A DNA stretch of 64,000 nucleotides from Diplonema papillatum. Lineage: Eukaryota > Euglenozoa > Diplonemea > Diplonemida > Diplonemidae. The notes beneath the pieces are model-generated. The model was not told where the DNA came from. It was given only the letters and a program-made list of their open reading frames with translations, and did not search any database. The stretch's first letter is position 1. Every line of letters begins with the position of its first letter. This document shows, one piece after another, positions 1 to 64,000 of the stretch. The stretch is taken from contig JAPJBO010000005.1 of NCBI GenBank assembly GCA_030068145.1, positions 496,001-560,000 of the forward strand, given 5' to 3'. A program made the translations under genes and the position numbers.

Positions 1-469
1 GAACCCAAAACGTCTTTCCCCCCCTCCTTGTGCCGGTCTTGCCGCGCAAACTAGCCAATAAAGCCGATGCAAGAGCCTACATCAACACCCGAACATACCA
101 GAACCACGATGAACTCCAGCCACCGAAAAAAGATGGGCTGCACTGAAGGAGCTGGTAGGTGGTGGATGAATTGGTCTGTCGGTATGAGGTCAAGATCTTA
201 TAGAACCACCGCACCCGCTGCCTTGTGAAGCTGAAGCACCTTGAACTCGGGTGGCGTTTGAAACCACTGTGAGCCTGGTCTTCCGACGAAAGGACGCTTC
301 TGCGGGAGTGCACAACCTACCAAGAAGTTTACCCACCGGCATATACAAACGTACAGCCCTCCGACCTTGACTGCTACGCCAAGCGTCATCTGCTCAGCTT
401 GAGGAAAGTGTAGCTTTCTTCATTGCCAGGACGGCTTCCGGGTCTTGGCACCAGTGTTTGACCACATCG
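1..469. other. Unassigned sequence, no gene seen
   Basis: Short open frames exist on the minus strand, but none has a recognisable domain or clear coding bias. No tandem repeat or structural RNA was seen. Confidence 0.4.
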
Positions 470-783
470 TTTCTTGAATGAGCACGCTTGCTTTTTGCAG
501 GAAATACTCGAGGCGGGCCGCCCATTGAGAATTGCCAAGCTCGGCGGAAGCTGCGCAACCAACGTTGGCTTTGGTTCTGATCGCATGAACAGCGCTCTTT
601 GGCCTACCGGTGAAACGCCTCATATAAATACCACCCAACGGCCGTGACACCGCACTGCGCAATGCAGAGCTAGCGTCTGGCATGACCACACACATCCGAA
701 AGGTGTGAGACGACATGCATCTGTGATTGTACTGGCCTGAGCTTCTGTCGAATCATGACCGGGCGGCGCCTCTCCGAGTATTT
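470..783 (+). repeat. Family A dispersed repeat, copy 1 (carries a P segment)
   Basis: The left end has the family signature: a T-rich lead, AGCACGCTTGC, then GGAAATACTCGAGG and GGGCCGCC. The right end is CCGGGCGGCGCC followed by CCGAGTATTTC. The two ends are inverted repeats of each other around GGAAATACTCGAGG. The middle is not the usual family A core. It holds about 110 bp (605-718) that recurs at 30045-30150, where it again follows a family A left end, so this may be a subfamily. Confidence 0.7.
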
Positions 784-1034
784 CGAATAAAACAAGGCTA
801 CGCATTTCTTTCAGCTTTTTTTTACACCGAAAACATGTAGTGTTGCAAAGTATGCAAATCGACCGCCTGGCCACAGAGAAGTTCCTCTGGGAGGAACAAA
901 ACGGGATCAACACGGGGAAATGCGCATGGACACAGATGTCGCAGCCGCTCTCCAGGTGAGTAATCAATCAGGGTAAGGGAGAAGAGTCTGCCCTGACACG
1001 CGCAGCTTAACCCCGTGAACGCACGGCGCACTAG
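784..1034. other. Unassigned sequence, no gene seen
   Basis: Nothing coding or structured was recognised here. Confidence 0.35.
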
Positions 1035-1170
1035 TCATTGGAAAAGCAGTGTGAATGACTGGGTCATCTTGCTGGTGAAAATGGCTTACTGGCGCACCGT
1101 GGTCATCGGAAAAGCAGTGTGAATGACTGGGTCATCTTGCTGGTGAAAAAGGCTTACTGGCGCACCGTGG
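1035..1170. repeat. 68-bp direct tandem duplication
   Basis: Positions 1035-1102 and 1103-1170 are two head-to-tail copies of the same 68 bp, differing at about two positions. They begin TCAT(T/C)GGAAAAGCAG and end GGCGCACCGTGG. The pair lies about 115 bp before the satellite array and shares no unit with it. Confidence 0.92.
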
Positions 1171-1284
1171 AGGGCGGAGGGTGGGATTGGGGGGGGTTGC
1201 ACGGGACGAAGCCCCCCTTCGGAAACCCACCATCGCGTCGCGCAGAGTTCGAGTCCAAGATCGAAACCGGCTGAGAGCGGTCTT

Positions 1285-2667
1285 CCTAAAACCCCACGGG
1301 AATGCCCGCGTGATACGCCTGTTGTGCGGGAGTGTCTTTCGCACCTAAAACCCCACGGGAATGCCCGCGTGATACGCCTGTTGTGCGGGAGTGTCTTTCG
1401 CACCTAAAACCCCACGGGAATGCCCGCGTGATACGCCTGTTGTGCGGGAGTGTCTTTCGCACCTAAAACCCCACGGGAATGCCCGCGTGATACGCCTGTT
1501 GTGCGGGAGTGTCTTTCGCACCTAAAACCCCACGGGAATGCCCGCGTGATACGCCTGTTGTGCGGGAGTGTCTTTCGCACCTAAAACCCCACGGGAATGC
1601 CCGCGTGATACGCCTGTTGTGCGGGAGTGTCTTTCGCACCTAAAACCCCACGGGAATGCCCGCGTGATACGCCTGTTGTGCGGGAGTGTCTTTCGCACCT
1701 AAAACCCCACGGGAATGCCCGCGTGATACGCCTGTTGTGCGGGAGTGTCTTTCGCACCTAAAACCCCACGGGAATGCCCGCGTGATACGCCTGTTGTGCG
1801 GGAGTGTCTTTCGCACCTAAAACCCCACGGGAATGCCCGCGTGATACGCCAGTGTCTTTCGCACCTAAAACCCCACGGGAATGCCCGCGTGATACGCCTG
1901 TTGTGCGGGAGTGTCTTTCGCACCTAAAACCCCACGGGAATGCCCGCGTGATACGCCTGTTGTGCGGGAGTGTCTTTCGCACCTAAAACCCCACGGGAAT
2001 GCCCGCGTGATACGCCTGTTGTGCGGGAGTGTCTTTCGCACCTAAAACCCCACGGGAATGCCCGCGTGATACGCCTGTTGTGCGGGAGTGTCTTTCGCAC
2101 CTAAAACCCCACGGGAATGCCCGCGTGATACGCCAGTGTCTTTCGCACCTAAAACCCCACGGGAATGCCCGCGTGATACGCCTGTTGTGCGGGAGTGTCT
2201 TTCGCACCTAAAACCCCACGGGAATGCCCGCGTGATACGCCTGTTGTGCGGGAGTGTCTTTCGCACCTAAAACCCCACGGGAATGCCCGCGTGATACGCC
2301 TGTTGTGCGGGAGTGTCTTTCGCACCTAAAACCCCACGGGAATGCCCGCGTGATACGCCTGTTGTGCGGGAGTGTCTTTCGCACCTAAAACCCCACGGGA
2401 ATGCCCGCGTGATACGCCAGTGTCTTTCGCACCTAAAACCCCACGGGAATGCCCGCGTGATACGCCTGTTGTGCGGGAGTGTCTTTCGCACCTAAAACCC
2501 CACGGGAATGCCCGCGTGATACGCCTGTTGTGCGGGAGTGTCTTTCGCACCTAAAACCCCACGGGAATGCCCGCGTGATACGCCTGTTGTGCGGGAGTGT
2601 CTTTCGCACCTAAAACCCCACGGGAATGCCCGCGTGATACGCCTGTTGTGCGGGAGTGTCTTTCGCA
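1285..2667. repeat. Satellite array of 59-bp units with interspersed 48-bp units (24 units)
   Basis: Units start at 1285, 1344, 1403 and so on to 2609. There are 21 units of 59 bp and 3 of 48 bp (starting 1816, 2100 and 2384). The short unit lacks 11 bp (TGTTGTGCGGG). Between the short units the order is four long then one short, giving a 284-bp higher-order period repeated nearly perfectly. Copies look almost identical, implying recent homogenisation. Each unit holds GTGCG and CGCAC half-sites around the GGAGTGTCTTT spacer and an imperfect CACGGG...CCCGCGTG dyad. Open frames on both strands are by-products of the repeat and should not be called genes. Confidence 0.97.
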
Positions 2668-3934
2668 CTTGGAGCGCGCGCCCCTCGTGCTAATTCAGCC
2701 TCTTCCATTCGGCTTCTTCCTGGATGCTCTTTTTGACGCAGATTCCGTCCACACGGGGTTACCGACGTAGTCAGCACACAACTCTGAGCTCCCTTTACAC
2801 ACGCAGTGCATGGCGCACTCAACCAAGGAAAAATCAACGCCCTCCCCTCTTTCTACTCCCGCCCCAGCCACGTCGGTCAAACCGGAATCTTCAAAATACC
2901 GGCCTAAACCACAAATAGCGCACAACACATACAAATTGAACAAGGGAAACAAGGAGAATACTCAACAATTTTCTGGCAAGGATATTGGCGGTGGCACTGC
3001 AGGCAAGCAACTAAAAAAATAGCAAGAGGGGAAAAAATGAAAAAATGATAAGAAAACAGGACCACGGCCAGCGAGAGTCTACGGCCGAGGTGACATGCTT
3101 TGCATATCGTGATTTGACGTAGCAGCACGCGATGCTGTAGTCATGAAGCTCCTATGCTAACAGGCACGCTACCGTGAGCCCAGCGGTAAGGCTCGCTCAA
3201 GCATGATTTAATCGTCTAGCCCCATTACAGAAGCCTTCGCTCCCATCTCGCACCTAGATCGATTCAAAAGCATGTGTACCGCAGCAGACTTCACACACAA
3301 ACAAAAGGTTGAATGACGAACACGCCCACGCAGGATCGTCGGAAACACAACAGGTTCACACGCCTTTCTGCTTGTCCTGACGGAAGCACTTCGGGAAAGA
3401 TGCCTGCGGCGTGGCGTATCCCTCTTGACCTGGAGTGGTTCTCGTTTCGTTGGTTGACTCTAAAACCTTGTGGATCAGTTGTTGCTGATATGCTTTTTGA
3501 ACACGTGCATCATCCCGTGCACCGAACCTCCGGGAACATTCCACGTCACATTCCAGCTCGCTTTTGGCACGTTCGTCGTGGGCTCAAAGCCATCGGTTTG
3601 TTTTAGGCGCTTTCGTTCTGAACGCCTTATTTGGACCGAATAGGTTGAGTTCGTGTTCTGAGACGTGTTTGCAGGTACGGTTTGGAGATCTCCAGTACCT
3701 GAAGAATTAACGTCACACTCACTCCTGCGTGCCGCAATAGAGTAGAGTTCCGTGGATAATGGTTGAAACCACCGGAGGATGAACCCTCAACCGCTACATC
3801 CTCGTTCCGCATCAAAAAGCAATAGCATATAGAGACGCTGCACGTAAAGAAAACGACAACCGTCAATTCACCCCGAGGGTATTTGGAAAACAGGAGCTTG
3901 AACCCCCGGAGCTCGCTACCTTTCGCACTTCAAA
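2668..3934. other. Unassigned sequence with degenerate family C piece
   Basis: Around 2865-2930 there is a diverged family C-like stretch (GGTCAAACCGGAATCTTC, then AAAATACCGGCC). The rest shows no coding signal or repeat that I could pair with another place in the window. Confidence 0.35.
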
Positions 3935-4137
3935 TAAGGGTGCTCTGACTTTTTTTTTTTGTTTCTGGTCCCCGGCCCCCCAAAGAATCTGTACGCACGC
4001 ACGCAAAAAAAAAAGTAAATAGCCCAAAAAAACTAGGGCATATAAAGGCGTTTTTCTCTGAGCCTCTACTTCATTAAGGCGTCACATCTGTCGTGGCTGA
4101 CTCTGAGACTGCGATGTGGCGGGCACAGACTCGTTGA

Positions 4138-4446
4138 TCAACATTTTCGCAGGGTGCAGTCCACGTTGTCGACACAGATCACAGATCTTTGAATTCCGTT
4201 GTAGAATATCATCGGGTTCAAGGTCCACTCGACATGGGCAGTACAGGACATCCCTCCCTTGGTGGCAAACACGGATGACAGCTTGATCTCACCAGCATTG
4301 TCTCCCTCGCCCACTGTACTCGTAGCAGCCTCCTCAGGAAATGTCAATGTGCAATGTGTTTCCTCGATGAGTTGAGACAAGGCACCCTGGTGAAGCTTGG
4401 CTTGGGATACACTTGCCCGGAAGATTCCGCGAAATGTGTTACACAT
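4138..4446 (-). CDS. Uncharacterised transposon-borne protein, downstream frame (cysteine-rich)
   Basis: This is a 102-residue frame inside the 3938-5092 transposon. The same frame is open upstream to about 4557. There it adds a Cys-Pro-Glu-Ala-His stretch, followed by Cys-x2-Cys, a spacing that could bind zinc. The C-terminus is also cysteine-bearing (VICVDNVDC...RKC). It lies downstream of, and in the same direction as, the 4581-4988 frame, separated by about 130 bp. A CAG just before the Cys-Pro-Glu segment could be a splice acceptor, so the two frames may be exons of one protein of roughly 250 residues. I could not define a donor in the right phase. Family not recognised. Confidence 0.45.
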   Translation of the reverse strand: MCNTFRGIFRASVSQAKLHQGALSQLIEETHCTLTFPEEAATSTVGEGDNAGEIKLSSVFATKGGMSCTAHVEWTLNPMIFYNGIQRSVICVDNVDCTLRKC

Positions 4447-4580
4447 TAGGCACTGAATAGGCTGGTGCAGATTCTGTATCTTGATGAAGGCCGATTGGTG
4501 CGCCTCGGGGCAGCGACGGTCTGAAGGTGTCCTCGTGACGGATGTCAGCTTACATACTTAAACACCCCCTCAAATCTTCC

Positions 4581-4988
4581 TCAGCAATTCTCTCCTATTT
4601 GGGCTACAAGTGTTGGGCACTCGAGGAGGTCGGTTTTGTCGACAATGAGAGGACATCTTGTTGTTGTGTATCCTCGCAGCTCCGCAGGTTGACAAGGTGC
4701 GGGGATGAATTTGCTCCACCATGGGCCTTCCAGAGTTCCATACTTCTCCCGGACGTACGCAAGAAGAGATGCCTGCTCGGCTGCGGTATCCTCATTTAAT
4801 ACAACCACGGGTTGTCTGCTGTATTGAGCGGTCCCAAGACGGGCTTTGATAGCCTCCAGAGCGTTCATACAGCGTTCTCTGTAGCTGTGGCCTGGTGCTG
4901 TTCTGGACACACTGAGAGCGCGTGCTTTAGAACCCTTCCACAGCACGACGAGACAGGCGAACCGACCAGTTTGTAACGTAGTGGCCAT
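4581..4988 (-). CDS. Uncharacterised transposon-borne protein, upstream frame
   Basis: This 135-residue frame starts about 100 bp inside the right terminal repeat of the 3938-5092 transposon and reads inward. The sequence looks protein-like: a hydrophobic early strand (FACLVVLW), a basic segment (SYRERCMNALEAIKARLG), then acidic and aromatic stretches (KYGTLEGPWW). I do not recognise a domain or a DDE catalytic triad. It could be an accessory or captured protein, part of a degraded transposase, or exon 1 of a spliced gene continuing into the frame at 4557-4138. Position and direction inside clean transposon ends are the main support. Confidence 0.5.
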   Translation of the reverse strand: MATTLQTGRFACLVVLWKGSKARALSVSRTAPGHSYRERCMNALEAIKARLGTAQYSRQPVVVLNEDTAAEQASLLAYVREKYGTLEGPWWSKFIPAPCQPAELRGYTTTRCPLIVDKTDLLECPTLVAQIGENC

Positions 4989-5095
4989 TTCTTGTGCAAA
5001 TTATCTTTTTCTTGGATTATCTTTTTTTCCGACGGTTCTCAGAAATCTGTACGCACGCGGGACCAGAAACAAAAAAAAAAGTCAGAGCACCCTAA

Positions 5096-6674
5096 GTTGA
5101 AATAGCTGAAAAGAATAAAACCTATCTCGCCCCCAAGCCTCTACGAGCGACCGGAGCAACCGGAAACTTTCAATCCCCGATCTTCTAAACCGCAAATACT
5201 GCTAAAGAGTACGTGTCTTCAATTCGGGCCTGCGCACCACCGGGCCTCCTCCTTCGAGCAGTTAAAACTGCACCGCTTCCAAGTCCAAAGCACAGGCTGA
5301 GAAAAGCTTCGGGTGAACTTCCACTCTAACAGGACGGAAGAATCGCCCGCTGGAACGAAACCGTCTGGAAACAGAACAACCCGCGGAGGCGGGAGGGCGG
5401 GGGGGAAAGGGGAACTTTTCGGAAGAAAACCGCCATTTTTTTCGGACTCGGAGGAAAGGGAACCGGAACGAGAACGCAAGGGAACATGACGAGAAGCTCA
5501 AACAAAAAAGAAAAAACGCCGTCACAGGCAACTGACTGAGCGAATGTCGCCGGAAACACAAAAACAGGACCCGAAGATGTGGGAGAGATCTTTGAATCAG
5601 AATTGACTTTCGCCGATGAGCACTGGAAACCCCCCGGGCGGGTGCCCTAAATACTTCTGTACGGTAACTGCAGACCCCGGGTGGAAGGATATTGAAAAGC
5701 GCCTCCGCGACGGAGAAAGCGCCAAGCACCGTGCATAGAGTATTCAATACCGTGTGATGGAGGCAATAAATGGTGCCCTAGGAAGTTTTATGGGTAAGAT
5801 TAGTGGTACTACCCCGACTCCTTCAGCCTCAATGGTCAACCTCTAACCACAATTGGTGGAAAGGAATACATGAGTCCAGGGAGCAGGTGGGCTGCCGGAG
5901 ACGGTGCCCGCACTTTCACTCGTCGCTCCCCTTCCCTCTTGTCTCACACTGCCTAGTTGAGCCGGTTCACCCCCGGCTGCCAAACTGCTGATAGACTGTG
6001 ATCGTACTGTCCGTATAGCCTACGACAGCCTGTGTCAGACCGTTGGTAGACTGCGATAGACAGCAGCAGGCAGTTTGATGCAGTCCCGGGAAAAAGGCGT
6101 GGAGTGGCTCACTACTTGAATATGTGCCGGCTGGGGATTGGCTCTCACCAAGAGGGCCATCCCAGCATTCTTCTTTTTTTCTGTAAAGGGTGACGCGTCA
6201 GTGGGTCTTTGCCATATATGTCTTCGCCCCCATCACCACCCGAAACTCATCCTCAACGGACTCGAAAGTCCCGGGCCTTTAAATCGGAAAAGGCTTTATA
6301 AAAGTAACGCGTGATTTCACATGCACATGTTGTTGTGCCCCAGAGGAGTTTCATACGTTCATTCGGTGGAGGAGAGTCCGTCGACGTCTTACTGACACGT
6401 CACTTGAAAGCTTTGTATTCATTTCTTTCCCGCGACAGGCTCGATGCATCGCCTGCGCAAAAAGCTCATGCGGACTGGGGTGGAAGGGCCCAACTGCTCT
6501 GGCTCTTGAGGCAACGAACGTAGTACTTCTGCCGCTCTCCCTCACAACGCCTTTGCATATACGGTACTGTCGAAGGCTAAGGGTAGAGTCGGACACTACT
6601 TCTAGCCCGGCTCACGTCTCGAGCACCCAAAAGCAGCAACCCCTGCAATTCGCCCCGCCCCCCGTCCCTATTCT
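5096..6674. other. Unassigned sequence with diverged family C and H traces
   Basis: At 5140-5200 there is a weak family C-like piece (ACCGGAAACTTTC...). At 5985-6075 there are clustered TAGACTGYGAT-type words resembling the H repeat at 40745. No gene is supported. Confidence 0.35.
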
Positions 6675-6892
6675 TTTTTTTTTTTTTTATAAGCACCTGC
6701 TAAGGTCCTGCTTTGTAGGAAATGCTTGAGGAGACTGCCAGTTGCGATGCTGTAGCCCACACGAAACACAGGTAAATCTGGGTTTAGTGGCGGGCGTAAG
6801 CGTTCAACAAAAAAGACCCACTTCGTAGTTGTATTGTTTTCTCCCCCTCTAGCCTCCTTCGAAATGAGCACAAGGCAGTCCCTCGAGTATTT
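6675..6892 (+). repeat. Family A repeat, copy 2
   Basis: Near-consensus copy: a T-tract, AAGCACCTGC, GGAAATGCTTGAGGAGACTG, CACAGGTAAATCTGGG, a pyrimidine stretch ending CTAGCCTCC, then GCAGTCCCTCGAGTATTTT. The end blocks are inverted repeats. Directly abuts copy 3 head to tail. Confidence 0.85.
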
Positions 6893-7134
6893 TTTGTATA
6901 AGCACACCTGCTTTGTAGGAAATGCTTGAGGAGACTGCCAGTTGCGAAAGATCAAAGGAGGTAAGTGTGGTGCTCATCGGCATGCCGCCCACTACCGCAA
7001 CAATATTCCAACAGGTAAGTCAGGGTTCAGTGGCGGGCAAGCGCTCAACAAGAACGACCCACTTTGTAGTTGTATTGTTTTCTCCCCCTCTAGCCTCCGT
7101 CGAAATGAGCACAAGGCAGTCCCTCGAGTATTTT
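6893..7134 (+). repeat. Family A repeat, copy 3
   Basis: Tandem neighbour of copy 2 in the same orientation. It carries an extra internal segment (CTCATCGGCATGCCG) that also occurs in the copies at 40225 and 51353, which defines a subfamily. Confidence 0.85.
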
Positions 7135-8108
7135 GAATGGTGCCGGTCGAACACACACCCGAACACACACGCGCGCGCACCTCAGCGCCTTCGGGGATGT
7201 TGTACAGTACTACACGCTGCTGCACAAATTGCCGTGGCGTCCAACAGTCCCTGCCCCCAGCTTCCCTGCCCCCAAGATTCTATATTAATGAACCCCAGCG
7301 CAGGTCCAGCGCGCATGACCTGCCTGCACATTGCAGCAGCGTATCGAGCTCAATTCGCTAGCCTTGGAGGGTGGATCACGCCGCATACCACCCTCCTCCA
7401 ACAAACCAAAAAGTGCGCTAGTGCAGCCGACCGGGCATGTGTGAGCGGACGAATGCCAAATCCCGCATCCACAGCCAACCATTTAGCTAACGTGACACAA
7501 GATGAGTCGGCATGTGGATGGCTTTGTCATCTTGACCAAGTGGACTCTTCGAGCGACCCAGCGCAGACACTACTGCACGGCTCCACAATTCTCAACTTGG
7601 TCACAGTTGTCAATTATTGGACCACTCATAAGACGCTAAACCTCGTCTTCTTGTTGCGTTAGTGGTATGGTCCTTTGACAGAGTGAGCCGATGCCTCTCA
7701 TCTCGCCTTCAAAACACGGCTGGGTCACGCATGCTCCTGACAGACGCTAGCGTCCGACATTTCGCACGCGCGTCGCAGCTCTTGTTGCGTTAGGGAGTCA
7801 TTTGCATGCAAATGAGTACCACACTAAACTGCGCTAAAGTCTCGTGAAAGCCGAACGTAGGAAGCCATGAAGTTGTTCAAACCACTGCTCGCATCATCGT
7901 GTTGTCAAACAAATGGAAACCGCCCAATCTGCTCGCGCACGCGCTGACTAGCGCATCGCGCACCACCCTTGCCTATTTCTGCGCCAATGGAAAGGGGGCG
8001 AGGTGCTGCTGGTGCCGACGTTCGTCTTTCAGCACTTCAACGAACCGACAGGCGTTCCAGTTTTGAGCCCCTCCCCCATCCACAACACACGCATAAACCT
8101 CATTTTCA
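7135..8108. other. Unassigned sequence, no convincing gene
   Basis: A long plus-strand open frame runs through here from inside family A copy 3 (6922-7662). It has no domain, and its first third is repeat sequence. A purine-pyrimidine alternating CACACGCGCGCGC tract lies near 7165. Confidence 0.4.
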
Positions 8109-8383
8109 TTTACATAAGCGCCAGCTTGGAAGGAAATTCTCGACAAAAGCTGCCAGACAAAGAACCAAAGGGATCCCAAGTGCTGTATCTACCAAACCAC
8201 GTGTTGAAAACGGACATGAAGTCATGCGGGTCTACCCCTTCACGACAAGAAAAACACAACCGGTCCTGGGTGAGAAAACAAGGTGTAAGCGAAAAACACA
8301 AATCAGATTGTGTTTGTATTGTGTTCGCCCCTCTATATTTCCTCCCTTCCATTCGGAGTCAAAGCAGCTACGTCGAGTATTTC
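8109..8383 (+). repeat. Family B repeat, copy 1
   Basis: Begins TTTACATAAGCGCCAGC then GGAAATTCTCGAC, and ends GCAGCTACGTCGAGTATTTC. The GGAAATnCTCGAC and GTCGAGTATTTCC blocks are inverted repeats. Layout and end words parallel family A, so A and B are probably related non-autonomous elements. Confidence 0.85.
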
Positions 8384-8514
8384 TCCTTGCGCATGCGCGC
8401 TCAGGAAACAATGCCTATCCTGTCTTCCACGCTTGCGGTCGGGCAAAGCAAGCTGCATTGACCGCATGAGACAACCGGGCAGAATGGGGAGGCGGAGAAT
8501 ATCGTATCCACGGG

Positions 8515-9028
8515 TCGCTGGAAGAGAAAAGAAAACGGAGAAGTAAAACTTGACAGAGAATCCAACGCTAGGCGAGCGTGCTTTTTATTTTACATAAGCG
8601 CCAGCTTGAAAGGAAATGCTCGACGATGCTGCCCGACAAAGAACAGAAGGGAACCCAAGTGCTGTAACTACCGGACCACATGTTGAACGGACGTGAGGTC
8701 ATGCGGGTCTATCCCTACACGACAAATCACACAAACACAACAGGTCAAAAAATCCTGAGTGAGAAAACAACACACGGTGGTGTAAGCGAAGAACAAATCA
8801 GATTGTGTTTGTATTGTATTTGCCCCTTACCTCTATATTTCCCCCCTTCCATTCGGAGTCGAAGCAGCTACGTCGAGTATTTTCCCCGCAGGTGGGGGTG
8901 AATGGGGAGGACGCCTGGAGGCTGTTGTCACAGTGTTTTCCCCATCAGTTCACCTGCACAAGTCTTCCAGCGAGGAGCCACACTTCGTGTCAATATTCCC
9001 AAAAGTACTTTAGTACTGACAAAAATAA
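8515..9028. repeat. Duplicated block interrupted by family B copy 2
   Basis: Segments 8515-8587 and 8885-9028 are contiguous, in reverse complement, at about 50446-50668. There they run on without the family B insert. The two loci therefore form a filled-site and empty-site pair. The inverted partner also shows that the block itself was duplicated. Confidence 0.85.
8588..8884 (+). mobile_element. Family B repeat, copy 2, with empty-site evidence
   Basis: About 297 bp, from TTTTACATAAGCGCC to GTCGAGTATTTTCCCC. It is inserted into sequence that is uninterrupted at the related 50-kb locus (GCTTTTTAGTTTCCGCAGG in reverse complement). The comparison sets the ends to within a few bases. A short T-run at both junctions prevents an exact target-duplication call. 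Confidence 0.88.
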
Positions 9029-9107
9029 TGAAACAAAAAGGGGGAACGACGCTGTCGAAGGCACCCCCGGTCGGCGTTGCCCAACTGCCTCCGCAAATGC
9101 CGGCTTT

Positions 9108-9160
9108 CGCAGAGTGCCAGTGTTTCTGTCTGAACACTTTAAACCAAGATCTCCCCTCCT
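9108..9160 (-). repeat. Degenerate tRNA-like (family D) head
   Basis: Reads GTGCCAGTGTTTCTGTC, then GAACACTTTAAACCAAGAT, a diverged form of the family D sequence best preserved at 53781-53853. Confidence 0.45.
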
Positions 9161-9887
9161 TTCCTCCCCCTTTCTTTTTCCCGGACAACCACATCGCATA
9201 GTTTACGCCGATCAATCTTTCAACTAAAAAACCCCCCCCCCGTACCCCGAGGACAACCCTCAAAACCCCAACTTCCCCTCTCCCCTTCTTTTTCTCCCCC
9301 ATTTCTTTTTCCTTTTTTCATCCCCTAATCCGTGCCTCGTAACACACAGCCGCCGATCAACACGAAACCACCCAGAAGAAAAGCCAGGCACCGGGATCTT
9401 CCTGACGAGCACGCAACCCGGTGAACTTAGTCAAGAGTCGAAGATTAGCGTCGAAACTTCCTGGCTTTTCACGCCGCAGCAGAACGACCACACCCTACCC
9501 AAACCCAAGCACCCTCTAAACGCGTTAGGGGACTTCACAAGGTTTCACAACGGAGTGACACAACACCCGAACCGAGTCGCACTCTTTTACTTTTCTCAAC
9601 CCCCCGCCATACCCAAGCCTCTACGGTCAACCGGAGACTTTAAAATACCGACCTTCTAATCCACAAATAACGCTAAAAAAACTACGCATTTCTTTCCATT
9701 TACATTTTGAAAAAGAAAAAAGAAAACACCCCTTTTTAACTGGATTGCTCAGACACGGTTGTAGGGGCCTTCTCCCCGTGACGGATTCGCCTGTGCTCTA
9801 GTAGCACGGGTGGTCCTGGCTGTGACGAGCTCGAACAGCGCCTGAAAAACCAGACTCACACCTGCAGACACTCAGGTTCCGCGCTGA
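9161..9887. other. Unassigned sequence with degenerate family C piece
   Basis: Pyrimidine-rich to 9330. A family C-like stretch occurs near 9630-9670 (GGTCAACCGGAGACTTTAAA). No gene seen. Confidence 0.35.
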
Positions 9888-10009
9888 TGATGGTCCGCCT
9901 TATGTGTCCGTGGCTTAAAGGACCGAAACACGGCGCAGACGGGACCAGTGCGGGCGTTGAGCACATACCCATTCCAAGCACGTTCTTGCAATCCCCCCCC
10001 CCCCCCCCC
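9888..10009. repeat. Repeat Q, copy 1
   Basis: Shares TGGTCCGCCTTATGTGTCCG, GGCGCAGACGGGACCAGTGC and AAGCACGTTCTTGCAATCCC with 24958-25152. This copy lacks about 90 internal bases present there. It ends in a C-tract directly before the 10014 MITE. Confidence 0.75.
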
Positions 10010-10013
10010 CCTA

Positions 10014-10169
10014 AAGGGGGGGGTCGATTAATAACACTGTGTTATTATTCGATTTGTCGAGTAATAAAAAGAGTTCCGGGTAGCCGAACAGTAGCAGGAT
10101 CAAATAGTGGTAGTGTTTTTAGACAACCAGACGTGTGTCAAATATCTGTTATTATTCGACCCCCCCCTC
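10014..10169. mobile_element. MITE, family G copy 1 (TA target duplication)
   Basis: A 156-bp element with inverted ends (AAGGGGGGGGGTCGA with ATAACA inside, against TGTTATTATTCGACCCCCCC). It is flanked by TA at 10012-10013 and 10170-10171. An inverted copy lies at 39253-39411. A TA duplication suggests Tc1/mariner-type mobilisation, which is inference. No coding capacity. Confidence 0.85.
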
Positions 10170-10446
10170 TAAGCCACAATAAACGATAAAAAAGCGTGGA
10201 CCCACTGCAAACAACTTACGAAGACTAGAAGAGGGGTAGAACCCAAAACTAGCTCCGTCCCCGGGCGGCCCCAAGGCACCAGATGCTGACAGGAAAAAAA
10301 AAAAAAGAACATGCGAAGCGAAACGCCAGCTAAATTAACAAGGCTTGCCCATCGCCACACGCTCAGAAGCTCTGAAGTTGTATTTTTTTATGGCAGAAAA
10401 AGGGAGAAGTACGGGGTGGTGGGTGGGGCAAAAGGCTTCCTCGATT

Positions 10447-10606
10447 TCTTTTTTTTGTGAAAGCACGTGAAAGCACCTGCGTTGTAGGAATTCTTACTTG
10501 AGGAGGCTGCCAGTTGCGAAATCTCAAGGAGGTAAGTGTGCTGTAACACACGAACCACGAGTTCGTCTCCTCTAGCCTCCGTCGAAATCAGTCCCTCGAG
10601 TATTTC
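10447..10606 (+). repeat. Family A repeat, copy 4 (internally deleted)
   Basis: Only about 160 bp. It has the left end with AAGCACCTGCGTTGTAGG, then GAGGCTGCCAGTTGCG and AAGGAGGTAAGTGTG, and jumps to the right end CTAGCCTCCGTCGAAAT...CTCGAGTATTTCC. The GGTAAATCTGGG core is missing. Confidence 0.8.
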
Positions 10607-13600
10607 CAAGGCGGTGACTCAGAAGCACCCACCTGACCCTTCATGACCCGCTTCTCCGTTTCCAGTATCAAGCGGAATTCGGCTCGCAAACGTCTGCAGA
10701 CACTCAGGTGAGGAGCGTGGCTGGAGCGGCACATCTGTTGCACATTACTGCAGGTCCTAGCAATTCGGGTAGCAGCTTGTTCAGGGGTATGCGCGCAATC
10801 AAGCTCAGCACGAGATGACACCACGCGCGAAAAAAATGGTGCGATCAGTTTCAAGAGGGTCAGGGTCTCTGTCGGGGTTTCGCCGGGTCTGTGCCTGGTT
10901 TTCCGGGGATTTGCTGGGTTCTATGAACCGGTGCAGAGCACTCCAGAACTGAGCCAATTCATCCCCTGCTCGATCGAAATGGTGTCGAACCTTGTAGTTT
11001 TGGGTTGGGATGCAATTAGTCTGTGGCGATAATCTGCATTGCATTGTCGAGCCTTGTGGAACGGAATCGAGTATAATCGCTGCGTAATCGCTGCATAGTC
11101 GAGCTCTAGGTGAATTGGCTCGTAAAGTCATTTAACTCAAGTCCACGAAACTTTTTACGACGGGGCGCTACCCGTTCGACGCAGAAGCTGTCTTCCCAAC
11201 TATCGCTACACAGAAGCTGTTGCTGTTGTTTTTTCCCCCCGTTTCCACATTTCTTCTCCTCTTTATTTTGCGTGCTGAGCGATCATCCTCGCACGTTTAA
11301 AGGGGAAAAAAAAGAAGCGCTGATTAGGAAGGAGGAAGGTAAAAAACTTCTTTTAGTGTAACGGAAGGCAGGAGGGCAAGAAGTGCAGGATCCTCCGCCG
11401 GCCAGAGCAGAGTCTTTCGCTAGCCCACCTGTGCAAAAGCTTGCCATCCCTCCCTCCGATCGCGGCGCCGAGCATGCAAAAAAAGGAGGGAATCGGGGCG
11501 GGGGGTGTCAGAATCGAATTGTTTTGTCACCGAACAACCGAAAATGTTGGAGGAAATGAGAAGCTCGTCACTGTGAACTGTATCGGGCTACTTTCTACAT
11601 TAAAATACCTCAAACACAGTGTGTTGTCGACAAGTACAAATTACGCACCGACGTCGGCCCGACGATCAGGCACTGCGTTCAACAAAGCACTCTCCCCCCC
11701 CCTTCATCGTCGGCATCATAATTTTTTTATGGTAACAACCGCGGTTGTCATCATCAAAAAGTGACGGTTGGCAGCGTACTGTGGAAGTTACCACTGCACA
11801 TACGCACAAACAAAGCGGGAGTGCCTGTGACGAGCTCTTGATTTTTTCGTGAACAGTACTGTTGTACTGAAGGACCACCATTTCCGGGTCGAAGGGTTGC
11901 ACGCATGAAACGACGTCAAACGAAGCCAGGGTGTTACACCCGTGCCGTACTCCCTGGGACTTGATACCTAGTCGAAACCAGTGTCGTCATCGGTCATTAA
12001 ACACTGTGTCCGTCCGTTTCTCGGTTCTTCAGTACAAGCTTCAACTCTTGGAAGTGCTCCTTTTGCTGTGTGCTTGATACAAACCTTTTGGCAGAGCCTA
12101 GTCTCACCTTCTCGTTTCATCAAAAGCCGGAACAGTGGCGCAATTGGTGTGAATAATAGTGTTGAACCCCAATTCGACATACAGACTGTACCCAATGACA
12201 ATCAAGGACTATCCATGTCCTCCAAGTGCGGGTTCACCAATAAGAACCGTACATCGCGAGGAGAGAGTAAGAACGGAAAGCGCGGGACTTTTTGTTGGCC
12301 CCTCACCTGTAGAGCCTCGTGTAGTGTCAAGTAGGCTTATCAACGTTGCCGTATATCCCTTCGGGAAGCATTTCTTTTATTCTAAAAGCGTTTGAAAGAA
12401 AGAATTTTCGAAAAGGAGCAATTTCTGGGGTTGGTTGGGCCGGCTCAACATGCGTAGCAAGGGTCCGACGAACAACAACGTAGAAGGTGGAGTCCAGCCT
12501 TTAGACGGGTTAACGGCACGCATTCGTTATTCAGAACTTATCGGAAACCCGCAAGAGGCCATGTTGATTGGCTTAGCTCACAACATATCGTTTTCCTGCG
12601 GCTGTGTGTTTGCAGGCTGATGTCTTATCACGCCATGAAGTAACATCAGGTTTTGTATCTTCTTCGGCACAAGTATTGCAGTCTAGCGTGCTTAGTTCGC
12701 CGTTCACCTTTACCGTATTGTTAGCAGACAACGAGTGCGGAGCGCGGCCGGTAACTGGGTGACGTCAGTTTAACTTGTGATGTCATCTCCGTAAGACTAG
12801 TGGAGAAAGGGGGTGCCAACTGATCACGCCTGCGGCAGGAGGTTAAGAACATGCCTGTCCGAGCCGCTCTTGCGCGAATGAATAAAAGTGTTTCAAATTT
12901 AGCCTCGCTCGCGCCCCCCGGCAGTGAAAGAAACAACAGAAGGGATGAACCGTGTCACAAACGTTTCCCCATGAGTCACACGCAGGACCCCCCCAGTGGA
13001 GAAATGCGCTTTCCACGCGGTTCGTGACATTGAAGACACATGAGCAAAACGAACAGAAACCCCAGACTCACTCATTTTTCCCCGGGTCTCCCCAGCTCTC
13101 ATTAGCCAAAAGAAAAACGCAATAATCTTGTCAAAGAATTCTTACCCAAACGGTCACCGGAGGCTCGAAACCCCCGAAACAGAATAGGTCAGTGACCCAC
13201 GATAACCTTCTCGTAACATTTTTGTACCTTACCTGGTGAAAGCAGTCCGAGAATGAACAAAAGGCCACCCACGGCTGGCGCTGTTGAGAAGAACTTTAAA
13301 GCCGTCACAGGCGCCTGACAAACCAAACTCACATCGCTGCTGTTCTTGTTCTTGTCATTTTGACGTATTGCCACTTTGGTGCACCTGATGAGGGACGGGA
13401 CTTCCGGAAAAATTATGGAGTTAAAGCAAAATGCACCATTTTCCGGGTCCCATACCTTGTTACCTTGTTTGCTCTGAGGTGTTGAAAATGCGTTGTGTGC
13501 CTGCTACATCGATGCTACAGAATTGAAGTTGTTGTCAAGAGCGCTGACGTTGGTTTTGATGCTGGTACCGACATCAGCGAAACTAATGAAAGTGCATGCA

Positions 13601-14035
13601 CATGACAGCGGTGCTACTGGCGTCCTGTCCGTTGAAGCGTGAGGTCACGTTCGACCCGTATGCTTCGGATTGCTGATACGCGTATTTCCTCAAACACGGC
13701 TCCTTTCGCGATCACAACCTGCACAGGGTGGGGGCATTGTAAGAACTTCAAAAAAAGCTCCCGAAATTCTTCTCCTTGAACCCCTCCTCCCCAGGCTCCC
13801 GTTCTTACTCTTTGCACAACCTCTCTCTTGCCCACACGCCCCTCTACGATCAACCGGTGACGACAAGGAACTCCCGGCCCTTGAAATCTCAGCTGTGAAC
13901 TACAACTTTTGCATCGCAGAAAAGAACGAAAGCGAGGAGGAGCAGTGATGAGATAATCTGAATGGTGTCCCTGTGCCCAGCGCCCGATGGCAGTCTCAGG
14001 CGGCACGATCGGCTTTACTACTGAGAGTATGCCTA
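10607..14035. other. Repeat mosaic, no convincing gene
   Basis: Contains repeat O (10955-11105; others at 26660 and 30222), sharing TCTGTGGCGATAATCTGCAT. Contains repeat R at 11725-11790 with the palindrome ACAACCGCGGTTGT (11735-11748), repeated at 53485-53560. A cytosine-tract-flanked stretch near 11690 is low complexity. The remaining open frames are short and featureless. Confidence 0.45.
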
Positions 14036-14110
14036 TAATCCTGCAGGGAATAGTAGACTAGGCCTCTTGAACTCGTCCTAACCACGATTGCGGGAGTCGG
14101 AGAACCTAAC
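14036..14110. repeat. Repeat N, copy 1
   Basis: Shares CTGCAGGGAATAGT and CCACGATTGCGGGAGTCGG with 55157-55230, and weaker matches at 49033 and 57425. A second shared block (TTTTGTCAAGAGCTGCGA) at 14268 and 55290 indicates a longer, diverged duplication. Confidence 0.65.
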
Positions 14111-14309
14111 GTAGCCTACAGCAGGACCGACCCCCTTTCCGTGAGAAAGTACTTGATCCAAGAGAACCCATTTATCAAAGGTCACCCGAAGACCCTACGA
14201 TCCCAGAATCTAGCGAACGTTAACTCTCAAAAGCGAAGAACAAAAGCACTCTCGTTTCCTATCTGTTTTGTCAAGAGCTGCGACTCAACTGTTCTAACTG
14301 CAGTCTGTG

Positions 14310-14464
14310 CGTACTACGTGTGCTTGCACTGTGCATACTACGTGCATGCAATGTGCATACTACGTGCATGCACTGTGCATACTACGGGCATGCAATGTGC
14401 ATTCTACGTGTCCTTGCACTGTGCATACTACGTGCATGCAATGCATGCTTGCACACGTAGTACG
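14310..14464. repeat. 24-bp minisatellite bounded by perfect inverted ends
   Basis: Six to seven units of about 24 bp (TGTGCATACTACGTGCATGC type) run from 14310. The array begins CGTACTACGTGTGC and ends with its exact reverse complement GCACACGTAGTACG (14451-14464). Units also contain GCATGC and TGCATGCA palindromes, so the 155-bp block could extrude as a large imperfect cruciform. Confidence 0.85.
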
Positions 14465-15628
14465 TATTCAGGCGTATACGCAACGTTTGTTGTCCTGGCT
14501 CTCACGTTGGGCCCGGTCCTGAGGGCACGTGTTCTTGCCTCCGCAGAAGACTTGACGCCAGCAGCAACAGATGACCAGAATAAGATTTCACCCCCCAAAT
14601 TGATACTGTTCCCCCCGGGGACTTTGTTAAGGAGATCACCCGTCCATCGGGTCCCCGCCGCCCAAAAAGAAAGAGTCGACGCTGCACTCAGACGTGCTAC
14701 TTATTAAAAGAAGCAAACTGTTCCCCCAGAAAGGGAAACAAAGGACCACTGCCTATATTTTGCGTTACTGCTACAACGGCGCGATACCACGTGCATTCTG
14801 GAGTCAGCAAAATGAAGTCATTTTGAGCGCAAACAACTACGAACTGCATGAATGAAATGGACGAACCCCCATGTCAGCGAGTAACAGCTAGCTAGACGGA
14901 AGAAAACTGGAAGAAAGAAAAAGAAACGACAAGCATAAAAAGCTGTGCGGTGAACCGATGGAAATGGTCAACCCGCACGGAAAGCATGACCCGAGAAGAG
15001 GAGAAAGAGAAGAACTGCTCCGGGTGAGACTTGCACTACGGTTCGATTTGGTAGACTCGTGTTTTTCATGTGCAGGGAACCAACCTCTCTGATGGGAGGG
15101 GCTTTCCTGTCTTGGCACTTATTGGACGAATAATATTATTTCGTTGACTTTTCTCATGCGGTTAGACGTTATATCCAGAAACGTTCCCTTCATGTACGAT
15201 TGTAATGACCGTCACCTGCGGCTACGACGCCATAGCTGGCGACGGCCAATCAGTCCATAAAGTGTGCGGCTAAACCGACAAAACGAACGACATACAGGGA
15301 GAGCAAAAACCGTAAGCCAGCAGCTGCTATGGTAACTCGCCGGCTCTGTGCTCGTCTTGTCCTAGCATCTGTGACAACACGCTGCGGAGGAAGTAATACG
15401 ATCCCCAGTTGCCGAAAGATCACACGGAGACAGCTCTAGAAGTAAAGCAAGGAAGAAAATACAGCAGTGGCAAAACAGTGAGGAATCGGCTCTGAAACGA
15501 TTTGCGTGCATGGGGTCCCTCCTTCACCGCAACGCAGTGAAAGAGCACGTGCCTGGTCGTATCTCTACGTGACGTAGTGACCAATAAGAAAAGAATGCGT
15601 GTTCATGACCGTAGGGACGTTCCTCCAG
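14465..15628. other. Unassigned sequence, no gene seen
   Basis: No repeat partner or convincing coding region was recognised in this interval. Confidence 0.3.
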
Positions 15629-16027
15629 TCATGCACTATCAAACACTTTACGCCATTGCGCGAGTTCCGCAAATGGACCTTTCGAGACCTGCAGCACTAC
15701 ATCACCCGAATCGGAAATCTGTTGGACTAAAACGTGGAGCCGGCGGTACCACGTGAAGGTGTCGAACAGGGGCTGCATTCCTTGTTCGCCACCGGGCGTT
15801 AAGTTGCACCACATCGCGAGCAGCGCAGCATCGAACCCTCGGGGTTCACGTGTTCCGCTTGCACACGTTACATTTGCAAAAGTTGGCGCCGCAATTAAGT
15901 AACGCAGAGATTTTCCTCCATCAGTTTCCTGAACATATGCTCCCCAAGATTCTAATCCGACCGAAGTGCCCTGCTTACTACGCGTCTCTTTCTCTCGGGG
16001 AAGGGTCAACGCGGTAGCCGTGACCAC
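15629..16027 (-). CDS. Possible protein of unknown function (132 residues)
   Basis: An ATG-initiated minus-strand frame with balanced, protein-like composition and no low-complexity run. It has an early basic segment (PREKETRSKQ), a mid-region with hydrophobic and aromatic residues (FDAALLAMWCNLTPGGEQG), and a C-terminal stretch suggesting helix and strand alternation. I recognise no family. Its first few dozen bases lie in dispersed repeat J (15998-16150), so the ATG may be fortuitous and the protein could be an exon of something longer, a transposon relic or chance. The only support is length and composition. Confidence 0.3.
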   Translation of the reverse strand: MVTATALTLPREKETRSKQGTSVGLESWGAYVQETDGGKSLRYLIAAPTFANVTCASGTREPRGFDAALLAMWCNLTPGGEQGMQPLFDTFTWYRRLHVLVQQISDSGDVVLQVSKGPFAELAQWRKVFDSA

Positions 16028-16150
16028 GAGAGCATGCAGGTGAGTGGGGACTCTGGGAAGGCCCTGGGACTGCTTAGGCGTGACGACCCCGCCCCTGTCC
16101 CGTCCACACCCTTGTTGACCTGTTTTGATTGTATTTTCTCTGTCTCTCTC
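15998..16150 (+). repeat. Repeat J, copy 1
   Basis: Consensus order: GGTCAGCGCGGTAGCGATG, GAGAACACATGCAGGTGAGT, GGACTGCTWAGGCGTGAC, TTGACTTGTTTTGATGTG, then a TC-rich tail. This copy runs into a (TC)n tract. The invariant CAGGTGAGT looks like a splice donor. Other copies are at 16808, 18845, 20715, 61135 and, reversed, 51785. Confidence 0.75.
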
Positions 16151-16383
16151 TCTCTCTCTCGCCTTTTTCTCTTTTTTCTGTTACAATCGGTTTCGTCGCG
16201 GCAAACGTTCCAACAACTCTTTGCCTTTTCCTTGTTCTTCACTCTTAGCACTAACTGTCGGGGAGCGGGTGCTGGAGCAGCCCTGTGTCAGAGGAGACGC
16301 CAGGTTGTTGCGAACCCTGCACCCCGGACTCCCACTCCGGATTGGGGGAATGGTTTTGTGGTCGTTTGTGTGCTCACTCCCTC

Positions 16384-16425
16384 AATGCGGGAGTGGCCAC
16401 TCCCGCACTTTTTCACTCCCGCATT
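16384..16425. repeat. Three-armed palindrome around TGCGGGAGTG
   Basis: Positions 16386-16407 form a perfect 22-bp palindrome with arms TGCGGGAGTGG and CCACTCCCGCA. A third arm, CACTCCCGCATT (16414-16425), is the exact complement of 16384-16395, so two hairpins are mutually exclusive. The word TGCGGGAGTG also occurs in each 59-bp satellite unit. Confidence 0.85.
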
Positions 16426-16807
16426 GACTAAGTATGTGGCTGCTGAAGTCCGGGGTGTACAGTGGCTGCTCTCTGCTGCCACGCGTCTTCCTCTCTTTGG
16501 ATGTAGGGGGGACAGGTCGAGCGAGGATCGTCTCATGCAGCATAGTATTGAGCCACACGTCCAGAGTTGCTGGGTGCGCGCGGCATGCACAAACGTCTAT
16601 TTACAACAGCGCGTGTGCGGTCGCCGGGTTGGGAAGGAATACGATGAAAGGAGCTTCGCGAGGCGATTCCTTCCCTCCTCATCCTGCATGGCGATGAACG
16701 CTTTCAACTTTGCGTTCATCGCTCTGCGGGCTCGACGTTTCGTACAGAAGTTGGGTGATGGTTCGACACCACCCCCCGTACTACCTAAGACCTCCTCCCC
16801 TCTCTGG

Positions 16808-16950
16808 GAACGGTCAGCGCCATATACGTATAGCGACGACTACGAGAAAACGTGCAGGTGGGTAGGAAGAGAGGTTGTGAATCCGCCACACACACTGACT
16901 TCTTTTAATGTGTTCTCTCTCGTCCTCTCTCTCTCTCTCTCTGTCTCTTC
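16808..16950 (+). repeat. Repeat J, copy 2
   Basis: GGTCAGCGCCATATACG and AACGTGCAGGTGGGTAGGAA match copy 1, again followed by TGTGTTCTCTC and a (TC)n run. Lies about 0.8 kb from copy 1 in direct orientation. Confidence 0.65.
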
Positions 16951-17164
16951 TTCTGATGTTTTTCTTTTGATAATATCCTCTCCTGCTTCACATTGGTCCT
17001 ATTTGAATTTGTCCGTATCTGTTCGAAAGCAGCGCCATCATGAATAAAAAAGAAATCCTTTTAGTTTTCTTATCTTTGCTATGACGTCCGTGTGTAAAGA
17101 AGACCCACCTGTGCTAAGGACGAGACAAATGACGAAAAGAAAGAAGAAGAAGGACTTTCTACAG

Positions 17165-17466
17165 CAGTAATGTACACCCACAACTTTCCCGCAATGTGGC
17201 CAGCATAGCCATAACATTTACCCACAATACCTTGTGGCTATTGTGGCTAGAATCTTCTCCCCGCATGACCCGGGTCCGTCGTCGCATGATGCGTGGGAAA
17301 AGGTTCGTGGCAACGGAATTGATTTCAACCCTGGCCTTGAATATTGCTCATTTTCAATGGGCAACAAAGCAAAAAGATTCTGGCCACGTAGCCACAATGT
17401 ATTGTGGGTAAGTGTTGTGAAAAGATTCTGACCACATTGTGGGAAAGTTGTGCGTGCACAGTACTG
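17165..17466. mobile_element. Inverted-repeat element without coding capacity
   Basis: Ends CAGTA(A/C)TGT(A/G)CAC and then CACAACTTTCCC(G/A)CAATG are inverted at left and right. Similarity continues inward for about 80 bp (ACCCACAATAC, TTGTGGCTA, AGAATCTT). Length is about 302 bp. No perfect target duplication: left flank TTCTACAG against right flank TCTGCGGC. Confidence 0.7.
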
Positions 17467-18334
17467 TCTGCGGCAGTCTTTGAAGGAAAATTAAAATTGT
17501 CAAAACACTTGAACGAGCAAAACACACCACCGAGAACCGTTATAGCCACTGAGAAAGGTCGGAATAAGGCTTTCGCTGCACGTTTCTTCAGTCTAGCGTC
17601 ACAGAAAGAGTGGCTACCAGGAAAAAGAGGGCAGGCCCCAAACCGTGGAAGCAGCCAGCAAGGGAGGGGGCAATGGGATGTGAAGCTCCGCCCTGGTGGA
17701 AAGAAGCCAACACGTTTCACCCAAACGTCACCCGATACGAGGAAATTAGCGCAATTACCCGTTTCTCACCGTGAAGAAAGAACGTACAGGGATTATCCTG
17801 CATGGTTAAAAATTATTTCTTTACCAAAGAAAAAAAGGTATTCTCAAAAGAGGCCGGTTGAAAAAGGTTTTTTAACCACAGGAGTTTCTGGTGAAAACTT
17901 TTTTGTGCTTGCAAGGTCAGAGGCATGGAGGCTAGAGGACCCGCAAGACCCACCAGTGGTCTACAACAAGGTGGCGAAGCAGTAACACGCCCACCAAGAT
18001 CGCATACCAGGCTTCCAGGTAATCAAGAAACCCTCGCTCAACGTGGAAATAAAACTTTTCGGCCACGCTACAGACTTTTTAACCATGATTTTCCCGTATT
18101 TCGGGGATCAGAATAAACCCCTGTTCTGAACGTACAAAAAAAGAAAAGGGACTCAAAGAAGGAAAGAAAAGAAGGGAAATACTCGAAGGTTTGAAAGCAA
18201 AACCACACCCGCCACCGGCTTAAAATCTGGCCCTCGAACCACCGCTGCGCTCGTAGGAGCCCAGCATACCTTCACTCGGCAAAAGGAGTTCGCCCTCCTA
18301 AACTTAAGCTTAAGAAAGAACCCCCAGAGACACA
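17467..18334. other. Unassigned sequence, no gene seen
   Basis: Contains an open frame without recognisable features. No clear repeat partner was found. Confidence 0.3.
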
Positions 18335-18416
18335 AGGATATCTTCCCACATCGACGAAGGTCACCACCGGAGACTTTAAAACCCCGGAGTTTCAAAGCGA
18401 ACTCTCACTCTAAAAT
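18335..18416 (+). repeat. Family C repeat, copy 1
   Basis: Contains GGATATCTTCCCACAT, GACGAAGGTCACC, GGAGACTTTAAAACCCCGG and GCGAACTCTCACTCTAAAA. The longest match is to 62809-62893. The right end at ACTCTAAAA is shared by all copies. Confidence 0.75.
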
Positions 18417-18844
18417 CGGGAAGACAGAATGAAACGGAAGGCTGCGCGGCGGGCCCTGGGGCAAAAGGACGAGCGACCTGGCCAAAAGAAATGACCGAAA
18501 GAAGAACTACAGCAAAACGGGAAGAAGAAAGCCCGCTGTGGACTAGCTTGTCGCTGTGCGCATGCGCAGTCTGCGCCGTTGTTGATGCAAATTTGCTGGT
18601 TGCAAAGGAAAGCCCCGTAGCGGCTGGCCTGTATGAAATAAGTGAAACGGCAAACAAGTTCACGATAGGAGCAGAAGAACAGTCCCGCCCCAGCGTGCAG
18701 ACTACGAGGACATGCATTTCCTGCACGCAAATTCAAGAACCAGCTTCAGACTCGCCGGCGAAGTGACGGCTTTTCAAAGCGCAAGAAGAGATAGCTACGT
18801 CCCGAGTTACAGAGGACCGTCTTTTTTCTGCTGCACTCTTTTTT

Positions 18845-18965
18845 TATTCATAAGGTCAGGAGAACACATGTAGGTGGGTGGGAAGAGGCCCTCGGACTGA
18901 TAAGGCGTGACTACCTTGACTTGTTCTACGTGTTCTCTTTTTATACCAAACATGAAATGTTGGAG
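18845..18965 (+). repeat. Repeat J, copy 3
   Basis: Has AAGGTCAGGAGAACACATG, then TAGGTGGGTGGGAAG, TGATAAGGCGTGACTAC and CTTGACTTGTTCTACGTG. It lacks the central GCGGTAGCGATG block. Confidence 0.65.
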
Positions 18966-20714
18966 GAAATGAGAAGCTCGTCGCCGCAAACCGTGGCGGT
19001 TTCACTCGCGTCGTGAACCCAGCTTTACGTAAAAACGATCAGGCACTAGCAAGGAGTGACGACTCATGACGCTTGAGCAGTAAAGGGGAAAATAAATGCA
19101 AAAGAAAAGCAGAATTGCAACAAAACAAAGAACAAGACTTTCACTCTAAAAAGAAAAGACTGATCTTTGCCGCCGCCAGTGGTGCGAACGATCTCTTGAG
19201 CACTTCCACGTTCAACTTCTTGTCATAGCTAAGGTGGGGCAGAGGTGGGGCGTCAGGATCTTCCCGGGTTTTCCTGCATGTATAACACGCACCTGACTTT
19301 GTAGTTTAGTAAGTACCGAGGCGGCCGCCATTTGCAACGTAAATCGAAAATGAATTGTACAGAACCCATTTCTTTTTACAAGTACCACAGGTACAACTGA
19401 TTTCACCTGTTATGTTGATTATGATGTGACAGTTGTGTTCACTGGACCTACGTGTCATCACGTGTTGTATTTTTTTTTTAAACATGTCACGTGCTATTTA
19501 ACATGTGAAACCTCATACCCGCCCCCAACTGCAAGTAGAACCCTCAGGGTGCGGTTTCTTGTAGTAAGCACGCAGCCCTCCAGGATGAAAGACGGTTCAC
19601 ACTATTCGTCGTCGACCCACATCCAAGATCGTGGGGACGCCGACGGATTCTTCGGCTTCGTGCCATTATTTCCACCTTTGATCTGGCCGGGGGGAGAACT
19701 TCGTGCCGGGAGTGGAAGCGAGCTCAGTGGGGGAAAAAAGAAAAATGTCCCCTGTTGCTGTCGTGTTGTATTATTGCTCCACCCACCGCCCCCTTTTTAT
19801 CTCACTTACTCCCTTTACCATTTCTCAGGCGGCATCTACTCGCTAGTATTCTGTCTGATCCACAACGTAACTCACATAGCTCCCTTTTATTTAATATTTC
19901 GCAGGCGGCATCTACTAGTATTCTGTCTGGTACAACGTTAATCAAAAGGAAGACTTCACAAAACAGCATGTTTGCAGATAGAGGACACACTCACACATCT
20001 TGGAACCCTTGTTACCCTGTGGGTATACTGCACTGAGCAAGAGAGTGAGGCTACGGGGCCAAACGTTTCAGGGGACAAGGGGGCCTCGAAATGTTTCCGC
20101 GGTAAAAATGTATGAACGTCTTTCGTTTCGTGAAATGTGTTATAAAAGATTTCAAGCGAACTTTCACTCTTAAATTGACCACTTTGACAAGCTGATTCGC
20201 GACCAAGCGACTGTTTTAATAGCCGACAACCATCTCAAGCTGCTGCGAGTCAACGGATTCACGCAAACGTTAGGAACAGTACACTGGTTACTGGAACGAA
20301 GAATAATGAAGAACCAGTACAGCAACATGCCACGAGGTGCCCCCCCGCAACAGAAGCTAATAGCCTGCACCAAACGCGAGAGCCTAGCGGGGAAGAAAAA
20401 GAAAAAGCCCAACCCAGGTCTTTGAGTAAAAGTGAGGTTAGCGGGAGCAGCTGGGGCTCTCACTGAAAAAACGAAGCTTGAGTTCAGCATCAACTGTTCA
20501 ACGGTGGTGAAAACAGGGCAATATGTCATCTGCTGCACTACAAGCTATAAGAAATGCTTTTTTTTAAAGGTAAGTTACCTGGTAACAAGCTTGCTTGTAT
20601 GTATCAAAAAGTGTCGGATGGCAGCGTGCTGTGCTAAATCACTCAACAGAGGGTTTACACACGTACGTACAAACAAACCCCGGCTGCGCGCACAATAGAG
20701 CCACGACACTTTTT
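18966..20714. other. Repeat fragments, no convincing gene
   Basis: A family A left-end fragment lies at 19278-19341 (GCACCTGACTTTGTAG, then GTACCGAGGCGGCCGCC). A family C right-end fragment is at 20150-20176. GGCGGCATCTACT recurs at 19830 and 19905, giving a short local duplication. Confidence 0.4.
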
Positions 20715-20860
20715 GGAAAGGTCAGCGCGGTGGCGATGGCTGAGAGAACACACGCCTGCAGGTGAATGGGAAAAAGCCCACTGGGGCTGCTAAGGCGTGT
20801 CTATCGCACCCTTTGACTTGTTTTGATGTGGTCTCTTCTCCCTCTCTTCGGGTAATAGCC
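20715..20860 (+). repeat. Repeat J, copy 4
   Basis: AAAGGTCAGCGCGGTGGCGA, GAGAACACACGCCTGCAGG, GGCTGCTAAGGCGTGTC and TTGACTTGTTTTGATGTGG give a good full-length match to copy 1. Confidence 0.75.
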
Positions 20861-21078
20861 CTTTTTCCATCGGCTTCGTTCTTTTCGTTTGCATGCGCAA
20901 CCCGTTTTGGATATGTTCCCCTTCAGTAACACATGTACTCATTGAAAAAGAAAAACGCCGTATAGTCGGCAATAGGCAACAAAGACAAAGATACACGCAC
21001 AAAGTACACGTACTGCCACCACAGCAAAGACGATACCCACGCTTACATACTATGTCGTAAAGGTTTCCTTTAGGGTAA

Positions 21079-21131
21079 AGGTCACCCGGAGACTTTAAAA
21101 CCCCGGATCCCTAAGCGAACTTGCACTCTAA
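21079..21131 (+). repeat. Family C repeat, copy 2
   Basis: GGTCACCCGGAGACTTTAAA, ACCCCGGATC and GCGAACTTGCACTCTAAAA. Confidence 0.75.
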
Positions 21132-23189
21132 AAAACCCTCCCAGACCCGTAAGCCCGCGCACTCCTGCCCGATCAGTGCTTGCCTCCATGGCACCTGCAC
21201 TTTACTGATACTCAACATGTGCTGCATGTGGGGTCCAGAGTTACAATCGTTGCGAATATCACCCTGGTGTCGGTCACTGCAGCCAAAGTAAGAAAACAAA
21301 GTACGTGCAGATATGTGTAAAATGACAGAAAAACTTTTAACTCTAAAAAAGAGCAAACGAAAAAAAAAAAAAACTTACACTCTGAAACACAGTCAACAAA
21401 AGCAAGGCTCACCCGACCGACAGTGATCACTGCAACCGCTTTTGCCCACCCTCCGCTACCCTGCCCCGCCTCAACTGTCAGCCGGACTCGAAAATACCGG
21501 CCTTAAAACTCGAAACAGCCTAAAATAGGCTTTGCTCCCCCCGACTTCTTAAAATGCCAGGCTTGAATGCGGAAAAGCGTGCGTCAACGTTCCTCCTTCC
21601 GGAATGCAGTGCAAGAGAGCACGGAGAGAAGGCATTGGCATCTGGGGTGGTTTCGGTGCGCTTTTTCGGTCTTCGAGGTCTCTGTTCAGCTAGGAGTTCT
21701 CGATGAAGACCCCTCGGAACCGGCCCCCGCCCCCCGACACCATGATTCACGGCTAGCAAAGTTAGCTCTCTCACACTCCATGACTTGACCTTGTAGCACC
21801 TGAGTTGTCGCGCGTTTCCTTCCCCGAGAAGTGGAGTCGAATCTCTATTCTTCCCCTCTTCTCTCTCTTATCTGTCGGACACGGTTCGAAAATACCCAGC
21901 CTCGTTTTCATTCAAAAAAAGAGACAGCAGGTCATCCGCTACTCTATGCTTTAAACGCCCGCTTCCCGCTGCACGGGTTGTGGGGCTCACCGTGAACAGC
22001 ACGTGCAGTTTTCCCAGTGGAGTACACCACCGGATGTGCGGTGGATGAGATAACATACCATGCTGGTGTACGCCTTCGAGCACAACCACAGCTACAGCAC
22101 GTGTTTGAGCCAGTCCTCCCGGAAGTGCATCGGATAGCCTGCTGCTGTCCAGCACCGTCTAGTAGCAGCCTATCGCGCAGCAGCCTGTCGCGCAGTAGCA
22201 GCCTATCACAGGTTAGCACAGGCTATCGTAGCTGGATGCGGGCAACTGCACCTTCGTACTACCGACACCCTCTGGGTGCTTCCAGGTTACGCGCAATCGG
22301 GGGTTTGACACATGATGATTAATATCAGAAGCCCGCACCCACGCGGCGTTGACTGTGGCTGGTCTTAAAGGGCTGCCTAGATGTTGCTATGATCAAACTC
22401 ACACTAACCTGCAACGATCAGCGTCATCAGCAGTCTATCAGCCGGGGGTGAACGGCTCAGTGTTACACGAGTACACACAGCTTGCGTATGATCGGTACGG
22501 AGTAAATAGCATGCTTGTGGACGGTTCGAGAGCCCTTACAGACTACTTTCAACCATCCTCCCGTGTGCCATGGTCCTCGTACTGTCAATATGTACGAACC
22601 AACTCATAGGATACCTGGGCTCTAACCACCCGTATCTATCCCGAGACATCGTCGGTCGGGTCCCGGAGGTCCACAACAAGACGGCGCGATGTTTTGTTTT
22701 TTTTTTTCGTCACATTGCAATGTGTGCCAAAAATGTAAGCCTGAGCAATGAGCGAACCAACACCAAACTGAAGATCATGTCACTGTCACAGTTTACGTGT
22801 CCGTGCTTCACATGGAGATCCCTAACTCAAGACATACCAGGTGAAAGAGAGGGCCCAAACTCGGCCTGCTCAAAAAAAAGGGGGGGTCTCTGTGTGGATG
22901 CGTCAACGCAACAGTTTTTGAAAGGATAGCGAGAGCGAAGGCATCTTTTTCTTCTGTTTTTTTCTCGAAAGGGCCGCCAAGCACACGCGGATGCTGCGAA
23001 TAAAGCAGGAAGAGAAAGAAAATACCGCAGAACCAGCTCCTGGTCGCTCAGAACAAAACAGCCCAGAAGAAGCGGAATCTACGGTGCGCGAGAACGCAGC
23101 ACCTGTCCGCTGCCAAGGGATCGGTGGGACTGCGTGGCGTAAGGCGTAAAGAAAGGGTGGATAATGGGCATATCCAAGAACCTTTGACA
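21132..23189. other. Unassigned sequence, no gene seen
   Basis: A short CAGCAGCCTATCGCGCAGCA-like tandem cluster lies at 22145-22205 (AGCAGCCTATC and AGCAGCCTGTC words). A family C-like trace lies at 21470-21520. No convincing coding region. Confidence 0.35.
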
Positions 23190-23255
23190 AGGTCACCCGG
23201 AGACTTTAAGATACCGGATCCGCGAGCAATCTGGTCACCCAGCGACTTTAAGATA
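23190..23255 (+). repeat. Family C repeat, copy 3 (partly duplicated)
   Basis: GGTCACCCGGAGACTTTAAG at 23193 is followed about 40 bp later by GGTCACCCAGCGACTTTAAG, each ending GATACCGG, so the core is tandemly duplicated. Confidence 0.7.
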
Positions 23256-23332
23256 CCGGTGCGATCACTCGGTTGACCTGTACGCAAAACACAAGGTTCT
23301 TACCTGAGTAAGACCCTCGGATCTTATCCGTT

Positions 23333-23434
23333 GCCACCTGAAACCACGTCCAGGATTTGTGTGCAGGGGAGTGCAGTCAAATGAAAACTCTAGGTTTCTC
23401 TTTGTTCTCGCGTACTCTTGCGGTGTACGGTTTC
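23333..23434 (+). repeat. Repeat S, copy 1
   Basis: CCACCTGAAACCACGTC, AGGATTTG, GGGAGTGCAGTCAA and TCTTGCGGTGTACGGTTT all match 57290-57391 in order, over about 100 bp. Confidence 0.75.
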
Positions 23435-23789
23435 CACGACGTGCGTTGCACCTCCCTCCGTAGAGGGCCTCTAGCAGAGGGTGTGTGGCCTCCGCCGTTC
23501 GGATCGTTCCTTCGCTCCTGCACACGTTGTATCCCTTTACTGCGCTTTCCAACGTCACTCTAGCTGCCGATGGCAACGATACAATTCTCGGATGTGCTCC
23601 GTGGTGCGCAAAACGCACACAAGTTCCACTCTTGCGGTGTGCAGACACACTCACTGCACATGTGATCCCGCCCTTGTGTTTGTAGACAGACCGCACATGT
23701 AATACCACTCTTGTGGTACGCAGTCACGCTGTGCCTGACGTCACAAACTCGGCCGTACGTAGCCGTATGCACATAATGTACACATCTGT

Positions 23790-23849
23790 TGCTTAGTGCA
23801 TGCTAATCCATGTGGTTCATGTACTTACAAAAGAACTCAATGCTTAGTG
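23790..23849 (+). repeat. Cassette E, copy 1
   Basis: A 42-bp core (CATGCTAATCCATGTGGTTC through AAAGAACTCAA) sits between two perfect 9-bp direct repeats TGCTTAGTG (23790-23798 and 23841-23849). Confidence 0.8.
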
Positions 23850-23937
23850 TGCTCGAGGAGGGCATCACTGCAGCGTTTTACGCCGCTGTTGCACAGCAGA
23901 CTGTTAAGGAAAGGTGCGACTCTTAGCTGTTTGCTTT

Positions 23938-24175
23938 TCTTTTTTGGATAAACAGTACACACCTGCTTTCCGGGAAGTACTCTAGGAGCCCGCCCGTTGT
24001 GAATTACAAAGGGAGGACATACGCTGTAGCCCCCGCACCAAAAACACAGGTAAATCTGGGTCTGGTTCGGAGTTGCAGCGTTTCAACAACAGAAACGATA
24101 TTTTTTGGTAGGAGTGTGTGCTGGTTTATTTCCCCTCCGTCGAAATAAGCACCGGGCGGCGCCTGCGAGTATTTC
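23938..24175 (+). repeat. Family A repeat, copy 6
   Basis: A T-tract, ACACCTGCTTTC, GAAGTACTCTAGGAGCCCGC, AACACAGGTAAATCTGGG, then CCTCCGTCGAAATAAGCACC and CTGCGAGTATTTC. Full length. Confidence 0.8.
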
Positions 24176-24957
24176 TTAGAGGGTACGCAGTTGTTGTACT
24201 GAAGGGATAATTTTTGGAATAGCGGGTTGCGCGTGAAAGGTTGAACGAAGCTACAGAAAGAGCCCTAGTAGACCCGTCACCCGTCTCCCGGGACAGGTGA
24301 CTCCCCCCTTGAAAAAGAACAGACAAGACGCACTTGTAAAGAATTGATGCTTGCACAAACATCGGGGCGTGGCTCATAAACTGAGCGAAAACAACACTTT
24401 GTACCTGTTACCTACTCCTACCCTGTGGCGTGGCATGTTTTCATGGAGGCGGTTGTAGGTACACACGAAGAACAAGAACACTTCACCTCATCAGTCTTCA
24501 CCACGAGTGATCAGCTGATTCTGACTTTCCGTTGCTTCGTTTTTCAGTGCAAGCCCCAACTCCGGAAATGTTCCGCCTTTTTCTCGCGTTATTTTCTCCT
24601 TCACAGCAAGCAAACCGTCTCTGTCTCGAGCAACTTCATCTACACGCAGAAAAAAGGCAGGAAAAGCTTTGCCTTCCGCCTTGGCGCGATTCGTGAAATT
24701 CAAAAGAATTCCAGACTGACTCCTTCCGCCGTGCTCGCGTTTTGCTGTGTTCGGGATGCTTCACACAGCAAACGATGTAGAGCGCGTCGAAAACGGCCGA
24801 AGCCGCACCCGAACGACAACACAAAAAAAAAAAAAGGTATTCGTCACAGTGTGGGGGCTGGCCGTGCGAGCCCCGGCAGCTCCGTGGGGCCAAGGCTCTT
24901 CGGGGCTGGGAAATGGATCTGCTGGGAAAACAGTAGAATGTGTGGCCCCCTCCCGCA
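24176..24957. other. Unassigned sequence with repeat L piece
   Basis: TTCCGTTGCTTCGTTTTTCAG and AACTCCGGAAATGT near 24530 match 35455-35495. An open frame here (24425-25168) runs through repeats and has no domain. Confidence 0.4.
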
Positions 24958-25152
24958 CGTGGTCCGCCTTATGTGTCCGTGGCTTAAAACGGTTGAACCG
25001 AAAGAGGCCGCATACGGGACACAGTGCGGTGCTCAGGGTAGTCGAAGGCCTGACATTCACACGAATGCAACAAAGTTACAACCGAAGCAGGCGCAGACGG
25101 GACCAGTGCGGCGGTTGAGCCACATATCCATTCCAAAGCACGTTCTTGCAAT
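24958..25152. repeat. Repeat Q, copy 2
   Basis: Full version of the repeat at 9888-10009. About 90 internal bases are absent from the other copy. It ends in AAGCACGTTCTTGCAATCCC. A fragment of the same end also occurs at 37058-37078. Confidence 0.75.
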
Positions 25153-25436
25153 CCCCCCCCTTTTCTGACGCCCCTCACCTCCTTTCGCTCCGGAGTTTTC
25201 CGTAGGCTTGCTTGCGCCGTGCGTGTCCGGTGGGGGGTGGTGTGCACAGTATGAAGGGGGTATCCAGCAACGGCACCATCAACATCCCGCACCTGCTGGG
25301 TGGTCCCAGCTCGGAGCATAGTCGACGACGTCTTCACACGTTTTCGAGCCACCAATGGAAAGCGAGCGCACCGTGCCCTTCCCCCACGCCTTCTGGAGCA
25401 GGTGGACGGGAAACTTCGGAGGTGATTTTGCCCCCC

Positions 25437-25780
25437 CAGGCATCTTGTTAAGAACCATCCATCCATCCATCAGCCGGCTGACCCCCCCCCCCCCCCCCCT
25501 CAGGCTATTTTCACTGTGGAGGGGAGAGACGCTACCTGTCACACTCTAAGGTGGTCACCACGGTGGGCGGTCAGAAAAAAAAATTTTTTTTTTGCCCCAA
25601 ATACCCCAAATACCACACTTTGGAAAAATTTTGTGGGCCCACTTTTGGCAGGGAATTTTGACCATTTCCCCTTAGAGAATTTGACCACCCAGCCTCCAAG
25701 GCAACTGCACTGTAGAGGGGGGGGGGGTCTGGTTTATCCGGCCATCCGGCCAAAGTGGCTGATCCTTAACAAGAGCGCTG
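25437..25780. mobile_element. Family F element, copy 1 (hAT-like ends)
   Basis: Starts CAGGCATCTTGTTAAG and ends CTTAACAAGAGCGCTG, an imperfect 16-bp inverted repeat. It is nearly identical over about 340 bp to 36694-37029. C-runs at both junctions mask the target duplication here. No coding capacity. Confidence 0.8.
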
Positions 25781-25799
25781 CCCCCCCCCCCCCCCCCCT

Positions 25800-26398
25800 T
25801 GTTTTTTTTTTGTTCTTCTGTTTTTAGCAAGCACCTGCTTGTGTGCAGGGAATACTACGAGGTGGCCCGACCGCTAGCGAATTGCGGAGGGAAGGAACCG
25901 TGCTGCGAACGCGCTCAGCAGATTAATCAACTTAATCTGGGCTTGGTTCTGGGGTGTAGGGGGGTTGGTTGTTCAACGAAAATGCGGTACAAAGCAGACA
26001 GACCGACAACTGCCACGGCACCATGCCCTCGAAGGTGAAAACCGAGCGTGCCTGCGCCATCCTAAGCTGGCCGACTCGGAATCACAAGAAGACCTATAGC
26101 CCCGCTAACTCCACTTGTAATCGATCTTGACGACGTCTGGGCTTTGAGCCAACTCCATGTTCTCAACAGAGCTCAATACTCAGAAGGGCCCGTCGTAAGT
26201 TAGGTGTGGATAGTGGCCTAAATCGGCAACGAACAACAACAAAAATACACCCATCTTCAAGAACATGCTGCGACAATTTGCTGCAAGTTACCCGGAGACT
26301 CTAAGGACCCGGATTCTCAAGCGAACTTGCACTCTGAAAGGGGGCTCATCCTCCTCAGTAGAAGCGTGCACCGGGCGGCGCCTCCTATTATTTCCTGC
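25800..26398 (+). repeat. Family A repeat, copy 7, interrupted
   Basis: The left half (AAGCACCTGCTTG, GGGAATACTACGAGGTGGCC, TTAATCTGGGCTTGG, TTCAACG) is at 25800-26000. The matching right end (GCACCGGGCGGCGCC, TATTATTTCC) is at 26345-26398. The roughly 340 bp between them is foreign and ends with a family C copy (26284-26341), so this is a nested insertion. Confidence 0.7.
26284..26341 (+). repeat. Family C repeat, copy 4
   Basis: AGTTACCCGGAGACTCTAAG, then ACCCGGATTCTC and AAGCGAACTTGCACTCTGAA. Forms the right edge of the insertion inside family A copy 7. Confidence 0.7.
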
Positions 26399-27480
26399 TT
26401 CCGCACACGGTGCGGGGTAAGTACCGTTACGATAACCGACGGCTGTTGTCGTACCCGAAGCCCGCACTGTGTGCTTCTCATTGCTTACCTCTTCTCTTAG
26501 TTCTTCCCTGAAGAAGACACTTACCCGTTCGAAACTGCCTGCGTGCGCTAGCACTGGCACTCCTAAACTGTTGATGGATCCGCCCGTTACGCCGGGAGGC
26601 GCGGGGCTGGCTGGAGTTTCCATCGACGCACCTCCCGTCTCCGGTTCGGCTGCCGAAAAACGATATGCCAATTCACCCCTTGCCTGATCGAATGTTGTCG
26701 AGCATTCTAGTTTGGGTTAGAATGCTTGACAAACAGCACTCTAGAACGTAACCGAGTTTAGTAAGGCGTTGTAGTTCGTAGTACGGTTAGACTGCAAAGT
26801 ATCTGTGGCGATAAGCTGCATAGCCGGCGTCGCGGTTATCTCACGTGTCATGCTTTTGCTTGTTCAGCTCGTGATAGTATGCAGGTAGATACCACACCTC
26901 GTGCACGAAGTAGCTGAGGATTGCATCCACGAGCTCGTCACGAGGCCCTCGAGGTCATCCTGAGGGTATGCTGGTAGCTAGTATACACACCTCCGCAGTA
27001 TGTGGTCCTGATCGTTGCGTTCAGGCGCACGCTTGGTGCTTCGAGTCTTCTTGTGTTGTAGAGTGTAGTCAAGCAAAATTCGAGCGCAATCGTAAGCGCC
27101 ACGTATTCGAGCTCAGGCCGTTTTCAAGGGGGGGTCGGCGGATTGGCGCCACAGATAAACGTGAGCTTTGCCCACGTTCATTTCCTTTCGCCTTCACATG
27201 ATTCTTTTTTTTCAGGCTGCAAAAAATAATAGAAAGAACGAGGCTTCTTTCGCTGGAAGTCTCTCTACCGCGAAAACGCAAGCGATATTTCAGTGGGGAC
27301 ATCCAGGCGGCACTGCCTTCAATGGCATCCGCCCTTGTCCAAAAACGAGGAAAGAGCACGTGGGTTCGATGAGAGGGTAGGAGTGAAGTTTGAGGCCTTT
27401 GGACATTGTGAATTTGTTTGTTCGAACGCCGGCGACAAGTCGGCGGGTTTTCTTCGTGTTGAAATCGCGACTTGTTTCCT
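26399..27480. other. Unassigned sequence with repeat O copy 2
   Basis: Repeat O at about 26660-26840 shares GCCAATTCACCCC, TGTTGTCGAGC and ATCTGTGGCGATAAGCTGCA with 10955 and 30222. No convincing coding region. Confidence 0.4.
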
Positions 27481-27690
27481 ACTTACTTTGATCATAGGTG
27501 TCACGGCAACTTTTGGCAGCCGCTGTTTAACAAGTGCATCCGTTAATCCATGTGGTTCATGTACTTAAAAGAACTCAATGCTTAACAAAATTTGACGTGG
27601 GCGGCTTTGGATTTACATCTGAATGACCTCAACACAAAAGAAGTTGTCGGCAACTAACAAGAATAAAACATACGCATTTTTTTGAAGACG
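27481..27690 (+). repeat. E-family repeat with cassette, copy 2
   Basis: The block from TACTTTGATCATAGGTGTCA to AATAAAACATACGCATTT matches 50899-51110. Inside it the cassette lies between TGTTTAACAA (27524-27533) and TGCTTAACAA (27579-27588), one mismatch apart. Confidence 0.8.
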
Positions 27691-27734
27691 AACGACAATT
27701 CGAACGACAGGTTGACCGCTCCAACCGTCCAAGA

Positions 27735-27942
27735 ACCCGGAAACACCCTGCTTAGCAGGAGGCCACCGGTTGCAAAAAAATCTCAAACAGAGGACTCGTG
27801 CCGCATCCCGCACGAAACACATGCAAAGCTTTGGTTTTCGCACCGGGGTTCACCAGCAACGGAAAAAGAGACCTACTTTGACGATAAGTTGCGGTGTTCC
27901 TCGAATCGAAACAAGCACCGGACGGCCTCTCGAGTATTTCTT
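27735..27942 (+). repeat. Family A repeat, copy 8 (diverged)
   Basis: CACCCTGCTTAGCAGGAGGC, CACGAAACACATGCAAAGC, then AAACAAGCACCGGACGGCC and TCTCGAGTATTTC. All landmark blocks are in the expected order. Confidence 0.65.
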
Positions 27943-28505
27943 CGCGAGCCAACGTCTCCACATGCCGTTTCAAAAAAAGACCACTTTCGTTCTCCGCTCG
28001 TTGAGTGGAGGCCTCCAGGCAGCAGCAGTTCCCGAGCTCGTCCCCTAGAAGAGACGCGCTGCCGCGCAACGCGTGGGTGCAACGTTCACCTCCAAAAACG
28101 GTGTCCCTTTCTCGGCATCCGCTGAAGGGCAGGGACAGGGGGGTCATGGGGCACAACTCGCCGTCCATGCCCCCGCGTATCTTCGAAGGTTCTTGAAAGA
28201 ACTCCATTTTCGCTAGCCTTAGTTTTGGTGTGGTTGGTCGCCGTCGTGGATTTCTGTGCCTGCGCCATCCTCGAGAAGAAGCCAGCGGGACCCGTGTCGG
28301 AAGTGCTTCATCGCCGACAGTGGTCCGTCTGAGGTCGCCGAATGCCACGTGACCCACGCCCCCTTTCAACACAACCCAGCTGCGCTCGTGCGAGAGATAA
28401 TAATACTGCCTCCGCTGCTTCGATGCAACCAACAGAAGTTGTCGCAGCACCACCAATGGGCGACGTCTTCCAGTAAGACTTGTAAAAGCAGTGGATCATG
28501 TGTGA
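27943..28505. other. Unassigned sequence, no gene supported
   Basis: A 234-residue minus-strand open frame (27752-28456) overlaps family A copy 8 and has no recognisable domain, so I do not call it. Confidence 0.4.
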
Positions 28506-28700
28506 GTGTGTGAGTGCTACATGGCTTTCTTTCAAGAGAAACTGATGCACATAGTGAAAGGCAGTGGCGTCAAGTGTGTGATGTGTATGTGTGCTTTCTC
28601 TCAAGAGAGACTAACACACAGTGAAAGGCAGTGGTATCAAGTGTGTGTGTGTGTGTGTGTGTGAGCTACATGGTTTTCTCTTAAGAGAGACTAGCACACA
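28506..28700. repeat. Tandem repeat with hairpin-forming units and (TG)n
   Basis: Three imperfect units of about 70-80 bp. Each has a TG-rich part, then TTTCTCTCAAGAGAGACTA or its variant, then GTGAAAGGCAGTGG in the first two. TCTCTCAAGAGAGA and TCTCTTAAGAGAGA are self-complementary. A (TG)n tract lies at about 28640-28663. Confidence 0.8.
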
Positions 28701-28883
28701 CACAAGGCACCCTCCCCGAGCGAGGCGGGTGCAACAATGCACTCGTACCCGCGGGAGCCACGAACATACAATGAAAGTCTACCCCAGCAACCCGACCATG
28801 AGATGAAGCAAGCGTGCAAAAAAATGCGGGTGCCACACCCCTTCCTCCTTTGCCTTTAGTTTAAAGTAAAATTTTCTCCGAAG

Positions 28884-28942
28884 GAGACATCAAGGATGCA
28901 TGAGAGACAGTGTTCTGCCTAAACACTAAACGAAGATCCCCG
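28884..28942 (-). repeat. tRNA-like retroposon head, family D
   Basis: On the minus strand it reads GATCTTCGTTTAGTGTTTAG, then AACACTGTCTCTCATGC. This resembles the 5' half of a tRNA with a CTCTCAT anticodon loop (CTC, glutamate). Confidence 0.55.
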
Positions 28943-29894
28943 TTGCTCGTCACCCCTTTCCAATCATTCTTGGATGGAGTTCGCGTGTAGTTGGGTACCT
29001 CTGCCGTCCTCCGATCGAAAGACTTAAGATTCTGCCGTTTCTGCTCAAAAAGGGCGAGATAGCAGAGCGACAACGAGGAAAGGAAAAGAAAGTAGACACC
29101 CTTCATCGAGAACATTGAAGACGGCAGAGTTTGACGAATGAGGTTGACTCCACTGTGCCCGTGCTAAAAGGACCCGCAATGTGCATCGCAAGCCAACGGA
29201 GCCCAACAGGAAACATGGAGTCGGTCGCAAGACACCACTGGTCACGATGGGAAATGCGAGCGATCTCTAAACAAGTTGAATTGTCGGCAACAGGCGACAA
29301 AAACACACACACACGCGCATGCACTACTACTACGAATAAGATGTGCACACCAATACACGATGCCATAAAGCAACCCTTTCGAGTGGTCACCCGGATACTT
29401 TAAACCCCACCCCGGATCCTCCATCGAAACTTCACTATAGAAGAGAGGCAGAGTCAGGCACGCCGAATCTGCTGCGCAGCTGCGTGACGGGACGCTCTCA
29501 ATTCTGGACAAGGCTGTGCACTCGTTCTTTGCAAAGGATTCGACCCTGAGGGTGCGTTTGTGTAGGCGTGGAGTCTAGACTGCGCGAGCGCCGATCCGTG
29601 AGAAAAAGGCCGTCCCACTGTCCAGACTATTTAGCCTGGACTGCGCCTTGTTTCGGTCGCCTGGTCTTGCAACTCGTTGCTGCACCCGCCAGGTGTTGAC
29701 TGCTACGACTGCTACGCGCTTCTTACTCGTCCCCGCGTGAGCCCAGTCTGTCGAAAGGCCCAGTCATCTTGGCAGAGAGATGGGCGATGGAAAAGGAAAG
29801 AAGAAAAGAAGTGGAAAAGACAAGGTTAATACACGTTCCCTCCCCTCCGCACCTCCCTCCCCGTGTGTTTCTCTTTCTTTTTTCTGCCTCCTTC
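28943..29894. other. Unassigned sequence with family C copy 5
   Basis: Family C at 29386-29441 (GGTCACCCGGATACTTTAAA, CCCCGGATCC, CGAAACTTCACTATAG). No gene seen. Confidence 0.4.
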
Positions 29895-30150
29895 TCTTTC
29901 CGGAGAATGCACCTGCTTAGCGTACGTCACACTCGAGAGGCCGCCGCAAATGGTGTGGTTCATAGGTCGGTGACACGCGAGCGTCGTTCCCCCCCTCTTG
30001 TTGCGTTGCTGGGACGAACGACGAAGCTCGTCGAGTGTCCGGTGATACCTCCCGTCATTACCACCCAACGGCCATTTCACGCACTGCACAATGACGGGCG
30101 TTAGCGTCTGGCCAGATCACTTATCCGTATTCGAAAAGTGAGACGAGGGC
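29895..30150 (+). repeat. Family A left end plus repeat P
   Basis: GAATGCACCTGCTTAGCG, then ACTCGAGAGGCCGCCGCAAA, followed by the P segment (ACCACCCAACGGCCATTTC, GTTAGCGTCTGGCCA). The order is as in the 470-783 copy. The family A right end is missing. Confidence 0.6.
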
Positions 30151-30221
30151 ACCAGTTCACGTGCCAAAAGCCAACGCACAACAGAGCCCAAAAGACTTTC
30201 ACGCTAAGAAATCCCCGAAGT

Positions 30222-30390
30222 CGTGAGCCAATTCACCTCTGCCCCCCGATTGAAAGTTGTCGAGCCTTGTAGCTTTTGGGTAATAACGCAAACAATCTGT
30301 GGCGATAATCTGCATCGCGGCCGACGCCTTGTAGAACGTCGTCGAGATTAGTAAAGCGCATTCTAATCGCTGCGTAATCGAGCGTTTCGA
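30222..30390 (-). repeat. Repeat O, copy 3
   Basis: GAGCCAATTCACCTC, GTTGTCGAGCCTTGTAG, CAATCTGTGGCGATAATCTG and TCGCTGCGTAATCGAG match 10955-11105. In the minus frame both copies can be read as peptide with partial similarity, so an old coding origin is possible. Confidence 0.6.
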
Positions 30391-31814
30391 GAGGTCGCTC
30401 TCAGGGGAGGTGACTTGGCTCCTACTAGTGGTCTTTGTGACTGCCGCTTCTCGGGGCGCCGCAAGGCGGACAAACGAGGAAGCGGCTGTGTTCTGGTTCA
30501 GATTCTGATTTACGAGCTTGCCAATAGCGCTACCAGCAACGGTCACAGATTGCACAGAGGACCCTCCGGAGTCTCTCAGCGAAAGGCTGACATATTGTGT
30601 CGACCCGTGCCTGATTGTATCGATCGCATGAAGGTAAGACAGACTGCGAAGCAAAGCGGGTGATCTAAAGCATGTTGTTGAGCATGCCCTAGCTCGTGGC
30701 TTCAATTCTTGTCAGACTTGGCCTAAGGCAAAAGCCAGTCAAACCGACAGAAGACCCAACGCATTCCCGACTTGAACGAGAAGCAGCAGTCGCCAGCATT
30801 GTATCTTCGCTGGGCGACTAGGTGATTTGCGCTGCCTTCCCCAGACGATGGCAGGCAGGGATGGCAGAGACGGGACGCACACTCTGACGACGACGAAGGC
30901 GTCATCGACCCAAGGGGCAACAGTCCACAGCGTTGCATTTCGCTGCACGGCAAGGTGAGTCGCGCCACCTCCCAGAGTGAGCACGTGTCCGCTAACCCCC
31001 ACCTCCCCACCACCCGCGGGGGGTGCCCGGCGAGCTTCCCAAACACTTATACACCAGGTTCGGTTGTTTTCCTCCCACCCGCTCAGAACCCCCCGTATCG
31101 ATGCCTCCCCTCTTTCTTTTTCTTTCCGCCTTCCTTAGTTTTTTCCTTTTTCTTTTCGAGAAAACCCCCAGCTTTGGCAGTAATCGAGTTAGACACCTTA
31201 GAGAAAGGCTGCGCAACCTGCGAAACACAAGAGCAGCAAGAATTCCTGGTTTGCGGTCGATTTTTGCTGTCGATTCGTCTGTTTTCGGAAAGCACTCATT
31301 CCCTATTCTGGCTAGCCACGAGGTCGACACCGATACAAAGCCTTCGTCGAAGCGCAAAAGAAATGTGTTGTGTAGCTGCAAAACATAAGAACGCAATAAT
31401 CCAGCCAGAGGAGGAAACGAGAGCGTCCAAACATAGACAAATGGACAGCCTCAAGCCCTTGCAACGCACTGCCCCAGCTGCACATAGATACGAGCAGCCC
31501 TTGTACAACACCAATGATTCGGTTGAGCGCTTTTCTATGGTTTGGGGGTTTTCGCGCGCAGAAACTGCCAGCAGGACTGGCGACGAAGGTCCATCTCGCG
31601 TCGCCGGTTGTGCTTACTGGAAGCGCACTTAAGACTAGGACTCGGCTATGGCATTTTTTGACCGTGACCACGCGGCAGCCGTTTAACCAAACTCCGGGCA
31701 ATCGACCTCTCGGGTCCCGTTCCCTTGGGTGAGAGACCAACGATGGAAAACGAACTCCGACGTCTTCTTCGAGAAATAACTGCCGGCGAGCTGGATCCAG
31801 GTTCTTCTCTCTTT
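30391..31814. other. Unassigned sequence, no gene seen
   Basis: Several open frames on both strands without domains, and pyrimidine-rich patches near 31100. No repeat partner recognised. Confidence 0.35.
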
Positions 31815-32276
31815 CCTTTTTTTGAATAAGCACCTGCTTTCTAGGTAGTACTCGAGGAGGCCGCCAGTTGCAAAATCTCATCGCGACAAGAGTCCCAAAA
31901 TCAAACGAAACAGCGGTAAGTCAGCTGGGTTCACCGACGGGCGACGCCGACGGAAAAGGCCGATTTGTAGCTTCCTGTTGACGCTACGGAAAAGGTCGAT
32001 GTGTAGCTTCCTGTTGACGCTACGGAAAAGGCCGAGTTGTAGCTTCCTGTTGACGCTACGGAAAAGGTCGATGTGTAGCTTCCTGTTGACGCTACAGAAA
32101 AGGGCCAATTTGTTACTTCCTGTTGACGCTACGGAAAAGGCCAATGTGTAGCTTCCTGTTGACGCTACAGAAAAGGCCAATTTGTAGCTTCCTGTTGACG
32201 CTGCGGGAAAGGCCAATTTGTAGCTTCCTAGGTGGCCTCAGTCGAAATAAGCACCGGGCGGCCCCCCCGAGTATTT
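31815..32276 (+). repeat. Family A repeat, copy 10, carrying an internal minisatellite
   Basis: Intact ends: AATAAGCACCTGCTTTCTAG and ACTCGAGGAGGCCGCCAGTT at left, AATAAGCACCGGGCGGCC and CGAGTATTTTC at right. The body, normally about 100 bp here, is replaced by a 36-bp tandem array (31950-32230). Confidence 0.85.
31950..32230. repeat. 36-bp minisatellite inside family A
   Basis: About eight units of GACGCTACGGAAAAGGYC, then RATKTGTAGCTTCCTGTT. The GGAAAAGGCCGATTTGTAG word resembles the normal family A segment AAAAAAGACCCACTTTGTAG, which suggests local expansion of resident sequence. Being a multiple of 3, the array is open as a 12-residue repeat on the minus strand, but this is not evidence for a protein. 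Confidence 0.9.
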
Positions 32277-32547
32277 TCTTGTTACCTTTCCATTTCTGTT
32301 GCCGATCCCCTCTCTTGGATTCCATAGCGTTGACACACTGCAGCCCCGATCTCTTTTTTTTTTTTTTTTCTGGCTCTTGTTTCTTTCGCTTCTTTTCTGG
32401 CTGCGGCCGGGCCCCTGTTTTCTGAGCGTTTCGCTTCATTTTGGCAAAGATGGTGAGCAAATCCGCAACGAGGCGTGGGTGTATCGTCTGCCGCCCACGC
32501 CCTCCTGTCGCGCAGTATCACTGCGGAAACAATCCCCGGGGGAGTTG

Positions 32548-32800
32548 CCCACAATACCCACGATACAATTCCTGTCCACCCTATTCCTTTGGAATAGAAT
32601 TGCATTGCCTGCTGCCGTGTCTTTCACGGGCCCACCCACAATACCCACGATACAATCCCAGTCCACCCCATTCCTTGCAACAGAGTTTCATTGCCTGCTG
32701 CCGTGGGCACCCACAATACCCACGATACAATCCCAGTCCACCCTATTCCTTGCAACAGAATCGCATTGCCTGCCGCTGTGTTTTTCACGGGGCACACCCT
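32548..32800. repeat. Tandem repeat upstream of pseudokinase 1
   Basis: Three units start at 32548, 32635 and 32710 (spacings 87 and 75 bp). Each begins CCCACAATACCCACGATACA, followed by CCATTCCTTGCAACAGA and TTGCCTGCTGCCGTG variants. The array ends about 220 bp before the kinase ATG, so it lies in the likely promoter or 5' leader. Confidence 0.88.
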
Positions 32801-33020
32801 GTTGCACCATGGCCTATCAGATCCAACTACTGTCAGTGCTGACTGTTGTGCAGTGACGTGGTGTAGGACAGGTGGGAGAAACAGCCCCTCCCTACCCCAC
32901 AATGCACCGAACAAAAAATATAGCTCTAAAAACACAAGCGCAGCTACACACAGCCCCCCCTCTCCTTCTTCCGTACCTTCCCCCTCAACCAGCCAAACGT
33001 CAACCTTTTTCGCAAGGAAA

Positions 33021-33932
33021 ATGTCCGTCCAAACCAACGCGTCGCAAGGCTTCGTCCTGGCCGGCAGGTACAAGGTGGCGAGCACGAAAAGTGGGTCCGC
33101 GGATATCTTCGGGAGCTGCACGTACGACGGCGTCGACCTTCAAAGCGGCGTGGAGGTCGGGGTGAAGGTCATCAGCAAGTTCGGCGACAACTCCTCGCGG
33201 GCGGTACAGAGCGAGGTAGACGCGCTGACGCGGCTGCGGAAGCGGCGGGTGGCCGCCGGCGAGCAGATGGTCGACTTTTTGCAGTCGCGGAGCAAGTACT
33301 ACGTCGTGACCCGAAACGGGAAGAAGGCCGCCGGCACCCTCCTCTCGTCCGTTTCGAGGCACGGGCCGTTCAGCGAGCACTCGGCGAGGTTCACCGTACG
33401 GGAAATCCTGAAGGCAGTGAACGACTTGCACGAGTCGGGCGTCTGCCACAGGGCACTCACCCTCCAGAACATCGGCGTTGACCAGTATACTGGCGAAGCC
33501 GTGATTTTCGACTTCTCGAGCGCTTCGACGGCGTCGAAGAAAACGCTGTTCAACGAGCAACCCGCGCTGACGTCGTTCACCGCGCCCGAAGTCCTCGCCC
33601 GGCACACGTACTGGGGCGAGCCGGCCGACGTGTGGAGCCTGGGGATGGTGTTCTACGCGATGCTGACCGGCGGCATGGCCTTCAGCGGCGAAACCAGGCC
33701 GGAGGCCCTGCTGCACCTGATGCGTACGACGGAGGTTGTGTACTCGCCGTCTTTGAGTGCGTCGGCGGCTGATTTCCTGCACAGCATGCTCCGCGTCGAC
33801 CCGGACGAACGGCTGAGCATTGCGCAGTTGCTGCGCCACCCTTGGTTGGCGGACGACGACAGCCTGTCCCTGACTCCCCGTTCGGAGAGTTCGTCGACGA
33901 CTCTCACACATGACTCTCTGGAGTCTGCGTAA
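33021..33932 (+). CDS. Protein-kinase-fold protein 1, probable pseudokinase
   Basis: A single-exon 303-residue protein spanning one complete kinase domain with a short Ser/Thr-rich tail. Seen directly: no glycine-rich loop (residues 17-43 lack GxGxxG). The ATP-site lysine is present in GVKVI (K49) and the helix-C glutamate in SEVDAL (E65). The catalytic loop is HRALTLQN (143-150), with Ala for the catalytic Asp. The metal-site motif is DFSS (164-167), with Asp kept. TAPE (187-190), DVWSLG (203-208), R264 and HPW (273-275) are intact. The last features resemble CAMK/Tribbles-type kinases. Loss of the HRD Asp normally abolishes phosphotransfer, so a scaffold or regulatory role is likely (inference). 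Partners are unknown. The ATG is the first after a CA- and pyrimidine-rich leader. Coding GC is well above the flanks. A paralogue lies at 45111. Confidence 0.9.
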   Translation: MSVQTNASQGFVLAGRYKVASTKSGSADIFGSCTYDGVDLQSGVEVGVKVISKFGDNSSRAVQSEVDALTRLRKRRVAAGEQMVDFLQSRSKYYVVTRNGKKAAGTLLSSVSRHGPFSEHSARFTVREILKAVNDLHESGVCHRALTLQNIGVDQYTGEAVIFDFSSASTASKKTLFNEQPALTSFTAPEVLARHTYWGEPADVWSLGMVFYAMLTGGMAFSGETRPEALLHLMRTTEVVYSPSLSASAADFLHSMLRVDPDERLSIAQLLRHPWLADDDSLSLTPRSESSSTTLTHDSLESA

Positions 33933-34164
33933 GCGGATCCACGTTCCGATGATCAGCATCACCAGGCCTACACGCGCCGTCTCGCTTTTTTTTCCGGGTG
34001 CAAACTAGAGCAGTCAATATTTTAGTTTACCTCCCGCTGGTGCGAGAACTGACGGCAGACGTGTGCGCCTCCAGCAATGGCGAACGTATTCTGTTTGCTA
34101 AGTGCCGACGAAACGGATGGGCCCTTTCGAGGACGCGAACGCACGTCTACTAGCTGAGAATCAA

Positions 34165-34345
34165 GCATCGCCGGTGTTACCCTTGGCCGACAGATGCGAC
34201 GACCGTTCGTGGTCGCCGACTCTTCGTCCAGAGAGCTTGACGTCTCTCATCCTGGAGCCCGTAAGTGGATCCACATTTCGATGACCAATATCTCCGTGCA
34301 TATTGTACCGACACGCGCTGTTGGGTGTGCAAAGCAGAGGAGTCC
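34165..34345 (+). pseudogene. Decayed copy of the pseudokinase 1 3' end
   Basis: TACCCTTGGCCGACAG corresponds to the HPWLAD codons of the upstream gene. GTAAGTGGATCCACATTTCG and ATGACCAATATC match the sequence across and beyond its stop codon (33929 onward: GTAAGCGGATCCACGTTCCG, ATGATCAGCATC). The offset is about 332 bp. The coding part is frame-broken and only the tail is preserved, so this is a relic of a tandem duplication. Confidence 0.65.
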
Positions 34346-34604
34346 CTCCTTATCAACCATTCAACCACAAATTGCCGGTACACCGCTTAGTTAACGGAGA
34401 TTTCTGAAGAGACTCCTCGAGCTCAACGATGCAATCGGAGAGAGGGAAAAAAAACCGAAAGGGGAAAAGGAAGAAAAAAGAAAGAAAAAAAAGCTCGCCA
34501 CCCTTAATACCCTTAACAATAGGGTCTTACGAAAGAATCCACCGTACCTCCGGAAATGTTCGTTGCCCACCCTCCCCCGCAAACCCGTGAATAGGTGCTA
34601 CGGG
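34346..34604. other. Unassigned sequence
   Basis: A-rich, with CGTACCTCCGGAAATGTTCG near 34550 resembling repeat L. No gene. Confidence 0.3.
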
Positions 34605-34720
34605 AGTATCTGGCAACCGCTGCTTAACAGTGCTCACGTGGGCGTAGTGCATGCTAATCCATGTGGTTCATGTACTTAAAAGAACTCAATGCTTAACAGT
34701 GCTCACGTGGGCGGTGTCTT
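34605..34720 (+). repeat. Cassette E, copy 3, with 24-bp direct repeats
   Basis: TGCTTAACAGTGCTCACG plus TGGGCG occurs perfectly at 34621-34644 and 34690-34713. Between lies the 45-bp cassette (TAGTGCATGCTAATCC through AAAAGAACTCAA). Confidence 0.9.
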
Positions 34721-35644
34721 CGGACAGCACCTCGTGATGTTCGCATCACAAAACAAAGAAGACAGTGAAATGGTCGTTACCTGGTCGGGTTTCGCTCGCG
34801 ACCGTTTCCTGAACAATCCTTCACTAAATCCGCGGTTAAATAACCTGGCCTCAGTGGTGCAAGCACCACGCGCTCTTCAAACCCAAGAAACATTTCCCCC
34901 CTTTATTTTTCGGGTCAGCTCTAAGAACAGCGATGGCGCAGATCTCGCGCGGATCAATGTTCTTCTGTCCCAACCTTTCTCTGCACGTCGGGGTCGTGAG
35001 AAGATCGTCGGCGAAGAAGTTTTCCGCCGATCGTTCGAAGCTGACCCATCGGCAATGAAAGGCCGTCCAGTACCCATCGCCTGCTTTCGCCTGTCATTGC
35101 CCATGTTTTGAGTACGCGAACCGAAAGTCTTCTTTCTTCCGCGTTAACATTGCATTGTTGATGAGCTAGTAGTAGTCGGCAGCGTACAACACGCACCTCA
35201 CCCAAGCAGGTGAGTTACGCTTGTGCAAACAACTGCTCTCCTGCGATCGCCGCTTTCCTTTCTTCTGTTTCGTACACTTCCAGCGAAGGGAACATTTCCG
35301 GAACAACGGTTGCGGAAAAGCGAAGCCAACGAAATAGTGCACACGCAGGAAACCCTCCGATGACAGGTTTATGCCCTGTGCACACGCGAAGATCAAGAAG
35401 CTTTTTGCCCTAATCATTATTCATCACCATCAGGGGTCAGTTGATGCTGATCGTCCGTTGCTTCGTTTATCAGTGCAAGCCTCAACTCCGGAAATGTGTC
35501 TCGTTCCTGGTTCCGCCGAGCAGTCGGCACCGAAAGATGTTGATCTTCGGGGCACACCGCACCCTCCGAAAGCGCAATGACGCGAGCGCCTTGCTCCTGC
35601 TGCCGGGTCAGGCTGGACCGTGAGGTTGGTCGACGGGGGATGCC
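34721..35644. other. Unassigned sequence with repeat L
   Basis: TCCGTTGCTTCGTTTATCAG and CTCAACTCCGGAAATGTG near 35455-35497 match 24530. No convincing gene. Confidence 0.35.
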
Positions 35645-36158
35645 GTGTGTTGGCGGGAAGTGCTCGGGCGAGGCCGCCAGCTGCACAAACAACCGCGAAA
35701 CGTGGGAGGAAACGCGTTGGTGCCCGCGCAAAGGAGAAGGTAAAACTGGGTTTAGTGCAGGGCCGGGTGGGGGGGCGCAAGCGTTGTTTGACGCAAAAAA
35801 GACTTTTTACATACGCGCCAGCTTGGAAGGAAATGCTCGACAATAACTGCCAGACAAAGAACCGAAGGGATCCGAAGTGCTGTAACTATCGAACCACTGT
35901 GTGTGAGGTCATGCGGGTCTACCCCAACACGACAAATCACACAAACACAACAGGTCAAAAGTCCTGAGTGAGAGAACAACACACGGTGGTGTAAGCGAAG
36001 AACAAATCAAGATTGTCTTTGTGCTGTATTTTCCCCCTCTACCTCTATATTTCCTCCCTTCCATTCGGAGTCAAAGCAGCTACGTCGAGTATTTCCCCCG
36101 CCGCCTGCCTCGGTCGAAGTATGCACCGAAAAGCCGGCCCTTCCACCGAGTATTTCAT
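35645..36158 (+). repeat. Family A repeat, copy 11, split by family B
   Basis: The left part carries GAAGTGCTCGGGCGAGGCC, GGTAAAACTGGGTTTAG and GCAAGCGTTG with CAAAAAAGAC. The right part at 36096-36158 carries CTCGGTCGAAGTATGCACCG and CCACCGAGTATTTC. The break is an inserted family B copy. Confidence 0.8.
35808..36094 (+). mobile_element. Family B repeat, copy 3, nested in family A
   Basis: Full family B copy: TTTTTACATACGCGCCAGC, GGAAATGCTCGAC, CACACGGTGGTGTAAGCG, CCATTCGGAGTCAAAGCAGC, GTCGAGTATTTCCCC. Interrupts the family A copy at 35645-36158. Confidence 0.88.
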
Positions 36159-36693
36159 GCGCCCCAACGCCTCTCCGTCGCCAACGCTCCCGTTCCGATA
36201 AACGTAACAACGTACAACGTGTCTTTACACTCAGTTTGAACAAGCGAAAACGTTTCCCCCGACGCTCATAGGACCCTAGTCCGCACGCCGCCGTCGCGCG
36301 TCCTGATGCGCGCTGCATTCCGCGCGCGGAATCGAAAATAGGAAGGACGCCAAATAGGGGGAGAGTGGGGGTGCCGTGCTGGCACTAATAATTCTGCCCC
36401 TCCGACGACTTTGCAGGAGGAAACGATGCAGTAAGATTTTCACTCCCCCCCCCCAAACCCCCAGGTTCTGCCAACGGCTCCGCAGTCTGGCCGCTTAGTG
36501 ACAGCACTGGGGGGAAGGTGTGGGTGGGGCATGCGACGCCTGTATTCTCCCGTATTTTGAGGCTGGATGGAGGCCCGAATCCGTCCTCGAAGCCTACTTC
36601 TGAGCATCGAACCCCTTTATCTCTGGTTTAGAAGTCCCTGTTGGTTGCACGAGGTCGTCCTTTGCCCAGAATCCTTCTGCCCCAAAAACCCCC
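36159..36693. other. Unassigned sequence, no gene seen
   Basis: Contains a C-tract near 36445. The long open frame at 36567-37133 is largely family F sequence. Confidence 0.35.
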
Positions 36694-37029
36694 CAGGCAT
36701 CTTGTTAAGAACCATCCATCCATCCATCAGCCGGCTGACCCCCCCCTCAGGCTATTTTCACTGTGGAGGGGGGAGACGCTACCTGTCACACTCTAAGGTG
36801 GTCACCACGGTGGGCGGTCAGAAAAAAAAAAATTTTTTTTTTGCCCCAAATACCCCAAATACCACACTTTGGAAAATTTTTGTGGGCCCACTTTTGGCAG
36901 GGAATTTTGACCATTTCACCTTAGAGAATTTGACCACCCAGCCTCCAAGGCAACTGCACTGTAGAGGGGGGGGGGGTCCGGTTTATCCGGCCATCCGGCC
37001 AAAGTGGCTGATCCTTAACAAGAGCGCTG
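36694..37029. mobile_element. Family F element, copy 2 (hAT-like ends)
   Basis: CAGGCATCTTGTTAAG to CTTAACAAGAGCGCTG, nearly identical to 25437-25780. AACCCCC occurs immediately outside both ends (36687-36693 and 37030-37036), giving a 7-bp, possibly 8-bp, target duplication. CAGG ends with a 7-8 bp duplication suggest the hAT superfamily. Confidence 0.82.
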
Positions 37030-37687
37030 AACCCCCCTCCCCCCCTTTCATTTCCGCGAGCACGTTCTTGCAAACCCCTCCTCCTTTTGGCGCTCTCCTC
37101 CTCGCACGTTTTGCCCGGCGGGCGCCCCGGTAGAGTGTAAGGAAGCCGAAGCGAGAGCCTGCCACCACGAAACTGCTGCTTCTGTTGCCACCGTTTTTGC
37201 GCCAAGCAGGCGGTGTCGAAGTGCATTCTCGAGGCGGCGGTGCGCCAGCTGCGCAATGAGGCCAAACAGAACCTCGTCTGAGGAGGAGTTGTGCGGCAAA
37301 CGACGGTCATTGACATGTTTCCGACGAGTTTCGAGCACCACACAGGCCGTAAGGTTAAGATTCACTGTGGGCACTGTGGCCACGAGCGTGCCACCTTCCA
37401 ATCGCACGCCTCGCACACATGTTCCCGAAAAGAACCAAAAAACGAAGCCTAGGCAACATCATTTGGAGACGGGGGAAAATCACGGAGAAAGGTAATAGCA
37501 AGTGTATGCTAATACCGCAAAATCTCTTGAGTTTGTGCTATCCGCGGCGAAGAAGGAAAACCCCTTCTTTTCCATCGGTCTTGACAAGAGCCGCGACCCA
37601 ACTACTCCTTCTCCTTGGAACCGCCAGTATATCAATTCGGCGGGTTTCGGAATTTTCCCTCGTCATCGAAGTCATGCCCGAAGCTTT
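37030..37687. other. Unassigned sequence with repeat N trace
   Basis: AAATCTCTTGAGTTTGTGCT and GACAAGAGCCGCGACCCAAC near 37520-37605 resemble repeat N. A repeat Q end fragment is at 37058-37078. No gene. Confidence 0.35.
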
Positions 37688-37850
37688 CTTTTTTTGTGTA
37701 AGCACCTGCTTCGTAGGAAATGCTTGAGGAGACTGCCAGTTGCGATAGATCAAGGAGGTAAATGTGCTGTAGCCCACACGAAACACAGGTAAATCTGGGT
37801 TTAGTGGGCGGGCGTAAGCGTTCAACAAAAAAGACCCACTTTGCGAGCGC
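37688..37850 (+). repeat. Family A repeat, copy 12 (right end missing)
   Basis: GTAAGCACCTGCTTCGTAGG, TTGAGGAGACTGCCAGTTGC, AACACAGGTAAATCTGGG and ACAAAAAAGACCCACTTTG, then unrelated sequence. Confidence 0.85.
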
Positions 37851-39204
37851 CACATGTACACCCTGGCTTCATGCGGGTGGCTGCTCTTTTGCTCCTCCAG
37901 GTGGGAGTCTTTGTGGACTCTGTGCTTTGCCAGGGTACCATATAGATCAAGAACGGCGCGGTTCCCCCTGTTGTGTGTACGTGTTTTTCACGAAGAAAAG
38001 TGCGTGTGCTCTCTGTTTCGGTTCTTTCTTTTATCCAGCACCCTCCGCAGGGTCCTCGACTGTCTCCCGAGGCCACCGCGAGGTACGGAGCTCTGGCCTA
38101 ACTTGGCAGTCCAGTCGCTGCCTTGCGAACGCCTAATGGCAGGGTGGGCGAGCGTCGTGTGTGCGACGAGACCACCCTCCGCTTGTGAACACCGGTAGGT
38201 CGAGGAAGAGTCATTGGTCCGATGCCTCCAATCATGCGCATTACCTTGGCCTTAACTCTTGTTTCGGAGTCTTTTGGTGTCTGCTCGACCCTTGCGGACC
38301 GGGTCTGTGAAGGATAATATTATATTGCACGCGGTAGAGTCCCAAGGCCGGTGCGGGCTCTCGGCTTAGTAGTGTAGTAGTGCCCATCAGTAGTACAGTA
38401 GCATGTAGCTCGCCATTCGACACGCAGGCCCCCGCAATCTGCGCCACCCGCATGGGGCGATGGGTTGCGGCAGGCGGGGTCAAATACCGTCGGGAGCACC
38501 TGCCTCGAGCGCGCTCCACCAACGGGGGCGCCGCATGCCATCCTTTCCCCCCGCAAGCTGCTGCCAAGGCGCTTCGTCGGGAAGAAGATGTCCTCTGCTG
38601 CTGCAGCCCTGTCGGCGTGCATCGTTCCCGCAGGAAACAAGAGCATTGGTCTCCCGCCTCCCGACGGGTTTTTTTTTCTCTTCATCTCTCTCTTTTTTTT
38701 GTAGGAAAAGAAACTTGTTTCTTTGAAGACTAATAATAATCCGAACGACAGGTTTGCCGCTCCCAATCCGTCCAGAGGAACAAAGTAGCTTGCTTCCCCT
38801 CCCTCCCTTCCCACTTGCTTCATTTTTCTTCGGAGTTCCCGTGGCACCACTTCATGTGGTCAGCAGCAAGATTAACAGCTTTCTGGCTTCACCTTTTGCT
38901 CCAACTATACTGCGCGCGGCAAGCAGAGCAGGAGCGGAGGACGAGAGTGACAGACACAAGCATAGGAGTGAGGATTTTATTATTCCAGTCTTTTTTCTTT
39001 TTGCGTTAACAGTGCGCTGCTGGTACTAAATATTAGTAGTTGGCAGCGCTACCTTACCAGAACTCGTCTCTCTCTTTTCTGCTGTTGCCAAGCTCCGTAC
39101 GCGTTTCTTTCCCATTCTCCCATCCCGTCCCAAATTTCACTACGACAAGCGTCCAGCATGGTTGCGAAGCAATACAAGCCAAGCATCATGAATGATACGC
39201 GCCT
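37851..39204. other. Unassigned sequence, no gene supported
   Basis: Open frames on both strands without domains. AGTAGTGTAGTAGTG-type short words occur near 38370. No paired repeat recognised. Confidence 0.35.
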
Positions 39205-39252
39205 ATCCTCCCTCGCCCCATGATGCCAATGTTTTGCCTAACCGCTAAGCTA
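39205..39252 (-). repeat. tRNA-like A-box fragment
   Basis: On the minus strand it reads TTTAGCTTAGCGGTTAGGC, a good tRNA D-arm/A-box, followed by ATTGGCATCATGGGGCG. There is no B-box or acceptor stem. The adjoining MITE begins exactly at its edge. Confidence 0.45.
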
Positions 39253-39411
39253 AAGGGGGGGGAGGGTCGAATAATAACAGTTATTTGACACACGTCTGGT
39301 TGTCTAACAACACCACCACTATTTGATCCTGCTACTGGTCGGCTACTCGGAACTTTTTAGCATTCGACAAATCGAATACTAACGCAGGTGTTGTTATTCG
39401 ACCCCCCCCTT
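39253..39411. mobile_element. MITE, family G copy 2 (inverted relative to copy 1)
   Basis: A 159-bp element with ends AAGGGGGGGG...GTCGAATAATAAC and GTTATTCGACCCCCCCCTT. It has TA on both sides (39251-39252 and 39412-39413). Internal sequence matches 10014-10169 in reverse complement (GACACACGTCTGGTTGTCTA, TTTGATCCTGCTACTG). Confidence 0.87.
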
Positions 39412-40224
39412 TACGATTCCCCACCGTGAATCTGTGGGTGTACTCGGGAAGGTTTTCCTGCGTATTGGCAGCTTGCCCAGATCCATACGTCGAGTGCACT
39501 TAGTAGCAGATTCGTCCGTGTTTAAGCCCAGCGAACAGTATGCGTTTGTAGAAACATCACAGGGGGGGCGGGGAAGAGGTAGGCGGCATTGAAGAGCAAG
39601 AAAAAAAAACAGTAAGAAAAAATAATAACAAAACGAGGCAAAAAAAACGTGTCCTACGAAAAGGGGTGCCTATGTGCCGGGGCAACAACCATTCCACCTC
39701 ATCGCATCTGCAGCATGTGTGGTGCATGTGCTGGTGATGGAATGCTGCTGTCCTACAACAACCCTCTACACCAAACACCACGTAGTATCAATGTACGTAG
39801 CTACACCCACACCACACAGGCAAGCTATATCCTCATGGTAGTAGCTTCGGTCACGATCCCTGTATCGTGACCTCGTGGTGCTAACCTAGCGAATCCTCCC
39901 TTGTTTTTGCAAGCGGTCCAATGCAGCTGCCTGCATTCCCAACCGGGTCGAAAGTTGACGCCCCCATCTGCCAATACAAAGTCTGGCACCCGATTCGCAC
40001 AGCGTTTGGGTGTAGAGAAAGACTCACGCTGCGACGAAAAGAAAAGGGAAGAAGAGACGTTCGGGGCTCTCCGCTCTCATGCATGGGAAACCAAATGATT
40101 CCCAGGTAGCCGGGTGATTTGAATGCAAAGACGGCCCTCGCGAAGAACAATGCGCAGGCCCGTCGGCCTGGGAGTTGTTTGGATGCTTTGTGCGGAGGGG
40201 TCCCATACGGGTTCTTTTTCTCTT
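39412..40224. other. Unassigned sequence, no gene seen
   Basis: Only short open frames without features. Confidence 0.35.
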
Positions 40225-40505
40225 TTTTCTCTTTCGAACAAGCACCTGCTTTGTAGTGAATACTCGGGGAGAGCCGCCAGTTGCAAATTCTCAACAGGTG
40301 TGGTACTCATCGGCATGCCGACGACTCCAAGGAGGAATATGTGCTGCAGCCCAACACGAAACACAGGTAAATCTGGGTTTTTGGTGCCGGGCGCGCAAGC
40401 GTTTCCACAAAGACAAAATTGCTACATTTGTGTTGCTGTCGGTTTTCTCCCTCCCTCCAGCCTCTCGTCGGAAACAGGCACCGGGCGGCTTCCTCCCGAG
40501 TATTC
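40225..40505 (+). repeat. Family A repeat, copy 13
   Basis: CAAGCACCTGCTTTGTAG, AATACTCGGGGAGAGCCGCC, the extra segment CTCATCGGCATGCCGACGAC, AACACAGGTAAATCTGGG, and the right end CAGGCACCGGGCGGCTTCC with CGAGTATTC. Confidence 0.85.
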
Positions 40506-40744
40506 TTCTCCGGTAGATTTAGTCGCAAGCATGCAAAATCCAAACAAGTTGCTGTGCGAGCGTCGCCTCGTCACGCGAGACGAGTACTTTCACAGGTACC
40601 TGTCACCTGGACAGTGGTGGCAAACGAGTCGTCGGATCCAGTGGCGGTTGAGCAGGCAAGAACAACAAGTGGCAACGAAGGGCGCCCTTGAAGTCAACGC
40701 TGATCGATCAGGTCAAGCGCGGGTACCCTGATTCAAGGTGAAGT

Positions 40745-40836
40745 CCCCTCTTGATAGACCGTGATAGATCGAAGAATACAGCATCGGTCAATTCGATGCA
40801 GCTCTTGGACTAGGGATGGACCTGATAGACCATGAT
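40745..40836 (+). repeat. Repeat H, copy 1
   Basis: CCCTCTTGATAGACCGTGAT, CGAAGAATACAGCA and ATTCGATGCAGCTCT match 53224-53316 in reverse complement at roughly 90%. A second partial unit follows (TGATAGACCATG near 40830). Confidence 0.8.
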
Positions 40837-41566
40837 TCATAGTGATAAACAGCGGCAGGCACTTCGATGCAGGTTCAAGAGATAGGGACGGACCGGCTCA
40901 TACCCGGCAAGCATATCCAGTGGACTCTCTTCGATGCGACCGTGCGCACGGAATGGAATGAGATGCCTTCTCTCTCCACATGTGATATCTGGCGAAGCAC
41001 CAGTCAAGGGAACAGACTTGAAAAGGTTCCCTTGAGCTTCTACGGCATCCGTGCGCGTGAAATGAGAGTTTGCTGCCAGCGCCCCAAAGCCGACGACCGT
41101 GCGAGGATCGGACTCGTGTTGCCCCGCACAATGCCGAGGGCAAAGCTCTCCCCATCGCCCGTGTAATTCCACCCTCCGTTCCCTCATTCTGCCTCCCTTT
41201 CTGCTTCAGTATACTCCTCCTCTTCGTACCGAGCGCGCACATGCGTGTCGCGCGCGGGAAAGAGAGAAAGGTGAAAACGCGTACTCCGTTGCTCTTTTTC
41301 TGGTTTCCAGCTGTTGTCAGATCCAGAAGGCGTAAACCACCCAGGACGAACCGTTCCTTCGGACATCCCCTGCCTGTGCTAGGCAAGAGAGCAGTTGGCT
41401 TGCCGTTCGCCGGCGTGTTGCCTGGAAGAATTGTCGGCATTCAGCCGATTGCTCGGTGGGCAATTGGCCGGCTGAAGATATCCGTCGTCCAGCAGTCGTA
41501 CCTGCTGTTTCAGTCAATTTGCCATCTGCGGAAAGCCGCCCAGCCGCTACCCATCCTATGCGCCAA
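40837..41566. other. Unassigned sequence, no gene supported
   Basis: Several overlapping open frames, none with a domain. Confidence 0.35.
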
Positions 41567-41835
41567 GAAAGCGGTCGTGCCCGGTGCTTGGTAGTTTCTG
41601 CGCTGTCACTGCAGGTGAAGAGAGCAGTCGTACCTGGGGACTGGGCAGTAGCCATCTGAAGAAGGCAGTCGTGTGGCCTTTCCCATGCTAAGAGCAGCCA
41701 TGCCTGGTGCTGGGAAGTTGCCATAGGAAGAAAACAAGGGTCTAGCCGCGCCTTAGAAGGAAGAGACAACAATCGTGCCCGGTGCTTGGTAGTTTCCATG
41801 TGAAGAAAGCAGTCGTCCAGCCAGTTCTCCATGCG
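41567..41835. repeat. Degenerate tandem repeat
   Basis: Four units with the word TCGTGCCCGGTGCTTGGTAG or variants start near 41571, 41624, 41697 and 41773, interspersed with GAAGAAAGCAGTCGT. Spacing varies from 53 to 76 bp. On the minus strand the units read as similar peptides (DCFLHMETTKHRA, PCFLPMATSQHQA, DCLLQMATAQSPG) in one frame, but no protein family is apparent. Confidence 0.7.
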
Positions 41836-42894
41836 AGGCAGATTCCACCTGCACATTCACATAATTGACTCCCCTCCAAATTCACAGGCATCACCCCGTT
41901 TACCAAAGCTCTAAAAAAAGAACTTCACCCCGTTTCAGAAAAAGCGCAAAGCGAAAGAAACCAAAAAGAAACGATGAAGGGAACCGAACTTCGTGCTTTG
42001 TTCAAGGACAGCAAAATCACATCGACTCAGATTTTGTACGCGCTCATGTTCCTGCTATGATCGTGGCTGCGTGAGCAAGCTTTGGAGTTGGAGAGGCAGC
42101 GAGGCCAGTTCCGGCGGCCCTGTTGGAATTGTCCGGCTAATCCCCTCGCCTGCTTTGTCCCCATGGAGAATACTTGTTGTATGCATTGCCTGCCTGTCTT
42201 ATGGCTCACAAAGACTCTACCGCTCGGTTCTACAGCAGCGTAAGTTGCTTTCTACCACGCGTGCTCGGCCTTTGGCCCGTCCTCTGACGCGCCTTTTTGG
42301 GCCGAAGATTTTTTTTTTTTTTTTGCCTTCTTTCCCAGCCACACATGGGCCTACCGCCTTGGTCTCCAGGAACGGTATAAGGTCCGGCAGCGCCAGCCTG
42401 GCCGCGATGGGTGTAGTCTCTTCTTAGCCCCCGCTGCGAAGCCAAAGTTCGAGAGGCCTGCGGTAAGCAAGTCATTCCCACGTTACCTGCCTTCGTCGTT
42501 GGTTCCGATGCCTCAGTTTTCCGTCATTGCGCAGCAGGCTGGGTTCACTCCGGCCGTTCGCGGTCAGGCTGTTGTCGAGCAAAACGCAGAGGTTGTTCCA
42601 GCAGCATTTTGCAATTTACTTGCTGTAGCAGTGTTCCACAACACCGAACCCTTTGAAAGCCCCGGGCTCCGAAGCGCGATTTCACCCCCAAAAAGTGTCA
42701 ACGGCTTCCTGCCAGATGCGACGATGGTCAGGCCCAGTGTGTGGTTCTCCCCCCCCACGGTCGCGAAAAGAAAACGCCCTTCTTCAATACTTTGGAGTCG
42801 AGGCTCTTTTCGCGCAGGACACCCTCCCCTAGGCGAGGCTGAGAACAAACGCGTGTTCTTGCTCAATTCCGTGCTCAATTCCGCAAGGCTTTTC
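41836..42894. other. Unassigned sequence, no gene supported
   Basis: Open frames on both strands without recognisable features. A T-tract at 42307-42324. Confidence 0.35.
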
Positions 42895-43110
42895 GCACAC
42901 AATGCAAAGACGGCGATATGTCTATTTGGCTTCGGAAGTTAGATGCGGGTCGATCCGACAAGTTTTGTGTGCACGGGCTTTGTTTTGCAGCACGTAGTCG
43001 ATGACTATTCCTTGTGACACCGACGAGTTGCCGGGTTCACAGACACAGAAACGTGCCAGTGGTTTTATTCGGTCCTCAGCCTGACGTACGGTGTGAGTTA
43101 CCCGTGACCC
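42895..43110 (+). repeat. Repeat M, copy 1
   Basis: CACACAATGCAAAGACGGCG, ATGTCTATTTGGCTTCGGAA, GACTATTCCTTGTGACACCG and GTACGGTGTGAGTTACCCGT all recur in reverse complement at 55520-55746. Confidence 0.85.
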
Positions 43111-43129
43111 CCTTTCTGAAAAATTCATT

Positions 43130-43368
43130 TTTCTTTTCGAATAAGCACCTGCGTGTTGCGAGGATATACTCGAGGAGGCCGCCATGTTGCAAAATCACGG
43201 AGGAAACGCGCCCCCGACACGAACCACAGGGTTCAACGCCGGGGTTTAAACGGTAAACAACAAACAGAAGGACTCCGTTTCTCGCTGTACTGTAGTCTTT
43301 CTAGTAGGAGCAGCCGCAGCCTCCGTCGAAATAAGCAGCTGGCGGCCCCACTTTTTCCGAGTGTTCTC
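43130..43368 (+). repeat. Family A repeat, copy 14
   Basis: TTCGAATAAGCACCTGCG, ATACTCGAGGAGGCCGCCAT, GCAGCCTCCGTCGAAATAAG, then GGCGGCCCCACTTT and CCGAGTGTTC. The GGTAAATCTGGG core is degraded. Confidence 0.8.
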
Positions 43369-44660
43369 GACGCAGCTTCCAGCTGCACCGAAGCTCCATT
43401 CGCTGCTCGTCCCCCTCCCTTCTCCCCTGTTCGCGCCTGAATCTGGTCAGGCCCGTGTGCAACTTGCATGCCTCGCGTCGCGGGTTCGAGCGACTTTCCG
43501 TTCGTGACGCGGCGACCCTATCTTTTCACTGGACCGGCGCTACCCACCGAGGGTCCTTTCGTACGAGAGGAGGAGGGGGGCGCGGGGGGGGGGGCAGTTC
43601 AGTTGCTTTCGACGCAACAGCATGAACACTGCGTTATCTTATCCTGAGCCTGCCACAGACCATATGCCCCGAGTCGCTTCGGTCGTTGTGTCATCGGCAA
43701 GGCCCCTTTTGCAGGTTTCCAACCATTACGCGTGCCAGCTGTCTGCGCAACCGCCGCCGGGAAACTTTTTCTTGGATGCTGCGTTCTCTCCCCATACACT
43801 CACCTCCTCGGTCAACCCGGATCCAAGAGCAAACCCAGCTCCCGAGCACTCAAAAATACAAAAAAGACAGTAAGGAAAAAAAGCACAAACACATTCGTAT
43901 TCCGCTGCCACACGTGTGCCATCGTGTGAGGAAACCTCCAGCTGCGTGGTTTCTATAAGCTCTTCTTATCCCCACTCCTCCCCACTGCGCGCCTACTAGG
44001 CAGACTTCGTGCGAACTATTCGGAGTTTTTGGACGGTGGTCGGCGCACTTGTTTCTCCAGCCGGTGTCAGTGCAGTCAACTGCGACACTTCGTTTCCGCC
44101 GGTCGAGGTGAAAAAACACGCCCCCGCCGCGCCCAAAAGAGTTCTGATCTGTATGTTCCTCGGTCCCCATTCTTTTTGTCGCTTCTTTGCTTTCTCCCCT
44201 TCTTTGGTTGCCGTGCCTCGTTCGGCGTTGCAAATCTCGTGCGATGCGTTTCTTTTCCTCAAGCTTGAGCTGGTGCTGCTGTCGTTTTCAGTGCAAGCAC
44301 GAAGACCACAACGTCAACGGCACGACCGGAAAATGCAGCGTTGAAGCCGGAAAGCTCAGCGACGTCACGACTGAGTGTGCAAGATGCGAAAGCGCTGTGA
44401 CGAAAACGAAAGCATGAAGTTGATGAGAGGTTCAACGCAGTGCCCCCTACGACGAGAATTAGCAAACCCGCGTGTTTTCATCAAACAGCACGTACACAAA
44501 GTTACATGATTCGTCTCAACCCGCCCCCCGATAGCACCGGAACAGGACCGAAAGTCCCCGTCCAAAGGACCCACTGATGAGCTCTAAGTCTGGATTGGTC
44601 CGATATTTCCTCAAAACCAGAACCAATTGCAACGACCCACTTCCCCATCCCACCTTCTGC
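43369..44660. other. Unassigned sequence, no gene supported
   Basis: A long G-run near 43575-43592 could form a quadruplex. No domain-bearing open frame. Confidence 0.35.
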
Positions 44661-44721
44661 TAACATCAAACATACATGAGAGGCAAGTTTCTGCCCGAAC
44701 ACTGCCAACTAAGATTCCCCC
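44661..44721 (-). repeat. tRNA-like retroposon head, family D
   Basis: On the minus strand: GAATCTTAGTTGGCAGTG, then TGCCTCTCATGTATGTTTGA. Diverged in the D arm. Confidence 0.5.
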
Positions 44722-44900
44722 CGGATTGGTCTGCGTTCAAGAGCGAAACCCGAGACGAAGAACGAGGTGCACACAACACCGCGGTGAAAAAATAATAAAG
44801 AGGACTAGTCCCTCAAGGTTTCATACCCTAACTGCGGAGTCGTACACTCCCTGCGACCCCTTTACCCTTTTCCTTTTTCCCTCTTTCTATTTTACACTTT

Positions 44901-44980
44901 CTTCGAAGAAGACTTGATGCTAGCATCAAACATGCATGAGAGGCAGTGTCCTACCTAATCATTAAACTAAGATTTCCCCC
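44901..44980 (-). repeat. tRNA-like retroposon head, family D (upstream of pseudokinase 2)
   Basis: On the minus strand: AAATCTTAGTTTAATGATTA, GGACACTGCCTCTCATGC, ATGCTAGCATCAAGTCTTC. Anticodon-stem pairing CTGC/GCAG-like and the loop CTCTCAT suggest a tRNA-Glu(CTC) origin. There is no T arm, so it is not a functional tRNA gene. Ends about 130 bp before the kinase ATG. Confidence 0.6.
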
Positions 44981-45110
44981 CACAACCTCAGTTTTCGGAT
45001 CCATTCAAAGACACAAAAAGAAAAAAAAAACCCGCGAACATATACACCTACACACACACACACACACACGCACAAGTACAAAACACAACCCATCCCACAT
45101 ATTTATCATA

Positions 45111-46070
45111 ATGACGCAGTACGAGCGTGGTTTTATGCTGTCGGGCACGTACGCCGTCGAGGCGGACGGTGAAGTGTTCGCGGACGGCCACAGCAGCGTG
45201 TCGTACAAGGGCACGGACAAGAAGAAGACGAAACGCGGCGGCAGCACGGTTTGGGTGAAGGTCATCGAGAAGAAGCACCGCGGCGGCGGCCCCGACGAGC
45301 GGGCCGAGCGCGAGATCGCGGCGCTGCGGATGCTGCGGAAGGCGCGGGCGGTCGGCTGCGCGACGGTCGTCGATTTCCTGCAGTCGAGGACGAAGTACTT
45401 CATCGTCACCTCCGCACCCCCTGCGGCCTTGTCCCTCCTCGACCACCTGCAGCAGCACGGCGTGTGCACCGAAGCCTTCGCGAGGCAAGTGTTCAAAAGC
45501 GCCGTTAAGGCCGTCGAGGACATGCACCGCTCCCGCGTGTGCCACCGGGCCCTGTCGCTCGAAAACGTGTGGCTCCGCGACCCAGCTGGAACCGACGTCC
45601 ACATCGTCGACTTCTCCAGTGCGTCGACCGCCCAGCCGCAGGCCCTCCTCTCCGAGCTCCCTGCTTTGAACTCGTTCAGCGCCCCCGAGATCCTCGCCCG
45701 GCAGCTGTACACGGCGGAGGCGGCGGACGCCTGGTCGCTGGGCGCGGTGCTGTACGCGCTGCTCGTCGGGAAGCTGCCTTTTTCCGACGCCTCGAGCCAG
45801 GACGGGCTTCTCCGCTGCATCCGGACTAACCGCCGCCCCGTGTTCCCGGCCGGGTTGTCGGCGGACGCACGGGACCTGGTGTCGGCTCTGCTGCAGATCT
45901 GCCCCGAGGACCGCATGCGCGTCGAGGCGGCGCTGCAGCACCCGTGGTTCGAGAGCTCATCCCCGTCGACTTCGTCGTGCTCGCAGCGGTCGAGCATGTA
46001 CAGCGACTCGGAGACTTTGCCTTCCACGCCGGGGGGCGCCGTTCCGTGCCTATCCCCTACCGAGGCGTGA
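45111..46070 (+). CDS. Protein-kinase-fold protein 2, probable pseudokinase
   Basis: A single-exon 319-residue paralogue of the 33021 gene with the same architecture. Visible landmarks: K50 in VWVKVI, E68 in EREIAAL, and the shared VVDFLQSRTKY (86-96; VDFLQSR and KY match paralogue 1). The catalytic loop is HRALSLEN (145-152), with Ala for the catalytic Asp. DFSSASTA (167-174) replaces DFG. SAPE (190-193), DAWSLG (206-211), R268 and HPWF (277-280) follow, then a Ser-rich tail of about 40 residues. The glycine loop is unrecognisable. Shared HRAL[ST]L and DFSSASTA in both paralogues, despite much divergence elsewhere, implies constraint (inference). The fold resembles CAMK/Tribbles members. Activity is probably absent or unconventional. 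The leader has a (CA)n tract. GC at codon third positions is very high. Confidence 0.91.
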   Translation: MTQYERGFMLSGTYAVEADGEVFADGHSSVSYKGTDKKKTKRGGSTVWVKVIEKKHRGGGPDERAEREIAALRMLRKARAVGCATVVDFLQSRTKYFIVTSAPPAALSLLDHLQQHGVCTEAFARQVFKSAVKAVEDMHRSRVCHRALSLENVWLRDPAGTDVHIVDFSSASTAQPQALLSELPALNSFSAPEILARQLYTAEAADAWSLGAVLYALLVGKLPFSDASSQDGLLRCIRTNRRPVFPAGLSADARDLVSALLQICPEDRMRVEAALQHPWFESSSPSTSSCSQRSSMYSDSETLPSTPGGAVPCLSPTEA

Positions 46071-46079
46071 TAGAAGACG

Positions 46080-46285
46080 ATTCCTAGTAATTGTAAACTC
46101 GAGGGATCGAAGACGTTTTTCGTACCACCAGTTACTTTTGCACTCGAGTGATCTGAGACGTTTCTCGAAACAACAGTTTGTTGTAAGCTCAGCGTTTGAA
46201 GCGGGTTTTGTGGCAACAATTACTTGTAAGCTTGAGTTTTTTGACGACGTTCTTCGTAACAGCAACTAGTTGTACCTTCGAAAGA
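46080..46285 (+). repeat. About 45-bp minisatellite, block 1
   Basis: Four to five diverged units: TGTAARCTCGAGTGTTTGA, AGACGTTTTTCGTAACAAC, then AGTTACTT. Starts 10 bp after the pseudokinase 2 stop codon. Confidence 0.8.
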
Positions 46286-46404
46286 GAACGCTGGGCGGCG
46301 TGTTCGGAGGGAGATTGGCTTCAACGATCGTGTTGCGCTCCCCGGACAGACTTCCTTCCCCCCGGCACGTACAATAGAAAGCATCACGCCTGTTCTTCTT
46401 TCTT

Positions 46405-46615
46405 TTCCGGGCCAGCCGCCGCCTGGCGTTCCCCGCCGGGTTGTCGGCGGACGCGCGGGCCCTGGTGGCGGCCCTGCTGCAGATCTGCCCCGAGGACGCA
46501 TGGGCGTCGAGGCGGCGCTGCAGCACCCGTGGTTCGAGAGCTTGTCCCCGTCGAATTCGTCGTGCTCGCAGCGGTCGAGCATGTACAGCGACTCGGAGAC
46601 TTTGCTTTTCAATTT
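46405..46615 (+). pseudogene. Frameshifted duplicate of the pseudokinase 2 3' end
   Basis: Matches 45820-46027 closely, from CCGCCGCCTGGCGTTCCCCG through CCGGGTTGTCGGCGGACGC, CTGCTGCAGATCTGCCCCGA and GCACCCGTGGTTCGAGAGCT to CGACTCGGAGACTTTGC. GAGGACGCATGGGCGTCGAG has lost one base relative to GAGGACCGCATGCGCGTCGA, so the frame is broken in subdomain XI. Only the last third of the domain and the Ser-rich tail are present. This is a truncated duplicate, not a gene. Confidence 0.88.
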
Positions 46616-46617
46616 CT

Positions 46618-46735
46618 CGCAACCACAATTTATGGTAAGCTCGAGTGTTTGAAGACGCTTTTTGTGGCGACCATTTATGTAAGTGTAAGCTCGAGTTTTT
46701 TGACGACGTTCATCGTAACAGCAACCGGTAGTTAG
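46618..46735 (+). repeat. About 45-bp minisatellite, block 2
   Basis: Two to three units (GGTAAGCTCGAGTGTTTGAA, then GACGTTCATCGTAACAGC) like those at 46080-46285. The duplicated gene tail therefore lies between two blocks of one array, and was likely copied together with it. Confidence 0.8.
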
Positions 46736-47824
46736 TGTGAAGACGATATCCCCACGCTTAAAAGCACGCGACTCTGAACCCCTCTGACTCTGGTCTCGAT
46801 CACGCCCCCAGGGGCAACCCTGTATATGGGGGAAAGGTAAAATATTTGTGTCCGGGGTACCAAGACCTGCACGAGAGTCGAATCGAGAGGTTAGACATGA
46901 AGGCGACACTTCAACGCTGTTGAACACGGCCAAGCTAACCCGAGCCCGCTTACGCGTTCGACTCGCCTCTGAATGAATCACGATCGAACTTCCCCCCGTG
47001 GAGGAAAAGAAGAATCGAAAGAAAGAAAAGTGGACGACCACCGCGACCTGACGTACGGAGTCTTGTGCTCCATTTTTCTCTCCCCGTACAAGAGACTTTT
47101 TGACGCGCGCATCAAACAGGCACGAAGGCGGACTGGCTCTTAGTATCCTCGGCATCAATCTAATCTAGTCGGGTTCACCCGGTGTGAAAGTATTGCTGTG
47201 CAGTGGCTACACGCGGAAGACCACTGTTGGAGTTCTCTGTTGTTTACACACCGTACGTACGGTTAGTTTTGTATTGCTTTGTCTTGCTGCTCGCATCATG
47301 AGCTTTTCCTCGACCTATCCCATTTGTCGCGCCTGCTGTTGAAAGGCCAGGCTAGGGATGCTTGACTCGAATTCTTGCAGCTTTCCTTGAACTTGCGCTC
47401 AACAAGCCCCCACATCCCCTCCACCTTGAAAGAAAAACTCAGAAACGAATTCGTGATCAAGCACAATGTGGCATGGATACTTGTAGCTAGTAGAAACAAC
47501 GTGGAGAGCTCTCCCGTGCAGATCAATGCTACCCACGGTTCGCAGAAATTTCTTACAACCTGCCCGACCGAAAAGACTATCACTTTTAAAAAGCCGGAAA
47601 AGACACACAATGGACGGCAGAAGGAACCCATTTTCGAAGTTAGGCCCCAACCAAGAACTGAAGCGGGGCCATTGGCGCCCAACTGAACAAAGAAAAGCAT
47701 TCCTGTTCTTGCGCACATTGAACCTTCGCGCTTGCCGCCGTTTGCTACCGGAAATGTTCTCTTCTAGGATCACTGAGAAAAGGCTTCAAACCTCAACCTA
47801 ATTTAAAACACACCCACCCTCCCC
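46736..47824. other. Unassigned sequence, no gene supported
   Basis: A pair of opposed open frames near 47300-47800 has no domain. TACCGGAAATGTTCTC near 47750 resembles repeat L. Confidence 0.35.
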
Positions 47825-47945
47825 GCATGAGAGGCAGTGCTCTGCCTAAACATTAAGCTAAGATTTTCCCCCGCTCCCCAATCAGCCGCTGCGCTCAACC
47901 CGGAGATTCTAAAACACCGGTCCTTTTAAACTTCGAATTAGCTCC
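47825..47945 (-). repeat. tRNA-like head (family D) followed by family C-like sequence
   Basis: GCATGAGAGGCAGTGCTCTG and CCTAAACATTAAGCTAAGAT are the family D reverse complement. About 20 bp further on lie AACCCGGAGATTCTAAAAC and CACCGGTCCTTTTAAAC, a diverged family C. This adjacency suggests that D and C can be parts of one retroposon. Confidence 0.55.
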
Positions 47946-48367
47946 AACCGAAAAAGAAAAACGGTCGTCCTTCCAATGACAGGTGTCGACACTAAGTTGA
48001 GCTTGGTTCTGCCTTTTCTTTTTTTTTCATTTTTCTTTTCATGATTTTCCGCGTCCGTCGAAACGATCCCGATTCGTCCGTAATAGGAGCCGGCCCATTC
48101 CCATTATTGAGTGTATCCTCTGCGAGCAGCTGAGCTGGTAATACGCGGATGAATGTTCGAGCAACAAAGCAGTGGAAGCCACAGCGGGCCAGACTGCATC
48201 GATTCGCCCCTGGGCATTGCCATTCGCGAAAGCGTGTTCGAAGGCTTCTTTCTGCCAACGTAAACTTTCTTACACGAGATTGCCAGCGCAGAGAATCAAG
48301 AGTCTGAATCGCCGAGTGGTTTCAAGTCGGCGCAAGCATCTTCTGCCCCGTGGCAGTCTTCTCCTTT
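47946..48367. other. Unassigned sequence
   Basis: No gene or repeat recognised. Confidence 0.3.
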
Positions 48368-48530
48368 ACTGACGCGTAATTACTCGAGGCCGCCAGTTGC
48401 AAATGCTCAAAGGAGGAAGAGATGTGCTGCGGCCCGCGCGAAACACAGGTAAATCTGGGTTGGGTCGCATTATTGCTCCTCCCTCCTAGCCTTTGTCGAT
48501 CTACGCACTGGCCGGCCCATCCGAGTGTTT
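48368..48530 (+). repeat. Family A repeat, copy 15 (short)
   Basis: AATTACTCGAGGCCGCCAGT, CGAAACACAGGTAAATCTGG, then CTAGCCTTTGTCGATC and CGGCCCATCCGAGTGTTTT. Confidence 0.8.
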
Positions 48531-48802
48531 TGACGGCCGTGTACTCGACTACCGCAAAGCTGCTACGAGTCAGCGTCAGATACGGGGGAAGATCCTGAAT
48601 GGCTTGCCCCGCTTAAGCCACCCACTTCGTAAGAAGTCCTGCGCCAGCACGATGCATTCAGGGGGGACGCGCCCAAAGGGGGAGGGGACGGACTGGCTCC
48701 AGGCATTATGAGAATAGTTTCTGGTTTCTTTACTCGCTACTGGTGTAGAACCGACAGCTTGCCGGACTGACAACGTCGCCCTTTCGCAAACAGGAAACAC
48801 TC

Positions 48803-49016
48803 CTTTTTTTGTACAAACACCTGCTTTTGGGAAATATTTGAGGAGACTGCCATTGCGACATCTCAAAGGAGGAACAAGTGCTGTAGCCCACACGAAACGC
48901 AGGTAAATCTGGGTTAAGTGGCGGGCGTGTTCAACAAAAAGACCCTCTTTGTAACTGTATCGTTTTCTCCCCGTCCAACCTCCGTAAATGAGCATAAGGC
49001 AGTCCTTCGAGTATTT
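48803..49016 (+). repeat. Family A repeat, copy 16
   Basis: A T-tract, ACAAACACCTGCTTTTGG, TTGAGGAGACTGCCATTGCG, ACGCAGGTAAATCTGGG, and the end AGGCAGTCCTTCGAGTATTT. Confidence 0.85.
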
Positions 49017-49124
49017 TCCCTTTTGAAACTATGCAAATGCCGCAGGGATTAGTTGACTAGACTTCTTTGAGTTTGTGCTGCTCTCGATTGCGGAAGGCGG
49101 AAAATGTAATGGCCTTCTTTTTAG

Positions 49125-49305
49125 TACTGACAATCTTGCGGGTTGCCCTTCAATGTATTGTGCAGGCTAAAAAGGCGTAGGGCAGCGTGTTTTGGTGGTT
49201 GATCACAATTTCTAACCTGAATATACCCAGGGTACATACCAGGGGGAAAACAATCAACCGGCACGCACAAACAAAACGAAGCACCTGTCTTTTTTCGTGA
49301 GAAAA
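49125..49305. repeat. Repeat K, copy 1
   Basis: CAATGTATTGTGCAGGCTAA, GGCAGCGTGTTTTGGTGGTT, CAATCAACCGGCACGCACAA and ACAAAACGAAGCACCTGTC. Others lie at 58345, 59270, 59468 and 63270, all in this orientation. Confidence 0.8.
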
Positions 49306-49329
49306 ACTGAAGAAATGCGTTCTCCAAAA

Positions 49330-49977
49330 AGCGCTTCGTTGCACGAAATACTTTGAGGTAGCCTCCAGGTGCGTAGTAGTGCTGGGACCTCAGGGCTTGA
49401 CTTTTGCGTACCAGGGCTTACGCTCCGTTTTCGGTCTCAGAGAAAATACGTGTGGTCCACATGTCGACGCTCAAGGTTCGAGGAAAAAAAACCTTTCCCC
49501 CTTTTGTGCGGCGGGCAAAAAATTGTGTCACTCCTAACTTGGCGACACGTGGCTGCGCGGCCTTGGCGACTTGTGGGCCTACACACCCTGCGTGTGGACC
49601 AACCTGTGGCAAGCACATGTGGGGAAGAAATACATTGAAATCCACATGTGGTTCCTGTGGATCCACACGAGCGGGAAAGAAAATCCAAAAGTATTAACGT
49701 GTGGAAATCCACACGTTCCACACGTGGAGCGTAAGCCCTGCAGCGTACGCAAGTCTGCGGAGACCCTTAGCCACAAGGCAGAGTGCCAGACTGTGCGTAC
49801 TCCTACTCAAGCTTTGCGAGCTGCGTTTAACCATGGGCTCGTCCTCGTGGAGGACGGGCTGCTGCTTCTTCGACGTGTACCAGAGGCAGTGCTTCTGTCT
49901 GAACATCAATCGAAGTTTCCCTCCTCCCCCCGTAGCCTGTTTCACGTGCGTACCGGCGGCACCTCTTGAGTGTTTCC
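49330..49977 (+). repeat. Family A repeat, copy 17, holding a MITE and a D fragment
   Basis: The left end CGAAATACTTTGAGGTAGCC is at 49338. The right end CGGCGGCACCTCTTGAGTGT is at 49952-49975. Between them lie a hAT-like MITE (49412-49740) and a degenerate family D head at 49880-49925 (GCAGTGCTTCTGTCTGAACA). Confidence 0.55.
49412..49740. mobile_element. hAT-like MITE rich in CACGTG/CACATGTG words
   Basis: A 329-bp element with perfect 15-bp inverted ends CAGGGCTTACGCTCC (49412-49426) and GGAGCGTAAGCCCTG (49726-49740). Flanking 8-mers TTGCGTAC and CAGCGTAC match in 6 of 8 positions. CAGGG termini with an 8-bp duplication fit hAT. The interior carries many GTGTGG/CCACAC dyads (for example CGTGTGGAAATCCACACG). 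No coding capacity. Confidence 0.82.
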
Positions 49978-50445
49978 AATTCACCGAGCGCATCCCTAAT
50001 TTCTTTCCTTTCTAACCACATATCAATTCCCGTTCACCTATGCCCGCGCGCTCGTTTGCTGCGTGCTTCATGTGTGTTGAGCGCAGCTTCTTGTACGGCT
50101 CAGATAGCAACTACGAGGGCCGTGAAACTAGCTCGCCGCTTACCTGCGAAGACGTTTCTCTAGCGCGCGTTTTCTTGTCGTTGGGAATGGAGGCAAGACG
50201 GTAACCAATCTGTTTCGTTTATAAAGCGTTTTGTTTTGTTTTTCTTTCTCTTTCAGAAATTCTTCTGTTTTTTTTTTTAAATTCCAATTCTTTTTCGTTT
50301 CGGGCCCGCACCTGAGTTTGCGAGGAAACTGAACTGCTCAAGTGGTCAATCGATGCGCGCCTATATGATGCAGCTTTCATGAAGAGGCAGCCCTAGTGCC
50401 GTGGTGGCGGGCCTTGCCAGCGTTCACCCGGCGCTTCCGAGATAT
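49978..50445. other. Unassigned sequence
   Basis: T-rich from 50210. GAGGAAACTGAACTGC at 50321 recurs at 57243 (GAGGAAACTGAACCGC). No gene. Confidence 0.3.
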
Positions 50446-50668
50446 TTTCTTGTCAGTACTAAAGTACTTTTGGGAATATTGACACGAAGTGTGGCTCCTC
50501 GCTGGAAGACTTGTGCGGGTGAACTGATGGGGAAACACTGTGACAACAGCCTCCAGGCGTCCTCCCCATTCACCCCCACCTGCGGAAACTAAAAAGCACG
50601 CTCGCCTAGCGTTGGATTCTCTGTCAAGTTTTGCTTCTTCTCCGTTTTCTTTTCTCTTCCAGCGAGCA
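50446..50668 (-). repeat. Empty-site partner of the 8515-9028 block
   Basis: Uninterrupted reverse complement of 8515-8587 joined to 8885-9028. Shared words include CAGTACTAAAGTACTTTTGG, GACACGAAGTGTGGCTCCTC and CTAGCGTTGGATTCTCTGTC. Family B is absent between AAACTAAAAAGCACGC and its neighbour. Confidence 0.87.
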
Positions 50669-50898
50669 CCTGTAAATACAAAATTCTCGAGCGACAACCA
50701 GCGTTGCCGTAGTTTTCCGCAGGTTGTGATCCACCGAGGCTTTGCCTATCGGAGAACACCGCAACCTCCTCGAGTTTCAGGAGGCCGGCCCAGGTCGAAT
50801 CCGAGCGCCACCAGACCCCACCCTCGCCGCCCCACTTTAGCTACTCGTCGTGGTATGGTTTCTTTTCTTTTTTAGAAACATTTTCTCCCTTCCTCGTT
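50669..50898. other. Unassigned sequence
   Basis: No feature recognised. Confidence 0.3.
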
Positions 50899-51110
50899 TA
50901 CTTTGATCATAGGTGTCACGGCAAGTTTTGGCAGCCGCTGCTTAACAAAATTTGCCAGTGCATGCTAATCCATGTGGTTCGTGTACTTAAAAGAACTCAA
51001 TGCTTAACAAAATTTGACGTGGGCGGCTTTGGATTTACATCTGAGTGACACCTCAATGCAAAAAAGGTTGTCGACAACTAACAAGTAAAAGAATAAAACA
51101 AAACTACGCA
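50899..51110 (+). repeat. E-family repeat with cassette, copy 4
   Basis: Matches 27481-27690 along its length. The cassette is bounded by the perfect 16-bp direct repeat TGCTTAACAAAATTTG (50939-50954 and 51001-51016). Confidence 0.87.
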
Positions 51111-51121
51111 TTTCTTGGGGG

Positions 51122-51352
51122 TTTCCCATTTTTCTTTTTGTATAAGCTCCTGCTTTGTAGGACATGCTTGAGGAGACTGCCAGTGCGATAGATCAAAGGA
51201 GGTAAATGTGCTGTAGCCCACACGAAACACAGGTAAATCTGGTTCTGTGGCGGGCGGAAGCGTTCAACAAAAAAGACCACTTTGTAGTTGTATTGTTTTC
51301 TCACCTCCTCTAGCCTCCTTCGAAATGAGCACAAGGCAGCCCCTCGAGTTTT
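51122..51352 (+). repeat. Family A repeat, copy 18
   Basis: GTATAAGCTCCTGCTTTGTA, CTTGAGGAGACTGCCAG, AACACAGGTAAATCTGG, GGCGGAAGCGTTCAAC, and the end GGCAGCCCCTCGAGTTTTT. Abuts copy 19 head to tail. Confidence 0.87.
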
Positions 51353-51622
51353 TTTTGTATAAGCACCTGCTCTGTTAGGAAATACTTGAGGAGACTGGCC
51401 AGGTGCGAAATCTCAGAGGGAGGTACAGTGGGGTATTCATCGCATGCCGATGACTCCCCAGTATCGCAACAATGCTCCAATCTCAAAGGAGGTTAATGTG
51501 CCGTCACCCACATGAAAAACTGGGTTCAGTGGCGGGCGTAAGCGTTCAACAAAAAAGACCCACTTTGTAGTGGTATCGTTTCTCTCCCCCTCCTTCGAAG
51601 TAAGCACCAGGCAGCCCCTGAG
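51353..51622 (+). repeat. Family A repeat, copy 19
   Basis: TATAAGCACCTGCTCTG, AATACTTGAGGAGACTGG, the extra segment CATCGCATGCCGATGACTCC, GGCGGGCGTAAGCGTTCAAC, and the end CACCAGGCAGCCCC. The tandem arrangement with copy 18 mirrors copies 2 and 3. Confidence 0.82.
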
Positions 51623-51784
51623 TTCTTTCCCTTCCTTCTTGACTTCTTCTGTCCCCGAACCCCGCCCCCCCCCGGTTGGTCAAAAAAAACTGAAGTTTTC
51701 TTTGGCGGGGGGTGTGCCGGGTGGACAGTGTTTTTTGCGGCCCCTTCGGGCCATCGGGCGGAAGATCTCATTTGCCGACCAAGC

Positions 51785-51865
51785 GCGTTTGGATAGAGTG
51801 GGGGGGCACCTATATGTGCTCGCTGTCATCGCTACCGCGCTGACAATTCCGAGAACACACAACAA
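51785..51865 (-). repeat. Repeat J, copy 6 (reverse orientation)
   Basis: The minus strand reads GTGTTCTCGGAATTGTCAGC, then GCGGTAGCGATGACAGCGAG and CACATATAGGTGCC. This order matches J1-J5 only partly, so it is a looser match. Confidence 0.5.
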
Positions 51866-52004
51866 GTCAGTCGCAACAGTTACAAACTTTGCTACCCGTA
51901 GTTAAAGTGTTGTTTTGATGCTTACATCCCTCACTACCCGACTCCCAGCCTCAATGGTCAACCGGCGACCCAAAAACACCGAACCTCTAGACTAAATTGC
52001 CTAC
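51866..52004. other. Family C-like trace
   Basis: TCAATGGTCAACCGGCGACC and AAAAACACCGAACCTCTAG near 51950-51990 are a diverged family C. Confidence 0.4.
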
Positions 52005-52224
52005 CCCCCGTGTAATCGAGACACCTATTATCATAATTTCCCCACAAGTGTCCCAATTTCAAGCGCTAATGTACTTCTATTGTTGTTGCAGTGTGTCAAT
52101 CGAGTGGTGCCCCCATTGGTACATGTCCGTTAAGCTAAACGCGTGTAATTGAGACACCCCCCCCTCAGCCTCCCAAAAAGTGTCCCAACTACAAGCGTTT
52201 TCTGCTGTCTCAATTACACGGGGG
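52005..52224. mobile_element. Inverted-repeat element with an internally repeated end
   Basis: Ends CCCCCGTGTAAT(C/T)GAGACA and its complement form a 19-bp inverted repeat. The left-end segment (GTGTAATYGAGACACC through AAGTGTCCCAA and CAAGCG) occurs a second time in direct orientation at 52144-52197. About 220 bp, no coding capacity, target duplication unclear. Confidence 0.78.
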
Positions 52225-53069
52225 ACGCTAAAAAAAAGGCGCCACGTGGCAAAGCCATCCATTCCTCGAGTCTTCCAAAGAGAACTCCTTCCGCCCGAGA
52301 TCGTTGGCGAATGCACTGAGACAAGGAAGCAAGACTTGCGAGCCCGACATTAAAAGCAAAAATAAAGTAAAAATTAAAGATGATTCGTGATAAAGAAACA
52401 TAAAGCAACAACAAGAAGAGGAAAAAGAAAGGGTCATCGTCGCTGAAGACGAGGTAACCCCCTCACCCTGTGTTGACAAATCGAAGCACGATACCCGAGA
52501 TTTTATTGTGTCAAAGCGTGGCTGCGATGCTTTGGCAGTTCCGTTGTTTTTCAGATTCGGAGGACTGCCGTTGCAGTTTCATCATCCGTCAGCAGTCCAA
52601 CACAAAAATAATGAGGAAGGTGAGACAGACATTATTTGATCCTGCTGGGTTTAGTCTATTAGTAACGCCGGAGTGACTGTCTACTTGCAACCCCGCCTCA
52701 TCCCAAACTCTTCTGGTGTTGGTTTGGGTAGGAGCTCATCCTGCCATGCGCTTTGCTCCAAATCCCACAAGAAAAGAACAACCCGCACCACGTGAAGCAC
52801 CGCAAGTGCCGCGAAACCCAAGCACCACACTGCGAGAAAATACATATAAACGCGGACAACAGACCGGTACGGGCTACAAGGCAACCCCTGCTCAACTTTG
52901 TAGAACGTGGGGGGCCCAAGACTACACTCCACGAAGGAATGTACTTCGTGTCGGTCACAAACAGTCCCGGACATGGCTAGCCATAACCCATAACGAAAGC
53001 GTGCACTAAATATACAACCCGTAACCACATAGCCCTTTCTTGCTCTAAGAGAACCCATTCATGAACGGT
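52225..53069. other. Unassigned sequence, no gene supported
   Basis: Open frames without recognisable features on both strands. Confidence 0.35.
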
Positions 53070-53123
53070 CACACGGAGACCCTAAAACCCCGGAATTTCA
53101 AGCGAACTTTAACTCTAAGAACA
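53070..53123 (+). repeat. Family C repeat, copy 6
   Basis: GGTCACACGGAGACCCTAAA, ACCCCGGAATTTCAAGCGAA, CTTTAACTCTAAG. Confidence 0.75.
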
Positions 53124-53223
53124 GTCTAGTAAAAACCATAGGAAGTCCGAGAACAAAGGTGCAGGACCCGAAAGGATTTCCTCTCGCCAGCACCACTTCC
53201 CCCAGTTGAATCACCGTCCACCA

Positions 53224-53316
53224 CGGTCTCTCAGGTCCATCCCTAGTCCCTAGAGCTGCATCGAATAGCTCGGTGCTGTATTCTTCGGTCTATCACGGTC
53301 TATCAAGAGGGGATAG
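53224..53316 (-). repeat. Repeat H, copy 2 (inverted)
   Basis: Reverse complement of 40745-40836 at roughly 90% identity by eye. Confidence 0.8.
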
Positions 53317-53479
53317 ACCGGCTCAGTTAGGTCCTAGTCGGGCCTTAGGGCCATGTTAGGGTAATTTTAGGAGTTTGCGCTCCATGTACATTGGCCCATT
53401 GCGGGGCATTTCCGGTCGGTTCTAGGGTGCCAATGGTAGTATTTTGGGGTTAGTTCCAAAATGACCATTTTCTGAGCGT

Positions 53480-53562
53480 CTTCTTTATGGTAGCAACCGC
53501 GGTTGTCATTATCAAAAAGTGACGGTGGCAGCGTACTGTGGAAAGTACCATACAGTTTCAAA
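53480..53562 (+). repeat. Repeat R, copy 2
   Basis: TTTATGGTAGCAACCGCGGT, TGTCATTATCAAAAAGTGAC and GGCAGCGTACTGTGGAA match 11725-11790. The central dyad is CAACCGCGGTTG. Confidence 0.8.
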
Positions 53563-53780
53563 ATCGCGCCATTACCTGCCCCTTTTCAGTCCGTCTGCAC
53601 GCTACGAGATCTCCCAGGTAAGCTGGTGGTGGGAACCTTCCCTTTCCTAAACATTGAAAAAGACTTCACGCCCTTTCAAAAGCAGAACAGCTTCCGCAGA
53701 CCTTCACCTCTCTACAAAGAACTTTCACTCTGAAGGTTTCGAAGGATTGCGGGCTTCCGCCGACCCCCTTTCCCCTTAGG

Positions 53781-53853
53781 AAGACTTGATGCCAGCACCA
53801 AACATACATGAGAGGCAGTGCTCTGCCTAAACATTAAACTAAGATTTTTCCCC
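53781..53853 (-). repeat. tRNA-like retroposon head, family D (best preserved)
   Basis: Minus strand: AAAATCTTAGTTTAATGTTT, AGGCAGAGCACTGCCTCTCA, TGTATGTTTGGTGC, TGGCATCAAGTCTTCC. The A-box (TTAGTTTAATG) and the anticodon loop CTCTCAT are clear. No B-box consensus was found downstream. Confidence 0.6.
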
Positions 53854-55156
53854 CTCTCCACAAACACTCCCTGGAACCCTTGTGACGGAAACAAACAGGC
53901 TTCTGGACCAAGAAAACCGGTTTTGAAACCAGTTTACCCCCCTCCCCCCAACCGCCAAAGAACAGCAAAAAGACCGAACCGTTTCCGTTGACTCAACCAA
54001 AATCTGCCACGCGGACGAGAGAAGTGTCCTGACTGTGACACTCATTGCGCCCAGCAAACTTTCTGGCGACGCTTCACCACAAATCTTCTGTTGGAGGGCG
54101 TGTCCAACTGGTTTGGACACTAGGTCTGTCTAAGCCAGCATTTTACTAGCAGACGAAAGAAAGATTGCTTTAAGATTTACTCGGTACGTGACCTTCAGCA
54201 AGAAAGAAGATGATTGGTCCTCTTGGATTCTTCGCTGGCGTTGTATTTATTCAGTTCAGCTGCTGTGTGTCGATGGGGACAAGTGAGGTGCTCACTGCCC
54301 AAGAAGCACCAAGGTCGGGAATGCGAAGGAGCCAGCGTATCTTTCGTTCCCCGTGCCCAGCTTTTGACCATCAGTTTGCCCCGGCAACACCACAGCGGAC
54401 CTCCACCAGCGCTTCGTGCAGGCATAGTTCACCATCTTTCGGGTCCCAACAAGTCGGACCTTACATCCATCGGGCTGTGCTTCGTCCTTAAGGATTGACC
54501 GAGCTCCCGTCTCATTGTGGCTCGTGGGGTTGACGTGCTGAGCCTCCGCCGTGACCGACGGAAGAAGAACATTTCGGAGGCGCGTTGCTTTTTCGTCTTG
54601 CTTCGCAACCTATTGTCCGTCTTCCCAGGCCATTCGGCCTCGGGGGTTTTCCCGTATCCGGGACAAATGGGTCGTCGGGCTTCAGAGAGCGCGTAGTACA
54701 GACCTTCTTCGTGAGATTGCACGCAACCAACCAACTGACGACAAATCAACAAAACTGGACAGGAAGAAGAAGGTGTGCCCTGCGCACCCCATGCGAAAGT
54801 AGAGAATGACGCACAGACCATACATTTGCCTCGCATGCTTTTCGGTGAATTGCAGGTTTCCAAACTGAGAGGAGAACCTTTGAACCTAGGTATGCTGGCA
54901 GCAGACGACGAATGATACAGCGAATGGCAAGTATCACTTGATCTCTCACGGGATGAGTGTGCCGAGTAGTATGTAACCGTGGGATCCACGTGCATGAGTC
55001 AAGGCACACCGACACGATTTGGAGGACGCGTGGGGAGTAATCAGGATCGCCCATGGAGAATGGGGGTTCTGCTTTTGTTTGCCCAGTCAGAGCGATGTAC
55101 ATCCGGTTACCTCTGTTGCGGACCTCAGTTTTCTTGAAAGTGTGCTAACACTGTAC
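53854..55156. other. Unassigned sequence, no gene supported
   Basis: A 188-residue minus-strand frame (54429-54995) shows no domain. No repeat partner recognised. Confidence 0.35.
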
Positions 55157-55320
55157 TGCAGGGAATAGTTGACGAGACCTCTTGAGTTGCGTGCTAACCA
55201 CGATTGCGGGAGTCGGAGAACCAAACCCGACTAAAAGCGGGACTGACCCCCTGTTTCGTGAGGAAACCCCCCGAGCTGCGTTCTTCGACCTGTTTTGTCA
55301 AGAGCTGCGATCCAACTATT
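55157..55320. repeat. Repeat N, copy 2
   Basis: CTGCAGGGAATAGTTGACGA, CCACGATTGCGGGAGTCGGA, and then TTTTGTCAAGAGCTGCGATC match 14045-14292 with indels. Confidence 0.7.
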
Positions 55321-55519
55321 CCCGTGGACTCGCCAAGGAACACGGAAAATGCCCATCAGGCTTAAGTTAAGTACCTGGCATAAGAGTGCCAGTCTCCAAA
55401 GTCTTAAGTTCTGCTGGGGAATCCCGAGCAGCGGCGAAAACGGGGGAAAAAAAATAAAACGGCCCACATTTATTCGAAAGGTCGTGGGACACGGTATCTC
55501 GCGATCCTTTCCTCCTCAG

Positions 55520-55746
55520 GCGGGAGTCACGGGTAACTCACACCGTACGTTAGGCTGAGGACCGAATAACCACTGGCACGTTTCTTTGTCTGTGAACCCG
55601 GCAAGGCGTATTGTCGTCGGTGTCACAAGGAATAGTCATTGACTACGTGCTGCAAAACAAAGCCAGTGCACACAAAACTTGTTGGATCCCGCATCTACCT
55701 TCCGAAGCCAAATAGACATATCGCCGTCTTTGCATTGTGTGCGAAA
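55520..55746 (-). repeat. Repeat M, copy 2 (inverted)
   Basis: Reverse complement of 42895-43110. GCCAAATAGACATATCGCCG and CTTTGCATTGTGTGCGAAAC close the match. Confidence 0.85.
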
Positions 55747-57289
55747 CATCTTCAAGACGGGCCCTCCCGAATTTGAGAGCGAAAAAAGACGTACGAGAAG
55801 CGAAAAAAAATCAAACAATTCCCCCGTCGGCAAGAAAACGAGGGATCAGCCCACCACCCTCGCACCGCGGGTGGAGCGTTCCGGCACTTGCTGCCGTCGG
55901 CTTTCTCTTACAGCCCTCTGGCTGGCACGGCGAGGCGCTTCTTTGAAAGGAGGCGATGCCCGCCGTGCGGCGCTTGTTTTTGTTTCTTCTCTGGTTTTAC
56001 TCTTTGGTGACAATGCTGTGCCTGTGCGCGTGGGGCGCGGGGAAACAGGGGACTTTCTCCGCGCCGCAAGCAGTTTTGATGTGAGGAGACCGCAACCTCC
56101 TCGGAGATGGGTCCCTGCACTGTTACGCTCTCTTCTTCCTCGTCTGTCTCTCTTTCTCCTTTCCCCTCCCCAGGCTGTATCGTATGGCGGCTTTTATACT
56201 TTCAGATACACAAGTTACCGCAATTGGATTAATGTTGCCGGATGTCTCAGGTCTTACCCGTTCTGTCATTTGCTTTCCATTTAAAATGAAAGCGAGAATT
56301 TGGGGTAGGCCCTGTTTATTAGATTCACGGTTAAACGAAGCTAGCGCACAAGGTTTGCCTGATCTCGCACCTACTTTCCGATACCAAATAGATGCTCTAT
56401 TCTAACTCCCGTTCCAGCTTTAGTCCAGTTCAACATTGTTCCATTACGGTACAGTGTGCTCCCTGACAGTCTGAAAGACTGCATAAACACGGGTGGAAAG
56501 CAAGTTTCAATTCCACGGGGAATGCAACAGGTTTTGCACTTTCACGTGTCGCACTAGTACGAAGAGTGCACAGCAACAGTGGCGCTCGTTGTGGTCGCGA
56601 CCGCCGCTACATTTGTGACCAGCTCAGTCCACGTGCAATCACACAACCGGCGCGTCTTCCTACGCGCGACCCTAACCTCTGCATTTATTCACTTGTTTTT
56701 ACTTGTTGCTTCACAAGTGAAAATGCCCCTTACGGTCCCTTGTTTCGGGTGCCAGACGGCAGAGCATCAAGCTTGCATGGGAGCCCTCGTCCTTGCCTGA
56801 ACCCCTTTGACAAGCTATGCACAGCCGCCTGACAAACCAGACTCACAACGCTGTCATGTCTGCACCTTTGATGGTCGGCCTAGGTGCAGATATGATACGG
56901 TGCGGTGTTGAGTTCACACTCTTTCGCGGACGTTTTGCCCCCGCCCCCCTGTATTAGACATATCCTACGACCGATCTTGTGCTAGCAGCAGCACCTTCTC
57001 CTTTCCATCCTGCCCATGGTCCTGCACTTTCATTCGGCTGTTCACATTGTGTGGCAGAAAATGATTAGTTCGCACCTGCCCGTAGTCGGAGAAATGTGAA
57101 TCTCGTAATTCCAGGCAGAGGCAACGCCGGAGTGCGAGCAGTCAACGACGAAAAGGGTAGACGACGAACGTAATATTATACTGACGAGTGCACAACACAC
57201 TCTAGGATCTCTCCAGGTGACTCTTTTTTTTTTTTAGCCTGTGAGGAAACTGAACCGCCCAAGTAGGACCTTCTGATCATGATCATTTG
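55747..57289. other. Unassigned sequence with small shared pieces
   Basis: GATTCACGGTTAAACGAAGC and ACAAGGTTTGCCTGATC near 56321-56365 recur at 63142-63183. No gene supported. Confidence 0.35.
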
Positions 57290-57391
57290 CCCACCTGAAA
57301 CCACGTCTAGGATTTGGGCTCAGGGTAGTGCGGTCAACGAAAATTTCCCTTTTCTACTTTCTCCTACTCTCGCGGTGTACGGTTTTTGTTC
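57290..57391 (+). repeat. Repeat S, copy 2
   Basis: CCCACCTGAAACCACGTC, AGGATTTGGG, GGGTAGTGCGGTCAA and CTCTCGCGGTGTACGGTTTT match 23333-23434. Confidence 0.75.
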
Positions 57392-57865
57392 TTTTTTTTT
57401 GTTTTTGGATGCATGCATTGTAACGCAAGTTATGATGCTGCTCACGATTGCGGGAGTCGGAAAGTGCACCCGAACGTCGTCCCCTGCCCCAACTCGATGG
57501 TGGATTCTTGTTCTTCGCATGTACAGGGAGCAGGCCTCTCTTTGTGGAGGGGGAAGGTTTCCCCGTGTAGTCAGCACCTTTGCTAGGTTTTTTACAAAAA
57601 ATCAACTCTTCTTTGCGTGTGGTGCCGTGGTTCTGGGAAACGTTCCCTGCCAAGCTGCATGTTACGGGTCACCAAGCAGTTTGCCAAGTGCAGCAGCGCG
57701 CAGAACGCCGCGTACGTGGCCGCCTCACCTGACGGCTCGCGTCCCAAAGCTCTGCCAAACCAGTTAAGGAAGTAAAACCATTTGGCAGAAACCTGTTTGG
57801 GAGCATAAAGCATAAGTTAAATTGTCGATGAGCCTCACACAACGAGAAGTTAACTTTACGACAAT
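57392..57865. other. Unassigned sequence with repeat N trace
   Basis: CTCACGATTGCGGGAGTCGG near 57447 matches repeat N. No gene. Confidence 0.35.
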
Positions 57866-57920
57866 GGTCACCCGGAGACTTTATATCCCGGATCTCAAAG
57901 TGTGAACTTACACTCTAATA
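57866..57920 (+). repeat. Family C repeat, copy 7
   Basis: GGTCACCCGGAGACTTTATA, TCCCGGATCTCAAAG, GTGAACTTACACTCTAAT. Confidence 0.75.
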
Positions 57921-57984
57921 AACTGCACCAAAAACGCTGGATTGTATTCGAAGGGAACGCAACTTATAAGCGAGTCCCGGAGCT

Positions 57985-58150
57985 TGGAGGTTTGTTCCGT
58001 TGAGGCGCCTGCATGGCAGGAAGTGCTCTCAAGGGGGCACCAGTTGCGAATTGTAGTGCGGCTCATCAGCATTACCTGCTGAACCCGAAGAATGACAAAG
58101 AGCCCTCGTCGAATAGACACAACCGCGTCTGAAAGGTGTGACGAGAGCAT
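57985..58150 (+). repeat. Family A left-end fragment with P-like sequence
   Basis: GCGCCTGCATGGCAGGAAGT, GCTCTCAAGGGGGCACCAGT and GCTCATCAGCATTACC, then GTCTGAAAGGTGTGACGAGA as in repeat P. Diverged. Confidence 0.5.
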
Positions 58151-58344
58151 CGATTAACTCTACATTTCCATCAACGCAACAACAGCCCGAAATTACGAGC
58201 GGAGATGTTCTTCTGGCTTTCGCTTCGTTTTTTCGTTTCTTTGGGTTTTGCATTGTCTCACCCCCGTAGGTAGTTCTTTTCTTTTGCTGGGTATTCGTTG
58301 GGTTTTGTTTTCTTTCTTCTTTTTAGTGCTTGCTACAACTGTGG

Positions 58345-58500
58345 ACTGTCCTGCAGTGTGTTGTGAAGGCTAAAAAGACGCAGGCAGCGCGGCTCGGTTG
58401 GTCGTGATTCCTCGCCCGTGAATAAGAAACAGGGTATGAACGAAAGGGGAAGTCGATCAACCAGCACACACAAACAGAACGAAACTCCTGTTTTCTTTTT
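58345..58500. repeat. Repeat K, copy 2
   Basis: GTGTTGTGAAGGCTAAAAAG, GGTTGGTCGTGATTCC, CGATCAACCAGCACACACAA and CAGAACGAAACTCCTG. Confidence 0.7.
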
Positions 58501-58504
58501 TCTC

Positions 58505-58680
58505 GTTTTCTTTTTTTGAGCAAGGTACTTGCCTTTTTAAAGTTTTTAGAAATACTCGAGGGAGGTCCCCAGGTACGAATATGCGTATCCCGTCCGAAAC
58601 ACAGGCAAACCTGGGCGTAAGCGTTCACCGGAGAACGACGTAGTTGTATTGGGTTTTCCAGCGGCGCTTCCGAGTATTCT
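58505..58680 (+). repeat. Family A repeat, copy 21
   Basis: AGAAATACTCGAGGGAGGTC, CGAAACACAGGCAAACCTGG, CGTAAGCGTTCACC, and the end AGCGGCGCTTCCGAGTATTC. Follows K copy 2 directly. Confidence 0.75.
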
Positions 58681-58879
58681 CTCCCTGTCTCCTGTCTACT
58701 CTTGCATTGATGTGCCTTTTGTCTTTTTTGGTATCGTCTCGCGGTTTCAGCGTCGGTGTAGCGGACTGCGGTTGTTTCTGCCACGGGGAAAGACAAAAAG
58801 ACTTGCCACAGCTGCTAAGGTGAGCACTCAGCCATTGCCGGCTCCTCATCGCCGCCGGGCACGTAGGGGATAGCCGGGG

Positions 58880-59185
58880 GCGGGTCTCCGTGAAGGTAGG
58901 CAAAGAAGAAGAAATAAAGAAAGAAAAAGGCCGCTCCGGGGTCAGGAACGTGACGGTCAACCACAGCGTTGTAAACTTTTGAGTCGGACGCAGCACAGTC
59001 GTCCACTCTGCCCTGTAGCTGGCCGTTGTTCAGCGCAAGCGCCAAGCCCCAAGGTGCACCACGCTTTGATGCTTCTTTGGGAATTCGGTAGCCACTTGGC
59101 CCGTAGGCCCGTAGCTCTGCAGTACCGCCGATCACGTGAAGCTTGGTTCCTGTGTAGCAGGCTTTCGGTACACTCGTGCTCGCAT
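58880..59185 (-). repeat. Duplicated block, copy 1, with antisense peptide-like frame
   Basis: Matches 59690-60012. The minus strand is open here and reads KACYTGTKLHVIGGTAELRA, then YGPSGYRIPK and, further on, NAVVDRHVPDPGAAFFF. The second copy reads a similar peptide but is broken. No family recognised. It may be a relic exon of a transposon gene or just a repeat with an open frame. Confidence 0.55.
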
Positions 59186-59221
59186 TAAGGGGGTCGCTGC
59201 TCACCTGCCAGATCCAGCTGC

Positions 59222-59640
59222 TAATAAGAAGAACGCCGCCTTCTGTCTCGGCTGCACGGGCAGTTCTGCACCTTGCCTTTTTTAGTACTAACAATCGTGC
59301 GGGTTGCCTTTCAATGTATTGCGCAGGCTAAAAAGATAGGCAGCGTGTTTTGGTGGTTGATCAGGATTCCTTACCTGAAAATGACACAGGGTAAATACAA
59401 GCTGCCCCCAAGGCAAATAAGAAGAACACGCCGCCTTCTGTCTCGGCTGCACCGCCAGTTCTGCACCTTGCCTTTTTTAGTACTAACAATCGTGCGGGGT
59501 GCCATGTATTGCGCAGGCTAAAAAGACAGGCAGCGTGTTTTGGTGGCTGATCAGGATTCCTTACCTGAAAATGACAAAGGGTAAGTACAAGCTGGAAAAC
59601 GATCAACCGGCACGCACAAACAAAACGAAGCGCCTGTCTT
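59222..59640. repeat. Tandem duplication of about 195 bp containing repeat K (copies 3 and 4)
   Basis: AATAAGAAGAACRCCGCC, TTCTGTCTCGGCTGCAC, TTTTTTAGTACTAACAATCG, GCAGGCTAAAAAGAYAGGCA and CAGGATTCCTTACCTGAAAA occur at both about 59222-59416 and 59417-59600. The second copy continues into ATCAACCGGCACGCACAAAC. Confidence 0.88.
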
Positions 59641-59666
59641 TTTCTCACCCACCCGAAGGAGCAAGA

Positions 59667-60055
59667 AAAAGCTATAGTTTACGACTTTCCGCAGGGGAAG
59701 AAGAAGAAGAAAAAGAAGAAAGAAAAAGAAAAAAAAAGAAAAAGGCCGCTCCTGGTCCAGGAACGTGACGGTCAACCACAGCTTGCAAAGCTTGAGTCGG
59801 AGGCAGCACAGTGCTACAACCCCGTCCGCTCTGCCCTGCGGCTGACCGTCTCGACGAGCTTGTGGTCAGCGCAAGCGCCAAGCCCCAAGGTGCGCCACGC
59901 CTTGATGCTTTAGTTTGGGAAATCGGTAACCACTTGACCCGTAGGCCCGTGGCTCTGCAGTACCGCCGAACACGTGAAGCTTGGCTCCCGTGTAGCAGGC
60001 TTTCCCTGGTACCTAAAAGAAGAAAAAGCTATAGTTTACAACGTTCCACAGGGGC
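59667..60055 (-). repeat. Duplicated block, copy 2, and short flanking direct repeat
   Basis: GAAAAAGCTATAGTTTAC plus ACGACTTTCCGCAGGGG-like sequence occurs at 59667 and again at 60022, 40 bp before the zinc-finger gene. Between lies the second copy of the 58880 block. Its minus frame (KACYTGAKLHVFGGTAEPRA, SSGYRFPK) soon meets a stop. Confidence 0.7.
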
Positions 60056-60095
60056 AAAAAAAAAAAAAGGAGGAGAAAAAGAAGAATAAAGCAAG

Positions 60096-61651
60096 ATGGC
60101 AGCTGGATTCCCGACCAATTACGGCTATCAGGTGCCGTACCAGCGGCAGGCGACCGGGTACAACCCCATGGACGCGGAGAGCAGGAAGAGGAAGCTGCAG
60201 GAGAACTGGAAGAACAAGAAGATCAGGAGGGACGAGGAGTACGAGTTCAACAAGTGCGCCGAGGCGAACGGGACCCTGTACAAGAAGGTGGAGGACGCGA
60301 ACGGCGTGAAGTACGACTGCGCAGTGTGCAAGATGTTTGTGGCGGCTTATGCGTTTTACACCCACGTGGTGTCGCAGGAGCACAAAAACAGCGTGAAGAA
60401 CTCGAAGTGGGAGGAGGACCAAGCCTTCATTGACGCGGAGCGTCAGTACTGCGTGGAGGCGGAAAGGCAGGCGACGGGCGCGGTGCTCTGCGAGCCGTGC
60501 AAGCGGTACATCAACCCGTCGTGCTGGGAGGCGCACATCAAGGGAAAGCCCCACAGGCACGCCCAAGGGCTGCCGCCTCTCGCCACGACGCCCACGTCGA
60601 GCAGCACCATCAACACCAACACCACCCGCCACCCCGCCAGCGCCTTCCGCACCGGCAACGATTCGGTCAACGGGCCCTTGCTCGACTCCTTCGAGGACCA
60701 AGAAAACATCCCCCTCTTCTGCGTGGGAGAGGACATGTGGAAGCTCGACCTCACCTACAACGACGCCAACGTCGCGGTCGTCGAAGAGTACAAGACCGAA
60801 ATGTGCCTCATCGACCAGAAGCGGTGGGGGTCCAAGGCAGGGCCCGCCATGGGGCCGGCCCTTGTGTTCGATCCCGAGAAGTGCGCCCTCGGCGTCTGCT
60901 ACAAAATTACCCGCGCAACGATGAACGAGCTTTGCGACGTCAAGAAGCCCGAAAACGTCAAACTCGTCGAGGTCACGGTCAGAATAGAAGAAGAGCAAAC
61001 GCGTGCGGTTGCGTTCTGCATCAAGAACCACGTTCCCATCGACGTCGAGTCCACGGTCTGTTACTTGCATCCGTTTCTTCCTTTCGGCTCTGTAGTGAGG
61101 CGACCGCTCCAGCTCGTTTCTCTTCTGGTTCTTGGGAAGGTCAGCGCAGTAGCGATGCCTATGAGAAGACATGTATTGTAATGCAGGTGAGCGGGGTGAG
61201 GCCGGACGCACCAGGAGTTTGCAACAGCTAGTCTCACTGCACAGAGAGAGCTTGCCACAACCTCGGGTGAGGTTGCACGGGGCCGAAAACCCTGCTGACA
61301 ACCTCCCACGCTCTATCCGTCCCCCGAAGGCTGCCCCATCCACCCTTCCCACCCTTCGGAAAGGAGTCACAGGACCCGAAAAGCAGCGTGTCGGAAACTC
61401 AAAAAGCAGACCAGTGAGAGTGACGGCTATTCTTCGATTCTGCCGTTAACCACTTAAAGCCCTGAACTTAAACACACAACCACACACACACACACACACA
61501 GGCGAAGTACGTCGCGAGCGCTATTGGCCCCCAGGGAGCCAACTTCGGCCTCCTCACGCGTGTTGTTCACGAGCTGGAAAAGCAGGACTGGAAGGACCCG
61601 TACTTCAAGGACCTGCTCACCGCCTGCAACAAGCTTATCTGGAAGGCGTGA
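60096..61651 (+). CDS. Two-zinc-finger protein with GGCT-like C-terminal domain (two exons)
   Basis: Proposed join(60096..61055,61502..61651), 369 residues, likely nuclear or RNA-associated. The ATG has a strong context (GCAAGATGGC). Residues 28-50 are basic (RKRKLQENWKNKKIRR). Two U1/matrin-like fingers follow, each Cys-x2-Cys-x11-His-x5-His (C75, C78, H90, H96; C132, C135, H147, H153). After a Ser/Thr linker (165-195), residues about 206-369 follow the strand and helix order of gamma-glutamylcyclotransferase (GGCT): GPALVF, ALGVCYKIT, LVEVTVRIEE, AVAFCIKN, then exon 2 AKYVASAIG and LLTRVVHELEK. The usual YGSN loop is replaced by VGED, and the LDxxEG catalytic segment by LCDVKKPEN, so GGCT activity is doubtful. 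Unspliced, exon 1 would run to a stop at 61181 through repeat sequence. The finger call is firm; the GGCT fold is inference. Confidence 0.82.
61056..61501 (+). other. Proposed 446-nt intron containing repeat J copy 5
   Basis: Phase 0. The donor is ACG|GTCTGT at 61056. The acceptor is a (CA)n tract ending CACAG at 61501. Removing it joins exon 1 to a frame that continues the GGCT-like alignment with the expected loop length. An alternative phase-0 donor is GTAGTG at 61092, which would add 12 residues. Repeat J lies at 61135-61210 (AAGGTCAGCGCAGTAGCGAT, ATGCAGGTGAGCGGGG). The acceptor lacks a pyrimidine-only tract, the donor is weak, and cDNA would settle both. Confidence 0.6.
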
Positions 61652-62722
61652 TGTTGCCGAAGAGGTCAGGGTGAACTAGAACAAGGAGCCCAAGGCGTTA
61701 CCCTGCGAGTGATGCTTGGTCTCTCTGTGTGGAGGGTTGTCGAGACGATTCGACGGCAAGTCGTTGCATCAGAGGACGATCTCTGCTTCCGAGCGAGAAC
61801 TCCATGAAGCGAGAGCCCAGTGGGAGGGGATGGGGGGAGGCCCTTCCCCTCTTATTGTTGTACGTGAAGAGTTGGGAGACCTGTCCTTTAGTATGAAGAA
61901 GTCATGGCAAGCAAAACGCCATCACCTATGGACCCCCTGTGGTCGCACCCGACGGAGCAGCAACGCACGTCATAAACGGCTCTGCTAATGCATGCAATCC
62001 GGCGTGCCTCGATACGTTGCTTGCCCTCGCAGGCGCACAATACGGGGCCGTGCCAGTTTAGTCCGGGGTTTCCGCAAAAAAAAAAAAAGGATGAGAAAAG
62101 GCGAACTATATATTATAACTCTAAGAAAGCCGCTGGAAACACAAGAAATGAGCCATGCTTGGTTCCCTGACCCCCAAGAGGGCGCAGACGGCAACCGTTT
62201 CTAGACGTAGCCTCGGAGTGGGCCGCGCTCGTCACCGCCGCCGGTCATCGGCTGACAAAAGACCACGAAAAGAGACGGTCATACGGTATCAAGAAGACAG
62301 ACAGTCACCTCATGCTGAGGAGGGCCTACCGTAAGTTAAGGTATGTGGATCATGGCCGACACCACCAATGACCAACAACCAAGGTACCCACCAACCTCTT
62401 ACCTTGTGTAACCACCACTCTTACGACACTCAGAGCACAAAGGATATCTTCTAGCCGCCGTAGGCCGCGCAGTCGCGAGGAAGAAGAGGGCCCGCAGCGT
62501 TGCAAGGCGGCGATCCCCCGCGAGACGAGCTCGCCCGCCGGCCAGAGCGCCCGCTGCAGCACCAACTCCGGTGCCGCCACTCACTGTAGCAGAGCCGCAA
62601 CCTGCAGCGCGCCTCCGGAGCGACTTACGCCCGCCGTAGCAGTGCGAAGAGAAGTGAGGAGACCGGAAACTCCCCGGAGAGATGGTCCCTGCACTCTAAC
62701 TCGTCTCTCTCTCTCTTCTATT
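61652..62722. other. Unassigned sequence, no gene supported
   Basis: No clear polyadenylation signal was noted after the stop at 61651. GAGCACAAAGGATATCTTC near 62430 is the start of a family C copy without its body. Confidence 0.35.
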
Positions 62723-62893
62723 GACGAAGGTCACCCGGAGACTTCAATGCCCGGAATTTCAAGCGAACTTTCACTCTAAAAGACAACGAAGTGAACTTGC
62801 ACTCTAAAAGAGCACAAAGGATATCTTTCCATATTGACGAAGGTCACCTGGTGGCTTGAATACTCGGAGTTTCAAGCGAACTTTCACTCCAAA
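62723..62893 (+). repeat. Family C repeats, copies 8 and 9 in tandem
   Basis: GACGAAGGTCACCCGGAGAC to GAACTTTCACTCTAAAAG (62723-62782) and GCACAAAGGATATCTTTCC to GAACTTTCACTCCAAAAG (62809-62893). A partial right end (GTGAACTTGCACTCTAAAAG) sits between, so three ends are arranged head to tail. Confidence 0.85.
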
Positions 62894-63269
62894 AGAGAAT
62901 TCGATGGCACCTCCTCCTTTATTCATTGTTGTTCTCTGTCTGACCACCGGCATGGTGTCGAAAAATATAATATTATGCTCACGCACACACAACACACCTT
63001 CTGGCCTGCCCCAGAAGGCCCAAGGGCGGTCGAATAGCACGGGATCGAACAGTATCAACGTCACGGTATATTTCTCCTTAGGTGTGGCGGTCTCCCACTC
63101 CCTAGCGAGGAATTTGGGGAAAGCGAGCGTAAAAGTGTGGATTCACGGTTAAACGAAGCTTGCGCAACAAGGTTTGCCTGATCTTGCGCCGCTGCTTTTG
63201 AAACTCTTCGGCGAGTGAGACGGCAACGTGGTTGCTTGCCTTTTTCCAGAGTGAAAGTTTTCTTCAGGG
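62894..63269. other. Unassigned sequence with a shared piece
   Basis: GATTCACGGTTAAACGAAGC and CAAGGTTTGCCTGATC at 63142-63183 match 56321-56365. No gene. Confidence 0.35.
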
Positions 63270-63440
63270 ATTCAGCCCTGCAATGCATTGCGAAAAGGCT
63301 GCAAAGACGTACGCAGCGTGCATTTCTAGTTGGAACCGAATAATCAGTCCTTGCGAAACAAGAGGAAGAGGAGGTGAACACAAAAAGAAATACCTAGATG
63401 AACAGAGGGCGAGTCGATCAACCGGCACACACAACTCGAG
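63270..63440. repeat. Repeat K, copy 5 (diverged)
   Basis: CTGCAATGCATTGCGAAAAG, GCTGCAAAGACGTACGCAGC and CGATCAACCGGCACACACAA match the K family in order. Confidence 0.6.
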
Positions 63441-63897
63441 GGGGCAAGGCCCCGCATTTCCACCAAAACTACGCATTTCTTCCCCTTTCGGGCTTCTTTC
63501 TGTTTCTGGAGCGCGCTGACAAGGCGCGGTCGGCGTTGTCGAGCTGTTACATCCGAAGGAGAACCCTCGCTTCCGAGCCCCGCACCCCTTCCCCTTGCAC
63601 ATACGCAGACTTTCAGTGTGCGCATCCAATCACTGAGCGGCAGTCGCACCCGCAAGGTTTAAGGTTTCCCCCTCGCACTCCTGTTTTTGCTTCTCATACC
63701 GATCGACTGCTCGTTGTGTGGAACCCCCAGCCTTTTTCTTTCTTTCCTTTTTTTGTTCGTGTTTTTTTTTTTTGTGTTGCTCGTTTTGTGTTTCCACGTT
63801 TGCTGCCGTGTTTTCTCCCCACAAGTATAGCTAGTCCCCCCCCTTGGGGAGGAGAGTGTCAGGGGAAGGGAGTACTTCATGCGCCCACTGGGGAGAA
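63441..63897. other. Unassigned T-rich sequence
   Basis: T-tracts at 63740-63775. No supported gene. Confidence 0.3.
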
Positions 63898-63962
63898 AAT
63901 CTTAGGTTGATGAACAGCCAGCAACACTGCCTCTCGTGCTCGCACGTAGTCTTCTCCGAAGC
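63898..63962 (+). repeat. tRNA-like retroposon head, family D, plus orientation
   Basis: ATCTTAGGTTGATGAACAGC, AACACTGCCTCTCGTGC, GTAGTCTTCTCCGAAG. Same block order as 44901-44980 but on the other strand. Runs toward the window edge. Confidence 0.5.
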
Positions 63963-64000
63963 AAAATGTGCACAATGTTCTCCGTCTCGGGTACCGCTCG

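Follow-up and report, generated by a model that had tools for sequence, protein, structure and literature searches.

Pseudokinases are defined by the loss of at least one of three residues, namely the β3 lysine, the HRD aspartate, and the DFG aspartate (PMC4718504). In VRK3, the adenine pocket is described as filled by a phenylalanine of β7 that completes the spine, and the glycine loop carries an acidic residue (PMC2639636). According to the account of the engineered forms, the A587F substitution in KSR1 blocks ATP while the closed fold is kept and the catalytic spine is completed, and phenylalanine at the VAIK position abolishes the activity of PKC and Akt (PMC12721161).

Here, we describe three kinase-like paralogs (P1, P2, and P3) of Diplonema papillatum, a unicellular marine organism. 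P1 and P2 are encoded in the window, the whole 64,000-nucleotide stretch of contig JAPJBO010000005.1 (C5) that was analyzed, and P3 lies 1.5 kb upstream of it. The features are as follows, in window positions for P1 and P2 and in contig positions for P3.

33021..33932, + strand: P1, putative pseudokinase paralog, one ORF of 303 amino acids, open from ATG to stop
33159..33161, + strand: P1 Gly47, VAIK-Ala position (VGVK; PKA A70)
33447..33455, + strand: P1 HRA, catalytic Asp replaced by Ala (codons CAC AGG GCA)
33474..33476, + strand: P1 Gly152, PKA L173 adenine-contact position
33510..33518, + strand: P1 DFS (codons GAC TTC TCG)
45111..46070, + strand: P2, putative pseudokinase paralog, one ORF of 319 amino acids, open from ATG to stop
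45252..45254, + strand: P2 Trp48, VAIK-Ala position (VWVK; PKA A70)
45543..45551, + strand: P2 HRA (codons CAC CGG GCC)
45570..45572, + strand: P2 Trp154, PKA L173 adenine-contact position
45609..45617, + strand: P2 DFS (codons GAC TTC TCC)
46406..46611, + strand: partial copy of the 3' coding end of P2 (92% over 201 nt, with a one-base shift)
C5:493629-494543, + strand: P3, third paralog, 304 amino acids including Met

The three genes are all on the + strand of C5, and their starts are 35.4 and 12.1 kb apart. A sequence-only reading had described P1 and P2 as kinase-fold paralogs with HRA in place of HRD and DFS in place of DFG, and this description holds: both ORFs are intact, and the proteins share 42% identity over 280 aligned positions (127 or 122 identical residues of 298 aligned, depending on which of two alignments is used). 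P3, the changes in the nucleotide pocket, and the partial copy of P2 at 46406–46611 had escaped that reading. The partial copy is probably a non-functional remnant; “repeat-bounded genes” of a similar kind are reported for the D. papillatum genome (PMC10161547, section 7). The tails of P1, P2, and P3 are Ser-rich, with 8, 7, and 12 Ser among the last 30 residues. The window gave no Rfam matches at the gathering thresholds and no ARAGORN matches.

The PF00069 profile matched P1, P2, and P3 with 135.2, 124.6, and 125.9 bits, respectively (cut-off, 31.7), and covered profile positions 13–263, 10–263, and 13–263 of 263. The three proteins thus have the eukaryotic protein kinase fold over most of the domain. 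An AlphaFold prediction from the three-row alignment of the trio had a mean pLDDT of 54. The top PDB sequence matches were MELK for P1, Snf1 for P2, and AMPK-α2 for the trio profile. MELK, AMPK-α/Snf1, RSK, and CaMK1 are enzymes that we take to be CAMK-group kinases, and PLK4 and ULK1 were also among the best 60 PDB matches listed, so that the CAMK assignment is not firm. Of the suggested resemblance to CAMK and Tribbles proteins, the CAMK part agrees with most of the best matches, but the Tribbles motifs are absent. The CAMK-group kinases named above are HRD/DFG enzymes, whereas the trio is devoid of the catalytic Asp and Lys.

The residues of the trio were compared with those of other kinases of the same genome (271,365,524 bases in 2910 contigs). 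The sample consisted of 95 kinase domains, one each from 95 of 101 loci (six flanking stretches were excluded), and removal of near-copies left 88, that is, the trio and 85 other non-redundant domains. The loci came from search matches and were partly hand-picked (60), which biases the sample toward recognizable kinases. One of the underlying genome searches scored 129 of 919 candidates, and more kinases therefore exist in the genome; the predicted kinase number of D. papillatum is described as comparable to those of human and plants (PMC10161547).

Asp166 is replaced by Ala in all three paralogs and is Asp in 85 of the 85 other domains. Lys168 (HRDxK) is Thr, Ser, and Thr in P1, P2, and P3 (84 Lys and one Arg in the others), and the Gly of DFG is Ser throughout the trio (83 Gly, one Asn, and one Ala in the others). 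The catalytic loops read HRALTLQN, HRALSLEN, and HRALTLET, respectively. With the HRD Asp changed to Ala in three of three members, the trio falls under the residue-based definition of pseudokinases. Lys72 of β3, Glu91 of helix C, and Asp184 of DFG are kept in all three paralogs, whereas the position of Asn171 is Asn in P1 and P2 and Thr in P3. The claim that P1 and P2 retain the β3 Lys, the helix-C Glu, the DFG Asp, the APE motif, and the late structural Arg was correct for every residue, as was the presence of VDFLQSR(S/T)KY and DFSSASTA in both proteins; P3 reads DFSSASCA. When both Asp166 and Lys168 are lost from a kinase, phosphotransfer is very unlikely. Because both are gone from the trio, P1, P2, and P3 are very unlikely to catalyze it. 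Activity by an unorthodox mechanism, as for some supposed pseudokinases, would draw on the retained Lys72, Glu91, and Asp184, and CASK and Haspin are reported to be active despite altered motifs (PMC4718504). In the trio, however, Asp166 and Lys168 are both missing from every member and the P+1 motif GTxxY reads ALTSF, ALNSF, and CLTAF by eye, so that active kinases are a very improbable explanation.

The nucleotide pocket is also altered. At the VAIK-Ala position (A70), P1, P2, and P3 have Gly, Trp, and Trp, compared with 73 Ala, 6 Val, 2 Cys, 1 Pro, and 3 gaps in the other domains; an aromatic residue occurs in none of the 82 that are ungapped there. The register of this position is supported by the PDB profile alignment, in which VAVK of AMPK pairs with vwvk of the trio without gaps. 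At the L173 position, the trio has Gly, Trp, and Phe, compared with 70 Leu, 9 Val, 3 Met, 2 Phe, and 1 Ile, and both of the other domains with Phe (2/85) have Val above it. As read from the alignment alone, the pair that sandwiches the adenine is Gly/Gly in P1, Trp/Trp in P2, and Trp/Phe in P3. The gatekeeper is Thr in the trio and in one of the 85 others (two of the 85 are gaps). The first hinge residue is Arg, Ser, and Arg in P1, P2, and P3 (Glu or Asp in 72 of the 85 others), and the residue before DFG is Phe, Val, and Val (41 Ala, 16 Thr, 11 Ser, 7 Gly, 5 Ile, 4 Cys, and 1 Val in the others). The glycine loop is broken in all three proteins, with one Asp common to them. When its residues were assigned by eye from the alignments, not from the census column labels, G50 was Ala, Ala, and Val, the next residue was Asp in each, G52 was Ile, Gly, and Gly, and G55 was Ser, Ser, and Asn.

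The Trp at the VAIK alanine and the Trp or Phe at the adenine contact argue for a blocked pocket in two of the three members. The same residues make the earlier proposal of ATP-binding scaffolds a less favored one. Such proteins would be inactive scaffolds like STRAD-α or obscurin PK1, in which nucleotide steadies the fold and governs partner binding. Their possible likeness to the trio lies in the β3 Lys, helix-C Glu, and DFG Asp of all three members and in the Asn171 of P1 and P2. Obscurin PK1, whose HRD Asp is Gly, is described as binding ATP/ADP without metal (PMC10129394), and STRAD-α and HSER as binding ATP with a degraded glycine loop (PMC4718504; PMC2639636). Nevertheless, nucleotide binding would have to accommodate the aromatics at the VAIK-Ala and L173 positions of P2 and P3, Phe, Val, and Val before DFG, the broken glycine loop, and the change of Asn171 to Thr in P3; we regard this explanation as possible but rather unlikely.

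The HRA alanine is encoded by GCA in P1 and by GCC in P2 and P3; an Asp codon would be reached by two base changes from GCA and by one from GCC. The DFS serine codons, TCG and TCC, would each need two changes to become Gly (GGN). A sequencing error behind HRA and DFS is unlikely because the Ala codons differ, the Ser codons require two changes, and the same residues occur in three genes; errors in the alanine codons would have told against the sequence-only reading. Fourfold sites of identical residues agree at 16 of 41 (15.3 expected), 17 of 48 (17.4 expected), and 13 of 37 (14.9 expected) in the three pairs of the trio. This is approximately the chance level, and synonymous sites are saturated among the three genes. 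A dN/dS value of ~0.7 for P1 and P2 (Nei–Gojobori; dN, 0.60; dS, 0.85) was set aside because of this chance agreement. All three frames are intact despite the saturation. Since the changed residues and the open frames persisted while the synonymous sites were randomized, we read purifying selection on a non-enzyme from these kept features, dN/dS being unmeasurable at saturation. Decaying kinase genes on their way to loss, or assembly errors, might be expected where repeats abound and P2 has left a broken partial copy, but they are hardly credible for three frames that outlasted synonymous saturation, with the DFS serine kept through TCG and TCC and the HRA alanine through GCA and GCC. The invariant columns in the trio number 91 of 290 overall, 7 of 12 in the catalytic loop, 15 of 27 in the activation segment, and 6 of 10 in the β3 strand, a fraction similar to that of the catalytic loop. 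The P value for the activation segment is 0.0055 uncorrected and ~0.07 after Bonferroni correction for 13 regions. The conservation of the catalytic loop and the activation segment suggests that the dead active-site face serves as a binding surface.

In the genome search with P1, P2 scored 205.2 bits and P3, matched as an ORF at C5:493656-494516, scored 198.8 bits, followed by a drop to 80.3 bits. The trio was recovered again with P2 (205 to 209 bits, then 91.9 bits) and with P3 (201 to 209 bits, then 85.1 bits) as queries. No fourth member was found among the best candidates scored in these three genome-wide searches, the next match having at most 92 bits; a close homolog with normal HRD and DFG, which would have told against the sequence-only reading, was likewise not among them. 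No further family member was found in 124 kb of C5. Apart from the trio and the fragment of P2, one clear kinase was seen in this region, near 479.9–481.1 kb, and it looks MAPK-like by eye. The codon pattern TGCCAC-MGN-GCN ... GACTTC-WSN, which requires Cys before His and certain codons and so covers only part of the possible HRA-plus-DFS genes, had seven matches in the genome versus two for the reversed control. Three of the seven are the trio; GACTTC falls out of frame in two others, and the remaining two are interrupted by a stop codon between the two motifs. When viral_contigs was scanned with the alignment of the trio, there were 93 pattern matches and no relative. Within the limits of searches that scored the best candidates only, the family consists of three genes clustered at one locus.

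In a tree of the 88 kinase domains, the trio forms one clade (support, 100/100) on a long stem (1.14 changes per column). Its placement among the other kinases of this own-genome tree is weak (85/71 with L011). The shared changes are probably one inherited loss on the stem of the trio, before the duplications. The idea of a retained, noncanonical family is upheld in that the family is real and retained; it has three members instead of two, and its changes are read as one event on the stem.

We consider it probable that P1, P2, and P3 form a CAMK-like pseudokinase family that arose by a single loss and serves, without catalysis, as a scaffold or allosteric partner; in P2 and P3, aromatics would plug the pockets. 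The catalytic Asp and the catalytic-loop Lys would have been lost once in an ancestor, and duplications would have followed. A closed, active-like kinase fold may be held by the Lys–Glu pair, the His and Phe spine residues, and the APE–Arg pair, and the dead catalytic loop and activation segment would form the contact surface for partners. The Ser-rich tail may be a regulatory site, perhaps controlled by phosphorylation. In P2 and P3, the aromatics at both adenine-capping positions would replace ATP and complete the catalytic spine. Because Phe at the VAIK alanine blocks ATP in KSR1 and VRK3 provides a natural counterpart, P2 and P3 may be ATP-independent, locked folds. In P1, with Gly at both positions, the pocket may be open or altered. 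Several points count against the plug: all three members keep Lys72, Glu91, and the DFG Asp and two keep Asn171, residues that a nucleotide-free pocket need not retain; P1 has no aromatics at the A70 and L173 positions; the engineered precedent has Phe instead of Trp; and some pseudokinases with motifs no better than these do bind ATP. By analogy with the systems above, the trio proteins most likely work as scaffolds or switches, not as enzymes. In a further extension, which we consider distinctly improbable, the trio would be a matched set whose adenine sites changed on the upper and lower sides in concert. P2 (Trp/Trp) and P3 (Trp/Phe) would be ATP-mimicking kinase folds that are locked for good, while P1 (Gly/Gly, Thr gatekeeper, and Phe ahead of DFG) would offer a larger pocket to a different ligand and act as the switchable partner. 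If true, this would be a natural and duplicated counterpart of the C-spine lock known from engineered kinases, and it may be restricted to diplonemids.

The trio is a genuine, retained pseudokinase family of a kind already known, and the family is apparently new: no description of it was found in the literature on diplonemid or Euglenozoa pseudokinases, as judged by titles and the openings of abstracts. Since D. papillatum is described as genetically tractable (PMC8611851), tests of the family are possible. With one shared dead site and three differing adenine pockets, the trio offers a natural series on ATP-free filling of the spine.

The Tribbles SLE signature was already noted to be missing from P1 and P2, and the trio has DFS there; neither an SLE-type motif nor an LxDLKLRK-type loop occurs in the three proteins. 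The C-terminal COP1-binding motif of Tribbles, [DE][QE]?.VP[DE]?, is absent from all of them. Tribbles and STK40 are like the trio in being pseudokinases with a non-Ala β3 residue and an altered glycine loop, but Tribbles are described as keeping the catalytic-loop Asp (LxDLKLRK, LRDLKLCR) with ESLED or ENLED replacing DFG, and the trio is the reverse, with the loop Asp lost and the DFG Asp kept (PMC7586955). PSKH2 (HRN) shares with the trio the loss of the catalytic Asp and the retention of the DFG Asp, whereas it keeps the β3 Ala (FAIK), the catalytic-loop Lys, DFG, and two of the three loop glycines (GTGSFS) (PMC7586955). VRK3 and the trio are alike in the dead catalytic site and the acidic residue of the glycine loop, and the β7 Phe reported to fill the adenine site of VRK3 (PMC2639636), F313, would correspond to the L173 position of PKA. 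VRK3 is related to VRK2 and has GFG and HGN motifs, whereas the trio keeps the DFG Asp and has a β3 Trp in P2 and P3. The engineered C-spine pseudokinases (KSR1 A587F, and PKC and Akt with Ala or Val changed to Phe) have a large aromatic residue at the VAIK alanine, as do P2 and P3. In those laboratory-made cases the residue is Phe, whereas in P2 and P3 it is a natural Trp paired with an aromatic residue of the C-lobe.

The genes flanking the kinase cluster, which comprises the two paralogous pseudokinase ORFs of the window (P1 and P2) and a third paralogue located upstream (P3), are as follows:

L036:2950-4383, kinase gene, ~13 kb upstream of P3
L037:3888-4937, Pirin-like gene, upstream of the cluster
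L038:3022-4614, gene of glycoside hydrolase family 3, on the downstream side of the cluster

The kinase gene is split, with at least two ORFs sharing its coding sequence, and both HRD and DFG are intact. On visual inspection of its sequence, it appears to be MAPK-like. Toward the end of the window, an ORF of 361 amino acids (60096-61181) contains a ChaC-like stretch at residues 208-297 (profile match, 30.2 bits; cut-off, 21), and its N-terminal half, as judged by eye, resembles CxxC...H zinc fingers.

Repeats were found at several positions. A 36-base repeat (~8 copies, 31950-32229) lies ~0.8 kb upstream of P1, and after it a 73-base repeat occurs three times (32546-32780). Near the window start, a tandem array of 24 copies of a 59-base unit (1285-2668, 95% matches) was observed, as were two copies of a 68-base unit (1034-1170). 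Arrays of a mitochondrial-derived 68-bp stretch are mentioned in the D. papillatum genome paper (PMC10161547), and the 68-base unit has the same length as that stretch. A frame-shifted copy of the 3′ coding end of P2 is located 0.34 kb past the P2 stop codon (46406-46611), and this arrangement is similar to the "repeat-bounded genes" of D. papillatum, as described in the same paper.
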